Assembly (NCBI RefSeq): GCF_006715175.1
Contig: NZ_VFMQ01000001.1
Span: 2,418,001 to 2,482,000, forward strand
DNA: 64,000 nucleotides
Source: Curtobacterium citreum
Lineage (GTDB): Bacteria; Actinomycetota; Actinomycetes; Actinomycetales; Microbacteriaceae
Direction of reading: 5' to 3'
The notes under the pieces were generated by a model. The model was not told the origin of the DNA. It did not search any database and saw only the letters and a program-made list of their open reading frames with translations. Both the position numbers and the translations under genes were made by a program. Below are positions 1 through 64,000 of this stretch, one piece after another (positions within the stretch are counted from its first letter, which is position 1; each line of letters opens with the position of its first letter).

Positions 1-269
1 GCGTCGGCCGCACCATGCACGGTGAACCGCACGTCCCGAACGACGGACGACCCGGGCGCGGACTGAAGCTGCGACCGGGACTCGTGGTCGCCATCGAGCC
101 GTGGCTCATGCAGGGCACCGACGAGCTGGTCCAGGACGAGGACGGCTGGACGCTGAAGAGCGTCGACGGCTCGCGCGCGGCGCACGTCGAGCACACGGTC
201 GCCGTCACCGACGCGGGTCCCGAGGTCCTCACCCTGCGTCGCGCGCAACGGTCCGACGCCACCCACTGA
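1..269 (+). CDS. map: Type I methionine aminopeptidase, C-terminal part
   Basis: This is the 3' end of a gene that starts left of the window. It removes the initiator methionine from nascent proteins in the cytoplasm, using two metal ions. The readable part (frame starting at base 3) opens with VGRTMHGEPHVPN, the segment after the metal-ligand histidine region of MetAP1. It continues with LRPGLVVAIEP, whose Glu is a metal ligand, and SRAAHVEHTVAV, whose EH motif holds the last ligand. About 88 residues are visible. The TGA stop lies inside the left arm of a strong palindrome shared with the convergent trmD operon. The family assignment is secure; which paralogue it is cannot be told from a fragment. 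Confidence 0.93.
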   Translation, partial: VGRTMHGEPHVPNDGRPGRGLKLRPGLVVAIEPWLMQGTDELVQDEDGWTLKSVDGSRAAHVEHTVAVTDAGPEVLTLRRAQRSDATH

Positions 270-317
270 CGGACTGGAGGCGCGGTGCCAGCCGGCACTG
301 TGCCTCCAGTCCGTCAG
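266..317. terminator. Bidirectional terminator-like palindrome (REP-like family, copy 1)
   Basis: Two 24-nt arms (266-289 and 294-317) pair around a 4-nt loop with only G-T wobble mismatches. It lies between the convergent map and trmD genes and overlaps the map stop codon. There is no long T-tract, as is common in high-GC actinobacteria. The core (GGAGGC, CGGTGCC and complements) recurs elsewhere in the window, and the sequence GTCGCGACC follows immediately, so this may be an interspersed repeat serving as terminator. Confidence 0.7.
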
Positions 318-328
318 TCGCGACCGGC

Positions 329-1021
329 CTACGCGTCCGGCAGCAGGTCCGGACGGACGCGCAGCGTCCGCTCCACCTGCTGCTCGTGCCGCCACGCGGC
401 GACGCGGGCGTGGTGCCCGCTGAGCAGGACGTCCGGGACCTCGAGGTCCCGCCAGACGGCGGGCTTCGTGTAGGAGGGGTACTCGAGCAGGCCGTCCTCG
501 TGGGACTCCTCGACGAGGGACTCCGGGTTGCCGACGACGCCGGGGACCAGGCGTCCGACGGCCTCGATCATGGCCATGGCCGCGACCTCGCCGCCGTTCA
601 GCACGTAGTCGCCGAGCGAGAGCTCCACCACCGAGCAGCGGGACGCCGCCCACGCGAACACCCGCGCGTCGATGCCCTCGTACCGCCCGCAGGCGAACAC
701 GAGGTGCTCCGACGTCGACGCGAGCGACCGCGCGATCGACTGCCGGAACGGGGTACCGGCAGGGGTCGGCACGACGAGGGTGGACGAGCCGTCCTCGCGC
801 AGGACCGACTCGAGCGCCTGGGCCCACGGCTCCGGCTTCATCACCATGCCGGCGCCGCCGCCGTACGGCGTGTCGTCGACGGTGCGGTGCCGGTCGGTCG
901 TCCACTGCCGCAGGTCGTGCACGTGCACGTCGAGCAGACCGTCGACGCGCGCCTTGCCGAGCAGGGAGACGTCGAGGACCGAGAAGAACTCGGGGAAGAT
1001 CGTGACGATGTCGATGCGCAC
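329..1021 (-). CDS. trmD: tRNA (guanine-N1)-methyltransferase TrmD
   Basis: Methylates G37 of tRNAs that read codons starting with C, using S-adenosylmethionine, which prevents +1 frameshifting. The 230-residue product is of normal length. It shows [13 protein letters not shown] at the N-terminus, the GGGAGM loop (about 54-59), [10 protein letters not shown] (about 111-120) and [11 protein letters not shown] (about 135-145), the last two forming the SAM-binding trefoil knot. The start is GTG, 6 nt after the rimM stop, so the two are probably translationally coupled. It is last in the rpsP-khpA-rimM-trmD operon. Confidence 0.97.
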
Positions 1022-1027
1022 GGCGGC

Positions 1028-1570
1028 CTAGGAGATCGTCTCGGGCCGCGAGGTGTCCTCGGGGTCCTCGAACAGGCCGGTCGGCGGCGTCACGGTCACC
1101 GTGCCGGCCTCGATGTCGACCGACGGCACGATCGCCGAGACGAACGGTACGAGTACCTCGCCGCGGTCCGCGGTGTCGATCGCGAGCAGGTCCTGCGCCG
1201 GCAGGTGGTCGACGCGTGCGACCGTCCCGACCTCGACGTCGTCCCGCAGGACGCGGAGGCCGACCAGCTGGTGGTCGTACCAGGCGTCGTCCTCGCCGGT
1301 GTCGGCGTCGGCGTCCTGTTCGACCCAGAGGATCGCCCGTGCGAGGGTCTCGGCCGCGGTGCGGTCCCCGATGCCCTCGAAGAAGGCGACCGGGTGGCCG
1401 TTGTACCAGCGGAGCTCGTCCAGCGTGATGGTCTTGCCCGACCACGGGGACTCCGCAGGCACCTGGAGCGTGAACTCCGCTCCTGGCGTGAACCGACGAT
1501 CCGGGTCGTCGGTGTAGAGCTCGAGCTTGATGCCGCCCTTGAGCCCGTGCGCCTTCGTGATTCGACCCAC
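1028..1570 (-). CDS. rimM: Ribosome maturation factor RimM
   Basis: Assists 30S subunit assembly, acting on the 16S 3' domain near S19. The 180 residues contain the N-terminal RimM beta-barrel (GRITKAHGLKGG at the start, then WYNGHPVAFFEGIGDR) and a C-terminal PRC-barrel domain containing WYDHQLVGLRV. The GTG start at 1570 lies about 12 nt after a GGGAGA Shine-Dalgarno sequence that itself follows the khpA stop. In many homologues VGRI is preceded by a few residues, but no other start codon lies near enough here. It is the third gene of the operon. Confidence 0.93.
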   Translation of the reverse strand: MGRITKAHGLKGGIKLELYTDDPDRRFTPGAEFTLQVPAESPWSGKTITLDELRWYNGHPVAFFEGIGDRTAAETLARAILWVEQDADADTGEDDAWYDHQLVGLRVLRDDVEVGTVARVDHLPAQDLLAIDTADRGEVLVPFVSAIVPSVDIEAGTVTVTPPTGLFEDPEDTSRPETIS

Positions 1571-1589
1571 CCGGAGTTGGGTCGTCTCC

Positions 1590-1826
1590 CTAGGAATCGG
1601 TGTCGACCACGTCGACCCGCACCCGCTTGCCGTCGGCGAGAGCCGAGACGAGGGTGCGGAGCGCCTTCGCGGTCCGTCCGGCGCGACCGATCACGCGGCC
1701 GAGGTCCTCGGGGTGCACACGCACCTCGAGGACCTCGCCCCGCGCGGAGGTGGAACTGGCGACGCGCACGTCGTCCGGGTGATCGACGATCCCCTTGACG
1801 AGGTGCGTCAGCGCGGATTCGAGCAA
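1590..1826 (-). CDS. khpA: KH-domain RNA-binding protein KhpA
   Basis: A 78-residue single KH-domain protein always found between rpsP and rimM in Gram-positive bacteria. KhpA binds RNA, usually with KhpB/Jag, and affects cell division and post-transcriptional control in some firmicutes. The GXXG loop reads GRAG (about 47-50), preceded by EDLGRVI and followed by RTAKALRTLV, a typical KH fold. I chose the TTG start at 1826 because it lies 4 nt after the rpsP stop and about 9 nt behind a GAGG motif. The longer upstream reading of the same frame is the antisense shadow of rpsP. Confidence 0.9.
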   Translation of the reverse strand: MLESALTHLVKGIVDHPDDVRVASSTSARGEVLEVRVHPEDLGRVIGRAGRTAKALRTLVSALADGKRVRVDVVDTDS

Positions 1827-1830
1827 GGAA

Positions 1831-2244
1831 TCAGGCCTCGGTCGTCTCGGCGTCGTCCGACGCGTCGGCAGCAGGGGCCTCGGGGGCCTTCTTCTCCGAC
1901 TTCGGCTTGAGGACCGGCTTCTTGGCCGAGTCGGCCACGAAGGCCTGCTTCGGCTCGGCGACCTTGACGACGGACTCGGTGTTGCCCTCGCCCTTGAACT
2001 TGCCCCAGTCGCCCGTGAGCTTGAGGAGCGCCGCGACCTGCTCGGTCGGCTGCGCGCCGACGCCGAGCCAGTACTGGGCACGGTCCGAGTTGATCTCGAT
2101 GACCGAGGGCTCCTCGGTGGGGTGGTACTTGCCGATCTCCTCGATCACGCGACCGTCGCGCTTGGTGCGCGAGTCGGCGACGACGACACGGTAGTACGGC
2201 GCACGGATCTTACCGAGACGCTTGAGACGGATCTTGACAGCCAC
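1831..2244 (-). CDS. rpsP: 30S ribosomal protein S16
   Basis: Small-subunit protein needed for 30S assembly. The 137 residues start [20 protein letters not shown], the diagnostic S16 N-terminus, and include [16 protein letters not shown]. The last 50 or so residues are an Ala/Lys/Pro-rich, acidic tail beyond the usual 80-90 residue fold, as in other actinobacterial S16 proteins. The GTG start at 2244 has an AGGAG site 7 nt upstream. It is the first gene of the rpsP-khpA-rimM-trmD operon; the 176 bases upstream hold its promoter region, but I could not identify clear -35/-10 boxes. Confidence 0.97.
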
Positions 2245-2420
2245 AATTGCTCCTGTTGCGTGTTGTTGTGGTTGAACCGGAACCGCGGGCGTGGGGGCAC
2301 GCGCGGTGGAAGCTCGAAGGGAGTCGCGCACTGCTGGATAGAGGGTCGAGCAGACGCGATTCGACCGTTCATTCTTGCAGATCTCCGGCTGAGAAGCGAG
2401 CCGAGACGCGCCGGAGATCG

Positions 2421-4541
2421 TCACGGTGCGAGTCGGCGGACCGCCTCCAGCGCCTCGCTCGTCGCCCGGACGGCGTCCACACCGCGCGCGTCCCGGGCGC
2501 CGCCCACCACCGCGAACGGCACACCGGCGGCGCGGAGGCGCGGCACCAGTCCGTCGGCGGCGGTCGCCGCTGCGGCCGGGCTCGGTTCCTGCCCGGCGCA
2601 CACCACCACGTGGTCGGCCGGCACGGCGCGCTCCTGTCCGTCCTCGTCGCGGATCCAGAGCCGCCCCGGCTCGATGCGGAGGTACTCCTGCACCCCGCCG
2701 ACCATCCGGACGCCGGCGTCCCGCAGCCGTCCGACCGCCACCCACCGGGACGTGATGCCCACCCCCTGCCCGAACTTCCCGGACCGCCGCAGCACCGTGA
2801 CGTCCGACCCCGGCCGGAGCACCCGTTCGGCGGCCGGCTCGCGCTGCGGCACGTCGCCGAGGACCTCGTCGGACACCGCGACGTCCCACCACTCGCCGAA
2901 CTCCCGTGCCCGGACGACCTCGTCGGGCGACTCGACCAGGAACGCCGCCGTGTCCACCCCGATGCCGCCGCCCCCGACGAGCGCGACGGTCCCGGCCGGG
3001 ACACCGTGCCGGAGCGCGTGCTCGTAGCTCACGACGTGCGGCAGGTCGGCCCCGGGGACGTCGAGGGTGCGCGGGACCACCCCGACCGCCACCACGACGG
3101 CGTCGCTGCCGAGCAGGTCCGCCACGTCCGCGGGGTGTCCGGTGCGGACCACGGCGCCCCGTTCCTCGAGCTCGGCGCGGGCGGCCCGGACCGTCGCGGC
3201 GTAGTCCTCCTTGCCCGGGACGAGCGCCGCGAGGTCGAACTGGCCGCCGAGCCGGTCGTCGGCCTCCCACACCGTGACGCGGTGCCCCCGCCGCGCGGCG
3301 TCCACGGCCGCGGCGAGGCCGGCCGGACCGCCGCCGACGACGTCGACCCGCTTCGGTCCGTCCGTCGGGCGGGACGGGAACGCGAGCTCACGGCCCGCGC
3401 GCGGGTTCACCAGGCACGAGACCGGCGCACCGACGATCGACCGGTCCAGGCACGCCTGGTTGCAGCCGATGCACGTGTTCACGAGGTCGAAGCGACCGGC
3501 AAGGGACCGGTCGACGAGCGCGGGGTCGGCGAGGAACGGCCGCGCGAGGGCGACCGCGTCGAGCAGGCCGTCGGCGAGGACCGCCTCGCCGTCGCGCAGG
3601 TCGGTCATCCGGTTCGAGGCGATGACCCGCACGTCGGGGAACGCGGACGCCCGGACGACCCGGGCGATGCGTTCGGCGTACGCGAGCCACGCACCGTGCG
3701 GCACCGCGGCCTGCACGGTGGGCGTCCGGGACTCGTGCCAGCCGATGCCGACCGAGATCCCGTCGAGCCCGAGGGGCAGCAGGTCGTGCACGAGCGCGTC
3801 CACCTCGGCGTCGGTCGTCGACCCCGGCATCAGGTCGGCCCCGGAGAGCCGGATCGTCACGGCCAGGTCGGGCACCGCGGCGCGCACCGCACGGACGACC
3901 TCGACCGCGAACCGCCGGCGCTTCTCCGGCGTCCCGCCCCACGCGTCGTCGCGCAGGTTCGTGAGCGGTGACTGGAACTGGTTGATCAAGTACCCCTCGG
4001 ACGCCATGATCTCGACACCGTCGAACCCGATCGCCCGCGCCGACCGGGCCGCCGCGGCGAAGTCCTCGACGGTCCGCTCGACCTCGGCCGCCGTCAGTTC
4101 CTCGGGCACGACCCCGCGTGCGGCCGCCCACGGCAGTGCCGACGGTGCCACCGCGCGCTGCTGCCGCCCGTGCCGGTCGAGCACGCCCTGCACCAGGGCG
4201 TAGCGCCCCGCGTGGAAGAGCTGGGCGAGGATCGTCCCACCCTCGTCGTGCACGGCGGCGACGGCCACCCGGAAGCGCTCGTCCGCTCCCCCGGCGCCGA
4301 ACACCGCGAAGTCCGGGCCACCACGGGCCTCGTCGCTCACCGCGATGCCGCCGGTCACGATGCACGCGGCACCGCCCGCCGCCCGCTCCCGGTAGAACGC
4401 GGCCATCGCGGCGCCGCCGTCGTCCAGCACCTCGAGCCCGGTGTGCATCGACCCCATGAGCACGCGGTTCGACAGGCGCAGCGACCCCAGGGTCCACGGC
4501 GAGGAGACGACGGCGAGCTCGGGCACGGCAACGTTGCGCAT
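2421..4541 (-). CDS. FAD/FMN iron-sulfur 2,4-dienoyl-CoA reductase-type oxidoreductase
   Basis: A 706-residue member of the FadH / trimethylamine dehydrogenase family, which reduces conjugated double bonds (2,4-dienoyl-CoA in fatty-acid oxidation) with NADPH. An Old-Yellow-Enzyme TIM barrel spans about 1-370 and contains SEGYLINQF (181-189). A 4Fe-4S site follows with Cys 357, 360, 364 and 376 (CxxCxxxC then C). The C-terminal half has two dinucleotide folds, GGGPAG (403-408) and a later VGGGGIG. The ATG at 4541 begins [12 protein letters not shown]; the frame stays open far upstream only because it runs antisense to the next gene. The physiological substrate cannot be fixed from sequence. 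It and its divergent neighbour sit between rpsP and ffh. Confidence 0.9.
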
Positions 4542-4619
4542 GCCACCACTCTGCCGGACGCCGCGCCGGGCGCCGCGTTCCTTGTGCCGACCCTCCAACA
4601 CCACGGGCAGGATGGCCGC

Positions 4620-5750
4620 ATGGACATCCGCTTCACCGAGTCCCGCCCGTCGACCATCGGCGTCGAGTGGGAACTCCCGCTGGTCGACCGGGACACCGGC
4701 GACCTCGCACCCCGCGCCCCCGCCGTCATCGCCGCCGTGCAGGAGCGTCTCGGGGACCACGACCGGGTGACGGAGGAGCTCCTCACGAACACGGTCGAGG
4801 TCGTCACGGGTGTCCACGAGACCGTCGGCGGTGCCACGTCCGAGCTCTCCGGGATCATCGGCGAGGTCATCGACGCGGCCGAACCCCTCGACGCCCAGGT
4901 GATGTGCTCCGGCACGCATCCCTTCGCGGTGTGGGACCAGCAGGAGATCACCGCCGACAGCGAGCACTACACGACGCTCATCGACCGGACGCGCTGGTGG
5001 GGCCGGCAGATGCTCATCTGGGGTGTCCACGTGCACGTCGGCATCGACGACCGCGACAAGGCCGTGCCGATCATGAACGCGATGCTCGCGTACGTCCCGC
5101 ACCTGCAGGCGTTCACCGCGTCGAGCCCGTTCTGGGCCGGCACCGACACGGGCTACGCGTCGAACCGCGCGCTCATGTTCCAGCAGCTCCCGACCGGCGG
5201 CCTCCCACCCTCGATCGGCGCGTGGTCCGGCTTCGAGACCGTCGTCGACGACCTGACGAAGACCGGCGTGATCGACGGGTTCAAGGACCTCCGCTGGGAC
5301 ATCCGGCCCTCGCCGGGCTGGGGCACGCTCGAGAACCGCGTGTCCGACGGCGTCTCCACCCTGCACGAGGTCGGCGCGGTCACCGCGTTCGTGCAGTGCC
5401 TGGTCACCGCACTGTCCGACCGGCTCGACCGCGGCGAGACGCTGCCGTCGATGCAGCCCTGGTTCATCCGCGAGAACAAGTGGCGCGCGGCCCGCTACGG
5501 CATGGAGGCCGAGATCATCACGAACGCGGCCGGCGACGAGCGCCTGGTCACCGACGAGGTACACGACCTGGTCGAGCGGCTCGACCCGATCGCGGAGCGG
5601 CTCGGCTGCCAGCAGGAGCTGCACCACCTCGACACGATGATCGCGGACGGCGCCTCGTACCAGCGGCAGCTCCGGGTCGCGCAGGAGCACGGCGGCGACC
5701 TCCGCGCCGTCGTCCGCCACCTGGTCACCGAACTGCGCGACTCGCTCTAG
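4620..5750 (+). CDS. Carboxylate-amine ligase, GCS2 (YbdK/EgtA-like) family
   Basis: A 376-residue member of the glutamate-cysteine ligase type 2 family. Members make gamma-glutamylcysteine or related dipeptides from glutamate and an amine with ATP. The N-terminus reads TIGVEWELPLVDRDTG, with the Glu pair typical of the metal/ATP site. Further marks are QMLIWGVHVHVGI, FWAGTDTGYASNR and NKWRAARYG. Length matches YbdK-type weak ligases. It is a single gene, divergent from the FadH-like gene with a 78-nt gap, and ends at a perfect hairpin. It could supply gamma-glutamylcysteine for a low-molecular-weight thiol, but other substrates are possible. Confidence 0.9.
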   Translation: MDIRFTESRPSTIGVEWELPLVDRDTGDLAPRAPAVIAAVQERLGDHDRVTEELLTNTVEVVTGVHETVGGATSELSGIIGEVIDAAEPLDAQVMCSGTHPFAVWDQQEITADSEHYTTLIDRTRWWGRQMLIWGVHVHVGIDDRDKAVPIMNAMLAYVPHLQAFTASSPFWAGTDTGYASNRALMFQQLPTGGLPPSIGAWSGFETVVDDLTKTGVIDGFKDLRWDIRPSPGWGTLENRVSDGVSTLHEVGAVTAFVQCLVTALSDRLDRGETLPSMQPWFIRENKWRAARYGMEAEIITNAAGDERLVTDEVHDLVERLDPIAERLGCQQELHHLDTMIADGASYQRQLRVAQEHGGDLRAVVRHLVTELRDSL

Positions 5751-5762
5751 ACGCGACCCGCA

Positions 5763-5810
5763 GACGGACAGGAGGCCCGTGGCGATCCCGCCACGGGCCT
5801 CCTGTCCGTC
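5763..5810. terminator. Perfect 22-bp hairpin terminator (REP-like family, copy 2)
   Basis: Arms 5763-5784 and 5789-5810 are perfect complements around the loop ATCC. It lies between the convergent GCS2-type ligase and ffh and probably ends both transcripts. The outer part (GACGGACAGGAGGC) matches the other palindromes of this window, and GGTCGCGAC follows it. Confidence 0.8.
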
Positions 5811-5822
5811 ATCCGGTCGCGA

Positions 5823-7379
5823 CTAGCGACCGAGGAACTTCTGCAGGCTCGCCATCTCCTCCTCGGTGGGAGCCTTGGGGTTCTTCGACCCGCCGAACCC
5901 GAAGCCCGAGCCGCTCGGCGTCTGCTGCTGCGGCTGCGCCGCGGCACCCGACGCCAGCGCCGCGCGCTTGGCGGGGTTGCCGACCTTCTTCTTCTTGGCG
6001 CCGCCCTGCTGCTGCTTCTTCTTGCCGCCGTGCATGCCCGGGATCGGACCCATGCCCGGCATCTGCGGCACACCGCCGCGCGCGACGGTCTTCATCATCT
6101 TCGCCGCCTGCTCGAAGCGGTTCACGAGGGCGTTGACCTCGGTGACCGTCGTGCCGGAGCCCTTGGCGATGCGGAGCCGCCGCGAGCCGTTGAGGAGCTT
6201 CGGGAGCTGACGCTCCTGCTTCGTCATCGACTGGATGATCGCCTCGGTCCGGACGATCTCGCGCTCGTCGAAGTTGTCGAGCGCCTCGCGCATGCCCTTG
6301 GCGCCGGGGAGCATCCCGAGCATGCCCTTGATCGAGCCGGCCTTGCGGAGCTGCTGCATCTGCCCGAGGAAGTCGTCGAGTGTGAACGAGTCGCTCGCGA
6401 TCTTCTCGGCGACCTTGCGCGCCTCGTCCTCGTCGAACGCCTGCTGCGCCTGCTCGATGAGGGACAGGATGTCGCCGAGGTCGAGGATGCGGCTCGCCAT
6501 GCGGTCCGGGTGGAACGGCTCGAAGTCGTCGAGCGACTCGCCGGTCGACGCGAACATGATCGGGCGGCCGGTGACGCTGGCGACCGACAGGGCCGCACCA
6601 CCGCGGGCGTCGCCGTCGAGCTTCGACAGGACGACACCGGTGAAGTCGACGCCCTCCTGGAAGGCGCGCGCGGTGTTCACGGCGTCCTGACCGATCATCG
6701 CGTCGATGACGAACAGGACCTCGTCCGGGTCGACCGCCTTGCGGATGTTCGCGGCCTGCTTCATGAGCTCCGCGTCGACGCCGAGACGACCGGCGGTGTC
6801 CACGATGACGGTGTCGTACTGCTGGTCGACGGCGGCCTTGATCGCGTTCTTCGCGACCTTCACCGGGTCGCCGACACCGTTGCCGGGCTCCGGGGCGAAG
6901 ACGTGCACGCCGGCCTGCTCGCCGACGACCTGCAGCTGCTGCACGGCGTTCGGACGCTGGAGGTCCGCCGCGACGAGCATCGGCGTGTGGCCGTCCTTCT
7001 TGAGCCACTTGCCGAGCTTGCCCGCGAGGGTCGTCTTGCCGGCGCCCTGCAGGCCCGCGAGCATGATGACCGTCGGCGGCCGCTTGGCGAACTCGAGCCG
7101 ACGCTGCTGTCCGCCGAGGATGCCGACGAGCTCCTCGTTGACGATCTGGACGACCTGCTGCGCCGGGTTGAGGGCCTTGTTGACCTCGTCCGAGAGCGCG
7201 CGCTCGCGGATGGATGCGGTGAAGGACTTGACGACCTCGAGCGCGACGTCCGCGTCGAGCAGGGCCCGGCGGATCTCGCGGACGGTGCCGTCGACGTCGG
7301 ACGGGGACAGACGACCCTTGGTCCGCAGGTTGCGGAAGGTCTCGGTCAGCCGATCGGAGAGTGAGCCGAATTGCGCCAT
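5823..7379 (-). CDS. ffh: Signal recognition particle protein Ffh
   Basis: GTPase subunit of SRP, which binds 4.5S/SRP RNA and signal sequences of nascent membrane proteins and docks with FtsY. The 518 residues hold the N helical bundle, the G domain with P-loop GLQGAGKTT (109-117), DTAGRLG and TKLDGDARGG, then the methionine-rich M domain (GMLPGAKGMREAL, SRRLRIAKGSGTTV). The C-terminus adds a Gly/Lys/Gln-rich tail (KKKQQQGGAKKKK) seen in other actinobacterial Ffh. ATG start; a single gene divergent from lipB. Its receptor gene ftsY lies about 2.2 kb further on. Confidence 0.98.
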   Translation of the reverse strand: MAQFGSLSDRLTETFRNLRTKGRLSPSDVDGTVREIRRALLDADVALEVVKSFTASIRERALSDEVNKALNPAQQVVQIVNEELVGILGGQQRRLEFAKRPPTVIMLAGLQGAGKTTLAGKLGKWLKKDGHTPMLVAADLQRPNAVQQLQVVGEQAGVHVFAPEPGNGVGDPVKVAKNAIKAAVDQQYDTVIVDTAGRLGVDAELMKQAANIRKAVDPDEVLFVIDAMIGQDAVNTARAFQEGVDFTGVVLSKLDGDARGGAALSVASVTGRPIMFASTGESLDDFEPFHPDRMASRILDLGDILSLIEQAQQAFDEDEARKVAEKIASDSFTLDDFLGQMQQLRKAGSIKGMLGMLPGAKGMREALDNFDEREIVRTEAIIQSMTKQERQLPKLLNGSRRLRIAKGSGTTVTEVNALVNRFEQAAKMMKTVARGGVPQMPGMGPIPGMHGGKKKQQQGGAKKKKVGNPAKRAALASGAAAQPQQQTPSGSGFGFGGSKNPKAPTEEEMASLQKFLGR

Positions 7380-7487
7380 GATCCGTCGATTCTACAGGCC
7401 GCACCGCCGGGCCCCCGGACCGCGGACGATGTCCGTCCACTGCACTCCCGCACAGGTTGTTGGACGCAGTCCAGGAACTGCCGTAGC

Positions 7488-8249
7488 GTGCTCCCCGTGG
7501 AGGAACTCGAGATCATCCGGTGGCCCGGACTCCTCGACTACGAGGAAGGCGTCGCCCTGCAGCGCGCGTACCACGCCGACGTCGTCGCGGGCCGTTCGCC
7601 CGGGGTCGTCGTGCTGTGCGAGCACCCGTCGGTGTACACCGCCGGTCGCCGGACCGAGCCGTCCGACCTGCCGACGGACGGCTCCCACGTGGTCGAGGTC
7701 GACCGGGGCGGGCGCATCACGTGGCACGGTCCCGGGCAGCTCGTGGCCTACCCGATCGTCCGACTGCCCGCACCGCTCGACGTCGTCGCGTGGGTGCGGG
7801 ACCTCGAGCAGGTGGTGCTCGACACCGCGGCGTCCGTCGGGCTCAGCGCGCAGCGGGTCCCCGGGCGCAGCGGCGTGTGGCTGCCACGACCGGGCGAGGA
7901 CGGACCCGGCGCCGGGTCCGACGGCGCCGGCGACGACCGGCACGGCCGCACCCTCGACAAGGTCGGCGCGATCGGCCTGCACGTCGCCGAGGGCGTCTCG
8001 AGCCACGGCATCGCGGTGAACTGCGACAACGACCTGACCCCGTACGCCGCGATCGTCCCGTGCGGCATCGCCGACGCCGGGGTCACGACCCTGAGCCGCG
8101 CGACCGGACGGCACGTCACCGTCGACGAGGTCGCCGCCGCGGTCGGGCACCGCATCGAACAGGCCGTCGCGGGCATGCACGCCGGCGCCCGGATCAGCTC
8201 GGCCGGTCACGCCGGTCCCACCAGCACGCGACAGGAGGTCGCCGCATGA
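7488..8249 (+). CDS. lipB: Octanoyltransferase LipB
   Basis: Transfers octanoate from acyl carrier protein to lipoyl domains, the first step of lipoate synthesis. Recognised from the core [18 protein letters not shown], the lysine segment [18 protein letters not shown] and the cysteine segment [14 protein letters not shown], which carry the catalytic Lys and Cys. A Gly/Asp-rich insert ([15 protein letters not shown]) lies between GVWLPRP and DKVGAIG. Two in-frame GTGs are possible: 7488, which has an AGGA motif 11 nt upstream, or 7497, giving [12 protein letters not shown] chose 7488. The stop overlaps the lipA start (ATGA). Confidence 0.93.
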
Positions 8250-9229
8250 CCCTCGCCCCCGAAGGCCGCCGGATGCTCCGCGTCGAGGCCCGCAACGCCG
8301 AGACGCCCATCGAGGTCAAGCCCGCCTGGATCAAGACGCGGGCGGTGCAGGGCCCCGAGTTCCGCGAGCTGTCCGGCCTGGTCCGCGACAAGCAGCTGCA
8401 CACCGTCTGCCAGGAGGCCGGCTGCCCGAACATCTTCGAGTGCTGGGAGGACCGCGAGGCCACCTTCCTGATCGGCGGCTCGCAGTGCACGCGGCGCTGC
8501 GACTTCTGCCAGATCGACACCGGTCGACCGGAGCCCCTCGACCGCGACGAGCCCCGACGGGTCGCGGACTCGGTCGCCGAGATGGGCCTGAAGTACGCCA
8601 CGGTGACGGGTGTCGCCCGCGACGACCTCGACGACGGCGGCGCGTGGCTCTACGCCGAGACCATCCGCGCGATCCACGAGCACTCCCCCGGTACCGGCGT
8701 CGAGATCCTCGTCCCCGACTTCAACGGACGCCCCGACCAGCTCGGTCAGGTGTTCGACGCCCGCCCCGAGGTCTTCGCGCACAACGTCGAGACCGTGCCG
8801 CGGATCTTCAAGCGCATCCGGCCGGCGTTCCGCTTCGACCGGTCACTCGACGTCATCACGCAGGGTCGCGACGCGGGACTCGTGACGAAGTCGAACCTGA
8901 TCCTCGGGATGGGCGAGGAGCGCGCCGAGGTCGAGGACGCCCTGCAGCAGCTCCACGACGCGGGAACCGACATCATCACCCTCACCCAGTACCTCCGACC
9001 GTCGCCCCGGCACCTGCCGGTCGCGCGGTGGGTGAAGCCGGAGGAGTTCGTCGAACTCCGCGAGGTCGCCGAGCGGATCGGGTTCGCCGGCGTCCTCGCG
9101 GGCCCCCTGGTGCGGTCGTCCTACCGCGCCGGGCGACTGTGGGCCCGTGCGACGGTGGCACGGGGCGGCACGGTGCCGCCGCACCTGTCCCACCTGCTCG
9201 ACGCGACGCCCGGGCGCCAAGCCGTCTGA
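8246..9229 (+). CDS. lipA: Lipoyl synthase LipA
   Basis: Radical SAM enzyme that inserts two sulfurs into octanoyl groups on lipoyl domains. Two 4Fe-4S sites are clear: the auxiliary cluster C55-x4-C60-x5-C66 ([12 protein letters not shown]) and the radical-SAM cluster C81-x3-C85-x2-C88 (CTRRCDFC). The C-terminal [10 protein letters not shown] includes the conserved serine that ligates the auxiliary cluster. At 327 residues it is normal. ATG at 8246 overlaps the lipB stop by 4 nt and has AGGAGG upstream, so the two proteins of the pathway are coupled. Confidence 0.97.
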
Positions 9230-9258
9230 CGTCCGCCGACGCGACCGGGAGACGGGCG

Positions 9259-9305
9259 GGCGCGCCCCGCTCAGCGGCAACGCGGAGCGTTGCGCGGGGC
9301 GCGCC
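9259..9305. terminator. Compound hairpin after lipA
   Basis: An outer 12-bp stem (9259-9270 with 9294-9305) and an inner 7-bp stem (9277-9283 with 9287-9293), the outer left arm followed by a 6-nt bulge. It sits 30 nt after the lipA stop and is a good terminator candidate. Confidence 0.6.
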
Positions 9306-9319
9306 GACCGAGCCTGCGA

Positions 9320-9352
9320 GGGAGGACGGTGCCAGCTGGCACCGCGCCTCCC
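9320..9352. terminator. Second hairpin after lipA (REP-like family, copy 3)
   Basis: Arms 9320-9333 and 9338-9352 pair around AGCT with one unpaired base. The core GGAGG-A-CGGTGCC and GGCACCG-CGCCTCCC matches copies at 266 and 11723. It lies between the convergent lipA and the 52-aa membrane peptide gene. Confidence 0.6.
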
Positions 9353-9391
9353 GTCCGTCCTGTGGTCACGTCGGGACGTGCCCGGTCGTCG

Positions 9392-9550
9392 CTACGCGCG
9401 GCCGCGGATGCTCCGCAGCAGCCAGCCGATGACGGCCAGCAGGACGATGACGATGCCGACCCACAGCAGGAACTTCAGGGCACCGACGAAGATGCCGCTG
9501 AAGAGCAGGACGAGGCCGACGATGATCGCGATGATCAGCAGAGCGGGCAT
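9392..9550 (-). CDS. Small membrane protein, 52 residues
   Basis: A short, strongly hydrophobic protein starting MPALLIIAIIVGLVLLFSGIF and continuing GALKFLLWVGIVIVLLAVIGWLLRSIRGRA. Two transmembrane segments (about 3-23 and 26-46) are joined by a short turn with one lysine. A basic tail suggests the C-terminus faces the cytoplasm. Small proteins of this kind (hydrophobic hairpin ending in LLR) are common next to actinobacterial housekeeping genes, but no function is known to me. An AGGAG motif lies upstream of the ATG. The gene lies about 50 nt after the ftsY stop on the same strand and may be cotranscribed. Confidence 0.8.
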   Translation of the reverse strand: MPALLIIAIIVGLVLLFSGIFVGALKFLLWVGIVIVLLAVIGWLLRSIRGRA

Positions 9551-9600
9551 GGGGTGTCTCCTAGTTCTGGCGGGCAGTACGGCGGAGACGGTACCCGGAT

Positions 9601-10470
9601 CTAGCCCACCAGGTTCTGCACGAAGACGTGGGGGGTGAAGCCGGTCAGGTCGTTGATGCCCTCGCCCTGACCGATGAGCTTGATCGGGATCCCGGTCTTC
9701 TCCTGCACGCTGAGCACGAACCCGGCCTTCGCGGAGCCGTCGAGCTTCGTGATGACGAGCCCGGTGACCCCGGCGCCCTCGATGAACGCCTGCGCCTGGG
9801 CCAGGCCGTTCTGCCCGGTCGTGGCGTCGAGGACGAGCAGCACCTCGGCGATCTCGGTCTGCTTCTCGACCACGCGCTTGATCTTCGAGAGCTCGTCCAT
9901 CAGCCCGGCCTTGGTGTGCAGTCGGCCGGCGGTGTCGATGACGACGATCTCGGTGCCGTCGTGGATGGCCTTCTCGACCGTCTGGTACGCGACCGAAGCC
10001 GGGTCCTGACCGGGCTGCGCCGGGCGCACGACGTCCACGCCGGCGCGCTGGGCCCACGTGGCGACCTGCTCGACGGCGGCCGCGCGGAACGTGTCCGCCG
10101 CGCCGACGAGCACGGTGCGGTCGTACGTCTTGAGGAACTTCGCGAACTTGCCGATGGTCGTCGTCTTGCCGACGCCGTTCACGCCGACGACCAGCACGAC
10201 GGCTGGACGGGCGCTGAGCTTGAGCGTCGTGTCGAGCTTCGACAGGCGCTCCTCGAGCACCTCGCGGAGCATGCGCTGCAGGTCCGCCGGGTCGGTCGTG
10301 CCGTACCGGTCGACGCGCGCGTGCAGGTCCTCGATGACCTCGTCCGCGATGTCGGGGCCGAAATCCGCACCGATCAACGCGGTCTCGAGGTCGTCCCACG
10401 TGGTCTCGTCGATGGTCTTCCGCTGGAACAGGCCGCGGAGACGGGAGGACAGGGACCAGGAACTCGCCAT
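9601..10470 (-). CDS. ftsY: Signal recognition particle receptor FtsY
   Basis: Membrane-associated SRP receptor GTPase that receives ribosome-SRP complexes at the translocon. The 289 residues comprise only the NG domain; the acidic A domain of E. coli FtsY is missing, as is usual in actinobacteria. Motifs are GVNGVGKTTT (P-loop, 96-105), ADTFRAAAVEQ, DTAGRLHTK, TKLDGSAKAG and GQGEGINDL near the end. ATG at 10470. Upstream lies the divergent riboswitch-TerC unit. Confidence 0.97.
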   Translation of the reverse strand: MASSWSLSSRLRGLFQRKTIDETTWDDLETALIGADFGPDIADEVIEDLHARVDRYGTTDPADLQRMLREVLEERLSKLDTTLKLSARPAVVLVVGVNGVGKTTTIGKFAKFLKTYDRTVLVGAADTFRAAAVEQVATWAQRAGVDVVRPAQPGQDPASVAYQTVEKAIHDGTEIVVIDTAGRLHTKAGLMDELSKIKRVVEKQTEIAEVLLVLDATTGQNGLAQAQAFIEGAGVTGLVITKLDGSAKAGFVLSVQEKTGIPIKLIGQGEGINDLTGFTPHVFVQNLVG

Positions 10471-10521
10471 GTTCCCAGCTTAGAGCGCGTCGAGTGCGGG
10501 CTGTGCCGGATAGGCTCAGGT

Positions 10522-10632
10522 CCTGAAGGGGAGTACTCCCTCGCGGCGCACCCGTCAGTACGGTCTGGGACGATCCAGGCCCGGGACGCCGGTCGTGACG
10601 ACACGGTCGACACGGTGGAGGAGACCTTCAGG
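10522..10632 (+). promoter_or_regulatory. yybP-ykoY manganese riboswitch upstream of TerC gene
   Basis: The 5' strand CCTGAAGG (10522-10529) continues into GGAGTA, the diagnostic first conserved block of the yybP-ykoY class (GGGGAGTA). The 3' block GGAGACCTTC carries the second, and its CCTTCAGG (10625-10632) closes helix P1 with perfect complementarity. This class senses Mn2+ and typically controls exporters of the TerC/Alx, MntP and P-type ATPase families, and a TerC gene follows. An identical second CCTGAAGG at 10666-10673 overlaps the ribosome binding site. The P1 3' strand could pair with either copy, which predicts translational control. Confidence 0.9.
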
Positions 10633-10679
10633 CATCGGCGTACCCGCACGGCGGGACGCCCCGAACCTGAAGGACATCC

Positions 10680-11708
10680 ATGGACGTTCCTCTCTACGTC
10701 TGGCTCATCACCATCGCGGGCATCCTCGCGCTGCTGGTGTTCGACTTCTACTCGCACGTGCGCACGCCGCACGTGCCGCACATCAAGGAATCCGCGTTCT
10801 GGTCGGCGTTCTACGTCGGGCTCGCGATCCTGTTCGGTGTCGGCATCCTCGTCTTCGGCGGCGGACAGGCCGGCGGCGAGTACTTCGCCGGGTGGTTGAC
10901 CGAGAAGGCGCTGTCGGTCGACAACCTGTTCGTCTTCCTCATCATCATGACGAGCTTCGCGGTGCCGAAGGAGTTCCAGCAGAAGGTCCTGCTGGTCGGT
11001 GTCGCGATCGCCCTCGTCGCGCGCGGTGTGTTCATCGCCCTGGGCGTCACGATCATCGAGAACTTCTCGTGGGTGTTCTACCTGTTCGGCGCGCTGCTGT
11101 TCTGGCTCGCGTGGTCGCAGGCCCGCAGCAGTGGTGAGCACGACGCGTCCGAGGGCGACTCCCGCCTCATCCGGATCCTCCGCCGCATCATCCCGACTTC
11201 GAAGGACTACGACGGCGACAAGCTGACCACCCGGGTCGACGGCAAGCGGCTGTTCACCCCGATGCTGCTCGTCATGGTCGCCATCGGTCTGACCGACGTG
11301 CTGTTCGCCCTCGACTCGATCCCGGCGATCTTCGGTCTGACGCAGGACGCGTTCATCGTGTTCACCGCGAACGCGTTCTCGCTCCTCGGTCTCCGCCAGC
11401 TCTACTTCCTCATCGCGGGGCTGCTCGAGCGGCTCATCTACCTCGGCCAGGGTCTCGCCGTCATCCTCGCGTTCATCGGCGTGAAGCTCGTCTTCCACGC
11501 GATGCACGTCAACGAGGTGCCGTTCATCAACGGTGGGCAGCCGATCCTCTGGGCGCCGGAGATCCCGATCTGGTTCTCGTTGGGCTTCATCGCGCTGACG
11601 ATCGCCGTCGCGACGGTCGCCTCGCTGGTCGTCTCGAAGAAGCGCCAGGAGCGCGGGCTCACCCCGACCGGCCAGCCGAAGACCGCGGTCGAGGCCGACG
11701 CGAAGTAG
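10680..11708 (+). CDS. TerC-family membrane protein (Alx-like, probable Mn2+ exporter)
   Basis: A 342-residue polytopic membrane protein with about eight hydrophobic segments. The TerC signature is plain: GGGQAGGEYFAGWLTEKALSVDNLFVF, with acidic residues inside membrane segments, and later GLTDVLFALDSIPAIFGLTQ. The cytoplasmic loop between these halves is charged. TerC/Alx proteins export manganese or act in metal homeostasis and metallation of secreted proteins. The upstream yybP-ykoY riboswitch strongly supports a manganese role. The start ATG has AAGGAC 4 nt upstream, which lies within the riboswitch alternative helix. A monocistronic unit ending at a hairpin. Confidence 0.93.
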   Translation: MDVPLYVWLITIAGILALLVFDFYSHVRTPHVPHIKESAFWSAFYVGLAILFGVGILVFGGGQAGGEYFAGWLTEKALSVDNLFVFLIIMTSFAVPKEFQQKVLLVGVAIALVARGVFIALGVTIIENFSWVFYLFGALLFWLAWSQARSSGEHDASEGDSRLIRILRRIIPTSKDYDGDKLTTRVDGKRLFTPMLLVMVAIGLTDVLFALDSIPAIFGLTQDAFIVFTANAFSLLGLRQLYFLIAGLLERLIYLGQGLAVILAFIGVKLVFHAMHVNEVPFINGGQPILWAPEIPIWFSLGFIALTIAVATVASLVVSKKRQERGLTPTGQPKTAVEADAK

Positions 11709-11722
11709 TCGCGGGACGGTTC

Positions 11723-11766
11723 CGGACAGGAGGCGCGGTGCCAGCTGGCACCGTGCCTCCCGTCCG
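11723..11766. terminator. Hairpin after terC (REP-like family, copy 4)
   Basis: 20-nt arms 11723-11742 and 11747-11766 pair around AGCT with only G-T wobbles. It follows the TerC stop by 15 nt, and GGGTCGCGACC follows the right arm. The core matches the copies at 266 and 9320. Confidence 0.7.
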
Positions 11767-11781
11767 TTCGTGGGTCGCGAC

Positions 11782-11861
11782 CGGGCGACTTCACGCGCCC
11801 AGCGACACTTCACGGCGCGCCGAGCGCGTGGACTGTCGCTCAGCGCGTGAGCTCGTGCCCG
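11782..11861. terminator. Long imperfect hairpin between terC and smc
   Basis: A separate palindrome with arms of about 35 nt. The left outer arm CGGGCGACTTCACGCGCCCA pairs with the segment ending GCGCGTGAGCTCGTGCCCG, and GCGACA with TGTCGC. It ends 2 nt before the smc stop codon on the other strand, so it probably terminates smc and backs up the terC terminator. Confidence 0.6.
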
Positions 11862-11863
11862 CG

Positions 11864-14800
11864 CTACGCGACCGCGTCCGCGGGCTCCGGCTCGCGGCGC
11901 TGCACGCGCTGCCCGACCACGGCCGAGACCCCGTCCTGCCGCATCGACACCCCGTACAGCGCGTCCGCGATCTCCATCGTGCGCTTCTGGTGCGTGATGA
12001 CGATGAGCTGCGAGGACTCGCGGAGCCGCTCGAACACCGTGAGCAGACGCCCGAGGTTCGCGTCGTCGAGCGCCGCCTCGACCTCGTCCATGATGTAGAA
12101 CGGCGACGGCCGCGCGGTGAAGATCGCCACGAGGAGCGCCACGGCCGCGAGGGACCGCTCCCCGCCGGACAGCAGCGTCAGGCGGTCGATCTTCTTGCCG
12201 GCGGGCTTCACCTGCACGTCGATGCCGGTGGCGAGCAGGTCGTCGGGGTTCGTCAGCGTGATCGACCCGGAGCCGCCCGGGAACAGGATCGGGAAGATCA
12301 CGTCGAACGCCTCGCGGGTGTCGTGGAACGCCGCCTCGAAGATGGTCTGCATCTTCGTGTCGAGCTCCTCGATGATCGTGAGGAGGTCCGTCCGGGTCTT
12401 CTGCAGGTCCTCGAGCTGCTCCGCGAGGAACGCGTGCCGCTGCTCGAGCGCCTGGAATTCTTCGAGGGCGAGCGGGTTCACCTTGCCGAGCCGCCCGAGG
12501 TCGCGCTCGGCCGCCGCGAGTCGTGCCTCTTGTTCGGCGCGGACGTAGGGCACGGTCTCGACCGAGGCGGGGTCGACCTCGTCGGTGGCGTCGAACTCGG
12601 GCAGCGCCGCACCGCCGGGCAGCGTGGACCCGGCGTCGACGAGCTCGACCACGTCGTCGGCATCCAGGTCCTCGGCCCCTGCGTCGACCGTGTCGACGCC
12701 CGCGGCGTCGGCGTCGGTGTCGGCGTCCCGCTCCGCCGCCGCGCGCGCCCGCTCCGCCTCGCGGTGCCGCCGCGCCAGGACCCGCGGGTCGACCAGGACG
12801 TCCACCGGCACCGGCACGTGCGGCCCGTACTCCGTGACGAGCACCCCCTCGGGCAGCCCGAGCTCGCTCTGCGCCCGGTCGAGCAGCCCCGACACGTGCA
12901 GCTTCTTCTCGTAGATCTCCATCTCGAGGGAGTGCACCCCGTCGGTGATGGTCTGCAGACGGTCCCGGAGCTCGCGCTCCTCGTTCCGGACGACCTGGAG
13001 CTCGGTGTTGCGCTTCGTCCGCTCGGCCTCCTCGGTGGCCAGACGCACGCGGGCCTCGGCGAGCGACCGGTCCACGGCGCCGAGCAGCCCCGGCAGGTCC
13101 GCGAGCACGCTCTCGGCCACCGCGATCTGCCCCCGCCGCACGACGGCGAGTCGGGCTGCTTCCTCGGCAGCCGCGCGCTCCGCCTCGAGCTGCCGCTGGA
13201 GCCCCGCGGCCCGGTTCCGCTCGGACCGCGCGCGTTCGCGCACCGTCTCGACCTGGATGCGGTGCTCGATCTCGGCGGCCCTGGCCGCCTCGACGGCCTC
13301 CTGCAGCGCTGGACGCCCGGACGCGTCGACGACCGGCCGGGGCTGCTCGGCGAACGCGTGCTGGTCCTGTTCGGCGGCCGCGAGCGCGGCCTCGGCCGCC
13401 TCGCCGGCCCCGTCGGTCTCGGCGAGGGCGGCACGCAGCCGCTCGACCTCGGCCACGGCGTTCTCGGCCTTCGCGCGCGTCGACGCACTCGACCGGTCGT
13501 AGTCGGCCTTCGCCGCGGTGTGCGCGCGGAGTACGCGGTCGGCCTCGTCGGTCCGGCGGCGCGCGTCCTCGACGGCGTTCCGTGCTGCCTGGAGGCCCGT
13601 GGCCGCGTCCTCGGCGTCCGTCGCGACCGCGGCGCGGCGGGCCCGGGCGGCGTCGCGTTCCGCGACGAGCTCGATGCGGGAGACGGCGCGCTCCCCGCCG
13701 CCGGTGACGCGGACCGCGCGGACCAGGTCACCCGACCCCGTGACCACCGTGGCGTGCGGGGCGGCGGCGAGCACCGCCTCCAGGTCGACGGTGTCGTCCA
13801 CCGCGACCAGCGTGGTCCGGAGGAGCGCGGTCAGGGCGGGCGGGCCCTGGACGACGTCCAGGGCGGGTCGGACGCCGGCCGGCAGCGTCGTCGGCAGCCC
13901 GGGGCCGTCGTCGACGGCGTCGGCGACCACCACGTCGACGCGCCCGAGGTCCTCTGCGCGTGCGTGCGCGACGGTGTCGAGCGCGGCGGCGCGGTCCGCG
14001 GTGAGCACGGCGTCGGCGAGCCCGTCGAGGGCCGCGGCGACCGGCGCCTCGAAGCCGGCGGTGACGGTGAGCGCGTCGGCCAGGCGACCGAGCACGCCGT
14101 CCCGTGCCGCGTCGATGACCGCCTGGGAGCCGTCGCGCACGTCGATGGACATGCCGAGCGCGGCGACGCGCGCGTCGAGGGCGTCCCGTTCGCGCTCCAG
14201 GGCGTGCAGCCGGTCGCGCTGCGCGTCCCGCTCGGTCTGGGCCGCCTCGAGGTCGTGCCGGGCGGTCTCGTGCGCGGTCGTCAGCGCGGACTCGTCGACG
14301 CCCTCAGCGGGGTCGACGCCGACCTCGGCCAGCGCCGCGGCCGCGCGCTCCGCACGGTCCTCGGCCTCGGCGAGGGCGCGCGCCCGTCGCTCCCGGTCGG
14401 CGACGGCCGATCCGCGGCGCGACCGCGCGACGTCGACGGCACCGGCGAGCCGCTGGGCCTCGAGGTCGTGCTGCGCGACGAGGGCGGCCTGCGCGGCGAT
14501 CTGCTCGTCGAGGGCGTCGAGCCGGGCGCGGGCCTCGGCGACCGCACGGGCGGTGTCGGCGGTGCCCGCGGTCATCGCGGCGGCACGGGCCTCGAGCCGC
14601 TCGGCCTCGTCGCGGACGCCCTGCACCCGCTCCGGGGTGATCGTCGGGCCCTGCTGCGGCGCGTCGGCCTGCTGCGCGAGGAACATCAGCCGCTGGTTCG
14701 CCAGGCTGGACAGGCCGCGCAGCCGCTCCTGGACGCTCTCCAGCCGGTGCACGACCGTCCGGGCGCGGTCGACGTCGTCGCCGACAATGCTCTGCTCGAC

Positions 14801-15613
14801 CTGCTGCTGCCGGGCCCTGGTCTGCTCCAGGCGCTCCTGCAGCACGATGCGCTCGGACTTCCGGCCGGCCTCGACCTCCTGGTGGTCGTGCAGCTCGCGG
14901 CGGAGCCGGACCACGTCGTCGGCGAGGATGCGGGCCTTGGCGTCCCGGGCCACCGCGGCGACGGACTGCGCGCGCCGGGCGACCTCGGCCTGGCGCCCGA
15001 GGGGCTTCAGCTGCCGACGGATCTCGCCGGCGAGGTCGGACAGGCGCGTCAGGTTCGTCTGCATCGCGTCGAGCTTGCGGAGGGTCTTCTCCTTGCGGCG
15101 GCGGTGCTTGAGGATCCCGGCGGCCTCCTCGATGAAGCCGCGGCGGTCCTCCGGGGTGGCGTGCAGGACCTTGTCCAGCTGGCCCTGCCCGACGATGACG
15201 TGCATCTCGCGGCCGAGTCCGGTGTCGCTCAGGAGCTCCTGGACGTCGAGCAGGCGGCAGTTCTCGCCGTTGATCGCGTACTCGCTGCCGCCGTTCCGGA
15301 AGAGCGTGCGCGAGATCGTCACCTCGGAGTAGTCGATCGGCAGCAGACCGTCGGTGTTGTCGATCGTCAGGAGCACCTGCGCCCGGCCGAGCGGGCCGCG
15401 GGTCGAGGTCCCGGCGAAGATGACGTCCTCCATCTTGCCGCCGCGCAGGGTCTTCGCGCCCTGCTCCCCCATCACCCACGCGAGGGCGTCGACGACGTTC
15501 GACTTGCCCGATCCGTTCGGTCCGACGATGCAGGTCACCCCGGGCTCGAACGCGAACGTCGTCGGCTGCGCGAAGGACTTGAACCCCTTGATGGTCAGGC
15601 TCTTCAAGTACAT
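11864..15613 (-). CDS. smc: Chromosome segregation ATPase SMC
   Basis: ATPase of the SMC-ScpAB condensin, which folds and segregates the chromosome. The 1249 residues show the N-terminal Walker A GPNGSGKSN (31-39), a first coiled coil, a hinge near the middle (GVLGRLADALTVTAGFEAPVAAAL), a second coiled coil, and the C-terminal signature LSGGERSLAAVALL with Walker B YIMDEVEAALDD. An Asp/Ala-rich linker (ERDADTDADAAGVDTV and on) interrupts the second coil before the C-terminal head, longer than in model SMCs. It starts ATG at 15613 (MYLKSLTIKGFKSFA). The mutM gene lies 78 nt upstream on the same strand. Confidence 0.97.
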   Translation of the reverse strand: MYLKSLTIKGFKSFAQPTTFAFEPGVTCIVGPNGSGKSNVVDALAWVMGEQGAKTLRGGKMEDVIFAGTSTRGPLGRAQVLLTIDNTDGLLPIDYSEVTISRTLFRNGGSEYAINGENCRLLDVQELLSDTGLGREMHVIVGQGQLDKVLHATPEDRRGFIEEAAGILKHRRRKEKTLRKLDAMQTNLTRLSDLAGEIRRQLKPLGRQAEVARRAQSVAAVARDAKARILADDVVRLRRELHDHQEVEAGRKSERIVLQERLEQTRARQQQVEQSIVGDDVDRARTVVHRLESVQERLRGLSSLANQRLMFLAQQADAPQQGPTITPERVQGVRDEAERLEARAAAMTAGTADTARAVAEARARLDALDEQIAAQAALVAQHDLEAQRLAGAVDVARSRRGSAVADRERRARALAEAEDRAERAAAALAEVGVDPAEGVDESALTTAHETARHDLEAAQTERDAQRDRLHALERERDALDARVAALGMSIDVRDGSQAVIDAARDGVLGRLADALTVTAGFEAPVAAALDGLADAVLTADRAAALDTVAHARAEDLGRVDVVVADAVDDGPGLPTTLPAGVRPALDVVQGPPALTALLRTTLVAVDDTVDLEAVLAAAPHATVVTGSGDLVRAVRVTGGGERAVSRIELVAERDAARARRAAVATDAEDAATGLQAARNAVEDARRRTDEADRVLRAHTAAKADYDRSSASTRAKAENAVAEVERLRAALAETDGAGEAAEAALAAAEQDQHAFAEQPRPVVDASGRPALQEAVEAARAAEIEHRIQVETVRERARSERNRAAGLQRQLEAERAAAEEAARLAVVRRGQIAVAESVLADLPGLLGAVDRSLAEARVRLATEEAERTKRNTELQVVRNEERELRDRLQTITDGVHSLEMEIYEKKLHVSGLLDRAQSELGLPEGVLVTEYGPHVPVPVDVLVDPRVLARRHREAERARAAAERDADTDADAAGVDTVDAGAEDLDADDVVELVDAGSTLPGGAALPEFDATDEVDPASVETVPYVRAEQEARLAAAERDLGRLGKVNPLALEEFQALEQRHAFLAEQLEDLQKTRTDLLTIIEELDTKMQTIFEAAFHDTREAFDVIFPILFPGGSGSITLTNPDDLLATGIDVQVKPAGKKIDRLTLLSGGERSLAAVALLVAIFTARPSPFYIMDEVEAALDDANLGRLLTVFERLRESSQLIVITHQKRTMEIADALYGVSMRQDGVSAVVGQRVQRREPEPADAVA

Positions 15614-15691
15614 GCGGTCTCCGGGCGGTCTGCTGCGCTGCTGGGGGCGGCGGTGCTGCCGCCGCTGGCGGTGGTCCTGGTGGGCGTCAGG

Positions 15692-16666
15692 CTAACGCTT
15701 GCGCGGGCGCGGGGCGGGCTGGCACACGGGGCAACGGTGGCTCGACCGGTTCATGAACGCCTCGCGCACGATCGTCGTGCCGCACCGGGGACACGGCTTC
15801 CCCTGCTGCCCGTAGACCGCCAGGCGCTGCGAGAAGTACCCGGACTGCCCGTTCACGTTGACGTACTGCGCGTCGAAGCTCGTCCCGCCGTCCTCGAGGG
15901 CACGGCCCAGGACGCTCCGGACCTCGGCGAGAAGCCGGTGCAGTTCGGCCCGGGGCAGCCGGTCCGCCGGACGGTCGAAGTGCAGGCGGGCAGCCCACAG
16001 CGACTCGTCAGCGTAGATGTTCCCGATGCCGCTCACGACGCCCTGGTCGAGGAGCACCCGCTTGATGCCGCTCGAGCGCTTCCGTGCCGTGGCGACGAAC
16101 CGGTCGTCGTCGAACGCGGGGTCGAGCGGGTCCCGCGCGATGTGCGACACCTGGTACGGGATCGAGCGGCGCCACGGTGCGTCGGGGTCCCGGGTGTCGA
16201 CGGCCCCGGCGGACCCGGCCGGCGCTCCGTCCACGGTGGGGACCATCGCGTCGATCGCCATCGACCCGAAGGTCCGCTGGTCGACGAACTCGAGCTGGAC
16301 CGGGGCCTCGGGGGCGCCGTCGCGGTCGGTGCCGACGGGTTGCACGTCGATGAGGATGCGGCGGTGCTTCGCCGCCGGGCGGTCGCGGCCGAGGAGCACC
16401 TGGCCGGACATGCCGAGGTGGGTGACGAGCGCCTCGGGGTGCGTGTCGCCGTCCGGCCCGGGCGCCAGCGGGAACCACATGAACTTGCCGCGACGGACGG
16501 CCGCGGCGATGGTCCGCCCGGTCAGGCGCTCCGCGAAGTCCTCGGCGGGGCCGTCGTGCCGGGTCAGCGCCCGGTCGTCGACGACGTCCACGTGCAGGAC
16601 CCGGGCGCCGCTGACGGCGGGTTCGAGGCCGGCGCGGACGACCTCGACCTCGGGGAGTTCGGGCAC
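15692..16666 (-). CDS. mutM: Formamidopyrimidine-DNA glycosylase MutM (Fpg)
   Basis: Base-excision repair enzyme that removes 8-oxoguanine and formamidopyrimidines and cleaves the abasic site. The N-terminus MPELPEVEVVRAGL supplies the catalytic Pro2 and Glu3; GKFMWF has the conserved lysine. GIGNIYADESLW is the helix-two-turn-helix, and the C-terminal zinc finger is CPRC...CPVC. At 324 residues it is longer than the usual 270-290 because of a Pro/Asp/Ala-rich insert (VDGAPAGSAGAVDTRDPDAP, about 143-165). It lies between rnc and smc, the usual actinobacterial order, 4 nt after the rnc stop. Confidence 0.96.
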   Translation of the reverse strand: MPELPEVEVVRAGLEPAVSGARVLHVDVVDDRALTRHDGPAEDFAERLTGRTIAAAVRRGKFMWFPLAPGPDGDTHPEALVTHLGMSGQVLLGRDRPAAKHRRILIDVQPVGTDRDGAPEAPVQLEFVDQRTFGSMAIDAMVPTVDGAPAGSAGAVDTRDPDAPWRRSIPYQVSHIARDPLDPAFDDDRFVATARKRSSGIKRVLLDQGVVSGIGNIYADESLWAARLHFDRPADRLPRAELHRLLAEVRSVLGRALEDGGTSFDAQYVNVNGQSGYFSQRLAVYGQQGKPCPRCGTTIVREAFMNRSSHRCPVCQPAPRPRKR

Positions 16667-16670
16667 GCGG

Positions 16671-17396
16671 TCAGGCCGCCCGGCCGGAGAGCCGCGTCCA
16701 CGCGTCGAGCGCGGCGGCCATCTCGGCGGTCTTCTTGCTCGAGCCGGAGCCCGTGGAGACGTCCTCGCCCTGCAGCACGACGGTCGCGTGGAAGGTCTTG
16801 TCGTGGTCGGGGCCCTCCTCGGTCACCCGGTACGACGGGTTGCCGAGGGCCAGGCTGGCGGCGAGCTCCTGCAGGCTCGTCTTCGGGTCCATCGCGGCGC
16901 CGAAGCGGTCCGGGTCGACGAGCAGCGGTTCGACCAGGCGGAGCACGAGGTCGGTCGCGTCGTCGGGGCCCGCGGACAGGTACGTCGCGCCGATCACGGC
17001 CTCGACGGTGTCCGCCAGGATCGACGCCTTGTCACGGCCGCCGGTCTGCTCCTCGCCCTTGCCGAGGCGCAGGTAGGCGCCGAGCCCGATGTTGCGGGCG
17101 ATCTCGGCGAGGGCGACCGTCGAGACGAGGCTCGCACGCCGCTTGGCGAGCTCGCCCTCGTCGAGGTCGGGGAAGGACCGGAAGAGCTTCACGGTCACGG
17201 CCTGGCCGAGGATGGAGTCCCCGAGGAACTCGAGGCGTTCGTTGTGCCCGATCCCGCCGTGCTCGTACGCGTACGAGCGGTGGGTCAGGGCGAGCTGGAG
17301 CAGCTCGGGGTCGAGGTCGACGCCGAGGATGCCCTGCAGACGAACGACGTCCGGCCCCACGGGGCGGGACCCCGTGGTGCCGGACGTCGCGGTCAT
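16671..17396 (-). CDS. rnc: Ribonuclease III
   Basis: Double-strand-specific endoribonuclease that processes rRNA precursors and regulatory RNAs. The signature HNERLEFLGDSILG (51-64) carries the metal-binding Glu and Asp residues, with a second acidic set in DKASILADTVEAVIGATYL. The C-terminal dsRNA-binding domain (about 165-236) includes KTFHATVVL and GSSKKTAEMAAALDAW. The 241 residues are normal length. ATG at 17396, 13 nt after the rpmF stop, so rpmF and rnc are likely cotranscribed. Confidence 0.97.
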   Translation of the reverse strand: MTATSGTTGSRPVGPDVVRLQGILGVDLDPELLQLALTHRSYAYEHGGIGHNERLEFLGDSILGQAVTVKLFRSFPDLDEGELAKRRASLVSTVALAEIARNIGLGAYLRLGKGEEQTGGRDKASILADTVEAVIGATYLSAGPDDATDLVLRLVEPLLVDPDRFGAAMDPKTSLQELAASLALGNPSYRVTEEGPDHDKTFHATVVLQGEDVSTGSGSSKKTAEMAAALDAWTRLSGRAA

Positions 17397-17409
17397 GCGT
17401 GCTGTCCGA

Positions 17410-17613
17410 TCAGACGTCGGCGACCTTGCGGCCCTTGTACTCCATGTACAGGGGCGTGCCGGCCGAGTCCTCGACGACCTTCGCGCGGTGCGGGAGGCTG
17501 TAGGTGACCTGACCGTTCTCGATCGTCTTCACGAGCTGGACCGGCGCGGCCTTCCACTGCGAACGACGGGCGTGCGTGTTGGCACGGGACTGCTTGCGCT
17601 TGGGAACGGCCAT
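17410..17613 (-). CDS. rpmF: 50S ribosomal protein L32
   Basis: Large-subunit protein of 67 residues. [21 protein letters not shown] is the L32 hallmark. It lacks the zinc-binding CxxC pairs of some L32 forms, so it is the zinc-independent type. An AAGAGAACCACC ribosome binding region precedes the ATG. It follows yceD by 44 nt, the widespread yceD-rpmF pair. Confidence 0.97.
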
Positions 17614-17657
17614 GGTGGTTCTCTTTCGGTAGGTCGGTGGTCGGTGTGCGAGGAGCG

Positions 17658-18221
17658 TCAGGCCGTGCGGCCGTCGTCCTCGGGGCTCTGGTTCGGTGTG
17701 TCGTCGGCGCCCTGGAAGCCGCTCAGTGCGGCCCAGCGCGGGTCCAGGACCTCGCGAGGGGTGTACCCGTCGAGGTCGGCCAGACGCTCACCCGTCTCCG
17801 GGTCGAGTCCTGGGCAGTCCGGTCGGCAGACCGGCTGGAACGGCAGCGACAGCACCACCGCATCTCGAACGACCGGTTCGCAGTCCACGTGGTCGTCGCG
17901 AACGAAGAAGTCGAAATCCTCCGAGGCATCATACGCGAACAACTCGGCGAAATCGACCTCGACGGGTTCGCTGATGTCGATGAGGCAGCGCGAGCACTCC
18001 CCCGTCGCCTCTGCCGAGGCGTGACCGGAGACGAGGACACCCTCGTGCAGGCCCTCGAGTCGGACGTCCAGGTGGAGCTGCGCACCCGTGCGGACGGCGA
18101 TGACGCCCGCACCCATCGCGTCCGGCACCTCGACGTCGAGCGAGTGCTCGCGCATCTCGCCCGGACGGTGCGCGAGGTCACGCACGCGCAGGGCGTAGGG
18201 GCTGTTCACGGGGGAAGACAC
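17658..18221 (-). CDS. DUF177 / YceD-family protein
   Basis: A 187-residue protein of the YceD (DUF177) family, encoded directly upstream of rpmF in most bacteria and linked to 23S rRNA accumulation in plants and E. coli. The Cys-rich signature is present: [13 protein letters not shown], then [17 protein letters not shown], which together may bind zinc. The ATG at 18221 begins [23 protein letters not shown]. The acidic tail ends [10 protein letters not shown]. Molecular function is not established. Confidence 0.93.
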
Positions 18222-18275
18222 GATCGACGAGCCTAGCGCGAACCGGGCGGAGAGTCGAGGTGGCGGGAGGGCGTG

Positions 18276-18779
18276 TCAGTCGTCGGTCGCGCCCGTGCGC
18301 TGTGCCAGCGCCTCGGCCACGACGGCGGGGACGTACGGCGTGACGTCGCCGCCCAGGGTGGAGACCTGGCGGATGAGGGAGCTCGAGACGTGCGCCCGCG
18401 AGGCCTCCGGCAGCAGGAACACCGTCTCGACGTCCGCGAGGTGCCGGTTCATGATCGCCATCGGCGTCTCGTAGGCGACGTCCTCGCCCGAGCGGACGCC
18501 CTTCACGAGGACCCCGGCACCGACCTGCCGGCAGTAGTCCACCAGCAGGCCCGACGTCCACTCGCCGACCCGGACGTCCCCCGGCACGCCGACCTCGGCG
18601 AGCGAGGCCTCGATGAGCCGCACCCGGTCAGCGGCCTCGAACATGGCGGGCTTCTTGTCGGGGTTGTGCACGACGAGGACGTGCACCTCGTCGAAGAGCC
18701 GGGCGGCCCGTCCGATGACGTCGAGGTGCCCGAGGGTCACGGGGTCGAAGGAGCCGGGGACGACGGCGATGTGGGCCAT
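18276..18779 (-). CDS. coaD: Phosphopantetheine adenylyltransferase CoaD
   Basis: Catalyses the penultimate step of coenzyme A synthesis, transferring AMP from ATP to 4'-phosphopantetheine. The nucleotidyltransferase motif [10 protein letters not shown] (9-18) and the C-terminal [14 protein letters not shown] are typical, as is [14 protein letters not shown]. Length 167 matches the family. ATG start. It lies between recG and yceD, as in other actinobacteria; 91 nt separate it from recG. Confidence 0.97.
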
Positions 18780-18870
18780 GGCCGCAACGCTACCGAGTCC
18801 GGGTGCTCGGGTGCCTCGGAGCGCGTGTGGTCGCGTCCGGCCGCGTGCCGCCGCCTCCGACCGCGTGCTG

Positions 18871-21093
18871 TCAGTTCTTGCCGAGGAAGGCGGCGTCGGA
18901 CTCGTCCAGGCGGCGCGCGAGGGCCTCGCGCAGGGCCGGGTGGTCCTGCAGCTGCGGGTCCGGCTCGAGGACCCGCTCGGCTTCCTCGCGCGCGTCGACG
19001 ATGAGGTCGGCGTGCTCGACCACGCGCAGCAGGTTGAGCGACGACCGGCCGCCGGACTGCCGTTCGCCGAGCACGTCTCCTTCGCGGCGGAGTTCGAGGT
19101 CCACCCGGGCGAGTTCGAAGCCGTCGTCCGAGGCCGCCACCGCGTCGACGCGCTCGCGGGAGACCGTCTCGGCCTCGGCGGTGGTGACCAGCAGGCACAC
19201 GCCCGGGTACTGCCCGCGGCCGATGCGCCCGCGGAGCTGGTGGAGCTGGGACACCCCGAACCGGTCGGCGTCGAGCACGGCCATCATCGAGGCGTTCGGG
19301 ACGTCGACCCCGACCTCGATGACGGTGGTCGCGACGAGCACGTCGACGTCGCCGGCCGCGAACGAGGTCATCACGCGGTCCTTCTCGTCGGCGGACATCC
19401 GACCGTGCAGGACCTCGATCCGGCGGCCCTGGAGCACGGGCATCGCGCGCATCCGCTCGGCCGTCGCGAGCACCGTGGCGGGCGCGCGCTTCGGCGCGTC
19501 GTCGCCGTCCGGGTCGGCGTCGCCGTCGTCCTCGCGGTGGGCGTCGTCGATCGCCGGGCAGACCACGAACGCCTGGCGCCCCGCAGCGAGCTCCTCGGCC
19601 ATCCGGGTCCAGATCCGGGCTTCCCACCCGGGGTGCTCGGCGAGCCCGACGGCGAAGGTCTCGACGCCCGCGCGTCCTGAGGGCAGGCCCGTGATCGTGG
19701 AGACGTCGAGGTCGCCGAAGACCGTCATCGCCACCGTTCGTGGGATCGGCGTGGCGGTCAGGACGAGCACGTGCGGCGGGGTCGCGCCCTTCGTGCGGAG
19801 TGCTTCGCGCTGCTCGACGCCGAAGCGGTGCTGTTCGTCGACGACGACGAGCCCGAGCTCGGCGAAGTCCACGCGGTCGCCGAGGAGGGCGTGCGTGCCG
19901 ACGACGAGGCGGGAGCTGCCGGACGCGGCGGCGAGCAGGGCCCGTCGGCGTTCATCGGTGGACTGGGAGCCGGTCAGGATGACGGGACGGAGCTCGGCGG
20001 CCAGGTCCGGTCCGAGGAACTTCACGATGGAGCGCAGGTGCTGCGCCGCCAGGACCTCGGTCGGGGCGATGAGCGCCGACTGACCGCCGGACTCGGCGAC
20101 CGTGAGCATCGCGCGGATCGCCACGAGGGTCTTGCCCGAACCGACCTCACCTTGCACGAGCCGGTGCATCGGCCACTCGCCGGCGAGGTCGCGGTCGATC
20201 TCGGCGCCGACGGCACGCTGGTCGTCGGTGAGCGTGAACGGCAGCGTCGCGTCGAAGCGCTCGAGGATGCCGCCCGGAGCTGCACGCCGCGGGGTCGCCG
20301 CGGTCGCCCTGGCCGCGATCCGCCGCTGGACGAGCGCGGTCTGCAGCACGAACGCCTCGCGGTAGCGCAGGGCGTCCTGGGCGCGCTTGAAGTCCGCGAC
20401 CTTCTCCGGCCGGTGGAGCAGCTCGAGTGCCCGGCGGAAGGGCACCAGGCCGAGTCGGTTCCGGACCGGTGCCGGGATCGGGTCGTCGACGTCGGGCAGG
20501 GTGTCGAGCACCACACCGATGGCCTTCGCGATCTGCCAGGACGTCAGCGAGGCGGTCGCCGGGTAGATCGGGATGGGCTGGCGGGACCAGCGGATGGCCT
20601 CGTCGCTCTCCGGGTCCGCGGTCGCACGGGGGTCGTCCGCGTCGAACAGCTCGTAGTCGGGGTGCGCCAGCTGCCGGGCGCCGCGGTAGTCGCCCACCTT
20701 GCCGGCGAACACGCCCCGGGCACCGGGGACGAGGTCCTTCGTCCGCCAGCCCTGGTTGAAGAACGTCAGCGTCAGGAGGCCCTTGCCGTCGCCGATCTTC
20801 GCTTCGAGGATCGCCCCGCGGCGGGCGCGCATCGTGCGTTCGCGGACGTCGATGACCTCGGCCACGATCGTCACGGACTCGCCGATCGCCAGGGAGTCGA
20901 GCGCCGTCAGGGCACCGCGCTCGGCGTAGCGCCGCGGGGCGTGCTCGAGGAACTCCCCCACGGTGCGGTACCCGAACGCCTTCTCGATCGCCGTCGCCGT
21001 CCGGCCGCCGAGCACGCCGCTCAGCCGGGCGTCGAGCGGCGCCGGACCCAGGTCGGGCGCCACCGCCGGTGCGGGGCTCGCGGAGGTGACCAC
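18871..21093 (-). CDS. recG: ATP-dependent DNA helicase RecG
   Basis: Branch-migrating helicase that reverses stalled forks and processes Holliday junctions. The 740 residues hold an N-terminal wedge/OB domain ([22 protein letters not shown]), then helicase motifs [11 protein letters not shown] (I), [18 protein letters not shown] (II, DEQH box), LTATPIPRT (III), [13 protein letters not shown] and [12 protein letters not shown] (VI). An acidic insert [18 protein letters not shown] lies in the second helicase domain. It begins ATG or [16 protein letters not shown], 126 nt from the divergent rsmD. Confidence 0.97.
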
Positions 21094-21219
21094 GCGACCA
21101 CGGTACCCGGCACGGCCGACGTGCCCCGATCCTCCCGTCCGGCCTGTGGAGCAGGCGACTGGTCACGCGAGCCTGTGGAGGGACCCGGGGTGGCGCCCGG
21201 CGGCCGCTACGGTGGCTGC

Positions 21220-21783
21220 ATGACACGGATCATCGCCGGTGCCGCCGGTTCCACGACGCTCCGCGTGCCGAAGTCCGGGACGCGACCGACGAGCGACCGG
21301 GTGCGCGAGGCGCTGTTCTCCTCGTTGGAGGCGCGTGGGCTCGTCGACGACGCGGCGGTGGCCGACCTGTACGCCGGCACGGGCGCGCTCGGGCTCGAGG
21401 CGGCGTCCCGCGGCGCGGTCGAGGTGGTCCTGGTGGACCGTGCCTCCGGGGCGGCCGAGGCGTGCCGGGCGAACGCACGGGCCGTGCAGCAGCGGGTCCC
21501 CGGGGTGCGCGTCGACGTGCACCCGCAGCCGGCACTCGGGTTCCTGCGGGCGACGGTGCGGACCTTCGACCTGGTGTTCATCGACCCGCCGTACGACGTC
21601 ACGGAGCACGAGATCGCCGAGGTGCTCGAGGCGCTCGTGCCGCGGCTGACCCCTGGTGCGGTCGTGGTGGTCGAGCGGAGCAAGCGTTCCCCGGAGCCGA
21701 CGTGGCCCGCGGGACTGGAGCCCTTCAGCAAGCGGAGCTACGGCGAGACCGTGGCGTGGGAGGCCGTCGCACCGAGCGTGTGA
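21220..21783 (+). CDS. rsmD: 16S rRNA (guanine-N2)-methyltransferase RsmD
   Basis: SAM-dependent methyltransferase that modifies G966 (E. coli numbering) of 16S rRNA in the assembled 30S subunit. The 187 residues contain the SAM motif DLYAGTGALGLEA (49-61) and the catalytic DPPY (122-125). The N-terminus MTRIIAGAAGSTTLRVP matches the family (normally RIIGG or similar). Its ATG lies in the 126-nt gap upstream of divergent recG; the frame is open far upstream only as a shadow of recG. rsmD is often next to coaD and recG. Confidence 0.95.
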   Translation: MTRIIAGAAGSTTLRVPKSGTRPTSDRVREALFSSLEARGLVDDAAVADLYAGTGALGLEAASRGAVEVVLVDRASGAAEACRANARAVQQRVPGVRVDVHPQPALGFLRATVRTFDLVFIDPPYDVTEHEIAEVLEALVPRLTPGAVVVVERSKRSPEPTWPAGLEPFSKRSYGETVAWEAVAPSV

Positions 21784-21823
21784 CGCGGGGGCCGGTGGTG
21801 CTCGCTGGACGGGTGCGGGCGTG

Positions 21824-22819
21824 TCAGCCCGCGGCGCCGTCCCAGTCCGCGTAGGGGTCCCAGCCGGAGGTCGGCACCGGGACGCCGGCGCGGAGCAGGT
21901 CGTGGTCGCCGCGGTCGAGCACGCTGCCGATCCGCCGGAAGCCCCCGGGCAGGTCCGTCCCGGCGGGGAAGGTCGCGAGGAGCCCGTGGTCCTCGCCGCC
22001 GTGCAGCGCAGAGCCCTCGGGGACGGCCTCGGCGTCGAACGCCAGCGTGACCCCGCTCGCGCGGGCGAGGCGACCGGCGTCGATCGCGAGGCCGTCGGAC
22101 AGGTCGAGCATCGCCGTGGCCCCCGCAGCCGCGGCCGCGGGGCCGTCGGCGATCGGTGGGACGGGGCGCCGCTGCCGCGCGACGTCCGGGTCGGTGTCGG
22201 CACCACTCGCGAGCGTCGCCGCGCGGGACGGCTCGCCGTCGGCGTCGACGCCGTCACGGAAGAGCCGGGCGAGCCCGCGCGCCGCGGGGCCGAGCTCGCC
22301 GGACACGGCGAGGACGTCGCCGGGACGGGCTCCCGAGCGCAGGACCGGTGCGTGTCCGTCGAGGTCGCCGAACGCCGAGACGGACACCGTGAACGTCGCC
22401 GACGTCGAGAGGTCGCCGCCGACGACACCGCACGCGGGCGCCAGCGCGTCGACGGCCTGCCGGACCCCGTCCGCGAAGGACTCGAGGACCGTCACCGGGG
22501 TGTCCTGGGGCGCCGCGAGGGCGATCACGAGCGCCGTGGGGACCGCGCCCATCGCCGCGACGTCGGACAGGTTCGTCGCCGCGGCCTTCCACCCGACGTC
22601 GGCCGGCGAGGACCACGCCCACCGGAAGTCCGGACCGTGCACCATCATGTCCGTCGTCACGACGAACCGGCGGTCCGGCGCCGACACCACGGCGCAGTCG
22701 TCGCCGGGGCCGACCTCGGGTGACCCGGGCGGGAGCCGTCGGACGATGCGGTCCAGGACGGCCAGCTCACCGACCTCGCCGACGGTCGGTCCGGCCCAGG
22801 CCTCGTTCGGTGCGTCCAC
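21824..22819 (-). CDS. thiL: Thiamine-monophosphate kinase ThiL
   Basis: Phosphorylates thiamine monophosphate to the active cofactor thiamine diphosphate. The 331 residues show VGPGDDCAV (37-44), the first metal/ATP loop, then VVTTDMMVHGPDF, NLSDVAAMGAVP, GGDLSTS and MLDLSDGLAID, all standard for the ThiL/PurM fold. I chose GTG at 22819, giving MDAPNEAWAGPTVGEVGE; further upstream the frame is antisense to the DUF3515 gene. It is convergent with rsmD. Confidence 0.94.
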   Translation of the reverse strand: MDAPNEAWAGPTVGEVGELAVLDRIVRRLPPGSPEVGPGDDCAVVSAPDRRFVVTTDMMVHGPDFRWAWSSPADVGWKAAATNLSDVAAMGAVPTALVIALAAPQDTPVTVLESFADGVRQAVDALAPACGVVGGDLSTSATFTVSVSAFGDLDGHAPVLRSGARPGDVLAVSGELGPAARGLARLFRDGVDADGEPSRAATLASGADTDPDVARQRRPVPPIADGPAAAAAGATAMLDLSDGLAIDAGRLARASGVTLAFDAEAVPEGSALHGGEDHGLLATFPAGTDLPGGFRRIGSVLDRGDHDLLRAGVPVPTSGWDPYADWDGAAG

Positions 22820-22843
22820 ACCAGAACGGTAGCCTGGACCCCG

Positions 22844-23329
22844 ATGGACACCGTGCGCCGCCCCCTCCGCTGGACCGCGATCGCGGGCGTGGCCGTGGCC
22901 CTCGCCGCCGGCCTGACGGGCTGCACGAACGCCGTCTCGATGTCCCCGGCGCCCTCTGCCGACGCGGCCGCGTGCGCCGCCGTGCAGGTCCGGCTGCCGA
23001 GCACCGTCGACACGAAGTACGCGATGCGGAACACGAACGCGCAGTCGACCGCCGCGTGGGGCGACCCCGAGGCGGCGATCTACCACTGCGGCGTCGCGGT
23101 GCCGACCGTGTCCGACCTGCCGTGCTTCAGCCAGGGCGGGGTCGACTGGATCCGCGACGACCGGGGCGCGCAGATCGTGTTCACCACGTTCGGCCGCACG
23201 CCCGCGGTGCAGGTCGTCATCGACACGAAGCTGACCACCTCACAGGTGGTGCAGGACCTCTCCGACGCGGTGTCGACGCTGCCGAAGGACGGACGCGAGT
23301 GCCTCGACCCGTCCCAGGTGCAGGGATGA
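22844..23329 (+). CDS. DUF3515-family lipoprotein
   Basis: A 161-residue secreted lipoprotein. The signal peptide (about 1-26) ends in the lipobox LTGC with Cys27, then a Ser/Ala-rich stretch and a small conserved domain with four cysteines (AACAAV, YHCGVAV, LPCFSQ, RECLDP), which may form disulfides. GGVDWIRDDRGAQIVFTTFGR matches the actinobacterial DUF3515 family as I recall it. Function unknown. It diverges from thiL with a gap of 24 nt, and faces ddl convergently; DUF3515 genes are often beside ddl and thiL in this phylum. Confidence 0.85.
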   Translation: MDTVRRPLRWTAIAGVAVALAAGLTGCTNAVSMSPAPSADAAACAAVQVRLPSTVDTKYAMRNTNAQSTAAWGDPEAAIYHCGVAVPTVSDLPCFSQGGVDWIRDDRGAQIVFTTFGRTPAVQVVIDTKLTTSQVVQDLSDAVSTLPKDGRECLDPSQVQG

Positions 23330-23441
23330 CGCACGGCCGCCAGTCGCCCCGAGTCTCGGGCTGACCGACACGACTCGGTCGCGCCACGCCGCGACTCGTC
23401 GCTGCACGCGAGACTCGGGCTGACGCACGACCCGTCGCGCG

Positions 23442-24539
23442 TCAACGGACGGCGGCGCGCCCCAGCTCGATGAGCTCCGTCACGAGTTCGCCGTACGACA
23501 CGCCCGACGCCGCCCAGCACCGCGGGTACATCGACAGCGGCGTGAACCCGGGCATGGTGTTGACCTCGTTCACCACGAAGCCGTCGTCGGTCAGGAAGCA
23601 GTCGACGCGGGCGAGTCCGGCGCCGCCGATCGCCTCGAACGCACGAGCACCGATCGAACGGATCTGGTCGGTCTCGGACTCGGTGAGCGGCGCCGGGCAG
23701 AGCAGCGCCTCGTCCCCGCCGAGGTACTTCGAGGCGAAGTCGTAGAAGCCGTCCTCGGCGACGACGATCTCGCCGGGCAGGCTCGTGCGCGGCACACCGT
23801 CGCGGCCCTCGAGCACGGCGACCTCGACCTCGCGACCGACCACCCGCGGCTCGACGATGACCTTCGAGTCGTGCTCGAACGCCAGGTCCATCGCGGCTCC
23901 GAGCTGCGACGGCTCGTCGACCCGGGAGACGCCCATGCTCGAACCGGCGCGGGCGGGCTTCACGAACAGCGGCCAGCCGTGCGCGGCGACGGTCTCGGCG
24001 ACGTCCACCGGGTCGGCGGCCCACTCGCGGCGGAGCACCGTGTTCCACGGCGCGACGCGGAGCCCGGCGTGCTCGAGCACGGCCTTGGCGGTGTGCTTGT
24101 CCATCGCCAGGGCGCTCGCGAGCACGCCGTCGCCGACGTACGGCAGCCCGGCGATCTCGAGGAGGCCCTGGATCGTACCGTCCTCGCCGAAGGGGCCGTG
24201 CAGGATCGGGAACACCACGTCGACGGCGATCGTCTCGACCGAGCCGTCCGGGTGCGACACGACGAGCTCGTTCGTCGCGGGGGACGTCGGGAACGCCACG
24301 CGGGTGCCGTTGTCGGGCACCGTCGGCAGCACGCCGTCCCGGAGCGCCCACTGCGCGGGGTCGTCGGCCTGCAGCGTGAATGCACCCTCGGCGGTGATGC
24401 CGATCGGCACGACGTCGTAGGACGACCGGTCGACGACGTCCATGATCCCTCCGGCGGTCACGCAGCTGATCTCGTGCTCACTGGAGCGCCCGCCGAAGAG
24501 CACGGCGACGGTCGTGGTCGCGGGAGCGATCGTGGGCAT
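23442..24539 (-). CDS. ddl: D-alanine-D-alanine ligase
   Basis: ATP-grasp enzyme that makes the D-Ala-D-Ala dipeptide of peptidoglycan precursors. Motifs: VAVLFGGRSSEHEIS near the N-terminus, DKHTAKAVLEHAGL, FVKPARAGSSMGVSRV, LARVDCFLTDDGFVVNEVNTMPGFTP. The product has 365 residues. I chose ATG 24539 because a GGGGA Shine-Dalgarno sequence precedes it; a GTG at 24575 overlapping the gpsA stop is also possible and adds 12 residues. It is the last gene of the leuC-leuD-murA-plsC-gpsA-ddl strand group. Confidence 0.96.
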   Translation of the reverse strand: MPTIAPATTTVAVLFGGRSSEHEISCVTAGGIMDVVDRSSYDVVPIGITAEGAFTLQADDPAQWALRDGVLPTVPDNGTRVAFPTSPATNELVVSHPDGSVETIAVDVVFPILHGPFGEDGTIQGLLEIAGLPYVGDGVLASALAMDKHTAKAVLEHAGLRVAPWNTVLRREWAADPVDVAETVAAHGWPLFVKPARAGSSMGVSRVDEPSQLGAAMDLAFEHDSKVIVEPRVVGREVEVAVLEGRDGVPRTSLPGEIVVAEDGFYDFASKYLGGDEALLCPAPLTESETDQIRSIGARAFEAIGGAGLARVDCFLTDDGFVVNEVNTMPGFTPLSMYPRCWAASGVSYGELVTELIELGRAAVR

Positions 24540-24571
24540 GGCAGTCCCCTTGCTGGTCGGGACCGGACCGG

Positions 24572-25684
24572 TCACTCGCCCTGGGGTTCGTCGGTCTCGG
24601 TGAGGTGCGGCGCGATGTTGCGCGGGTCGAGCCTACCGGCGAGGACCTCGGCCACCTGCCCGACGATGGGCATGTCGACGCCGTTCGCCGCCGCGAGTTC
24701 GAGGATCGGGGCGACCGATGCCAGCCCCTCGGCGGTCTGGTCCATCTGCCGCACGACCTCGTCGAAGCGGTACCCCTGCCCGAGCAGTCGCCCGGCGGTG
24801 TTGTTCCGCGACAGCGGCGACTGGCACGTGGCGATGAGGTCCCCGAGCCCGGCGAGCCCGGACAGCGTCGAGGGCTGCGCCCCGAGGGACACCGCGAAGT
24901 CGGTCATCTCGGCGAGCCCGCGGGTGATGATCGACGCCTTCGTGTTCTCGCCGTAGCCGACGCCGTCCACGATGCCGATCGCCACGGCGATCAGGTTCTT
25001 CAGCACGCCGCCGAACTCGGTCCCGATCACGTCGGTGTTCGTGAACGACCGGAAGTACGGGTTCGTGGCGACCGCGGCGACCGCGGTGGCGGTGTCGATC
25101 GAGGTCGACGACACGACGGCCGCGGTCGGCTGCCGACGGGCGATCTCGAGCGCGAGGTTCGGGCCGCTCGCGACGGCGATCCGGTCGCGGTCGATGCCGA
25201 GTCCCTCGTGCAGGACCTCGCTCATCCGCAGCCCGGTGGCCTTCTCGACGCCCTTCATCAGGCTGACGACGGGGACGCCCTCGGGCAGCAGCGGCGCGAT
25301 CGCGGCCAGGTTCGAGCGCAGGGACTGCGACGGGACCGAGACGTACACCTGTTCCGCGCCGTCGAGCACGGCCGACAGCGAGGTCGACGCCGTCAGGGTT
25401 CGGGGCAGGTTGATGCCGGGCAGGTAGTCGGAGTTGCGCTTCGTCTCGGTGATCTCGCGGGCGACCTCGGGCCGGCGCGCCCAGACGACGGTGTCGGCAC
25501 CGCCCTCGGCGAGCACCTTGGCGAACGTGGTCCCCCAGCTGCCGGCACCGATCACGGCGACGCGCGGCTTGTCGGTCGACTGCATCACCACGCGGATGGC
25601 GGCGGTGTCGACCGCGCCGGGTGCGGCGACCGCGGGGTCCGGGTGGTCCTCGTGCGGGCGGAGGCCCGTGCCGTGGTCACTCAA
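24572..25684 (-). CDS. gpsA: Glycerol-3-phosphate dehydrogenase [NAD(P)+]
   Basis: Reduces dihydroxyacetone phosphate to sn-glycerol-3-phosphate for phospholipid synthesis. The Rossmann motif VIGAGSWGTTFAK, the GGVLKNLIAVAIGIVDGVGYGENTKA segment with the catalytic lysine, and GLGDLIATC are clear. TTG at 25684 has GGAG 10 nt upstream and overlaps the plsC stop, giving 370 residues. An internal ATG at 25585 (MQSTDKPRVAVIG) gives the more usual family length of 337 but lacks a ribosome binding site. Next to plsC, its glycerol-3-phosphate product would feed acyl transfer. Confidence 0.95.
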   Translation of the reverse strand: MSDHGTGLRPHEDHPDPAVAAPGAVDTAAIRVVMQSTDKPRVAVIGAGSWGTTFAKVLAEGGADTVVWARRPEVAREITETKRNSDYLPGINLPRTLTASTSLSAVLDGAEQVYVSVPSQSLRSNLAAIAPLLPEGVPVVSLMKGVEKATGLRMSEVLHEGLGIDRDRIAVASGPNLALEIARRQPTAAVVSSTSIDTATAVAAVATNPYFRSFTNTDVIGTEFGGVLKNLIAVAIGIVDGVGYGENTKASIITRGLAEMTDFAVSLGAQPSTLSGLAGLGDLIATCQSPLSRNNTAGRLLGQGYRFDEVVRQMDQTAEGLASVAPILELAAANGVDMPIVGQVAEVLAGRLDPRNIAPHLTETDEPQGE

Positions 25685-26525
25685 ACTTGCCGGTCTCCTT
25701 CTGGTTGTTCGCGGACGGGTCCCAGCGGGTGGCGGGAGCCGTCTCGCCGCGCAGTTCCTCGAGCAGCTCGGTGATGCGCTGCATGACGATCGCGGTGGCC
25801 TCGAGCAGCATCTGCTGGTCGATCGGTCGGCCGCGGTACGCCGACAGGTCGACCTCGTCGCCGACGATCACGTCGACGCGGGTCGGCGGGAACAGCTTCA
25901 GCTTCTTGCCGTACCGCGCCATGATCCCCTGCGTGCCCCAGTGGGCCATCGGGATGAGCGGCACGTCGTTCTCGAGCGCGATCCGCACCGCGCCGGTCTT
26001 GCCGCGCATCGGCCACAGGTCGGGGTCGCGTGTCAGCGTCCCTTCGGGATAGACGATGATCGCACCGCCCTGCTCGATGACCGACCTGCCGCCGCCGAGC
26101 GGGTCGCTCAGCCGCGTGCGTCCGGAGCGCTCGACCGGGATCTGGCCCATCCCCGACATGAGCTTGCCGAAGACCGGGACCTTGAAGAGCGACGCCTTCG
26201 CGAGGAACCGCGGGGCGCGCCGGGACAGCCACACGGCCGTGCCCACCACGAGCGGGTCGATGTTCGTGAAGTGGTTCGGGGCGAGCACGAACGCGCCGCC
26301 CTCCGGCAGCCGCTTCGACCCGTGCCAGTGGTAGCGCGCCGAGTACCGGAAGACCGGGATCACGACGGAGGCGGTGATGCGGAACGCGGTGTTCAGCTCA
26401 CCGCGCCGCCACCGGCGCCCGGGCGTGGGCAGACCCGTCGTGACGTCCGTGGCGGACGTGCGCCGTGCCTCCAGGCCGTCGCCGGCGCCGTCTGCCGGGC
26501 CGCGACCGGCCGCGTCAGCAGCCAC
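25677..26525 (-). CDS. plsC: 1-acyl-sn-glycerol-3-phosphate acyltransferase (PlsC family)
   Basis: Membrane-bound acyltransferase that makes phosphatidic acid. The 282 residues contain the catalytic block NHFTNIDPLVVG (HxxxxD form: H-F-T-N-I-D), FGKLMSGMGQIPVERS, and the substrate motif VYPEGTLTRD. Segment TASVVIPVFRY may be a membrane anchor. The N-terminal 40 residues are low-complexity. Start ATG 4 nt after the murA stop. Placement between murA and gpsA couples wall and membrane precursor synthesis; exact substrate position is inferred from family. Confidence 0.92.
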   Translation of the reverse strand: MAADAAGRGPADGAGDGLEARRTSATDVTTGLPTPGRRWRRGELNTAFRITASVVIPVFRYSARYHWHGSKRLPEGGAFVLAPNHFTNIDPLVVGTAVWLSRRAPRFLAKASLFKVPVFGKLMSGMGQIPVERSGRTRLSDPLGGGRSVIEQGGAIIVYPEGTLTRDPDLWPMRGKTGAVRIALENDVPLIPMAHWGTQGIMARYGKKLKLFPPTRVDVIVGDEVDLSAYRGRPIDQQMLLEATAIVMQRITELLEELRGETAPATRWDPSANNQKETGKFE

Positions 26526-26529
26526 GCGC

Positions 26530-27897
26530 CTAGCCCGCGAAGTCGAAGTCGGCGCCGAGCTTGCGCAGCTTCGGGATGAAGTGCTCGTAGCCCCGGCTGA
26601 TGATGCCGACGTTGGTGATGTGCGACTCGCCCTCGGCGGTGAGCGCCGCGATGAGGTGGCTGAAGCCGCCGCGCAGGTCGGGGACGCGGACGTTCGCGGC
26701 GTGCAGCGGCGTCGGACCGGTGATGACGGCTGCCTGCTCGAACGGGCGGCGGGCGACGCGACGGTCGTGGCCGGGCAGCCCCTCCTTGTGGACGACGATG
26801 TCGGCGCCCATCTCGTTCAGGGCGTCGGTGAAGCCGAAGCGGTTCTCGTAGACGGTCTCGTGCACGATGCTCGTGCCCTCGGCCTGGGTCAGCGCCACGA
26901 CGAGCGGCTGCTGCCAGTCGGTCATGAAGCCGGGGTGCACGTCGGTCTCGACGACGACCGGGCGCAGGACCTCGCGCTCGCGGTAGAAGCGGATCCCGTC
27001 CTCCTGGACGTCGAACCCGCCGCCGACCTTGCGGAAGACGTTGAGGAACGTCATGAGGTCCTGCTGGTCGGCGCCCTCGACGAAGATGTCGCCGTTCGTG
27101 GCGAGCGCGGCCGAGGCCCAGCTGGCGGCCTCGTTGCGGTCGTTGATCGCGCGGTGCGTGTAGCCGCGGAGCGACTCGACGCCCTCGATGAAGATCGTGC
27201 GGGACGGCTCGACCGTGACGATCGCGCCCATCTTCTGCAGGATCGCGATGAGGTCCATGATCTCGGGCTCGATCGCGGCGTTGCGGAGCTCGGTCACGCC
27301 CTCGGCGAGGACCGAGGACAGCAGGACCTGCTCGGTCGCGCCGACGCTCGGGTACGGCAGCTCGATCTTCGCGCCGCGGAGGCCGTCCGGTGCGGTCAGG
27401 TGGATGCCGTTGACCTGCTTGTCGACGACGGCGCCCATCGCGCGGAGGGCGTCGAGGTGGAAGTCGATCGGCCGGTCACCGATGCGGCAGCCGCCGAGGT
27501 CGGGGATGAACGCCTCGCCGAGCTTGTGCAGCAGCGGGCCGCAGAACAGGATCGGGATGCGGCTCGACCCGGCGTGCGCGTCGATCTCGGCGAAGTGCGC
27601 CGACTCGACGTTCGACGGGTCGAGGATGAGCTCGCCTCGTGCAGGATCCGTGATGCGCACACCGTGCACCTCGAGCAGGCCGCGGACGACCTTGACGTCG
27701 GAGATGTCCGGGACGTCCTTGAGGATCGACGGGGTGTCACCGAGCAGGGACGCCACCATCGCCTTGGTCGCGAGGTTCTTCGCGCCGCGGACCTCGATGC
27801 GTCCCACGAGCGGCTTGCCGCCCCGGATGACGATCTCGTCCGACTTCAGGCCGACGCGGGCCCCTGCTGCTGCTGCGTCCTGTACGAGGGAGTTCAC
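26530..27897 (-). CDS. murA: UDP-N-acetylglucosamine 1-carboxyvinyltransferase
   Basis: First committed enzyme of peptidoglycan synthesis, adding enolpyruvate to UDP-GlcNAc. It carries the substrate-binding KN pair in VRGAKNLATKAM (K40, N41) and the catalytic Cys137 in GGCRIGDRPIDFHL, so it should be fosfomycin-sensitive by the usual rule. The 455-residue frame starts at GTG 27897, which overlaps the leuD stop (TAGTG) after GGTGAAG. An ATG at 27927 within leuD would add 10 residues. The coupling suggests one transcript with leuCD. Confidence 0.95.
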   Translation of the reverse strand: MNSLVQDAAAAGARVGLKSDEIVIRGGKPLVGRIEVRGAKNLATKAMVASLLGDTPSILKDVPDISDVKVVRGLLEVHGVRITDPARGELILDPSNVESAHFAEIDAHAGSSRIPILFCGPLLHKLGEAFIPDLGGCRIGDRPIDFHLDALRAMGAVVDKQVNGIHLTAPDGLRGAKIELPYPSVGATEQVLLSSVLAEGVTELRNAAIEPEIMDLIAILQKMGAIVTVEPSRTIFIEGVESLRGYTHRAINDRNEAASWASAALATNGDIFVEGADQQDLMTFLNVFRKVGGGFDVQEDGIRFYREREVLRPVVVETDVHPGFMTDWQQPLVVALTQAEGTSIVHETVYENRFGFTDALNEMGADIVVHKEGLPGHDRRVARRPFEQAAVITGPTPLHAANVRVPDLRGGFSHLIAALTAEGESHITNVGIISRGYEHFIPKLRKLGADFDFAG

Positions 27898-28493
27898 TAC
27901 TTCACCGGCAATGTCTTCGGCCGCCATCTGGAGCGGCGGGATTCGAACTCCGTGATCGAGGACTCGTCACGGAGGGTGAGCCCGATGTCGTCGAGCCCTT
28001 CCATCAACCGCCAACGAGTGTAAGCGTCGATCTCGAAGGGCACGTCCACCGCGCCGAGCGACACGCGCTGCGCGACGAGGTCGACGGTCGCCTCGATCCC
28101 CGGGTTCGCCGCGATCTCGGCCCAGAGCCGCTCGACTTCCGGTTCGGTCACGATCGCGGTGACCAGGCCCTGCTTGCCCGCGTTGCCTTTGAAGATGTCC
28201 GCGAAACGGGGTGAGACGACGACGCGGAACCCGAAGTCGCGGAGCGCCCAGACGGCGTGCTCGCGCGAGGAACCGGTGCCGAAGTCCGGCCCGGCGACGA
28301 GCACCTGCGCGCCCTGGAACACGGGCTGGTTGAGCACGAACTCGGGGTCCTGGCGCCACCCGGCGAACAGGGCGTCCTCGAAGCCGGTCTTCGTGACGCG
28401 CTTGAGGTACACCGCGGGGATGATCTGGTCGGTGTCGACGTTCGAGCGCTGCAGCGGGGCGGCGATCCCCGTGACGGTGGTGATCTTGTCCAT
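27897..28493 (-). CDS. leuD: 3-isopropylmalate dehydratase, small subunit
   Basis: Swivel-domain subunit of isopropylmalate isomerase in leucine synthesis. The 198 residues include [23 protein letters not shown], the substrate loop, and [17 protein letters not shown]. It ends RPKTLPVK, typical of LeuD. Start ATG overlaps the leuC stop by one base (TGATG), and its stop overlaps the murA start, so LeuC, LeuD and MurA synthesis is coupled. Confidence 0.97.
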
Positions 28494-29944
28494 CAGTTGG
28501 CCCCTTCGGTGCTGTTCACGACGTCGTTCAGTTCGTCGTCGGTGGCGAGGTCCCACGGGCTGGAGAGCGTGCCGCGGACGGCGGTCGCGGCCGCGACGAG
28601 CGGCGACACCAGGTGGGTGCGCCCGCCCTTGCCCTGGCGGCCCTCGAAGTTCCGGTTCGAGGTGCTCGCGCAGCGCTCCCCCGGTGCGAGCTGGTCGGGG
28701 TTCATGCCGAGGCACATCGAGCAGCCGGCGAACCGCCACTCGGCGCCGAAGTCCGTGAAGACCTGGTCGAGCCCCTCCGCCTCGGCCTCGAGCCGGACCC
28801 GGGCGGACCCCGGCACGACCATCACGCGGACACCGGGTGCCTTCGACCGGCCCTTGATGATCGACGCGAAGGCCCGGAGGTCCTCGATGCGGGAGTTCGT
28901 GCAGGAGCCCATGAACACCGCGTCGACCGCGATGTCCTTCATCGGCGTTCCGGCCTGCAGGTCCATGTACTCCAGCGCGCGCTGCGCCGCGGCCTGGTCG
29001 TTCGGGTCGCTGTAGCTCGCGGGGTCCGGCACCGACTCGGACAGGGACACGCCCTGGCCGGGGTTCGTGCCCCACGTGACGAACGGCTCGAGGGCGTCGG
29101 CGTCGATGAACACCTCGGCGTCGAACACGGCGTCGTCGTCGGTCGCGAGCGTGTCCCAGTACGCGACGGCGTCGTCCCAGTCCTGGCCGGTCGGCGCGTG
29201 ATCACGGCCCTGCACGTAGTCGTAGGTCGTCTGGTCGGGGGCGACCATGCCGGCGCGGGCCCCGGCCTCGATCGACATGTTGCAGATCGTCATGCGGCCC
29301 TCCATCGAGAGCGCCCGGATCGCGGAGCCGCGGTACTCGAGCACGTAGCCCTGCCCGCCGCCGGTGCCGATCTGGGCGATGACCGCCAGGATGATGTCCT
29401 TCGCCGTGACGCCGGGGCGCAGCGTGCCCTCGACCGTGATCGCCATCGTCTTGAAGGGCTTCAGCGGCAGGGTCTGCGTGGCGAGGACGTGCTCGACCTC
29501 GGACGTGCCGATGCCGAACGCCATCGCGCCGAACGCGCCGTGGGTGCTCGTGTGCGAGTCGCCGCAAACGACCGTGATGCCCGGCATGGTCAGGCCGAGC
29601 TGCGGACCGACCACGTGGACGATCCCCTGCTCCTTGTCGCCCAGCGAGTGCAGGCGGACCCCGAACTCGGCGCAGTTGCGGCGCAGGGTCTCGATCTGGG
29701 TGCGGCTCGTCGGGTCTGCGATGGGCCGGTCGATCGCGAGGGTCGGGGTGTTGTGGTCCTCGGTCGCGATGGTCAGGTCGAGGCGGCGCACGGGGCGGCC
29801 GGCCTGACGCAGGCCGTCGAACGCCTGGGGGCTCGTGACCTCGTGCACGAGGTGGAGGTCGATGTAGAGGAGGTCCGGGTTCCCGTCCTCGCCCTTGACC
29901 ACGACGTGGTCGTCCCACACCTTCTCGGCGAGCGTCTTTCCCAT
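28493..29944 (-). CDS. leuC: 3-isopropylmalate dehydratase, large subunit
   Basis: Aconitase-family 4Fe-4S enzyme that interconverts 2- and 3-isopropylmalate. The 483 residues show [20 protein letters not shown] with the first cluster Cys, [16 protein letters not shown] with the second, and [13 protein letters not shown] with the third, the standard GSCTN and CxxC pattern. I chose ATG 29944 ([15 protein letters not shown]) with AGGAAGG upstream. The frame open to 30181 upstream is not part of the protein. First gene of the operon, with a palindrome 67 nt upstream of the start. Confidence 0.97.
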
Positions 29945-30010
29945 CGGCCCGGCCCTTCCTCGTTGACGTCGATGCGCCGCGTGCGCGGCTCGGTCCGGCA
30001 AGACTAGCAG

Positions 30011-30024
30011 GTTGGTATACCAAC
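30011..30024. promoter_or_regulatory. Perfect palindrome upstream of leuC, probable operator
   Basis: GTTGGTATACCAAC is a perfect 14-bp palindrome, extending to 22 bp (30007-30028) with one mismatch. It stands 67 nt upstream of the leuC start, just before a possible -10 TAGTCT read on the minus strand. The shape TTGGTATACCAA resembles sites of GntR/FadR-type regulators; the regulator is not encoded nearby. It could also serve the divergent FUSC-like gene. Confidence 0.55.
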
Positions 30025-30040
30025 TTGCGTGCCCAGGGCG

Positions 30041-30086
30041 GGACGGCCTGGAGGCACGGGGCGGGGCCGCCACGATCCTCCCGTCC
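30041..30086. repeat. Imperfect palindrome in leuC/FUSC divergent gap (REP-like family, copy 5)
   Basis: GGACGG...GGAGGCACGGGGCGG pairs imperfectly with CCGCCACGATCCTCCCGTCC. It resembles the palindromes at 5763 and 46788 and is followed by GGGTCGCGTCG. Because the flanking genes diverge, it is not an obvious terminator here, which favours an interspersed-repeat origin. Confidence 0.55.
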
Positions 30087-30171
30087 GGTGGTGGGTCGCG
30101 TCGCGCGCCGGGGCGGGCCGAGCACCCGCGGTCCCGGACGACACCTGTCGCGGTGGGATGATGGGGAGGAC

Positions 30172-31239
30172 ATGACGACACCTGCGCACTCGACCCGGAC
30201 CACCAACCTCGAGGGCGCAGCCCGCGCCGCGATCGCCGGCGGCGCCCCGCTCGCCCTGCTCATCGCGCTCGGGATGCCCGGGTACGCGGCGTTCGCGATG
30301 TTCGCCGGGTTCACCGCGATCTTCGGCGCGACCGAGCCGTACCGACAGCGGATGGTGACCACCGGCATCGCGGGGTTGCTGCAGGCCGCGTGCATGGCCG
30401 CCGGCATCGCGGTGTCGATGTCCGGCGCGCCGCTGTGGTTGCAGGGCACCGGGCTCGTCGTGGTGCTCGTCGTCGCGGTGTGCACCCTCAGCACGCTGCA
30501 GACGATCCCGGCCCAGCCGATCTTCCCGGTGTTCGCGTTCTGCGTGTCGGCCCTCGTCCCGGTGCGCCCGGCGGACCTGCCGCTCGTCGCGACGATCATC
30601 GTCGGCTCGGTCGTGTGGGCGTGGCTCGTGGCGATGTCAGGGGCGGTCATCCGGCTCGTGCTGCACCCGCGCGCACCGCACGTGTTCCGTCCGATCGCGC
30701 CGCACAAGCACCGGTCGTTCGCGGTCCTGCGGACGCCGGCACTGTGGGAGACCGTCGGGCTGAACGTCGTCGGGGCGCTCGTCGCGGGGGCGGTCGCGGA
30801 GTCGGTCCCGGCCCTCGGGCACCCGTACTGGGCGGTCGTCGCCGTGGTGTCGACCCTGCCCGCGATCCGGCAGCGGCACACCGTCCGGCGCGCGTCCCAG
30901 CGCGTCATCGGCACGATCGGCGGGACCGTGGTCGCCGTCGGGATCCTGCTCCTGGAGCCCTCGGCGTGGTGGATCGTCGTGATCGCGGTCGTCGGGCAGT
31001 TCTTCGCCGAGATCTTCGTCGCGCGGCACTACGCCGTGACGCTGCTGTTCCTCACGCCGCTCGCGCTCGCGGTGTCGTGGCTGAGCCTGCCCGAGGCGCC
31101 GGAGCTCCTCGCGCTCGACCGGATCGCGCAGACGACGCTCGGCGCCGTGGTGAGCGTGGCGCTCCTCGTGGTCGGGCGGCTGATCGAGCGTCGGCGGGGC
31201 CGGGCGCTCGGCGCGACGGGCGCGATCCGCACGGTCTGA
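30172..31239 (+). CDS. FUSC-like integral membrane protein
   Basis: A 355-residue polytopic protein with two halves, each of about five or six transmembrane segments, separated by a basic cytoplasmic loop ([19 protein letters not shown]). The second half carries [37 protein letters not shown], the pattern of the fusaric-acid resistance (FUSC/aromatic acid exporter) family. Possible role: efflux of an aromatic or other organic acid; no direct evidence. The ATG has GGGGAGGA upstream. Single gene, divergent from leuC. Confidence 0.82.
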
Positions 31240-31293
31240 GCCGCGGGGCGGGTGGTCTGCTCGGCCGATCCGCGCGTCGGAGGCTGTTCCGCG

Positions 31294-31362
31294 CGAAGGA
31301 GGACGATCTGCGCATGGAAGGCCGTTCGTTCCGGCTGTCCACGCGCGGATCGTCCTCCGATC
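31294..31362. terminator. Long hairpin between FUSC gene and phosphatase gene
   Basis: Arms 31294-31313 and 31343-31362 pair with few mismatches (GGAGGACGATC with GATCGTCCTCC), and the inner 29 nt pair further. It lies between convergent genes and probably terminates both. Confidence 0.6.
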
Positions 31363-31393
31363 GCACGTGCGATGGGACGTTCCGCCCCCGGGA

Positions 31394-31999
31394 TCAGTCG
31401 CGCGGTGCGATGTTCCAGGAGTCGATCACCGGGCGGCCGTGCTCGTAGCCGAGCGAGCTCACCGTGGCCGTGCCGAGCTTCAGCACGGCACCGTCCTGCG
31501 GCGCGAGGCGGATCCAGGCGGCACCGAGGGCGCGCAGGACGTGCCCGTGGGCGACCACGATCGCGTCGTCCCCCTCGGCGAGGACCGGGCGCACCCGGTT
31601 CAGCACGCGCTCGACGCGGACGCGGACCTCGGCGGCGTTCTCCCCCGGGGTGTCGCCCGCGGGGACGCCGTCGGTCCAGAGGTCCCAGGGTCCGTGCCGC
31701 TTGACCTTGATCTGCGGGGTGGTCAAGCCCTCGTACGCGCCGTAGTCCCACTCGTACAGGTCCTCGTCGAGCTCCGGGTCGACACCGACGAGCCGCGCGG
31801 TCTCGCGGGCGCGTTCGAGCGGGCTCGACAGCGCGAGCGCGAACGTCCGGTCCGCCAGGTAGCGTCCGGCGCGCTTCGCCTGCTCGATGCCGTTCTCGGT
31901 GAGCGGGATGTCGGTGCGGCCGGTGTGCTGACCGCTCTTCGACCACTCCGTCTCTCCGTGGCGGACGAGGACGAGTTCGCCGGGGCGTTCCGAGGTCAT
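31394..31999 (-). CDS. Histidine phosphatase (phosphoglycerate mutase-like) family protein
   Basis: A 201-residue member of the histidine phosphatase superfamily. LVRHGETEW (about 11-19) carries the phospho-accepting His in RHG, and VVAHGHVLRALGAAW near the C-terminus has the second His. GRTDIPLTENGIEQAKRAG and SSPLERARETA are typical. The length and sequence point to a cofactor-dependent small phosphatase rather than glycolytic Gpm1. ATG overlaps the stop of the upstream crcB gene (ATGA), so it is the third gene of a crcB-crcB-phosphatase unit. Substrate unknown. Confidence 0.9.
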   Translation of the reverse strand: MTSERPGELVLVRHGETEWSKSGQHTGRTDIPLTENGIEQAKRAGRYLADRTFALALSSPLERARETARLVGVDPELDEDLYEWDYGAYEGLTTPQIKVKRHGPWDLWTDGVPAGDTPGENAAEVRVRVERVLNRVRPVLAEGDDAIVVAHGHVLRALGAAWIRLAPQDGAVLKLGTATVSSLGYEHGRPVIDSWNIAPRD

Positions 32000-32385
32000 G
32001 TGTTCCTTCCGAGGTACAGGCCGAGCGCAGCCGCGCCGACCGAGACGACGAGCATCCCGAGGCCGTTGAGCACGGCGGGCCCGGGCTTCCCGGACCGGAA
32101 CAGCTGCACGGTCTCGACACTCGCCGTCGAGAACGTCGTGTACCCGCCCATCATGCCCGTCCCGAGGACCGCGACCAGCGGCAGGCCGAGCGTGCCCGCC
32201 TCGCCGAGCCCGGTCACGACCCCGAGCACGAGCGATCCGGTGACGTTGATGAGCATCGTGCCGACCGGGAACCACCCCAGCGCGGCCCGTGCCACCCGCG
32301 CCTTCACGGTGCCGTCGAGTGCGAAGCGGAGCGCGGAGCCCAGGCCGCCGCCGAGCGAGACGACGAGGAGTTCGAGGGGGCTCAC
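31996..32385 (-). CDS. crcB: Fluoride channel subunit CrcB/Fluc (second of pair)
   Basis: A 129-residue four-helix membrane protein of the Fluc family, which lets fluoride leave the cell. It has SLGGGLGSALRFALD, INVTGSLVLGVVTG and GYTTFSTASVETVQL, the residues around the central Na+ site and fluoride pores. GTG start at 32385 overlaps the stop of the other crcB (GTGA). Many Gram-positives have two crcB genes whose products form a heterodimer; these two adjacent, different sequences fit that. I saw no fluoride riboswitch upstream. Confidence 0.93.
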   Translation of the reverse strand: MSPLELLVVSLGGGLGSALRFALDGTVKARVARAALGWFPVGTMLINVTGSLVLGVVTGLGEAGTLGLPLVAVLGTGMMGGYTTFSTASVETVQLFRSGKPGPAVLNGLGMLVVSVGAAALGLYLGRNT

Positions 32386-32828
32386 CGGGCGTCCTCCGTC
32401 CGGGCGCGGCGCGAGCGGCGGGCCCCGGCGAGCCACGCACCCGCGGCCGCGGCCACCACCCCGAGCGCGACCGACAGCAGCGCGTACCCGGTGCCCGCGC
32501 CCCACCGGCCGACGTCGAGGAGCTTCGCGGTGTCGTCGGCGAGCGTCGAGTACGTCGTGAAGCCGCCGAGGACACCCGTGCCGACGAACAGGCGGACGGT
32601 GCGGCGCGCACCGACGTCGGGGCCGCGGTGCGCGAGCGACTCGAGCAGCGCGCCCAGGCAGAGCGCCCCGACGACGTTGATCGCGAGGATCGTCCAGCTC
32701 AGGCCGTCGACCGCGGGCAGGGCCGCGGCGAGCGCCGCACGGGCACCGGTGCCGATCGCGCCGCCGAGGGCGACGAGCACGAGGTACCGCCAGCGGCGGT
32801 GCGGGGGGCGGTCGGTCGCGGTCGTCAT
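32382..32828 (-). CDS. crcB: Fluoride channel subunit CrcB/Fluc (first of pair)
   Basis: A 148-residue Fluc subunit with four transmembrane segments. ALGGAIGTGARAALAAAL, AINVVGALCLGALLES and GGFTTYSTLADDTAKLL match the family. A short basic N-terminus (PPHRRWR) and a Arg-rich C-terminus (ARRSRRARTEDAR) flank the membrane core. ATG at 32828 with AGGAGAC upstream. It probably pairs with the next gene product. The 69-nt gap to the RidA-like gene on the same strand holds no obvious terminator. Confidence 0.92.
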   Translation of the reverse strand: MTTATDRPPHRRWRYLVLVALGGAIGTGARAALAAALPAVDGLSWTILAINVVGALCLGALLESLAHRGPDVGARRTVRLFVGTGVLGGFTTYSTLADDTAKLLDVGRWGAGTGYALLSVALGVVAAAAGAWLAGARRSRRARTEDAR

Positions 32829-32897
32829 GGGTCTCCTGTCACCGAGCACGCGGCATCGCACACGTGCACTCATCTCGGAACAGGGACCGTTGGCGGC

Positions 32898-33368
32898 TCA
32901 GCCGCGGTTGGGTCCGGCAGGCCCCACTGCCGGGTCTGACGACATCCCGACGATACCGCTTCCGTCCCGGACCGCGGCGACGCCCTCGACCTCGACGAGC
33001 TGGTCGTCGTAGCCCAGGGCGGTGACACCCATCAGGGTGCTCGGCACGTCGTGGTCGCCCATCGCCGCCCGGACCACCTGCCACGCGGCGACGAGGTCCT
33101 CCTGCCGCGAGGACGCCACGAGCACCCGCGTGTGGAGCAGGTCACCGAGTCCCGCTCCCGCCGCGGCGAGCGCCGTCTCGAGGTTGGCCATGCACCGGGC
33201 GGCCTGGCCGCGGTGGTCCCCGACCGCCACGGTCCGACCCTGCTCGTCGAGCGGGCACGCCCCGGCCGCGAACACCAGGCGGGCGTCGGCGGGTGCGGTC
33301 GCCGCGTACGCGTACTCGGCGACGTCACTGAGTCGGTCGGATCGGACGAGCTGGACGACACCGGTCAT
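32898..33368 (-). CDS. RidA (YjgF/YER057c/UK114)-like protein
   Basis: A 156-residue protein of the RidA superfamily. Classical RidA hydrolyses reactive enamines and imines from PLP enzymes. The features VFAAGACPLDEQGRTV, QAARCMANLETALAAAGAGLGDLLHTRVLVAS and VEVEGVAAV fit the fold. The strictly conserved Arg of true RidA (about 105, normally in R-xxxE context) is not obvious, so it may be a related subfamily without deaminase activity. ATG 33368 (MTGVVQLVR) preferred; a GTG two codons upstream is equally possible. Confidence 0.8.
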   Translation of the reverse strand: MTGVVQLVRSDRLSDVAEYAYAATAPADARLVFAAGACPLDEQGRTVAVGDHRGQAARCMANLETALAAAGAGLGDLLHTRVLVASSRQEDLVAAWQVVRAAMGDHDVPSTLMGVTALGYDDQLVEVEGVAAVRDGSGIVGMSSDPAVGPAGPNRG

Positions 33369-33450
33369 GGCCACAGCCTGGCAGAGCCGCGCCGGGCCGG
33401 CGCGACGGCACGACCCGGCGCAGCACGGCGCGGCCCGGCGCCGCCCGCGC

Positions 33451-35768
33451 TCAGCGCCCGATCGGGTTCGGCATCCGCCCCGCCCGGATGAGCGACTCCG
33501 TCTGCGCGGACAGGTCCACCATCTGCAGGGTGTTCCGCAGCTGGAGCCGGTTCAGGCACGAGTGCTCGAAGTCCGGCGCACGCAGGTCGAGCGGTCGCGC
33601 ACGGCCCACGACGGCGTCGTCCACGCACGCGCCGACCAACCGCCAGAACGTCGCACCGGACAGGACCCCGTCCTCGTCGAGGATCGCGGCGAGGTACCGG
33701 AGCACCCCGTCGAACACGTCGGTGAACACGCCGAGGGCCGCCTCGGCGTCGTCGACCGGGTGCACGATCCGCTCGGTGCCGACCGGGACGGCGACGTCGC
33801 CGACGACCACCACCTCTTCCCCGATGTCCTTCATGAACACCCGGGAGACCACGCCGTCGCGCAGCACGAGCACGAGGTTCTCGCCGTGCGGCATGAAGAG
33901 CAGCTGGTGCTCGGTGAGGCAGTGCACGACGGGTCGGAGGTACGCGTCGAGGTACCGGCGCACCCAGTCCGCGGCGTCGAGGCCCGACTGTGTGATGAGG
34001 GCAGCGGCCACCGAGCGACCGCGCGCGTCCCGGTGCAGCAGGGCGGCCATGGTGATCGGCCGCTCCCCCGGTCCCAGCCGCGGCACGGGGCTCTCCCGCC
34101 AGAGCGCGGCGAGCATCTTCCGCTGTGGTGACGCCACGTCGACGCGGTGGTGCGCGTCCCCGGTGTACCCGATGGCGGCGTGCTCGCGGAGCACGCCGAA
34201 GCCGGCGTCGGCGAGCACGGGGTCGGCGTCGACGAGTCCGGCGACCCAGTCGTTCACGGCGGGGGTCGTCCGCATGTACGCGGGGGACATGCCGCGGAGG
34301 AACCCCATGTTCTGCACGGCGAGCGCCGTCTTGACGTACGAGCGCGCGGGACGGCTCCGGTTGAACGCCGTGCGGATCGACTGCTGCGGCTGGTGCTCGT
34401 CGGGTCCCTCGCCGAGGTCGACGAGGTCCTGCCGGCCGAGGTCGGGCGCGAAGGTCACGGCGATCCGGTGCTGCCACTGCCACGGGTGCACCGGGAACCA
34501 GGTGTACCCGTCGGGGTCGAGGCCACGGCGCTCGAGCGTCGCCTGGAAGCCTGCGACGGTCGCCGCGTCGAGCTCGGCGGCCCAGTGGTCGTGCTCGGTG
34601 CGGTCCGCGGCGAGCGCCAGGTGCGTGTGCTCCCGCCGTGCGGCGAGCCACCGGTAGCGGAAGCGGGCGCCCGCCTCCGGGGCGTGGGCGTGGTACTCGT
34701 CGAGCCCGAACCCGATCCGCCCGTTCGCGGCGACGAAGGCCGGGTGCCCCTCGGTCATCGCGGCCTCGGCGTCCTGGAACGACGCGACGACGTCGCCGTC
34801 CGTCCGCCCGCGCGCCAGCTGCGCCGCGGACGGCCCACCTCGCCGGTGCTTCGCCGCCGCGCTCGCCAGCGTCGACGCGATCTCGTCCAGGTAGGTGCCG
34901 AGCATCGAGTCCGGGATCCCGAGCACGTCCCGCAGGTCGAGCACGAGCTCCTGCGCACTGAGCGGCGCGGGGACGCCGTCACGCGTCCGGGTCAGCGAGT
35001 CCTCGTCGAGCACCCAGTGCTCGAGCGTGTGCACCCGCGCCCGGAACCGGTAGGTCGAGTCCCCCGCGTCGAGCGCCCACCCGTCACCGTCCACACGCGG
35101 CGCGGTCAACCGCTCATGGGTGAACTCGGCGATCGCCTTCGCGACGAGGTGCCGTTCCGCGGGCTCCAGGTGCTCCGGCCGCAGGTGCGCCGCCGGCCCG
35201 CCGTCGTCCGGCACCCCGATGCGCGCGGTGTCGAGCACCGAGAGGAGCGCCCGCTTGCCGTCGACGTCCACCACACGGAGCGCTCGGAACCCGACCTCGG
35301 CGTTCTTCCGCTGCACGGCCGTGTTCCGCACGTCCGGCTCGACGACGACACGGCGCGCGCCGAGCACGTCGCGGCAGTGCTCGACGACCGCTCGCATCAC
35401 CGCGCTCGTCAGGCCGTGCACCCGTCCCTCGGCGGGCGGCGGTGCGACGAGCAGGTGCATGCCGACGTCGCCCGGCTCGGCGTCCCACACGTCGGTGAGC
35501 AGCACGACGGCCGGGTCGTACGTCTCGGCGTAGGCGATCGGCGCGCCGTCGCGGCGGAGCAGCCACCCCGCCTGCGCCGGGTCGTCGCGCACCGCCGTCA
35601 GGTACGTCCGGACCGCGTCCACGTCGCGGTCCGCCATCCCCCACCAGGACGACGCGGGCTCCGCCAGCCAGGACCCCAGCAGGGCGGCGTCCCGTCCCGG
35701 GTCCACGGGTTCGACGGACAGGAGGCTCGTGGCTGCGCGCGCCAGGTCGCGCTCGGCCGTGCGGGCGC

Positions 35769-35772
<4 letters not shown>
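33451..35772 (-). CDS. Fused GNAT acyltransferase - IucA/IucC NIS siderophore synthetase
   Basis: A 773-residue fusion of two siderophore enzymes. Residues about 15-195 are a GNAT acyltransferase like DesC/RhbD/IucB (HLLVAPPPAEGR, MRAVVEHCRDVLGARRVVVEPDVRN, KNAEVGFRALR), which acylates N-hydroxy-cadaverine or a similar amine. Residues about 200-770 are an NRPS-independent siderophore synthetase like DesD: EGHPAFVAANGRIGFG (ATP site), SYVKTALAVQNMGFLRGMSP, MAALLHRDARGR, PHGENLVLVLRDG and FMKDIGEEV. The stand-alone desC-desD pair of Streptomyces thus appears as one chain. ATG overlaps the hydroxylase stop (ATGA). Product is likely a desferrioxamine-type hydroxamate, but the acyl donor is unknown. 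Confidence 0.9.
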
Positions 35773-38671
<2,899 letters not shown>

Positions 38672-38672
38672 G

Positions 38673-38691
38673 TTAGGGAAGGCTATCCTTA
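38673..38691. promoter_or_regulatory. DtxR/IdeR iron box
   Basis: TTAGGGAAGGCTATCCTTA matches the 19-bp DtxR/IdeR consensus (TTAGGTTAGGCTAACCTAA) at 15 of 19 positions, with the TTAGG and CCTTA half-sites intact. It abuts the start codon of the decarboxylase gene and lies 99 nt from the divergent oxidoreductase. In iron-replete cells a Fe2+-bound repressor of this family would block the siderophore operon. The regulator gene is not in the window. Confidence 0.85.
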
Positions 38692-38790
38692 CTTTCAGCG
38701 GTCGGGTACCCGCGGACGGGGGAAGAACGGTCGTTCTGGTGGGACTGTCCCCCGGAACAGGCGACACACCCGCCGGGTTATCGTCGGACC

Positions 38791-39900
38791 GTGCCCGCTG
38801 CCCCCGCCACCGCGTCGGTCGCCGTCGTCGGGGCCGGGCAGGCCGGACTGTCCGCCGCGCACCACCTCGTCCGCCGCGGGTTCGTCCCGGACGGCGACCC
38901 GGCGGGACGGACCGTCGTCGTGCTCGACGCGAACCCGCGGCCGGGCGGGGCGTGGCAGCACCGCTGGGAGTCGCTCCGGATGCGCACCGTGAACGGCATC
39001 TTCGACCTGCCCGGCATGCCCGTGCCACCGATCGACCTCGAGGAGCCGAGCCGCACGGCAGTCCCCCGGTACTTTGCGGCGTACGAGGAGCACGAGCACC
39101 TGCCGGTCCACCGCCCGGTGCACGTCCGCGCCGTCCGGTCCCTCGGGGCGACGACCACGGCGCCGCTGCACGTCGAGACGGACCGCGGCGACTGGCAGGT
39201 CCGTGCGGTCGTGAACGCCACCGGCACCTGGGACACCCCGGTCGTCCCGGACGTGCCCGGTGCCGAGCGGTTCACCGGCGAGCAGCTGCACAGCCGGGAC
39301 TACGTCGACGCCGAGCACTTCCGCGGCCGGCGCGTCGCGGTCGTCGGTGGCGGGATCTCGGCCGTGCAGCTCCTCGAGGAGGTCAGCCGGGTGACCGACA
39401 CCGTCTGGTACACCCGCCGCGAGCCGGTGTTCCTGCCGGGCGACTTCGTCCACGAGCTCGACGGGGTCGACGTCGAGCGCCGGGTCGCGGCGGACGTCAT
39501 GGCCGGTCGCACCCCGGGCAGCATCGTGTCCTACACGGGCCTGATCTGGACCGACTACGCCGTGGCTGCCCGGGAGCGCGGCGTGCTCGACCGGCGGCCG
39601 ATGTTCACGCGGATGGGGCCGCACGGGGTCGTCGAGCAGGACGGGTCGTCCACCTCGGTCGACGTCGTCATCTGGGCGACGGGCTACCGCGCCGACCTCG
39701 ACCACCTCGCGCCGCTCGGGCTGCGCGGCCCGCTCGGCGGCATCCCGATGACCGGGACGCGGGTCACGGCGGACCCCCGTGTGCACCTGGTCGGCTACGG
39801 ACCGTCGCAGTCCACGATCGGCGCGAACCGCGCGGGACGCGCGGCCGCCCGCGAGGTCGCGCGGTTCCTCGACGGCGCGCCGGTCCCGTCCGCGACGTGA
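38791..39900 (+). CDS. NAD(P)-binding flavoprotein monooxygenase-like (CzcO/TrkA type)
   Basis: A 369-residue flavoprotein. VVGAGQAGLSAAHH (12-25) is the FAD-binding motif, RVAVVGGGISAVQLLEEV is the NAD(P) motif, and ATGYRADLDHL near the end matches the ATG motif of this family. PGGAWQHRWESLRMRTV resembles CzcO-type flavin-containing monooxygenases. It lies head to head with the siderophore operon, but the iron box may or may not control it. The GTG start at 38791 follows a possible -10 (GTTATC, 38777-38782) by only 8 nt and lacks a ribosome binding site; leaderless transcription is possible. Substrate unknown. Confidence 0.85.
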   Translation: MPAAPATASVAVVGAGQAGLSAAHHLVRRGFVPDGDPAGRTVVVLDANPRPGGAWQHRWESLRMRTVNGIFDLPGMPVPPIDLEEPSRTAVPRYFAAYEEHEHLPVHRPVHVRAVRSLGATTTAPLHVETDRGDWQVRAVVNATGTWDTPVVPDVPGAERFTGEQLHSRDYVDAEHFRGRRVAVVGGGISAVQLLEEVSRVTDTVWYTRREPVFLPGDFVHELDGVDVERRVAADVMAGRTPGSIVSYTGLIWTDYAVAARERGVLDRRPMFTRMGPHGVVEQDGSSTSVDVVIWATGYRADLDHLAPLGLRGPLGGIPMTGTRVTADPRVHLVGYGPSQSTIGANRAGRAAAREVARFLDGAPVPSAT

Positions 39901-39905
39901 CCACA

Positions 39906-39951
39906 GGACGGGCGGGAGGCACGGCGCCAGCCCGCCCCGCGCCTCCCGTCC
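39906..39951. terminator. Hairpin after the flavoprotein gene (REP-like family, copy 6)
   Basis: GGGAGGCACGG (39914-39924) pairs with CCGCGCCTCCC (39937-39947), with outer GGAC/GTCC pairs after a bulge. It follows the stop codon by 6 nt and precedes GGTCGGGTCGCGACG, like the other copies. Confidence 0.6.
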
Positions 39952-40020
39952 GTCGCCTGGTCGGGTCGCGACGCCGGACGCACGTGCACCCGCTCCCGCT
40001 CCCGCGCCCTGCGCCTGCGA

Positions 40021-40100
40021 GACGCCCCGAGTCCGCGGAACGCCTCCAGCGCAGCGAGACGCCCTCGGATCCGGCGGAGGCTCGCGGACTCGGCGGCGTC
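40021..40100. terminator. Long hairpin before the FAD monooxygenase stop
   Basis: GACGCCCCGAGTCCGCG (40021-40037), plus a further ten bases, pairs with GGAGG and CGCGGACTCGGCGGCGTC (40076-40100). It probably terminates the minus-strand FAD monooxygenase transcript, whose stop is at 40120. Confidence 0.55.
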
Positions 40101-40119
40101 CGGCGCGCAGGAGGGCGCC

Positions 40120-41370
40120 TCAGGAGGCCACGGTGAGCGGTGGGAGCGGCCGGTCGGTGTCCGCGACCCGGGTCACCCGCGCGGCCAGCGAGCGGAGCGG
40201 CGTCGACAGGAGCAGCGCGTCGATGGCCCACCGTGCCGCGAGTCCGACCCGGCTGCGCGGGTAGGCGAACCGCACGACGCCGCTCGGGATGCCCTGCACG
40301 TCGTCGACGAGCGGACGCATCCAGTCGTCGAAGGCCGCCAGCGCCCGCTCGACCGACGCGGACGACGTGTCGTCACGGGCTGCGGTGTCGTCGAAGAGCT
40401 GGGCGGCCAGGGACGCGGCGAGGACGTAGCCGCTCGTCAGGGCGAGTGACGCCCCGCCGCCGCCCATCGGCGTGACGCACCACGCGGCGTCGCCGACCAG
40501 GGCGACACGCCCGCGCCGCCAGGACGGCATCCGGATCTGGGTCAGGCGGTCGACGTACAGGTCGTCGGTGGTGGCGAAGCCCGCGAGGACACGGTCGGTC
40601 TCCCACCCGACACCCTCGTACCGACGGGCGAGGGCCGCGACGACGGCCGATCGGTCCCGGCTGTCCACGTCGCCCAGGTCGTCCTGGTCGCCCTCGGCTG
40701 CGTACGCGAGGATCGCCCTCGTGGTGCCGTGCGGGTCCGGCCGGAGGTGCACCTGACGGCCGCCGACCGCCGTGTACCAGCGCCAGCGGTCGTCGTCGGA
40801 GGCGGTGCGCGGGATCGTGCCGAAGGCCATCGTGACGCCGAGGTCGCGGGGGTCGACGTCGTCCGGGGCGTTGAACACGAGGCTCCGCGTCGACGACCGG
40901 ACGCCCTCGGCGACGACGAGCAGGTCGGCGTCGAACCGGCGTCGGGCCGAGGTCGTCACGGTGACGGCGTCGTCGCGGTCGGTCACCGAGGTGATCGTGT
41001 CGCCGTACACGACCTCGACCCCGTCGGGCAGGTCGTCGAGCAGGATGCGGGCGAAGTCGCCGCGCAGCACCTCGAGTTCGGCGGTCGCGCCGTCCGGCCC
41101 GTCGCCCGGCAGTTCGGCCCGGACCGACCCGTCCTGGGTGACGAGCACCGTGCCCGTCTCGGTCGTGTTCGCCGCGCGGACGGCGTCGACGAGGCCCATC
41201 CGCTCGAGGACCTCGTGGGCGACGCCGCGGACGTCGACGTTCTGGCCGCCGTCGCGGAACGCCGGCGCACGTTCGATCACCGTGACGTCCCAACCGGTGC
41301 GGCGCAGCCACCAGGCCGCGGACAGACCTGCGATGCTCGCTCCGGAGATCACTGCGTGTGGTGCGGACAT
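40120..41370 (-). CDS. FAD-dependent aromatic hydroxylase-type monooxygenase
   Basis: A 416-residue group A flavoprotein monooxygenase (PHBH fold). GASIAGLSAAWWLRRTGWDVTVIER is the N-terminal FAD motif; GVRSSTR follows as the DG-type segment; GRVALVGDAAWCVTPMGGGGASLALTSGYVLA is the GD/GD motif near the C-terminus. Relatives hydroxylate aromatics, or inactivate antibiotics such as tetracycline and rifampicin. ATG at 41370. Divergent from the MarR gene across an 84-nt gap with an operator, so expression probably responds to a small ligand. Substrate unknown. Confidence 0.9.
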   Translation of the reverse strand: MSAPHAVISGASIAGLSAAWWLRRTGWDVTVIERAPAFRDGGQNVDVRGVAHEVLERMGLVDAVRAANTTETGTVLVTQDGSVRAELPGDGPDGATAELEVLRGDFARILLDDLPDGVEVVYGDTITSVTDRDDAVTVTTSARRRFDADLLVVAEGVRSSTRSLVFNAPDDVDPRDLGVTMAFGTIPRTASDDDRWRWYTAVGGRQVHLRPDPHGTTRAILAYAAEGDQDDLGDVDSRDRSAVVAALARRYEGVGWETDRVLAGFATTDDLYVDRLTQIRMPSWRRGRVALVGDAAWCVTPMGGGGASLALTSGYVLAASLAAQLFDDTAARDDTSSASVERALAAFDDWMRPLVDDVQGIPSGVVRFAYPRSRVGLAARWAIDALLLSTPLRSLAARVTRVADTDRPLPPLTVAS

Positions 41371-41421
41371 GTCCTGCTCCTCGTGTGCTGTCGTCGGGCG
41401 ACCGCTCGGTCGTCGTGCTTT

Positions 41422-41442
41422 ACAGTGAAGCGACTTGACTGT
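41422..41442. promoter_or_regulatory. MarR-type operator between monooxygenase and regulator
   Basis: ACAGTGAAG-CGA-CTTGACTGT is a 21-bp inverted repeat with one mismatch. It lies just ahead of the MarR ribosome binding site (GGAGG) and covers a possible plus-strand -10 (TACAGT). Position and size fit an autoregulatory MarR-dimer site controlling both divergent genes. Confidence 0.65.
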
Positions 41443-41454
41443 GGAGGAACCTGG

Positions 41455-41958
41455 ATGGACGTCGACCCGCTCGACACCGCGTGGACCGAGGTGGAGGTCG
41501 CGGTGATGCAGCGCCTGCGCGACTGGGCGGTGGCGTTCGACGAGCTGAACCGGCACCTCGGCGCCTGGGTCGACCTGACGCCGTCCGACGCCAACGCCCT
41601 CGGGCAGGTGCTCTGGGCCGAGCGGGCCGGCGAGCCGCTGTCGCCCGCCGAGCTGGCGCGGCGGATCGGGATGACCTCCGGGGCGACCTCGGTCCTGGTC
41701 GACCGGCTCGAGTCGGCAGGGCACGTCACCCGGCACCGGGAGAGCACCGACCGGCGGCGTGTGACGCTCCGGACGACCGAGACCGCACAGCGGGCGAACG
41801 CGGCGTTCCTCGGGTTCGCCGGGCAGGAGATCGCGTCGACGCTCCGCGGGTCGGCGCCGGACGAGACCCGGGCGGCGCTGGCGTTCCTCGACCGGATGAC
41901 GGAGGCGGCCACGACCGCGAACGCCCGACTGGCACGGCGCGGGCGCTCCGGCGGCTGA
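41455..41958 (+). CDS. MarR-family transcriptional regulator
   Basis: A 167-residue winged-helix regulator. The HTH reads PAELARRIGMTSGATSVLVDRLE, and the wing SAGHVTRHRESTDRRRVTLRTT carries the conserved DRR. Both termini are helical dimerisation segments. It is probably a ligand-released repressor of itself and of the divergent FAD monooxygenase. The ATG has GGAGGA 6 nt upstream. Confidence 0.93.
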   Translation: MDVDPLDTAWTEVEVAVMQRLRDWAVAFDELNRHLGAWVDLTPSDANALGQVLWAERAGEPLSPAELARRIGMTSGATSVLVDRLESAGHVTRHRESTDRRRVTLRTTETAQRANAAFLGFAGQEIASTLRGSAPDETRAALAFLDRMTEAATTANARLARRGRSGG

Positions 41959-41986
41959 GCGCGGCTGAGCCTCCACCTCCACGGTG

Positions 41987-42033
41987 GAGCAGAAGCTGTC
42001 GGGTCGGATCCGGATGTCCGACGTCTTCTGCTC
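41987..42033. terminator. Hairpin after marR
   Basis: 16-nt arms 41987-42002 and 42018-42033 (GAGCAGAAG with CTTCTGCTC and CCGAC) pair around a 15-nt loop. It follows the MarR stop by 28 nt. The remaining bases up to the tRNA at 42203 contain further short self-complementary runs of CGGAGCTC type but no gene that I can support. Confidence 0.6.
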
Positions 42034-42202
42034 AATCGACGAGCGACCGGAGACGCGCGACGCACGGGCAGCAGCGCGCAAGCAGCGCTCGGAGCTCGAA
42101 GCTCGGAGCTCCGAGCCCGGAGTCGACAGAGCCCGGCGGCGACACAGTCCGGGAACGACGGAACCCCCGCCGAGCCGGAGCTCGACGGGGGTTCGTGGTG
42201 TG

Positions 42203-42275
42203 TGACCCCAGCGGGATTCGAACCCGCGTTACCGCCGTGAGAGGGCGACGTACTAGGCCGCTGTACGATGGGGCC
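42203..42275 (-). tRNA. tRNA-Glu (CTC), copy without encoded CCA
   Basis: A complete cloverleaf on the minus strand: acceptor GGCCCCA with TGGGGTC, D-arm GTAC/GTAC, anticodon loop CTCTCAC with anticodon CTC, T-arm GCGGG-TTCGAAT-CCCGC, discriminator A. The 3' flank is CACAC, so CCA must be added after transcription. The body is identical to the copy at 42343. Confidence 0.95.
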
Positions 42276-42342
42276 GTGGTCTCCGCGGACGGAGCACACG
42301 TGTTGTCGGACACGGAGGCAAGGCACCGAAGTGACCTGCTCT

Positions 42343-42418
42343 TGGTGACCCCAGCGGGATTCGAACCCGCGTTACCGCCGTGAGAGGGCGACGTACTAGG
42401 CCGCTGTACGATGGGGCC
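42343..42418 (-). tRNA. tRNA-Glu (CTC), copy with encoded CCA
   Basis: Same cloverleaf and anticodon CTC as the downstream copy, but here discriminator A is followed by an encoded CCA. The two genes are 67 bp apart and likely share the promoter at 42435-42464. Confidence 0.95.
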
Positions 42419-42434
42419 GTTCCGACAACCCGAT

Positions 42435-42464
42435 AAGTATGGCACAGCAGCCGCGCACTGCCAA
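42435..42464 (-). promoter_or_regulatory. Promoter of the tRNA-Glu pair
   Basis: On the minus strand, TTGGCA (-35, 42459-42464) and ATACTT (-10, 42435-42440) stand 18 nt apart. The -10 lies 16 nt upstream of the tRNA 5' end, which suits a housekeeping sigma factor. Confidence 0.6.
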
Positions 42465-42547
42465 AACGAGGCGTGTCGCCCGGGTGTGCCGCGTCCGGAG
42501 CGGGCCGATCCGTGGATGGTGGGACGTGCCTCCAGGCCGGTGTCGGG

Positions 42548-43180
42548 TCAGACCTGCAGCACGTCGCCCGGCTGCAGCACCACGAGTTCCCCGTCGCCGA
42601 GCGCCTCGCGCTGGCGGCCCGTGTGCATCGCGAAGCCGACCGCGGAGAGCGTCGCCTCGTGGATCGGGTACGCACGGCGCGGTGCGACCGCGGCGATCCA
42701 GTCCATCATCTCGGCGACCTTGAGCCAGGGGGCGCCGACGGGTGCGGCGAGGACCTCGACCGGGACCCCCGGCACCGTGTAGGCGTCGCCCGGGTGGAAC
42801 AGCCGGCCGTCCACGAGCACGCCGGTGTTGTCGACGACGGGGACGGACGCGTGGATCACGTTGTGCCGCGTGCCGTGGAAGTCGAGGGTGAAGGGGCCGA
42901 CCTCGCGGTGGTCGCCGTCGGTGACCACGTCCACGGTGATCCCGGCGTCGGCGAGGACCGTGGCGACCCCGGGCGGTCCGAGGACGACCGCGTCCGGGTT
43001 GCGTGCGAGGATCCGGGCGACCTGCTCGGCCGTGACGTGGTCGGGGTGCTGGTGCGTGGCGACGACGGCCACGACCCCGGTGACCTCGACCGGCCGGCTG
43101 AACTCGCCGGGGTCGAGCACCAGGCGGGCGGCCCCGGACCGGACGACCTGGCAGGCGTGCTCGAGCTTGGTGACCTCCAC
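42548..43180 (-). CDS. MBL-fold metal-dependent hydrolase
   Basis: A 210-residue metallo-beta-lactamase-fold protein of the UlaG/YcbL-like group. ATHQHPDHV supplies the first His/Asp cluster (HxHxDH variant HQHPDH), FHGTRHNVIH and HPGDAY supply later ligands, and YPIHEATLS the last His. VTKLEHACQVV is the usual N-terminus. GTG start at 43180. A single gene between the tRNAs and the LacI-led unit; substrate unknown. Confidence 0.87.
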   Translation of the reverse strand: MEVTKLEHACQVVRSGAARLVLDPGEFSRPVEVTGVVAVVATHQHPDHVTAEQVARILARNPDAVVLGPPGVATVLADAGITVDVVTDGDHREVGPFTLDFHGTRHNVIHASVPVVDNTGVLVDGRLFHPGDAYTVPGVPVEVLAAPVGAPWLKVAEMMDWIAAVAPRRAYPIHEATLSAVGFAMHTGRQREALGDGELVVLQPGDVLQV

Positions 43181-43212
43181 GCCGGCGACCCTACGCCCGG
43201 GCGCGCCGAGCC

Positions 43213-43274
43213 GGGCGGGCCGGGCGGGCCGGGCGGGCCGGGCGGGCCGGGCCGGCGGCCGGGCCGGGCGGGCC
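43213..43274. repeat. GC-only tandem repeat
   Basis: Four exact copies of the 9-bp unit GGGCGGGCC (43213-43248) followed by degenerate copies up to 43274, all G and C. It sits upstream of the MBL-fold gene and may have arisen by slippage. Confidence 0.75.
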
Positions 43275-43277
43275 TCA

Positions 43278-43337
43278 GCACAACCAGAAGCACACCGTGC
43301 CACGGACTTCGACGGCGCGGCGTGCTTCCGGTTGTGC
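43278..43337. terminator. 24-bp hairpin after lacI-type gene
   Basis: Arms 43278-43301 and 43314-43337 (GCACAACC...GGTTGTGC) pair with only three wobbles around a 12-nt loop. It lies downstream of the LacI stop on the minus strand and probably ends the sugar-importer operon. Confidence 0.7.
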
Positions 43338-43399
43338 GGCAGCACGCCGCACCACGGACCGGCCCGCGCGATCGCGGCGCGCCGCCGCGCCCCCGCGCC

Positions 43400-44413
43400 C
43401 TACCGCCGCGGGGCCGCCGTCGACGTGCGCACCACGAGCTCCGCCGGCGCCGCGGGCAGCGGACCCGCCGAGCCACCGTCGACCTCGGCGAGCACGGCCC
43501 GTGCCGCCGCGCGGCCCTGCGCCTCCGGGTCCTGCGCCACGGTGGTCAGCCCGACGACCGCGCCGTACTCGTGGCCGTCGATGCCCATCACGGAGACGTC
43601 CCCCGGGACCGAGAGCCCGGCCCGCGACGCCGCGAGCAGCACCCCGAGCGCCATCTCGTCCGAGGCGCAGAACACCGCCGTGGGACGGTCCGTCGGGTCA
43701 CGGGCGAACAGGTCCGCGCCGGCTGCCACTCCCCCGGCGAACGAGAACCGTCCGTCGAGCAGCCGGTCCTCGCGGACGTCGAGGCCCCGAACGCGCATCG
43801 CGTCCGCGAACCCGTCCCGGCGCAGGTACGGCACGGCGACGTTCATGCCGTCCTCGTCCTGGCCGCCGAGGTACGCGACCTCGCGGTGGCCGAGCCCGGC
43901 GAGGTGCCCGATCGCGGTCTCGGTGACGGCGAGGTCGTCGACCCCGACGTTCCGGAGCCCGGGCGCGGGGCCCCCGATCACGATCATCGGGTGCCGGGTG
44001 AGCTCGAGCTCGGCGCGTTCGGTCTCGTCGAGCACGAGCGAGAGCAGCACGAGGCCGTCGACGCGGTGCCGGAGCATCGAGCGTCGGAACGCCCGACCCC
44101 GGTCGCCGCCGGGACCGCCGAGGTTGTAGAGCACGAGGTCGTACCCGGCGCGCCGCAGCTCCGCGTCGATCCCGCCGAGGGCCCGCACGTAGAACCAGCG
44201 GTCGATCACCGGGACGACCACGCCGACGGCCCGCTGCCGTCCCGTGGCGAGTCCGGCCGCCGCCGAGCTCGGCACGTACCCGAGCTCGTCGGCGACCCGC
44301 CGCACCTGGTCGATGGTGGCGTCCGCCACCGTCGGCATCCCCCGCAGCGCGCGGGACACGGTCGACTTGGACAGGCCCGTGACGGTCGCGATCTCCTGGA
44401 TCCCCATGGGCAT
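43400..44413 (-). CDS. LacI-family transcriptional regulator
   Basis: A 337-residue sugar-responsive repressor. The N-terminal HTH is GIQEIATVTGLSKSTVSRALRG with VADELGYVPSSAAAGLATGR as hinge helix, then a periplasmic-binding-like ligand domain (VGVVVPVIDRWFYVRALGG; DEMALGVLLAASRAGLSVPGDVSVMGIDG). ATG 44413 (MPMGIQE) or 44407. Last gene of the binding protein-permease operon, 13 nt after the small membrane protein gene. It very likely controls the operon through the palindromes at 48263 and perhaps 48326. Confidence 0.93.
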   Translation of the reverse strand: MPMGIQEIATVTGLSKSTVSRALRGMPTVADATIDQVRRVADELGYVPSSAAAGLATGRQRAVGVVVPVIDRWFYVRALGGIDAELRRAGYDLVLYNLGGPGGDRGRAFRRSMLRHRVDGLVLLSLVLDETERAELELTRHPMIVIGGPAPGLRNVGVDDLAVTETAIGHLAGLGHREVAYLGGQDEDGMNVAVPYLRRDGFADAMRVRGLDVREDRLLDGRFSFAGGVAAGADLFARDPTDRPTAVFCASDEMALGVLLAASRAGLSVPGDVSVMGIDGHEYGAVVGLTTVAQDPEAQGRAAARAVLAEVDGGSAGPLPAAPAELVVRTSTAAPRR

Positions 44414-44426
44414 GCCGGGAGGCCCG

Positions 44427-44819
44427 TCAGCCGTCGGCGCCGTGCGTCGCGTCCGCGACGGGCCGGGTGCGGACCGCGGCCGGCGACGCCGGTGCGGACA
44501 CGGACGCGGTCCGGCCCGGAGCGGCGCGGTCGACGCCGCTCCGGGAGGACCCGGGCCGGCCGCTCGCCGGTCCTGCCGCACCGATACCGTCGACGACCCC
44601 GGTCGCCGCCGCGTGCCGCCGGAGGACGGAGACCCGCCACCGGTCGAGCACCACCACGGCGAGCACGCAGACGAGCAGGGTCATCGCCCAGCCGAGCGCG
44701 GGGCGTCCGGTGACCTCGCAGAACACCGTGACGCCGAGGAACAGGACGCCGAAGGTGCCGGCGAAGCCGATCGCCTCCTCGATCCGGGCGGTGGGACGTG
44801 TGGGTCCTCGCTGTGCCAT
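44427..44819 (-). CDS. Small membrane protein in sugar importer operon, 130 residues
   Basis: A 130-residue protein with two hydrophobic segments (IGFAGTFGVLFLGVTVFCEV, about 17-36, and LGWAMTLLVCVLAVVVLDRW, about 42-61), then a Pro/Ala/Ser-rich, probably disordered cytoplasmic tail of about 65 residues. No family recognised. It is 7 nt after the inner permease stop and 13 nt before the LacI start, so it belongs to the operon. It could assist the importer or only be a hitchhiker. Confidence 0.65.
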   Translation of the reverse strand: MAQRGPTRPTARIEEAIGFAGTFGVLFLGVTVFCEVTGRPALGWAMTLLVCVLAVVVLDRWRVSVLRRHAAATGVVDGIGAAGPASGRPGSSRSGVDRAAPGRTASVSAPASPAAVRTRPVADATHGADG

Positions 44820-44826
44820 GACTCCG

Positions 44827-45729
44827 TCAGCCCTTCACGCCGCCGGCGGTGAGGCCGGCCACGATGCGTCGCTGGAACACGAGCACCAGGATGACGAGTG
44901 GGATCGTGACGATCGTGCCCGCCGCCATGACCGCCGTGTACGGCTCCTGGTGCGGCTGCGACCCGGCGAACGACGCGATCGCGACGGTGACCGGCTGGGT
45001 GGCGTCGGACGACAGCTGGGACGAGATGAGGTACTCGTTCCAGGACGAGATGAACGCCAGGATCGCGGTCGTGAACACGGCAGGGGCGGCGAGCGGCAGG
45101 ATGATCCGCCGGAACGCCGACACCCGGGTGCACCCGTCGATGCGGGCCGCCTCCTCGAGGTCCCACGGCATCTCGCGGAAGAACGACGCGAGGGTGTAGA
45201 CGGTCAGGGGCAGCACGAACGAGATGCTCGGCAGGATGAGCGCCTGGTAGGTGCCCATCCAGCCGATGTCCGTGAAGAGCTGGAACAGCGGCGAGATGAG
45301 CGCGACACCCGGGAACATCGACGCGGCGAGGATCGCGCCGGCGATGAGCGACTTGCCCTTGAACTCGAGCCGGGCCAGCGCGTACGCCGCACTCGTGCCG
45401 ACGAGCAGCGCGATGATCGTGACCACACCGCCGATAAGCAGGCTGTTGAGCAGCGCACGACCGAGGTGGTTGCCGAGCGCCGTCGAGAACGCCGTCGTGT
45501 AGTTGTCGAGCGTGACGTGCGTCGGCCACGGGGTGGCGTCGAACGTGAAGCCGACGTCCCGGAAGCTCGTGACGACCATCCAGTAGAACGGCAGCAGGCA
45601 CCACACGGCGATGACCACGGCCTGGATGCCGGTGCGGAGCCGCGGGCCGGTGTGCCGCTTGACCCTGACATCGCCGCGTGCGCCAGCACGTTCGGCGGGA
45701 ATGTGTAGCCGGTCTGCTGCGAGCGTCAC
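44827..45729 (-). CDS. Carbohydrate ABC transporter permease, MalG-type
   Basis: A 300-residue inner permease with six transmembrane segments. The EAA motif that contacts the ATPase reads EEAARIDGCTRVSAFRRIILPLAAP. The GTG start at 45729 overlaps the MalF-type stop (GTGA). With the partner permease it forms the membrane channel for a sugar; no ATPase gene is present here, so a shared ATPase (MsiK-like) encoded elsewhere is probable, as in many actinobacteria. Confidence 0.95.
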   Translation of the reverse strand: MTLAADRLHIPAERAGARGDVRVKRHTGPRLRTGIQAVVIAVWCLLPFYWMVVTSFRDVGFTFDATPWPTHVTLDNYTTAFSTALGNHLGRALLNSLLIGGVVTIIALLVGTSAAYALARLEFKGKSLIAGAILAASMFPGVALISPLFQLFTDIGWMGTYQALILPSISFVLPLTVYTLASFFREMPWDLEEAARIDGCTRVSAFRRIILPLAAPAVFTTAILAFISSWNEYLISSQLSSDATQPVTVAIASFAGSQPHQEPYTAVMAAGTIVTIPLVILVLVFQRRIVAGLTAGGVKG

Positions 45730-46748
45730 TTGAGTTCACCCTTCTGCTGGGCGGCCTGGGTCTGCACGACGTTCGCACCGAGGAACCGGACGAAGACGAA
45801 CGCGACGAGGAAGATCACCAGGAACGTGATGGTGGAGAGTGCCGAGGCGGAGTTGAAGCCCTGCCGGATCTGGTCGACGACCAGGATCGACAGCGTGGTC
45901 GTCGCGTTGCCCGAGCCACCACCGCCGCCCGTGAGGATCGCCGGCAGGTCGTACATGCGCAGCGCGTCGAGCACGCGGAACAGGACGGCGACCATGAGCG
46001 CGGGCTTGATGAGCGGCAGCGTGATGTTGACGAAGCGCTGCACGGTGGAGGCGCCGTCCATCTTCCCGGCCTCGTAGACCTCCTCCGGGATGAGCTGCAG
46101 CCCGGCGAGGATGAGGAGCGCCATGAACGGCGTCGTCTTCCAGGTGTCGGCGATGATGATCGCCCAGCGGGACGCCCACTCGCTCGAGGTCCACAGGATC
46201 TGCTGCCCGAGCACGTGGTTGAGCACGCCGTTCGCGTCGAAGATGAAGTACCAGAGCTTCGCGGTGACGGCGGTCGGGATGGCCCACGGCACCAGGATCG
46301 CGGCACGGACGAAGGCGCGGCCCTTGAAGTTGCGGTTCATGATGATCGCCATCCACACGCCGATGACGGTCTCGAGCGCGACGGTCACCACGGTGAAGAA
46401 GACCGTGTTGCCCATCGACACCCAGAACTGCGAGCCGAGGTTGCCGGGCGGGCAGGTGGTGTTGCCGCACTGCTGTGCGAGCCAGTGCACGTAGTTCGTG
46501 ACGCCGGCGAACCCCCCCTGCACGAACAGGCCGGTCGCCTTGTCGAGTCCGGCGTCGAGCTGGAACGACTGGATGACGGCGCTGACGACGGGGTAGCCGA
46601 TGACGATCGCGAGGAGCACGATCGTCGGGCCGATCAGGTACACGGCCCACCGGCCGTGCTCGGCGTTCAGTCCGCCCTTGCGCCGCTTCGGCGGCTCCAT
46701 CCCCTGTGGGTTCGGGATGGCGGCGGGGATCTCGGTTGCTGCGGACAC
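45726..46748 (-). CDS. Carbohydrate ABC transporter permease, MalF-type
   Basis: A 340-residue permease with six or seven transmembrane segments and the EAA loop YEAGKMDGASTVQRFVNITLPLIKPAL. The periplasmic loop has a GNTTCPPGN segment with two cysteines (QQCGNTTC). GTG at 46748 was chosen because AAGGAGG stands 8 nt upstream; an ATG 11 codons earlier lacks this. It precedes the MalG-type gene and follows the binding protein gene across a 109-nt gap with a hairpin. Confidence 0.95.
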   Translation of the reverse strand: MSAATEIPAAIPNPQGMEPPKRRKGGLNAEHGRWAVYLIGPTIVLLAIVIGYPVVSAVIQSFQLDAGLDKATGLFVQGGFAGVTNYVHWLAQQCGNTTCPPGNLGSQFWVSMGNTVFFTVVTVALETVIGVWMAIIMNRNFKGRAFVRAAILVPWAIPTAVTAKLWYFIFDANGVLNHVLGQQILWTSSEWASRWAIIIADTWKTTPFMALLILAGLQLIPEEVYEAGKMDGASTVQRFVNITLPLIKPALMVAVLFRVLDALRMYDLPAILTGGGGGSGNATTTLSILVVDQIRQGFNSASALSTITFLVIFLVAFVFVRFLGANVVQTQAAQQKGELK

Positions 46749-46787
46749 GTGGCGGCCTCCTTGCCGGGTGTCGGGACGCATGTGGGG

Positions 46788-46833
46788 GCGGACGGGAGGA
46801 TCGTGGCGGGACCGCCACGATCCTCCAGTCCGC
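46788..46833. terminator. Hairpin between binding-protein and permease genes (REP-like family, copy 7)
   Basis: 22-nt arms 46788-46809 and 46812-46833 pair with one mismatch around a two-base loop, GGACGGGAGGATCG with CGATCCTCCAGTCC. It lies inside the operon, between the binding protein stop and the MalF-type start. It could cause partial termination or stabilise the upstream message, which would give more binding protein than permease. Confidence 0.6.
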
Positions 46834-46857
46834 TGCGGCGTCAGCCGCGGGCCACGG

Positions 46858-48147
46858 TCAGTTGCTGTTGCCGCTGGTCGCGGTCTTGAGCGCGGCCTGC
46901 ATGTCCTTGACGGCCTCGTCGACGCTCTTCGAGCCCTTGAGCGCGGCGTAGGAGTTGTCCTGGATCGCCTTCGTCACGGCTGGGTAGAACGGCGTCACCG
47001 GACGCGGCTCGGCCGACTCGATCGACTTCAGCAGGGTGGGCAGGTACGGCAGCTTCGACGTGAGCTCGGAGTCGGTGTACAGGTCACCGACGACCGGGGC
47101 CAGCGAGCCCTGCGTCGCGAAGAACTTCTGCGTCTCGTTCGACTCCAGGAACTCGAGGAAGTCGTGCGCGGTCGCCTTGTGCTTCGAGTACACGCTGATC
47201 GCGGCGTTGTGCCCGCCGAGCGTCGAGGCGCCCGTACCGTCCTTGCCGGGGATCGGCGCGATGCCGAACGTGTCCTTCACCGTGCTCGACCCGTCGGTCT
47301 TCGCGAGGTTGTAGACGTACGGCCAGTTGCGCAGGAAGAGCAGCTTGCCGCTCTCGAACGCGGTGCGGCCCTGCTCCTCCTGGTAGGTGATCGCCTCGGC
47401 CGGGATGTTCCCGTCCTTGAACGCGTCGACCAGGTTCTGCAGACCGGCCTTCGCATCGGCCGTGTCGACGTCGGGCGAGCCGCTCTTGTTCAGGACCGAA
47501 CCACCGGAGCCGTTGATCGCCTCGGAGGCGTTCACGGTCAGGCCCTCGTACTTCGCGAACTGACCGGCGTAGCAGCCGATGCCGGCCTGCTTGGCGATGT
47601 CGCAGTCCTTCATCATCTCGGCCCACGTGGTCGGGGGCGTCTTGACGAGGTCCTTGCGGTAGTAGAGCAGCGCACCGTCGGAGGTCTGCGGTGCGGCGTA
47701 GAGCGTGTCGTTGTACGTCGCGGTCTTCACCGTGGACGGCAGGAGCTTCGAGGTGTCGATCTTCATCTTGCCGGTGAGCGGGGTCAACCAGCCCTTCGCG
47801 GCGAACTCCGCGGTCCAGACGACGTCGACGTCGACCACGTCGTAGTTCGCGTCCTTGGCCTGGAAGTGCTGCACGAGGTCGTCGTGCTGCTGGTCGGCCT
47901 GGTCGGACTGTTCCTTGAACGTGACCTTCTCGTCCGGGTGGGCGGCGTTCCACTTCTCGATCAGCGGGCGGACCACGTTCGAGTTGTCCTTGCCCTGCAC
48001 GTACGTGATCGGTCCCCGGCTGTCCTGGCCGTTCGAGGCGTCGTTCGAGCTGGCCGAGCCGCCGGACGAGCAGCCGGTGAGCACGAGGCCGATGACGGCG
48101 ACCCCGGCGACGGATGCGAAGCGCACCTTGGCGCGAGATTTCTGCAC
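46858..48147 (-). CDS. Carbohydrate ABC transporter substrate-binding lipoprotein
   Basis: A 429-residue extracytoplasmic binding protein anchored by lipid at Cys26 in LVLTGC. Residues from about 45 form the two-lobed family 1 solute-binding fold (VVRPLIEKWNAAHPDEKVTFKEQ, VDVVWTAEFAAKGWLTPL, YAAPQTSDGALLYYRKDL). The segment GIGCYAGQFAKYEGLTVNASEA resembles trehalose/maltose binding proteins of the LpqY/ThuE type, so a trehalose-like disaccharide is my best guess, unproven. GTG start with GGAGA 7 nt upstream. First gene of the importer operon. Confidence 0.93.
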   Translation of the reverse strand: MQKSRAKVRFASVAGVAVIGLVLTGCSSGGSASSNDASNGQDSRGPITYVQGKDNSNVVRPLIEKWNAAHPDEKVTFKEQSDQADQQHDDLVQHFQAKDANYDVVDVDVVWTAEFAAKGWLTPLTGKMKIDTSKLLPSTVKTATYNDTLYAAPQTSDGALLYYRKDLVKTPPTTWAEMMKDCDIAKQAGIGCYAGQFAKYEGLTVNASEAINGSGGSVLNKSGSPDVDTADAKAGLQNLVDAFKDGNIPAEAITYQEEQGRTAFESGKLLFLRNWPYVYNLAKTDGSSTVKDTFGIAPIPGKDGTGASTLGGHNAAISVYSKHKATAHDFLEFLESNETQKFFATQGSLAPVVGDLYTDSELTSKLPYLPTLLKSIESAEPRPVTPFYPAVTKAIQDNSYAALKGSKSVDEAVKDMQAALKTATSGNSN

Positions 48148-48236
48148 AGCGTTGTCTCCTCATCGAGATCACCAGGGGGCGTCGATCGGGTGCGACGTCG
48201 CGGCCTGGAGCAGGCGGCGCTGCCTGCTGGAGGAGG

Positions 48237-48266
48237 AAGCTACGCCCATCCAGAAGATCTTCGCAA
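48237..48266 (-). promoter_or_regulatory. Promoter of the sugar importer operon
   Basis: On the minus strand TTGCGA (-35, 48261-48266) and TAGCTT (-10, 48237-48242) are 18 nt apart. The -35 overlaps the GCAACCGGTTGC palindrome, so a bound repressor would block RNA polymerase. Confidence 0.5.
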
Positions 48267-48274
48267 CCGGTTGC
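48263..48274. promoter_or_regulatory. LacI-type operator 1
   Basis: GCAACCGGTTGC is a perfect 12-bp palindrome with the central CG typical of LacI-family sites. It overlaps the -35 of the importer promoter and adjoins a second perfect palindrome, GAAGATCTTC (48253-48262). The LacI gene at the end of the operon is the likely cognate regulator. Confidence 0.75.
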
Positions 48275-48325
48275 AAAAGGATCGTGACCTGCCTGTGATC
48301 TCCACCCGGTGGACGGTTTTCCCTG

Positions 48326-48337
48326 GTGAGCGCTCAC
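48326..48337. promoter_or_regulatory. LacI-type operator 2
   Basis: GTGAGCGCTCAC is a perfect palindrome, the core of the symmetric lac operator. Its centre is 63 bp (six helical turns) from operator 1, which would allow looping, or it may belong to a different LacI member or to the glycosyltransferase gene at 48461. The rest of 48148-48460 holds only promoter and leader sequence. Confidence 0.6.
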
Positions 48338-48424
48338 TTCCCCGGCGTTGCGGGATACGAGACCTTCGATCTGCGGAACCACGCAGGAACCGCGTGGGAA
48401 CCCCGCCACGACGCTCATCGAGCA

Positions 48425-48454
48425 TTGTCCGTCTCCCGCACTGCTCGGTACCGT
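48425..48454 (+). promoter_or_regulatory. Promoter of glycosyltransferase gene 1
   Basis: TTGTCC (48425-48430) and TACCGT (48449-48454) are 18 nt apart. The -10 ends only 6 nt before the ATG at 48461, and there is no Shine-Dalgarno sequence, so the mRNA is probably leaderless. Confidence 0.45.
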
Positions 48455-48460
48455 CCGGTC

Positions 48461-49840
48461 ATGGCCCTGCTCACGCCCGTGTCGACCCCCGGTCCCCGAC
48501 GGGTGGTCCGTGTGGACCTGGACGCCCCGCTCCCGGAACTCGTCGCCGACGACCGTCGGGCGACCGCGCTCGTGGTCGGGTACCGCGACGGCCACCCCGT
48601 GACGACGCTCGACGTCACACTGACCGACGACCCGGCCGACGCCGAGCGGGCGATCGCAGCACTCATCGGCGAGCCAGCCGGCTGGTCGGACGGCCTGCAC
48701 GCCGGCTCGCCCGTCGCTCGGACGGGTGCGCCGACCACCGGCACGTCCGCGGTGCCGGACACCGCACTGCCGTCCGTCTCCGTCGTGGTCTCGACGATCG
48801 TGACGCGCCTGGCCGACATCGCGCGGCTGCTCGACCACCTCGCGGCACTCGACTACCCGTCCTACGAGGTCGTCGTCGTCGACAACCGCGTCGCGGTCCC
48901 CGCCGAGGACCCGCTCCCCGGACTGCTCGCCGGGCACGACGTGCGACTCGTCGTCGAGCGTCGCCCGGGCTGTTCCGCCGGACGGAACGCCGGGGTCGCG
49001 GCGGCCACGGGCGAGGTCGTCGCCTTCACGGACGACGACGTCCGCGTCGACCCGCGGTGGCTCCGGATGATCGGTACCCGGTTCGTCCAGGAACCCGAGC
49101 TGGACGCGGTCACGGGCATGATCCTGCCGGCCGAGCTCGAGACCCCCGCGCAGATCTGGTACGAGGCGTACTACGGCGGGTTCAGCGGCGAGCGCACCTT
49201 CGACCCACTGACCCTGGTGCCCGAGGACGCTCCCGGGGCCCTGCGGCACGCACGGGTCTCCGCCGTGGCGGCCGACGGCTCTGTCCGTCGGCGGTTCCCG
49301 GTGTACGGCGTGGGCGGGTACGGTGCCGGAGCGAACTGGGCGGTGCGTCGGAGCGTGTTCGACCGCGTCGGCGGGTTCGACCCGGTGCTCGGTGCCGGCG
49401 TCCCCGCACGTGGCGGCGAGGACCTCGCGATGTTCATCGACGTCCTGTGGCGCGGTGGGCGGATCGGCGTCGAGCCGCGCGCGGTCGTGCACCACCGGCA
49501 CCGGCCGGACCTGGCCGGACTGCACGGGCAGCTGCACGCGAACGGGGTGGGCTTCACGGCGCTGCTCTGCGCACTCGTGTCGGCGGACCGTCGGCACCTG
49601 GCGGCCCTGGTGCGGCTCGCTCCCCCGGCGGCCCGGGCGATGGCCGGCCGGGTGCTCAGCCGACTCGTCCGACGTGGGAGCGCCACGGCGACGACCGTGA
49701 CCCCGTCGGCGGTGCCCCCGACGCGCGTGCCGCGGTCCCTGGCGTTCCACGAGCTCCGGGGCTTCCCCGCGGGACCGGCCGCGTGGCTGCGCAGCCGGCG
49801 AGCCTGGCGCGAGGTCGAGCGGACGCACACCGGCGCCTGA
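48461..49840 (+). CDS. Family 2 glycosyltransferase (paralogue A)
   Basis: A 459-residue GT2 enzyme. The first 105 or so residues are a separate N-terminal region without recognised motif; then the GT-A fold begins at SVSVVVSTIVTRLADI, with VVVVDNR, CSAGRNAGVAAATGEVVAFTDDDVRVDP (DDD is the metal-binding DxD), VYGVGGYGAGANWAVRRSVFDRVGGFDPVLG and GGEDLAMFIDVLWRGG with the ED acceptor/base motif. No membrane segment is evident. It is a paralogue of the gene at 50057, with the same layout. Donor and acceptor sugars are unknown. Confidence 0.88.
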   Translation: MALLTPVSTPGPRRVVRVDLDAPLPELVADDRRATALVVGYRDGHPVTTLDVTLTDDPADAERAIAALIGEPAGWSDGLHAGSPVARTGAPTTGTSAVPDTALPSVSVVVSTIVTRLADIARLLDHLAALDYPSYEVVVVDNRVAVPAEDPLPGLLAGHDVRLVVERRPGCSAGRNAGVAAATGEVVAFTDDDVRVDPRWLRMIGTRFVQEPELDAVTGMILPAELETPAQIWYEAYYGGFSGERTFDPLTLVPEDAPGALRHARVSAVAADGSVRRRFPVYGVGGYGAGANWAVRRSVFDRVGGFDPVLGAGVPARGGEDLAMFIDVLWRGGRIGVEPRAVVHHRHRPDLAGLHGQLHANGVGFTALLCALVSADRRHLAALVRLAPPAARAMAGRVLSRLVRRGSATATTVTPSAVPPTRVPRSLAFHELRGFPAGPAAWLRSRRAWREVERTHTGA

Positions 49841-49911
49841 CGCGCGCGGGGCGCCCCGGCGCCCCGCGCCGGGACGGCCCGCGCCGCCCGCCGCCCGCCG
49901 CGCTCGGCTGC

Positions 49912-49978
49912 GTCGAACCAGCGATGCGACGTCGAACCAGTGCCTCTCCCTGGTTCGACGTCGCATCCGTGGTTCGAC
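49912..49978. terminator. 29-bp hairpin between the convergent glycosyltransferase genes
   Basis: Arms 49912-49940 and 49950-49978 match at 27 of 29 positions around a 9-nt loop; each arm contains GTCGAACCA near one end. It lies between convergent glycosyltransferase genes and should terminate both. After it, 49979-50040 holds degenerate copies of a 16-bp CCACGACGGCCCGCG-type unit. Confidence 0.75.
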
Positions 49979-50056
49979 CCGCGCCACGACGGCCCGCGCC
50001 ACGACGGCCCGCGGCGGGACGGCCCGCGCGACGACCCCGCGCGCGAGCGTCCCGGG

Positions 50057-51397
50057 TCAGCACCGAGCGCGCCGCGACACGAGGTACCGCCACGGCCCGC
50101 CGAGCGCCGCGGTCAGCTCGATCCGCCGCAACCCGACCGTCGCCGCACGGAGCTCCTCGTCGGCCGCCCACGCGCCGGACCGTGCCGTCCCCGGTGCATC
50201 CGCACCCACCGCGCCAGGAGCACCGGCCGACCGCGCACCGTCGTCCTGCCCGAGCGACCCGAGCCGCCGCAGCGCCGGGACCGCACGCCGCACCACGGCG
50301 AGCGCCGTCCGCGGGTCGAGCACGAGCTTCGTGACCCACGCGCCGAGCCCGGCGCCGTAGCCGACCGCCTGGGCGCGCAGCGCCGCCGGCTCCGAGCGGT
50401 GCCGGTGCCACACCACGGCCGAGGGCTCGACCGCGAGCGCCGCACCCGAGGACAGCACCCGGACGAACACGTCCAGGTCCTCGCCGCCCTTCGTCGGCGT
50501 CCCCACGCCGAGGGCGTCGTCGAACCCGCCGAGCGCGACCGCGGCCGAGCGCCGGAGGGACACGTTCGCCCCGGTGCCGAACGCCCCGACCGAGAACGGG
50601 AAGAGCGGCAGGTCGGCGGGCGGCTCAGCGGCCCGGAAGACCCGGCGCCGGGTGTTCCGTGCCCAGGTCACGCGTTCGTCGAACCACCGCTGCGTGGGCG
50701 TCCGGAGCTCCGCGCTCGGCACGAGCCCCGTCACGCACGCGACGTCCGCGTCGCGCGCGAACGCGCCCGCGACGGCCGTCACCCAGTCGGGGTCGACGAC
50801 GACGTCGTCGTCGGTGAACGCGACCACCTCGCCCGTGGCGACAGCGAGCCCGGCGTTCCGTGCCCGCGCGACGCCAGGCCGTGCCTCCAGGACGTAGGTG
50901 ACACGAGGATCCGCGATCGAGGCGACCACGTCCCGCGTCGCCGACGTGGTCGGCGCGCTGTCCGCGACGACCACCTCGAGGTCGGGCCACGTCGACGCGA
51001 GGACGGACCGCAGGCAGGTCCGCAGGTCCTCCGGCCGGTCGCGGGTCCCGATCACGACGGAGACGCGCCCCACGGGTGCGGGGCCGGTGTCGGCCGGGAG
51101 GATCGTGGCCGGCAGCGCGCGCAGCGCCCGTCCCAGCTCGGCCGGGTCCAGGTCCCCGTCCGGGGTGACGGACACATCGACGGAGCCGGCGATCTCGAGC
51201 CCGTCGCGGACGAGCAGGCGGGCGCGACGGAAGCCGTCGGCTCCAGCGAGCGCGACCGTCGTCGCGGCGAGCGCCGTCGGTCGGTCGACGGCGCCGACCC
51301 AGGCGGCTCCGGCCCACGTCGGTTCGTCGGCGCGCGGCAGCGCAGGGCGGAGCGTCAGGACGCTGCTGGCGATCGGGCTGGTCCGGCTCGGGGTCAC
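50057..51397 (-). CDS. Family 2 glycosyltransferase (paralogue B)
   Basis: A 446-residue GT2 enzyme parallel to the gene at 48461: about 105 unassigned N-terminal residues, then VSVVIGTRDRPEDLRTCLRS, ARARNAGLAVATGEVVAFTDDDVVVDPDW and GGEDLDVFVRVLSSG with HRHRSEP. The GTG at 51397 follows -35 TTGACC (51427-51432) and -10 AGCATC (51403-51408) by 5 nt, so it is probably leaderless, as its paralogue seems to be. Likely polysaccharide assembly; specificity unknown. Confidence 0.87.
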   Translation of the reverse strand: MTPSRTSPIASSVLTLRPALPRADEPTWAGAAWVGAVDRPTALAATTVALAGADGFRRARLLVRDGLEIAGSVDVSVTPDGDLDPAELGRALRALPATILPADTGPAPVGRVSVVIGTRDRPEDLRTCLRSVLASTWPDLEVVVADSAPTTSATRDVVASIADPRVTYVLEARPGVARARNAGLAVATGEVVAFTDDDVVVDPDWVTAVAGAFARDADVACVTGLVPSAELRTPTQRWFDERVTWARNTRRRVFRAAEPPADLPLFPFSVGAFGTGANVSLRRSAAVALGGFDDALGVGTPTKGGEDLDVFVRVLSSGAALAVEPSAVVWHRHRSEPAALRAQAVGYGAGLGAWVTKLVLDPRTALAVVRRAVPALRRLGSLGQDDGARSAGAPGAVGADAPGTARSGAWAADEELRAATVGLRRIELTAALGGPWRYLVSRRARC

Positions 51398-51557
51398 GTC
51401 CCGATGCTCGGCAGCCGGCCGGGACGGGTCAAGCGACCCGGGCGACGGTTGCGGCGACGGTCGCCGAGCCGTGCGGTTTGCCGCGACCGGACCGCTCGCG
51501 CCCCGTAGGATCGCGGGTGACGCACCGGCCGACCCGAGCCGGGCACGAGGAGGACCC

Positions 51558-51680
51558 ATGCCGGCCGGATCCGACACGGACCCCTGCGTCTGCGGGCACC
51601 CGCGTGCCGCGCACGAGCACTACCGCTCGGGCACGGACTGCGCGCTCTGCGACTGTCCGAGGTTCCGCCTGCGGCGCTGA
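51558..51680 (+). CDS. 40-residue Cys/His-rich small protein
   Basis: MPAGSDTDPCVCGHPRAAHE followed by HYRSGTDCALCDCPRFRLRR. Spacing C-x-C-G-H-x3-H-x2-Y-x5-D-C-x2-C-x-C suggests a small zinc- or metal-binding knuckle. Strong ribosome binding site GAGGAGG 5 nt before ATG supports real translation. Similar tiny proteins (CxCGH...HY..G..CALCxC) occur in other actinobacteria as I recall, but none has a known role. Independent of its neighbours: between the GT2 gene (divergent) and the next GT. Confidence 0.8.
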   Translation: MPAGSDTDPCVCGHPRAAHEHYRSGTDCALCDCPRFRLRR

Positions 51681-51820
51681 CCGACGACTGCGGCTGCGCT
51701 GGCGCCGTTGCCGGCGCCTGCGTCGTGCGCCTGTGTCGGCGCCTGCGGGAAACCGCCGCTTCCCCGCAGGGGGCCCGGGACCGGCTGCCCGCCGCGCTGC
51801 GCCCGGGTTAGCGTCCCGGC

Positions 51821-52716
51821 ATGGCCATCTCCCCCGCGGTCCCGGCGTGCGTCGTGCTCGCGCACCAGGACCCTGCGCACGTGCGCCGGCTCGTCGAGGC
51901 ACTCGACCCGTTCGACGTGTTCCTGCACTGCGACGTGAGCACCCCGGAGTCCGAGTACCGCGCGATGGTGGACGGACTGCCCGACCGGGTCCGACTCCTG
52001 CCGCGCATCCGCACCGGGTGGGCCCGGTGGGAGAACGTCGTCGCCGAGGTCGCCGGCTACCGGGCCGCGCTCGACGGCACGGACGCGACCCACGTCGCCG
52101 TCCTCACCGGGAGCGACTACCCGCTGGCGGACGCCGCCGAGATCCGCGCGACCCTCGAGGCGCACCGCGAGGACTCCTTCGTCGCGACGTTCCCGCTGCC
52201 CGACCCGCTCTGGGGCCGCGACGGCGGGCTCGCCCGGCTCCGCTACCGGCACTGGGCCTGGCGCAAGCACATGCTGCGGCTGCCGATCCCCCGGCGGCTG
52301 CCCTCGGGCGTCGTCCTGACCGGCGGGTCGCAGCTCAAGGTCCTCGCCCGCCGGCACGCCACCGCGGTCGTGGACGCGTTCGACGGCCGCCCCGACCTCG
52401 TCCGGACCTGGCGGCGCAGCTGGGTGGCCGACGGACCTTCGTCCCGACGGTGCTGGCGACCCCGGCGCTCACCCCCGGGTTCGCGGACGAGCACGTGCAG
52501 CACTCGCTGTGGTGGATCGGCTGGGACGACTCGCGGCGGAAGAGCCCGCCGTGGCTCGGGACCGCCGACGCCGGACGGGTGCTCGAGCGCCGGACCATCC
52601 CGGACGGCGGCCTGCCGCACCTGTTCGCGCGGAAGTTCTCGACCGAGCGGAGCACGGAGCTGCTCGACCTCATCGACGGGGCGTTCGCCCTGCGGCAGGA
52701 CGTGGTCCGGTCGTGA
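51821..52716 (+). pseudogene. Frameshifted glycosyltransferase (core-2/I-branching, beta-1,6-GlcNAc transferase type)
   Basis: The reading frame changes in the middle. The first frame, from ATG 51821, reads MAISPAVPACVVLAHQDPAH, DVFLHCDVST, VAVLTGSDYPL and RYRHWAWRKHML, the Pfam Branch pattern (lines FLTGSDYPL, W--H). At about 52431-52436 (GACGGACC) the meaning passes to the next frame, TFVPTVLATPALTPGFADEH, HSLWWIGWDD and GLPHLFARKFS, ending at 52716. Inserting one base (GACGAGACC) would restore a 298-residue enzyme. I see no slippery heptamer, so this is either a true 1-bp deletion or a sequencing error. The stop overlaps the flippase start (GTGA). Confidence 0.8.
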
Positions 52717-54218
52717 CCCAGCCCCTCACCCGGCGCGAGGCGCTCGGTCGGGCACGACGGGCCGCGTCCGACCGGATGTCGGACGCATCGGACGCGGCAG
52801 TCGACGACGTCGCCGAGGGGTCGTCCCGACTGTTCGGCCGCGGTCTGCTGTACGTCGTCGTCTGGTCGATGCAGCTCGTCGTCTCGTCGCTGATCTCCCC
52901 CGTCCTCGCGCACCTGCTGCCCGCGTCGGAGTTCGGCGTCCTCGCGTCCTCGATCGCCCTGTTCCAGGCGCTCTCCGTGCTCGCGGTCGCCGGGCTCGAC
53001 CAGGCGACGGTCCTGCAGCGCGCCGAGGACGGCTCGGACCGTCGCGCCCGCGGGCTGCTCGCCGTCGGCGCGCTGACCGCCGCGGTCGTCACCGGGACGG
53101 CGCTCGCCACGATCCCGGTCTGGGCGGACGCCGCGGGCTTCGTCGGGGCGCACCCGCTGCTCCTCGTCGCCGTCCTCTGGACCGCGCCGGCCGCGGTCGT
53201 CCAGGTGGCGCTGGCGCTCCTCGTCGCGCAGGACCGCATCCGGGTCTTCGCGGTCACGAGCCTGCTGTCGTCGGTCGGCGGCTCCGTCATCGGTCTCGGG
53301 CTGCTCCTGTGGGTGCACGCCGACGCCACCACGTACGCGTGGGGCGGTGTCGTCGCGCAGGGCGTCGCGATGGTGATCGGGATCGCGGCGACGCGGCCCC
53401 GCCTCCAGGGCCTGTTCGACCGGCGGACCACGACCCGGGCGTTCCGACTCGGGGTCCCGGTCGCCCTCGGCAACCTGTCGTACTTCGTGCTCAACGCCGG
53501 CGACCGTGTCGTCGTGCAGAGCCTGCTCGGCCCGGCGGAGGTCGCCCGCTACCAGATCGCCTACGTCGTCGGGTCGGCCGTGGTCCTCCTCCTCACGTTC
53601 ACGAACTCGGCGTGGGCACCGCACTTCGCCGCGCTCCGCAACGCCGGCGCCCGACTCCGGTTGGCCCTGCACGCGCGGGACGAGCTCTACCGTCTCGTGG
53701 CGCCCGTCGTCCTCGCCGTGACGCTCGCGGCACCCGTCGCGCTGCCGTTCCTCGCGCCCGCGTCGTACCGCGTCGACGAGCTCGGCGTCGTCGTCTTCGT
53801 CGTGGCCGTCACGGCCGTGCCCGTCGTGGCGAGCGGCGCGACCGGGCGGCTGCTCGTGGTCGAGCGCCGCGGAGTCGCCGTCGGCGTCATCGCGGCCGGC
53901 GCCGGTGCCGTGAACATCGCGGCGAACCTGGTCCTCGTCCCGTGGCTCGGCATCCTCGGCGCGGGCGTCGCGACCGTGCTCGCGTACACGCTCCTCGCGG
54001 CGGCCCAGCTGCTCGCGCTGCCCGACCGTCGGGCGTGGCGGGGACCGGGAGCCCGGGTGACCCTGCCCCTCGTGGCAGCCCTCGTGGTGGCCGGGGTGTC
54101 CCTGCTGCTGCCCCAGGACACCCCCTGGGACGTCGTGCGGGTCGTCGGCGTCGCGGCGTGCGTGCCGTGGTTCCTGCGACGGCTCGGGGCGGCGCGCGGC
54201 GGAGCCACCGCGGCCTGA
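52713..54218 (+). CDS. Polysaccharide flippase-like membrane protein (Wzx/MATE-like)
   Basis: A 501-residue polytopic protein with 12-14 predicted membrane segments, starting after about 40 polar residues (SRLFGRGLLYVVVWSMQLVVSSLISPVL). HLLPASEFGVLASSIALFQALSVLAVAGLDQATVLQ and AAGAGAVNIAANLVLVPWLGILGAGVATVLAY match the polysaccharide transporter/MurJ-like superfamily. It probably flips lipid-linked oligosaccharide across the membrane. The GTG start overlaps the glycosyltransferase stop. The neighbours are glycosyltransferases, as in other export clusters. Confidence 0.87.
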   Translation: MTQPLTRREALGRARRAASDRMSDASDAAVDDVAEGSSRLFGRGLLYVVVWSMQLVVSSLISPVLAHLLPASEFGVLASSIALFQALSVLAVAGLDQATVLQRAEDGSDRRARGLLAVGALTAAVVTGTALATIPVWADAAGFVGAHPLLLVAVLWTAPAAVVQVALALLVAQDRIRVFAVTSLLSSVGGSVIGLGLLLWVHADATTYAWGGVVAQGVAMVIGIAATRPRLQGLFDRRTTTRAFRLGVPVALGNLSYFVLNAGDRVVVQSLLGPAEVARYQIAYVVGSAVVLLLTFTNSAWAPHFAALRNAGARLRLALHARDELYRLVAPVVLAVTLAAPVALPFLAPASYRVDELGVVVFVVAVTAVPVVASGATGRLLVVERRGVAVGVIAAGAGAVNIAANLVLVPWLGILGAGVATVLAYTLLAAAQLLALPDRRAWRGPGARVTLPLVAALVVAGVSLLLPQDTPWDVVRVVGVAACVPWFLRRLGAARGGATAA

Positions 54219-54305
54219 CGACGGAGCCGCGCGGACGCGTGCTCGTGCCCCCGGTCCGGCGCAAGCGGCGGGCGCGGTGCGGTCCGTGCGTCGGGGCCGA
54301 CGGTC

Positions 54306-55184
54306 TCAGCCCGCCGCGGGGACGTCGATCGTGACCCAGTCCACGAGCACCGAGCCCCGTGCGGCCCGCGGCGGCGTGCCACCGGTGGAACCTGCCTGCA
54401 GCACGAGGTGCATGCGCGCCGTCGGGACGTCCTCGGTGGTCGTCCCGACCGTGCGTCCGTCCACCATGAAGGTCATCCGCTCGGGCGTCCACTCGATAGT
54501 GTAGGTGTGCCAGTCGCTGAGCCGGGCGTCCGTCTCGTGGTGCACGCACTGCCGCGCAGGGTCGTCCAGGCAGTGCACGTTGAGCCACGCACGCTGCCCC
54601 AGGCCACCCTCGGGGAAGTCGACCTCGCCGTCCGACCACCGGTTCGCGTCGCTCCACAGCAGGACGGCCACGCCGTAGCCGTCGACCCGGTCGCTCTTCA
54701 TCCGGATGCTGTACCGTCCCGAGGTCTGCCCGCCCCAGCGCCCGTCGACGAGCGGCACGACGCCACCGGCCAGCGGGGTGCCGCCGTCGGTCGTCCGCAG
54801 CCCGACGTCGAGCAGCCCGTCGTGCGCAGTGACCGCGGACGCGCTGTACCGTCCGGTCCCGGCGGTGTCCGCAAACCCGTCGTAGGTGGTGAACCGGTCG
54901 GCGTACCGGGACGCGAACGTCCCGGTCGGCGCGTCGTCCGCGAAGTCCTCGGAGTACACGCGATGCCACGCACCGCCGTCCGAGGTCGTCATCGTCTCGC
55001 CGCTCGGGTCGTGCGCGCTCGAGCCGCCGGTCACCGTGAGCACCGCGGCGCCGACGGCGAGCGCGCCGACGACCGCGCCGACACCGAGCGCCGTCGCACG
55101 GTGTCGGCCACGGCCGGGCGGGCCGCCACGGTCCGTGGTGGCCCGCCCGGCCGTCGTCGTCATCGGTGGATCAGCTCGCGGCAT
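54306..55184 (-). CDS. Membrane-anchored GH16-family glycoside hydrolase
   Basis: A 292-residue secreted or anchored glycosidase. One N-terminal transmembrane segment (about 31-53) is followed by a GH16 jelly roll: WHRVYSEDFADD, DGYGVAVLLWSDANRWSDGEVDFPEGGL with catalytic E187-x-D-x-x-E192, and DWHTYTIEWTPERMTFMVDGR. GH16 enzymes act on beta-1,3/1,4-glucans, galactans or similar polymers, so it may trim the polysaccharide of this cluster. ATG 55184 overlaps the next gene; ATG 55163 is an alternative. The gene reads opposite to the flippase. Confidence 0.9.
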   Translation of the reverse strand: MPRADPPMTTTAGRATTDRGGPPGRGRHRATALGVGAVVGALAVGAAVLTVTGGSSAHDPSGETMTTSDGGAWHRVYSEDFADDAPTGTFASRYADRFTTYDGFADTAGTGRYSASAVTAHDGLLDVGLRTTDGGTPLAGGVVPLVDGRWGGQTSGRYSIRMKSDRVDGYGVAVLLWSDANRWSDGEVDFPEGGLGQRAWLNVHCLDDPARQCVHHETDARLSDWHTYTIEWTPERMTFMVDGRTVGTTTEDVPTARMHLVLQAGSTGGTPPRAARGSVLVDWVTIDVPAAG

Positions 55185-57420
55185 GCCGCATCCCGGCCGT
55201 GGTCAGCTCGTACACGGCGGTGGTGCCGGACGACCAGACCCGGTGCCAGTACGGCGACGACGCCATCGCGTCCGCGAGCCGCTCGTAGTCGGGGTACCGC
55301 TGGTAGCCGTAGCGCTCGTCGTACGCACCCATCGGCGCGGCCACGAGGGCGTAGTACTTCGTCGCGGTGGTCCGGGCGACGAACTGCCGCGTCAGGGTCG
55401 AGACGTCGGCGTCGGGGTCGTAGCCGGTGCCGGACGGGTACGGGCCGAGCGCCTCACGCGACACGTAGTCGACGTCGAAGTACCGGGCGCCGGTGTTCCC
55501 CGGCACGGCGTTCCCCGAACCGGTGAGGAGCATGACCGAGCCCTTCGGCGCGGTCCGGTCGTACCACTGCGTCGCCGCCGACTCGCTCCGGGTCGTCACG
55601 CGGTTCCAGTCCAGGGCGGTCTGTCCGAAGGCACCGACCGCCACGAGGGCCGTGACGCCCGCCGCCGCGAGGACGTACCGGGCGGCTGCCGGCCGGAGCG
55701 CTGCCCGGACGGCCGTCCCGACGCGCGCCCACCGACCGGCGGGGAGCGGGAGCCCGGCGGCGAGGACCGCCAGCCACGGGGTCGCGAACAGGACCACGCG
55801 GAAGATGCCCTCCTGCCCGTAGTTCGTCGCGACGAGCAGCGAGATCGGACTCGCGGCCGCGGCGAGGAGCCCCCAGTGCAGCCGGTCGCGTCGGACCAGC
55901 ACGGTGACGACCGCGACGAGGCCGACGAGCACGAGCGTCGCCGCCGGCACGTCGAACGCCAGCCCGGTGACGAGCGGCTTCGGGAGCACGGTCATGTCGT
56001 GCTCGGGCGGTTGCACGTTGTCGAACACCTTCCCGATCGCCGAGAGCGACAGGAACCGGCCGAGCACGTCGCCGTTCAGCGCGGCGAAGACCACCGCCGG
56101 CACGAGCACGACGAGCGGCAGCCACCACGGACGCAGGAGCCGGAAGACCACGAGCACGCCGAGCGCCGCGACCGCGAGGTACGGCGAGATCTGGTGCGTG
56201 ACGACGAGGACGACGCCGATCACGGCGATCGCGAGCACCTGCGGCAGCCGCACGGTGCGCGGCCGGAGGACCCGCTGCACGGACCCGTCGGCGACGGCCG
56301 CGGCGGTCTCCAGGAGCGGGCCCGTGGCGAGCACGAGCATCGCGACGACGAGCAGGACGCCGGTCGACTGCGGCGAGAAGTACGTCGTGTTGAGCGAACC
56401 GGTCATCGCGGTGAGGAACGCCGCGATCCACGGCCGGCGTCGACCGGGCAGCCAGTGCGCGGCGAGCACCCCGACACCGAGCGTCGTGACGCCCGCGAGC
56501 AGCACCGGCACCCACGCGGCGATGGTCATCGCGTTCACGATGCCCCCGACGTCGGCCGCCCACGCGCCCCCGGCGAACAGCCCCGACCAGGTCTGGAAGA
56601 TGTCCGAGGCCGGATCGGTGCGGCCGAACTGCCGGATGTACTCCAGGACCCCGACGTGCCGCGCGGCAGCGGTCACGGTGGGCATCCCGTAGGTGATCGC
56701 CTGCGCGAGCTGCACGGCCAGGCCGAGCGCCACGACGGGCACGGCGACGGCTCGCCCCCGGACGAACGCGACGACCGCCGCCGCGACGAGCACGGCGAGC
56801 CCGACCGGCAGCCCGATCCCGAGCCGACCGAACAGTCCGGCGGGCACCGGGTCGCCGACGTGGGTCACCGCGGCGACCACGACCGTCGCGAGACCGAGCA
56901 CGGTCCCCCCGAGCACGATCCGCCCGGACCCGGTCCGCACGGACTCCGTCAGGGGTGCCGGGGCCGGTCGGCGCTCCCGTCGACGCAGCTGCTGGAGGTC
57001 CCGCAGCACGGTGGACGCGAGCACCGCCGACGTCAGGACGACCACGACCGCGAAGGGCACCGCCGGGTGCCACCACCCGACGGTCGCCATCGTGTAGCCG
57101 ATCCCGATCGTGCCGGTGATCGAGCCGGCGACCGCGAGCAGCACGAAGCGTGCCAGGGGCATCGGCCGGACGAGCAGCAGCGGCGCGACGCCGAGCAGGG
57201 CGAACAGGAAGACGACGGTCGCACTCCCCCGCAGGACCGGCACGTGCAGCCCGGCGCCGAGGGCCACGGCGACGAGCGCGACGACGACGACCCCGGCCGC
57301 GGCGAGCCGAGCACCGGGTCCCATGACGTCGTCCGCGTCCACACCCTCGCGCCGTCGGGCCGACGCGGGTCCTGTGGCGACGTGGGCACCGACCGCGGGC
57401 GTCGCGGTCCCCCGGCTCAT
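55171..57420 (-). CDS. Large polytopic membrane protein, GT-C glycosyltransferase-like
   Basis: A 749-residue membrane protein with about 15-17 hydrophobic segments, then a C-terminal soluble extracellular domain of about 150 residues that includes MLLTGSGNAVPGNTGARYFD and VSREALGPYPSGTGYDPDAD. The membrane part has ISPYLAV, SLNTTYFSPQSTGVL and NYGQEGIFRVVLF. Size and layout resemble GT-C transferases that use polyprenyl-linked sugars, or polymerases, but no DxD-type loop is convincing. It overlaps the GH16 gene and is followed upstream by two GT2 genes, so it belongs to the same operon. Confidence 0.7.
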   Translation of the reverse strand: MSRGTATPAVGAHVATGPASARRREGVDADDVMGPGARLAAAGVVVVALVAVALGAGLHVPVLRGSATVVFLFALLGVAPLLLVRPMPLARFVLLAVAGSITGTIGIGYTMATVGWWHPAVPFAVVVVLTSAVLASTVLRDLQQLRRRERRPAPAPLTESVRTGSGRIVLGGTVLGLATVVVAAVTHVGDPVPAGLFGRLGIGLPVGLAVLVAAAVVAFVRGRAVAVPVVALGLAVQLAQAITYGMPTVTAAARHVGVLEYIRQFGRTDPASDIFQTWSGLFAGGAWAADVGGIVNAMTIAAWVPVLLAGVTTLGVGVLAAHWLPGRRRPWIAAFLTAMTGSLNTTYFSPQSTGVLLVVAMLVLATGPLLETAAAVADGSVQRVLRPRTVRLPQVLAIAVIGVVLVVTHQISPYLAVAALGVLVVFRLLRPWWLPLVVLVPAVVFAALNGDVLGRFLSLSAIGKVFDNVQPPEHDMTVLPKPLVTGLAFDVPAATLVLVGLVAVVTVLVRRDRLHWGLLAAAASPISLLVATNYGQEGIFRVVLFATPWLAVLAAGLPLPAGRWARVGTAVRAALRPAAARYVLAAAGVTALVAVGAFGQTALDWNRVTTRSESAATQWYDRTAPKGSVMLLTGSGNAVPGNTGARYFDVDYVSREALGPYPSGTGYDPDADVSTLTRQFVARTTATKYYALVAAPMGAYDERYGYQRYPDYERLADAMASSPYWHRVWSSGTTAVYELTTAGMRHAAS

Positions 57421-58379
57421 CGCGTGCCGACCGGGTCGGCAACGGGACGCGGTGCCGGCGCGGCGACGACCACGCCGCCGAGCAGCCGGCCCACGGCGTA
57501 GCCCAGGACGGTCGTGGCGACCGACGCGACCACCGTGGCAGCGCGAGCGAGCCCGCCGCGACCGACGGCACGGAGCTCGCGGAGCACCGCCCGCGGGATC
57601 ACCCGGGTCAGGTAGATGGACTCGCTGGCGAGCGCATCACCGGTGCCGACGCGACGTGCCAGCACGGCCTTCGAGATGCCCTCGTAGTAGCTCCGGCGGA
57701 GCAGGTACCGCATGCCGACGCGGTCCGCCGACACCCGGTGCGACACGTTCGACCGCGGCTCGTGGCGGATCCGCGCCCCCGGCTGCACCGCGGCGATGCG
57801 GATGCACAGCTCGGTCTCCTCGCAGCCGAGCGGCTGGTTCCCGACGCGGCCGATGCCGGACCGGAAGCCGCCGGCGCGCAGGATCGACTCGCGACGGAAC
57901 GCCATGCTCGACCCGATCACGTTGCGGACGTCGCCCGCGGTCTCCGGCAGGCCGGTGTAGCTGCAGCCGACGATCCACAGGAGCTCGTCGACGTACGGCC
58001 CGGAGCCCGTGGTCGAGGGCCAGGACGGCGTGGCGCGGCCGCCGACGCCGACGACCGCGGGGTCCTCGAGCGCGGCGAGCATGTGCCCGAGCCAGTCGGG
58101 ATCGGCGGTGGCGTCGTCGTCCAGGAACGCGACCACGTCGGCGTCCGTCGCCGCCACCCCGGTGTTGCGGGCGCCGGACAGGCCGCGGTCCTCGGCGTTC
58201 TCGAGGACGAGCAGCTCCGGCCAGCGCGCGCGGGCCCGGGCGAGCAGCTCCGGCTCGTGGTCGATCACCAGCACGACCTCCGGGTGCTCCGGCTGCCGAC
58301 GCGCCGACTCGACACTGTCCTGCAGGTCGCCCCACCGCAGCTGCGTGTAGGCGCAGACGACGACGGCGACCCGCGTCAC
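57417..58379 (-). CDS. Family 2 glycosyltransferase
   Basis: A 320-residue GT2 enzyme: VAVVVCAYTQLRWGDLQDSVES, LSGARNTGVAATDADVVAFLDDDATADPDW with DDD, RRESILRAGGF and LGCEETELCIRIA. The GTG start at 58379 overlaps the stop of the next gene (GTGA). After the GT-A fold a C-terminal segment (RRVGTGDALASESIYL) leads to a possible membrane anchor, VVASVATTVLGYAVGRLLGGVVV. Role likely in polysaccharide synthesis. Confidence 0.9.
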   Translation of the reverse strand: MTRVAVVVCAYTQLRWGDLQDSVESARRQPEHPEVVLVIDHEPELLARARARWPELLVLENAEDRGLSGARNTGVAATDADVVAFLDDDATADPDWLGHMLAALEDPAVVGVGGRATPSWPSTTGSGPYVDELLWIVGCSYTGLPETAGDVRNVIGSSMAFRRESILRAGGFRSGIGRVGNQPLGCEETELCIRIAAVQPGARIRHEPRSNVSHRVSADRVGMRYLLRRSYYEGISKAVLARRVGTGDALASESIYLTRVIPRAVLRELRAVGRGGLARAATVVASVATTVLGYAVGRLLGGVVVAAPAPRPVADPVGTR

Positions 58380-59266
58380 GCGGCGTCCCCCTCGAGCGCC
58401 CCGGCCGGCGACGCGTGCGCCGCCGCCGGCGCGTGCGCCGCCGCCGGCAGCACCACCGGCGCAGCCACCACCGGCGCAGCCACCACCGGCGCAGCCACCA
58501 CCGGCGCAGCCGACACGGCACGGCGCCCGGAGGCCCGCCGCCGCTCGTGCACGATCGACGTCAGGACGCGGATGCCGTCCGTGACGGCGTTGAGGTTGCT
58601 CGCCCCGTGCACGCGCAGCTTCTCGTGGCTCGGCACCTCGGCGATGCGCAGTCCGGCGGCCGACCACCGGCACGTCAGCACGGTCTCGATCTCGAACCCG
58701 TCGCCCCACAGCATCGAGCCGTCCAGCGGCTTCGGGAGCGTCGAGGACAGCAGCGCGATCGCCGGCAGCGTGTCGGCCCAGAAGGCGTTGTAGCCGTAGC
58801 AGAGGTCGCTGTACCGGGTGCCGAGGATGACGTTGCACAGCAGGTTCAGCCCGCGGTTGCCGAGGCTCCGGACGATGGTGATGTCGTCGCTGCCGCCGCC
58901 CAGGGCGTACCGGGTGCCCTTCGCGACGTCGGCACCGTCGCGGAGCGCCTGGACGAAGCGCGGGATCTCGTCCGGGTCCGCGGAGCAGTCGGCGTCGAAC
59001 ATCACGACGACGTCGCCGGTCACGGCCTCGAACCCGCATGCGAGGGCGTTGCCCTTGCCCTTCCGGGTCTGGTGCACGACACGGATGCCGGGCATGATCC
59101 GGCGGGCGGTCGCGACGGTGTCGTCGACGGAGTTGCCGTCCACGAGGATGACCTCGTGCACCGGCGGGAGCTTCGGGAGGATGATCTCGAGGTTGCGCGC
59201 TTCGTTGCGCGCCGGGATGACCACGGAGACGCGGGGGTCTGCCGGACGGACCGGGCTGACGGACAT
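58376..59266 (-). CDS. Family 2 glycosyltransferase (DPM1-like)
   Basis: A 296-residue GT2 enzyme resembling dolichyl-/polyprenyl-phosphate sugar synthases: VSVVIPARNEARNLEIIL, VHEVILVDGNSVDDTV, RKGKGNALACGFEAVTGDVVVMFDADCSADPDEI (DxD in DAD) and GSMLWGDGFEIETVL. It may charge polyprenyl phosphate with a sugar for the GT-C-like protein. The C-terminal 45 residues hold PVVAAPVVAAPVV repeats and Ala-rich sequence, encoded by 15-bp repeats. ATG with AGGAG upstream. Confidence 0.9.
   Translation of the reverse strand: MSVSPVRPADPRVSVVIPARNEARNLEIILPKLPPVHEVILVDGNSVDDTVATARRIMPGIRVVHQTRKGKGNALACGFEAVTGDVVVMFDADCSADPDEIPRFVQALRDGADVAKGTRYALGGGSDDITIVRSLGNRGLNLLCNVILGTRYSDLCYGYNAFWADTLPAIALLSSTLPKPLDGSMLWGDGFEIETVLTCRWSAAGLRIAEVPSHEKLRVHGASNLNAVTDGIRVLTSIVHERRRASGRRAVSAAPVVAAPVVAAPVVAAPVVLPAAAHAPAAAHASPAGALEGDAA
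58447..58511. repeat. 15-bp tandem repeat in GT2 gene 3' end
   Basis: About four copies of GCAGCCACCACCGGC, each adding AAPVV-type residues to the C-terminus of the GT2 enzyme. A related pair of 15-bp GCGTGCGCCGCCGCC units lies just before. Copy number may vary between strains. Confidence 0.85.
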
Positions 59267-59666
59267 GCGGAGGTGCTCCTGTCGGGTTCAGGGTGCAGGG
59301 GACGGCTCCCAGCAGGGACGCGGGTACGACGCCGCCGGGGGTCCTGGACGAGTGGGTACGCCTCGTCCGTGCTCCACAACCCTCGTCGCGGCGCGTGGGC
59401 GGGTCAATGCGCTCGGGTCCGCCTTGCGGCTCACCAGCGACCGCTACGGAAACCCGCAAGCGGCTCCGCCGCCGGCCTGGAGGATCGCCCCGCGCCCGCC
59501 CGGCGCGTCCCGCCGTGTGCTCCCCACCCTGGTGCGAGCCGCCGGCGCGACCGGTCCAGCGCGGACCATGCGGCGCGAGCGGTCTGCTGCGCGCGACCCG
59601 GCCGGATCCGAGCCTCGCGGGCGATCCGGGCGTGTCCTCGGATCCGAGGCCGTCCGCGGACAACGC
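59267..59666. other. Gene-free stretch upstream of GT2/terminator
   Basis: About 400 bases with no ORF that I can support. It carries the promoter of the minus-strand polysaccharide operon, probably close to 59290-59400, but no confident -35/-10. The palindrome CCTCGGATCCGAGG (59637-59650) is the only clear structure. The translations of the plus strand here are Arg/Pro-rich and look like shadow frames. Confidence 0.5.
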
Positions 59667-59697
59667 GAAAGGCCCCCGGGATTCCCGGGGGCCTTTC
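59667..59697. terminator. Strong hairpin after tRNA-Gln
   Basis: Perfect 15-bp arms (GAAAGGCCCCCGGGA and complement, 59667-59681 with 59683-59697) leave a one-base loop. It stands 14 nt after the tRNA-Gln 3' end on the minus strand and is its probable terminator. Confidence 0.75.
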
Positions 59698-59710
59698 ACT
59701 TGTGATGTTG

Positions 59711-59782
59711 CTGGGGTACCTGGACTCGAACCAAGAACGACGGTACCAGAAACCGCTGTGTTGCCAATTACACCATACCCCA
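59711..59782 (-). tRNA. tRNA-Gln (CTG)
   Basis: Cloverleaf on the minus strand: acceptor TGGGGTA with TACCCCA, anticodon loop TTCTGGT with anticodon CTG, T-arm loop TTCGAGT, discriminator G. CCA is not encoded. It lies a few dozen bases after the end of the thioredoxin-reductase-like gene and near gltX; the non-discriminating GltX of many actinobacteria also charges tRNA-Gln. Confidence 0.93.
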
Positions 59783-59827
59783 AAAGGCCGTTGGCCTTCT
59801 GTTCCCGGTTGCCCGGGGCACGATCAA

Positions 59828-60817
59828 CTACTGTACAGCATCCCGAGCGTCTTCGAGACCACCCACCAGGTCACGGTGCACGGCAGCCGCCGTCGTCGCC
59901 CCGTGACCGGCCGCCACGATGAGCTGTTCCGGTCCGGGCGGCGTCACGTCACCGACCGCGTAGAGCCCTGCGACACCTGTCCGCCCGAGCCGGTCGACCC
60001 GGACGAGGCCCTCCCCGTCACGCACGACCGGGGCGTCGAGCCAGTCGAGGTCCGCGTGCCACACCGGGCGCAGGAAGACCCCCGTGTGCGGCGTCACCGT
60101 GCCGTCGGCCAGTCGGACACCCGTGAGACCAGACCGATCCCCCTCGAGGTCCGCCACCGGACGCTCGTCCACGCGCACCCCGGCGGCTGCCAGACGCGCA
60201 CGTCCGGCAGGATCGAGCGGCGCGACCCCGTTCGTGTACACGACGAGGTCGTCGGTCCAGGACGCCAACAGCAGCGCCCGGTCGACGACGTCCGGCGTCT
60301 CGCAGACCAGTCCGAGGGCCTGGGCGGCGTGCTCGTACCCGTCGCACTCGACGCAGCTGTGCGCGGACGTGCCGTAGAACGCCCGGAGCGACGGCAGCGC
60401 GGGGAACTCCTCGCGGAGCCCAGTCGCGACGACCACGGCACGCACCCGCGCCGTCGTCTCGGTGCCGCGCCACGAGCCGTGCACCGTCCACGCGTCCCCG
60501 TCCGGGGCCACGCGGTCGACGACGGCCTGCACGACCGTGGCCTCCGGGTAGCCGGCGACCTCCTCGCGGCCGAGGCGCCGCAGCTCGAGCGGCGAGATGC
60601 CGTCGCGCGTCACGAACCCGTGCGACCGCAGCGTGGCGGCGTTCCGCGGGCGGTTCGCGTCGACGAGGAGCACCGTCCGCCGTGCACGGACGAGGTTGAG
60701 CGCCGCGCTGAGCCCGGCCGGTCCCGCCCCGATGACCGCGACGTCCGCCTGCACGAGCTCAGCCGGCACCGCGTCGGCCGGCGCCGCGTCGGCGGGCACC
60801 GTGTCGTCAGCTCCCAC
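59828..60817 (-). CDS. Thioredoxin reductase-like FAD/NAD(P) oxidoreductase
   Basis: A 329-residue flavoprotein. VAVIGAGPAGLSAALNLVRA is the FAD motif (about 27-46); SCVECDGYEH carries a CxxC pair at C155 and C158 in the position of the TrxB redox site; GLYAVGDVTPPG is the C-terminal FAD motif. The N-terminal 20 residues are PADA repeats. It is more like the short NAD(P)/FAD oxidoreductases of the TrxB family than true TrxB. ATG or GTG at 60817, 8 nt after the gltX stop, so cotranscribed with it. Confidence 0.88.
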   Translation of the reverse strand: MGADDTVPADAAPADAVPAELVQADVAVIGAGPAGLSAALNLVRARRTVLLVDANRPRNAATLRSHGFVTRDGISPLELRRLGREEVAGYPEATVVQAVVDRVAPDGDAWTVHGSWRGTETTARVRAVVVATGLREEFPALPSLRAFYGTSAHSCVECDGYEHAAQALGLVCETPDVVDRALLLASWTDDLVVYTNGVAPLDPAGRARLAAAGVRVDERPVADLEGDRSGLTGVRLADGTVTPHTGVFLRPVWHADLDWLDAPVVRDGEGLVRVDRLGRTGVAGLYAVGDVTPPGPEQLIVAAGHGATTAAAVHRDLVGGLEDARDAVQ

Positions 60818-60824
60818 GGTGTCG

Positions 60825-62312
60825 TCAGCGATCCGCGAGCCGACGCAGCCGCGTCAGGGTGGACTCCTTGCCGAGGATCTCCATCGACTCGAACAGCGGC
60901 GGGCTGATGCGACGGCCGGACACCGCGACGCGCAGAGGTCCGAACGCGACCCGCGGCTTCAGGCCCATCTCGTCGATCAGCGCCGTGCGGAGCGCGGCCT
61001 CGATCGAGGCGGTGTCCCAGTCCTGCAGGCCCTCGAGCGCCGCCGTGCCGGCACGGAGCACCTCGGCCGTGTCGCCCTTGAGCGAGGCCAGTGCGTCGTC
61101 CTCGACCACCAGGTCGTCGTCCGCCGTGAACAGGAACCCGAGCAGCGCCGGCGCCTCGCCGAGCAGCTGCATGCGCTCCTGCACGAGCGGAGCTGCGGCG
61201 GTGAGCACGCGCTCCTGCTCCGGCGTGGGCGGGTCGGCGACCACCCCGTCCAGGTACGGCAGCAGTCGCGCGCGGAAGTCGTCGGCGCCGAGCAGCCGGA
61301 TGTGGTCGCCGTTGATCGCCTCGGCCTTCTTGTGGTCGAAGCGGGCCGGGTTCGGGTTCACGTCGACGACGTCGAACGCGGCGACCATCTCGTCCGAGGT
61401 GAAGACGTCGCGGTCCGGCGCGATCGACCAGCCGAGGAGCGCGAGGTAGTTGAGCAGGCCCTCGGGGACCATGCCCGCGGCACGGTGGTGGAAGAGGTTC
61501 GACTCGGGGTCGCGCTTCGAGAGCTTCTTGTTGCCCTCCCCCATCACGTAGGGCATGTGCCCGAAGCGCGGGATGAAGGACGTGATCCCGATCTCGTACA
61601 GCGCCTCGTACAGGGCGATCTGGCGCGGGGTCGACGACAGCAGGTCCTCGCCGCGGAGCACGTGGGTGATCCCCATCAGGGCGTCGTCCACCGGGTTCGT
61701 GAACGTGTAGAGCGGCTTGCCGTTCGGGCGCACCACGACGAAGTCCGGGAACGTCCCCTGCTTGAAGGTGATCTCGCCGCGCACGAGGTCCTCGAAGCTC
61801 AGGTCGCGGTCCGGCACGCGCAGCCGCAGGGCCGGCTGCCGGCCCTCGTCACGGAAGGCCTGGCGCTCCGCCTCGGTCAGGTCACGCTCGTGGTTGTCGT
61901 AGCCCTGCTTCGGGTCGCGACCGGCGGCCTTGTTGCGCGCCTCCATCTCCTCCGGAGTGACGTACGACTCGTAGACGTGCCCCGAAGCGCGCAGCTTCGC
62001 GATGACGTCGTCGTACACGTCCGAACGCTCCGACTGCCGGTAGGGGCCGTGCGGTCCACCGACCTCGACGCCCTCGTCCCAGTCCAACCGGAGCCACCGG
62101 AGTGCGTCGAGGATCTGCTCGTACGACTCCTCGCTGTCCCTGGCGGCGTCGGTGTCCTCGATGCGGAACACGAGCTTGCCGCCGTTGTGGCGGGCGTAGG
62201 CCCAGTTGAAGAGCGCCGTCCGGATGAGGCCCACGTGCGGGGTCCCCGTCGGGCTCGGGCAGAAACGGACGCGGATGTCGGAGCCGGTTGCGGCGGTGAA
62301 CGGTGCAGTCAT
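60825..62312 (-). CDS. gltX: Glutamyl-tRNA synthetase
   Basis: Class I synthetase that charges tRNA-Glu. [11 protein letters not shown] (19-29) is the HIGH-type motif and [17 protein letters not shown] is KMSKS-type. The catalytic Rossmann fold and C-terminal anticodon-binding helices total 495 residues. Two tRNA-Glu genes lie about 20 kb upstream and a tRNA-Gln gene close downstream. ATG start at 62312 ([17 protein letters not shown]). Confidence 0.97.
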
Positions 62313-62407
62313 GACGGGTCGATCCTACCGGCAGCCCACTGCGCCGGGCAGGCTGCAGGAGACGCTGTGGAAGCCGCCCGGAAATGCAGGAGCCCCGAAA
62401 CGCAGGA

Positions 62408-62435
62408 AACCCCTGACCAGTCATGGTCAGGGGTT
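62408..62435 (-). terminator. rRNA operon terminator
   Basis: Perfect 11-bp stem AACCCCTGACC / GGTCAGGGGTT around AGTCAT, 22 nt after the 5S 3' end on the minus strand, followed by TTCC TGCGTTTC. The probable end of the rRNA transcript; gltX lies downstream. Confidence 0.75.
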
Positions 62436-62456
62436 CCCTGGTGTTACCAACGTTGA

Positions 62457-62575
62457 GTCCGGCGGCGTCCTACTCTCCCACAAGGTCCCCCTTGCAGTAC
62501 CATCGGCGCTGAGAGGCTTAGCTTCCGGGTTCGGAATGTGACCGGGCGTTTCCCTCTCGCTATGACCACCGGAAC
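62457..62575 (-). rRNA. rrf: 5S ribosomal RNA
   Basis: Reads on the minus strand from GTTCCGGTGGTCATAGCGAG to GTAGGACGCCGCCGGAC. CCGAACCCGGAAGCTAAG and the terminal helix are characteristic of actinobacterial 5S. Ends are accurate to a few bases. Part of the rRNA operon that continues beyond the right edge. Confidence 0.95.
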
Positions 62576-62679
62576 ACCTTCGACTTGACCCATCGGATCA
62601 AGAAAGCTGTCCCGCGCATGCGCGGTGTTCAGTTTCATGTTCCCGATCGTCTGTCGGGAACCACAAAGTGGACGCGAGC

Positions 62680-62701
62680 CCCACACCACGAATGGTGTGG
62701 G
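62680..62701 (-). other. Processing-type hairpin in 23S-5S spacer
   Basis: 9-bp stem CCCACACCA / TGGTGTGGG with loop CGAA lies between the 5S and 23S genes. This spacer (62576-62712) otherwise holds no gene; stems of this kind direct RNase processing of the transcript. Confidence 0.5.
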
Positions 62702-62712
62702 TAAAAAGTGTG

Positions 62713-64000
<1,288 letters not shown>

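Follow-up and report, generated by a model that had tools for sequence, protein, structure and literature searches.

The leader of a TerC-family gene in the window (the whole 64 kb stretch of DNA that was analysed) very likely carries a manganese switch acting on translation, made up of an alx-type aptamer at 10522–10632 and a translational expression platform at 10625–10680, in which Mn2+ would free the ribosome site (SD) of the gene. One aptamer strand, CCUUCAGG at 10625–10632, would have two alternative partners, 10522–10529 or 10666–10673. Mn2+ bound across L1 and L3 would hold P1 (10522–10529/10625–10632) shut and leave the SD at 10669–10674 for the ribosome; without Mn2+, P1 would be unstabilised, 10625–10632 would pair with 10666–10673, and the exporter would not be made because its SD is covered. 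The closing helix and the ribosome site would in this way compete for one strand, with no separate anti-RBS element. We infer the direction of the Mn2+ response and the ON state, and the exporter is probably turned on by the metal it would export. The original prediction for this DNA was right on the anatomy of the leader and very probably right on its mechanism. We also lean towards a broader reading, by which across the Actinomycetota the 3′ strand of P1 (mostly CUUUC, CCUUC or CCUCC) would serve as a built-in anti-SD, an mRNA start at P1 would limit the length of P1 and favour the OFF state, and the switches would form a large group mostly invisible to the Rfam model RF00080.

Structure and class of the aptamer

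All features of the leader lie on the forward strand. The aptamer opens with the 5′ strand of P1 (P1.1), CCUGAAGG at 10522–10529, located by folding and by an 8-mer search, followed by the 5′ side of L1, GGAGUA (10530–10535), invariant in 43 aligned relatives, and by the 5′ strand of P1.2, CUCC (10536–10539), which pairs with the 3′ strand GGAG at 10617–10620 according to fold and covariation. A P3-like arm (10544–10591), seen in the fold and backed by covariation, holds the internal loop L3, UCAGUAC at 10555–10561, and the last arm is a P4-like hairpin (10593–10615), placed by fold and alignment and variable among relatives. The 3′ side of L1, GAGA (10621–10624), closes the core, and in the 43 sequences AGAC is invariant and the G before it nearly so. 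As a whole, L1 reads GGGGAGUA / GAGACC and lies between P1.1 and P1.2, at 10528–10535 and 10621–10626, with neither GGGAGUA nor AGAC varying among the 43 sequences aligned, while L3 reads GUCAGUACG and contains A10557, with CGUCA invariant in 43/43. In excerpts of PMC6754395, the invariant Mn2+-contacting adenosine is A41 in L. lactis and A48 in X. oryzae, in an ACA or UCA context; A10557, the A of GUCA and invariant in 43/43, is probably its counterpart, to judge from the motif.

The alignment comprises 43 aptamers from family leaders carrying the core, the window included, and 18 of the 24 predicted pairs show two-sided changes in at least one of them. Covariation backs helices P1.1 and P1.2 as well as the arm that bears L3; the outer two pairs of P1.2 covary as UA/CG/GC/AU and CG/UA, the first being UA in 35 sequences, CG in five, GC in two and AU in one. 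Eighty leaders upstream of TIGR03718 genes were sampled from genomes of the same bacterial family, among the higher-scoring matches listed; a regular expression found the core in 54 of them and not in the other 26. A three-part pattern combining both sides of L1 with L3 matched in 18/199 genomes of the family, and the reversed control pattern gave no match in the same 199 genomes.

A covariance model, R1, was built from the 43 aptamers and contains no E. coli sequence. It scores 79.3 bits on the window, one of its own 43 sequences, and finds the E. coli alx leader, a validated member, at 47.9 bits (E 2.8e-9), while E. coli mntP was not matched at E ≤ 1. E. coli alx has been described as a Mn2+ sensor in excerpts of PMC9603457. 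The window fold has three arms and lacks the P2 arm of the four-way junction; P2 is not class-defining, because alx also aligns end to end without it. An extra P2-like hairpin was seen by eye in two relatives (L051 and L070). Because R1 finds alx, the adenosine is invariant and the three-arm layout aligns as alx does, the stretch 10522–10632 is, on its sequence, an alx-type yybP-ykoY (Mn2+) riboswitch aptamer, and Mn2+ would be its ligand by class membership. The yybP-ykoY identity proposed at the outset is thus upheld by covariation and phylum-wide conservation, with the subtype now added. On its own, the aptamer is not unusually stable (z −1.3, with 16/200 shuffles as stable), and the case therefore rests on comparison. 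A Guanidine-II (RF01068) match at 10562–10606, with 17 bits, E 0.37 and a cut-off of 32, was rejected as a chance match explained by the P3 arm. The element is a new one of an already known riboswitch class, and actinobacterial yybP-ykoY leaders as such have been reported before.

Coverage by RF00080 and spread of alx-type aptamers

RF00080 found nothing above its cut-off in the window. At E ≤ 10 it was also silent over 10401–10800, as it was at E ≤ 1 in 15 core-bearing loci (the window and 14 relatives). The covariance-model search suggested with the original prediction therefore yields, taken literally, no match, yet this silence is uninformative and says little about the window because RF00080 misses E. 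coli alx too: in a control scan, alx was missed at E ≤ 10 and mntP scored 41.6, under the cut-off of 45. At that cut-off, the model also misses all 18 named full-core loci tried, nine of them from Firmicutes. RF00080 is insensitive to the alx-type subtype, and a new riboswitch class, considered on account of the missing match, was discarded since RF00080 misses alx and R1 finds it. The RF00080 (Manganese) model and the window share the core motifs of one class; the RF00080 consensus departs from the window by its longer L3, CGUCAACAUACUUG, and by lacking P1 pairs. Two types of L3 can be told apart, a long one, CGUCAACAUACU (mntP, RF00080), and a short one, CGUCANUACG (alx, Actinomycetota); RF00080 fits the long type, and the nine short-L3 Firmicutes loci tried fall below its cut-off.

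R1 matched at E ≤ 0.001 in 68 of 296 genomes drawn across the Actinomycetota, and RF00080 in the same genomes gave 10 at E ≤ 0.001 and one over its cut-off, both searches having been run with stricter filters by which weak matches are lost. No site was shared between the two models among the matches listed. The 30 loci fetched from the phylum search, which are the best-scoring R1 matches, precede a TerC homologue at the window and 21 others; the rest comprise four P-type cation ATPases, one Na_Ca_ex gene, two cuts by a contig end, and a locus (L130) whose next long frame lies some 600 nt on and looks cation-ATPase-like by eye. Within the genus of the window, R1 matches were found in 59/60 genomes, the genome without a match being 73% complete. 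Mn2+ regulation in Streptomyces and relatives may be under-annotated because RF00080 overlooks many of these switches (1/296 genomes, against 68/296 for R1).

The same genome carries a second alx-type aptamer outside the window (G000:C1:710222-710327, L001 about 1477–1582; R1 45.4 bits), which overlaps an RF00080 fragment of 15.9 bits and precedes a Na+/Ca2+-exchanger-like gene (PF01699). Its anti-P1 hairpin (CTTCGGC/GCCGAAG) does not directly include the SD. The pair of aptamer and exchanger-like gene recurs by eye in two other genomes of the genus (L310 and L311; L312 was left out). Genome G135 has two aptamers (L006 and L020), each before a different TerC-like gene and with differing P1/SD pairs, CCTTCAGCAC/GTGCTGGAGG and CCTTCACGA/TCGTGGAGG. 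Four TerC leaders, mostly from small-genome members of the family (L024, L026, L028 and L090), have no riboswitch core and share an AT-rich stretch like AGAATAATACAGGAAATAATATTC just before the gene, which perhaps represents a promoter with a protein operator replacing the riboswitch.

The switching strand and the ribosome site

In the 64 kb window, both strands considered, the 8-mer CCTGAAGG has three exact matches against 1.0 expected, a count reached anywhere in the sequence in 8/100 window shuffles; the three fall inside 152 bases, in register. The 3′ strand of P1, CCTTCAGG at 10625–10632, is complementary to CCTGAAGG at 10522–10529 and also at 10666–10673. All three 8-mers that had been placed at these coordinates are present exactly, with no further exact match in the window. 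The second CCUGAAGG copy (10666–10673), the anti-P1 partner, was correctly placed on the ribosome site of the TerC gene, where it overlaps the SD GAAGGA (10669–10674), itself 5 nt before the ATG at 10680. Folds further show a spacer hairpin (10637–10660) that would bring the switching strand and the SD together. One strand thus has two mutually exclusive pairings, one of them over the SD.

Conservation was followed in 58 genus leaders, one per genome, the 59th matched genome having given only an exchanger-type site. Of the 58, 54 carry CCTTCAGG as the switching strand, and in 42 the next 100 nt contain a perfect reverse complement of the P1 3′ strand found in that leader; the conservation in relatives that the original prediction called for is accordingly present on the SD side. 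P1 has just five contiguous pairs from the L1 side in 46/58 leaders. Among the 16 leaders without an exact complement, 12 were inspected, of which 11 pair over 7–8 contiguous positions when G.U pairs are counted, often carrying CCTGGAGG, which makes a stronger SD; the twelfth (L296) has an internal mismatch in its pairing. For the remaining four, the duplex energies lie between −12.5 and −12.7 kcal/mol. The built-in repeat of the original prediction holds in part: the complementarity between strand and SD is kept, but the identical repeat is not, as the P1 5′ strand is CCTGAAGG in 11/58 leaders. The exact 8-base repeat was dismissed as a functional feature because only these 11 genus leaders carry it. 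The conserved feature is the ability of the P1 3′ strand to pair with the SD side (the OFF hairpin) rather than an identical repeat.

In a broader set, 102 leaders with the core were collected, of which three had no gene frame and two were left out (L078 with a misassigned start and L121 with a 197-nt spacer), giving 97. Their strands are CUUUC in 31, CCUUC in 25, CCUCC in 18, CGUUC in 10, CCUUG in eight and others in five, and examples of strand and partner are CUUUCG with CGAAAGG, CCUUGG with CCAAGGA and, from Streptomyces, CCUCCGGCAG with CUGCCGGAGG. Pairing of the strand with the SD region of its own leader averages −11.2 kcal/mol, compared with −8.15 kcal/mol for permuted partners and −9.5 kcal/mol when permutation was confined to classes sharing the first five nucleotides of the strand; the observed mean was reached in 0/5000 of these restricted permutations, and likewise in 0/5000 with 66 non-redundant leaders. 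SD bases are covered by the strand partner in 58/66 leaders, with the best partner off the SD in eight (12/97 in the full set), and anti-P1 exceeds P1 in stability in 50/66.

Folding of the two states

As bare 8-mers, the strand 10625–10632 pairs with either copy at −12.1 kcal/mol. With short flanks the energies are −13.4 kcal/mol for P1 and −14.3 kcal/mol for anti-P1, the window P1 being unusually strong with eight pairs; three further pairs, bringing P1 to −15.0 kcal/mol, would form with flanks from 10516 if the transcript began at 10516 or earlier. The unconstrained fold of the whole leader adopts the SD-side pairing, which is favoured over the P1 state by 4.9 to 7.3 kcal/mol across four RNA cuts, in energies that hold no metal or tertiary term. 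The SD-side hairpin alone amounts to −31.2 kcal/mol, and 10625–10697 folds better than 200/200 shuffles (z −3.8).

Forcing P1 raises the mean unpaired probability of the SD from 0.17 to 0.25–0.59, depending on the choice of RNA ends, and that of the AUG from 0.17–0.49 to 0.59–0.95; in a shorter two-state calculation on the window, SD openness rises only from 0.17 to 0.23. A local hairpin formed with the first codons that is able to hold the SD is weak, at −4 kcal/mol. Folding with and without the P1 constraint, as recommended with the original prediction, hence bears out a ribosome site covered in the unconstrained fold, but the site is opened only in part when P1 is forced. The calculation was extended to 65 leaders (the 66 non-redundant ones minus one with a spacer over 90 nt), where mean SD openness was 0.27 for a free strand, 0.41 for a locked one and 0.36 for a shuffled one. 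The SD is more open with the strand locked in 48/65 leaders and the mean effect is modest. Folding alone is no proof of the ON state in every relative, because locking the strand brings a gain below 0.05, or a loss, in 24/65, and the modelled two states across the 65 leaders would lend weak support to a switch.

Probable start of the transcript

A probable −10 box, TAGGCT, lies at 10511–10516, recognised by the position of its TANNNT pattern. TANNNT ending 7–13 nt before GGGGAGTA occurs in 50/66 diverse leaders, compared with 1–4/66 in four control windows, and a −10 box typically lies 6–7 nt from the transcript start. The transcript thus probably begins at about 10522–10524, with an mRNA whose first bases would be the P1 strand. 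A scan for the sigma-70 consensus found no promoter at the leader. The start mapped in the C. glutamicum terC leader, 6 nt inside the Rfam match in excerpts of PMC3890552, agrees with a start at P1. If the mRNA does begin at P1, P1 may for that reason be short.

The TerC gene and its neighbourhood

The gene after the leader (10680–11708, forward strand) encodes a TerC/Alx-family membrane protein of 342 aa, as the original prediction had it, with matches to PF03741 (167.8 bits) and TIGR03718 R_switched_Alx (365.2 bits, cut-off 246.4). The protein is a likely Mn2+ exporter by analogy with its family, and it shares 89% identity with two Curtobacterium records. By its TIGR03718 assignment, the leader stands before a gene of Mn2+ homeostasis. 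On the opposite strand, 9601–10470, upstream of the leader, encodes SRP54-type GTPase domains (FtsY/Ffh-like), and 11864–15613, downstream of the TerC gene, is SMC-like. Elsewhere in the window, two adjacent tRNA genes on the minus strand (42203–42275 and 42346–42418) have equal model scores of 58.4 bits and perhaps arose by duplication, and the 3′ part of an rRNA operon (23S, 5S) occupies 62457–64000 of the minus strand and runs past the window end.

Terminator or ribosome site, and other readings

At least 118 loci of the collection carry the core pattern, and 80 named ones were used, with the phylum taken from the record title. In Firmicutes, a group of 26 that takes in two Tenericutes-like records, a T-run directly follows the anti-P1 partner in 23/26 and an ORF start without a T-run in 0/26. 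Among the Actinomycetota the T-run is found in 0/38 and an ORF start 2–13 nt past the partner in 32/38, a generous mechanical count that includes two loci with the partner inside the gene (L194 and L209) and one with weak pairing (L142). Proteobacteria are mixed (n = 10, with no T-runs and five ORF starts), Chloroflexota (n = 5) have one of each, and the single Thermus locus has an ORF start and no T-run. Because these counts differ by phylum, one competing strand seems to drive a terminator in Firmicutes and SD occlusion in Actinomycetota.

The Firmicutes T-runs, which are terminator-like and stand at the same place, together with Rho, which is tied to the control of E. coli mntP in excerpts of PMC11647493, lend some colour to the reading that the aptamer acts mainly on transcription, with the anti-P1 hairpin or a Rho-exposed untranslated leader ending the transcript. 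A scan of the window leader for intrinsic terminators found none and a terminator in the window was discarded on that ground; the complete lack of T-runs among the 38 Actinomycetota and a conserved partner that is the SD in 58/66 leaders also speak against control of this kind, which we consider unlikely, and Rho-dependent ending may be a consequence of blocked translation. The repeat could in turn be thought a coincidence, as the P1 5′ strand (GAAGG, GGAGG) is purine-rich like an SD, any such leader would show some complementarity and permuted partners still reach about −8 kcal/mol; but the pairing runs past the SD core and tracks its own leader, beyond what any class-restricted permutation reached, and, of the two copies, the one at the SD is the better conserved within the genus, which leaves chance next to no credit.

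The translational switch might also answer chiefly to a signal other than Mn2+, such as pH or another divalent ion, within the same structural class. E. coli alx responds to alkaline pH besides Mn2+, and the second aptamer of the genome stands before a Na+/Ca2+-exchanger-like gene. Against this, the L1 and L3 core is intact, including the adenosine that putatively reads Mn2+, and most downstream genes at other loci encode TerC proteins or P-type cation ATPases, both known from Mn2+ riboswitches; a different chief signal is therefore very unlikely, and an Mn2+-dependent freeing of the SD is retained as the preferred reading.

Comparison with known riboswitches

The known systems offer parallels for both halves of the proposed switch. 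In the passages of PMC6754395 on these RNAs, the X. oryzae, L. lactis and E. coli mntP riboswitches have the L1/L3 core, the invariant adenosine and the P1.1 switching helix in common with the window, and in X. oryzae Mn2+ stabilises a weak P1.1 against a competing downstream strand. The crystal structures show a docked four-way junction, in contrast to the three arms of the window, and the X. oryzae riboswitch works by transcription antitermination, unlike the translational platform proposed here (excerpts of PMC6754395). For E. coli mntP, excerpts of PMC11647493 describe an RBS that is occluded without Mn2+. Titles and abstract openings of the open-licence literature yielded no previous description of pairing on the SD side for actinobacterial Mn2+ riboswitches. 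Within the phylum, Corynebacterium glutamicum terC (cg2157) also has an actinobacterial yybP-ykoY leader before terC (PMC3890552, in excerpts), and Mn2+ riboswitches have come from RNA-seq of Corynebacterium and Streptomyces (PMC8164766, in excerpts).

In the window leader, an actinobacterium offers a clean and minimal candidate for Mn2+ control of translation, and since the switching strand, both of its partners and their conservation have been identified, the switch is directly testable. It would represent a tidy translational platform that recurs widely among Actinomycetota and that Rfam, in its current model, covers poorly, and it sets up a contrast in which one aptamer strand appears to be coupled to a terminator in Firmicutes and to the ribosome site in Actinomycetota. 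The nearest known relative is E. coli alx, annotated as the Mn2+ exporter Alx, which has the same L1 (GGGGAGUA / GAGACC), the same short L3 (CGUCANUACG), the same arm order with no separate P2, and a gene of the same family; the two differ in that the P1 3′ strand of alx faces, by eye, a nearby hairpin strand, GGCGAGGUC, and not the SD directly.
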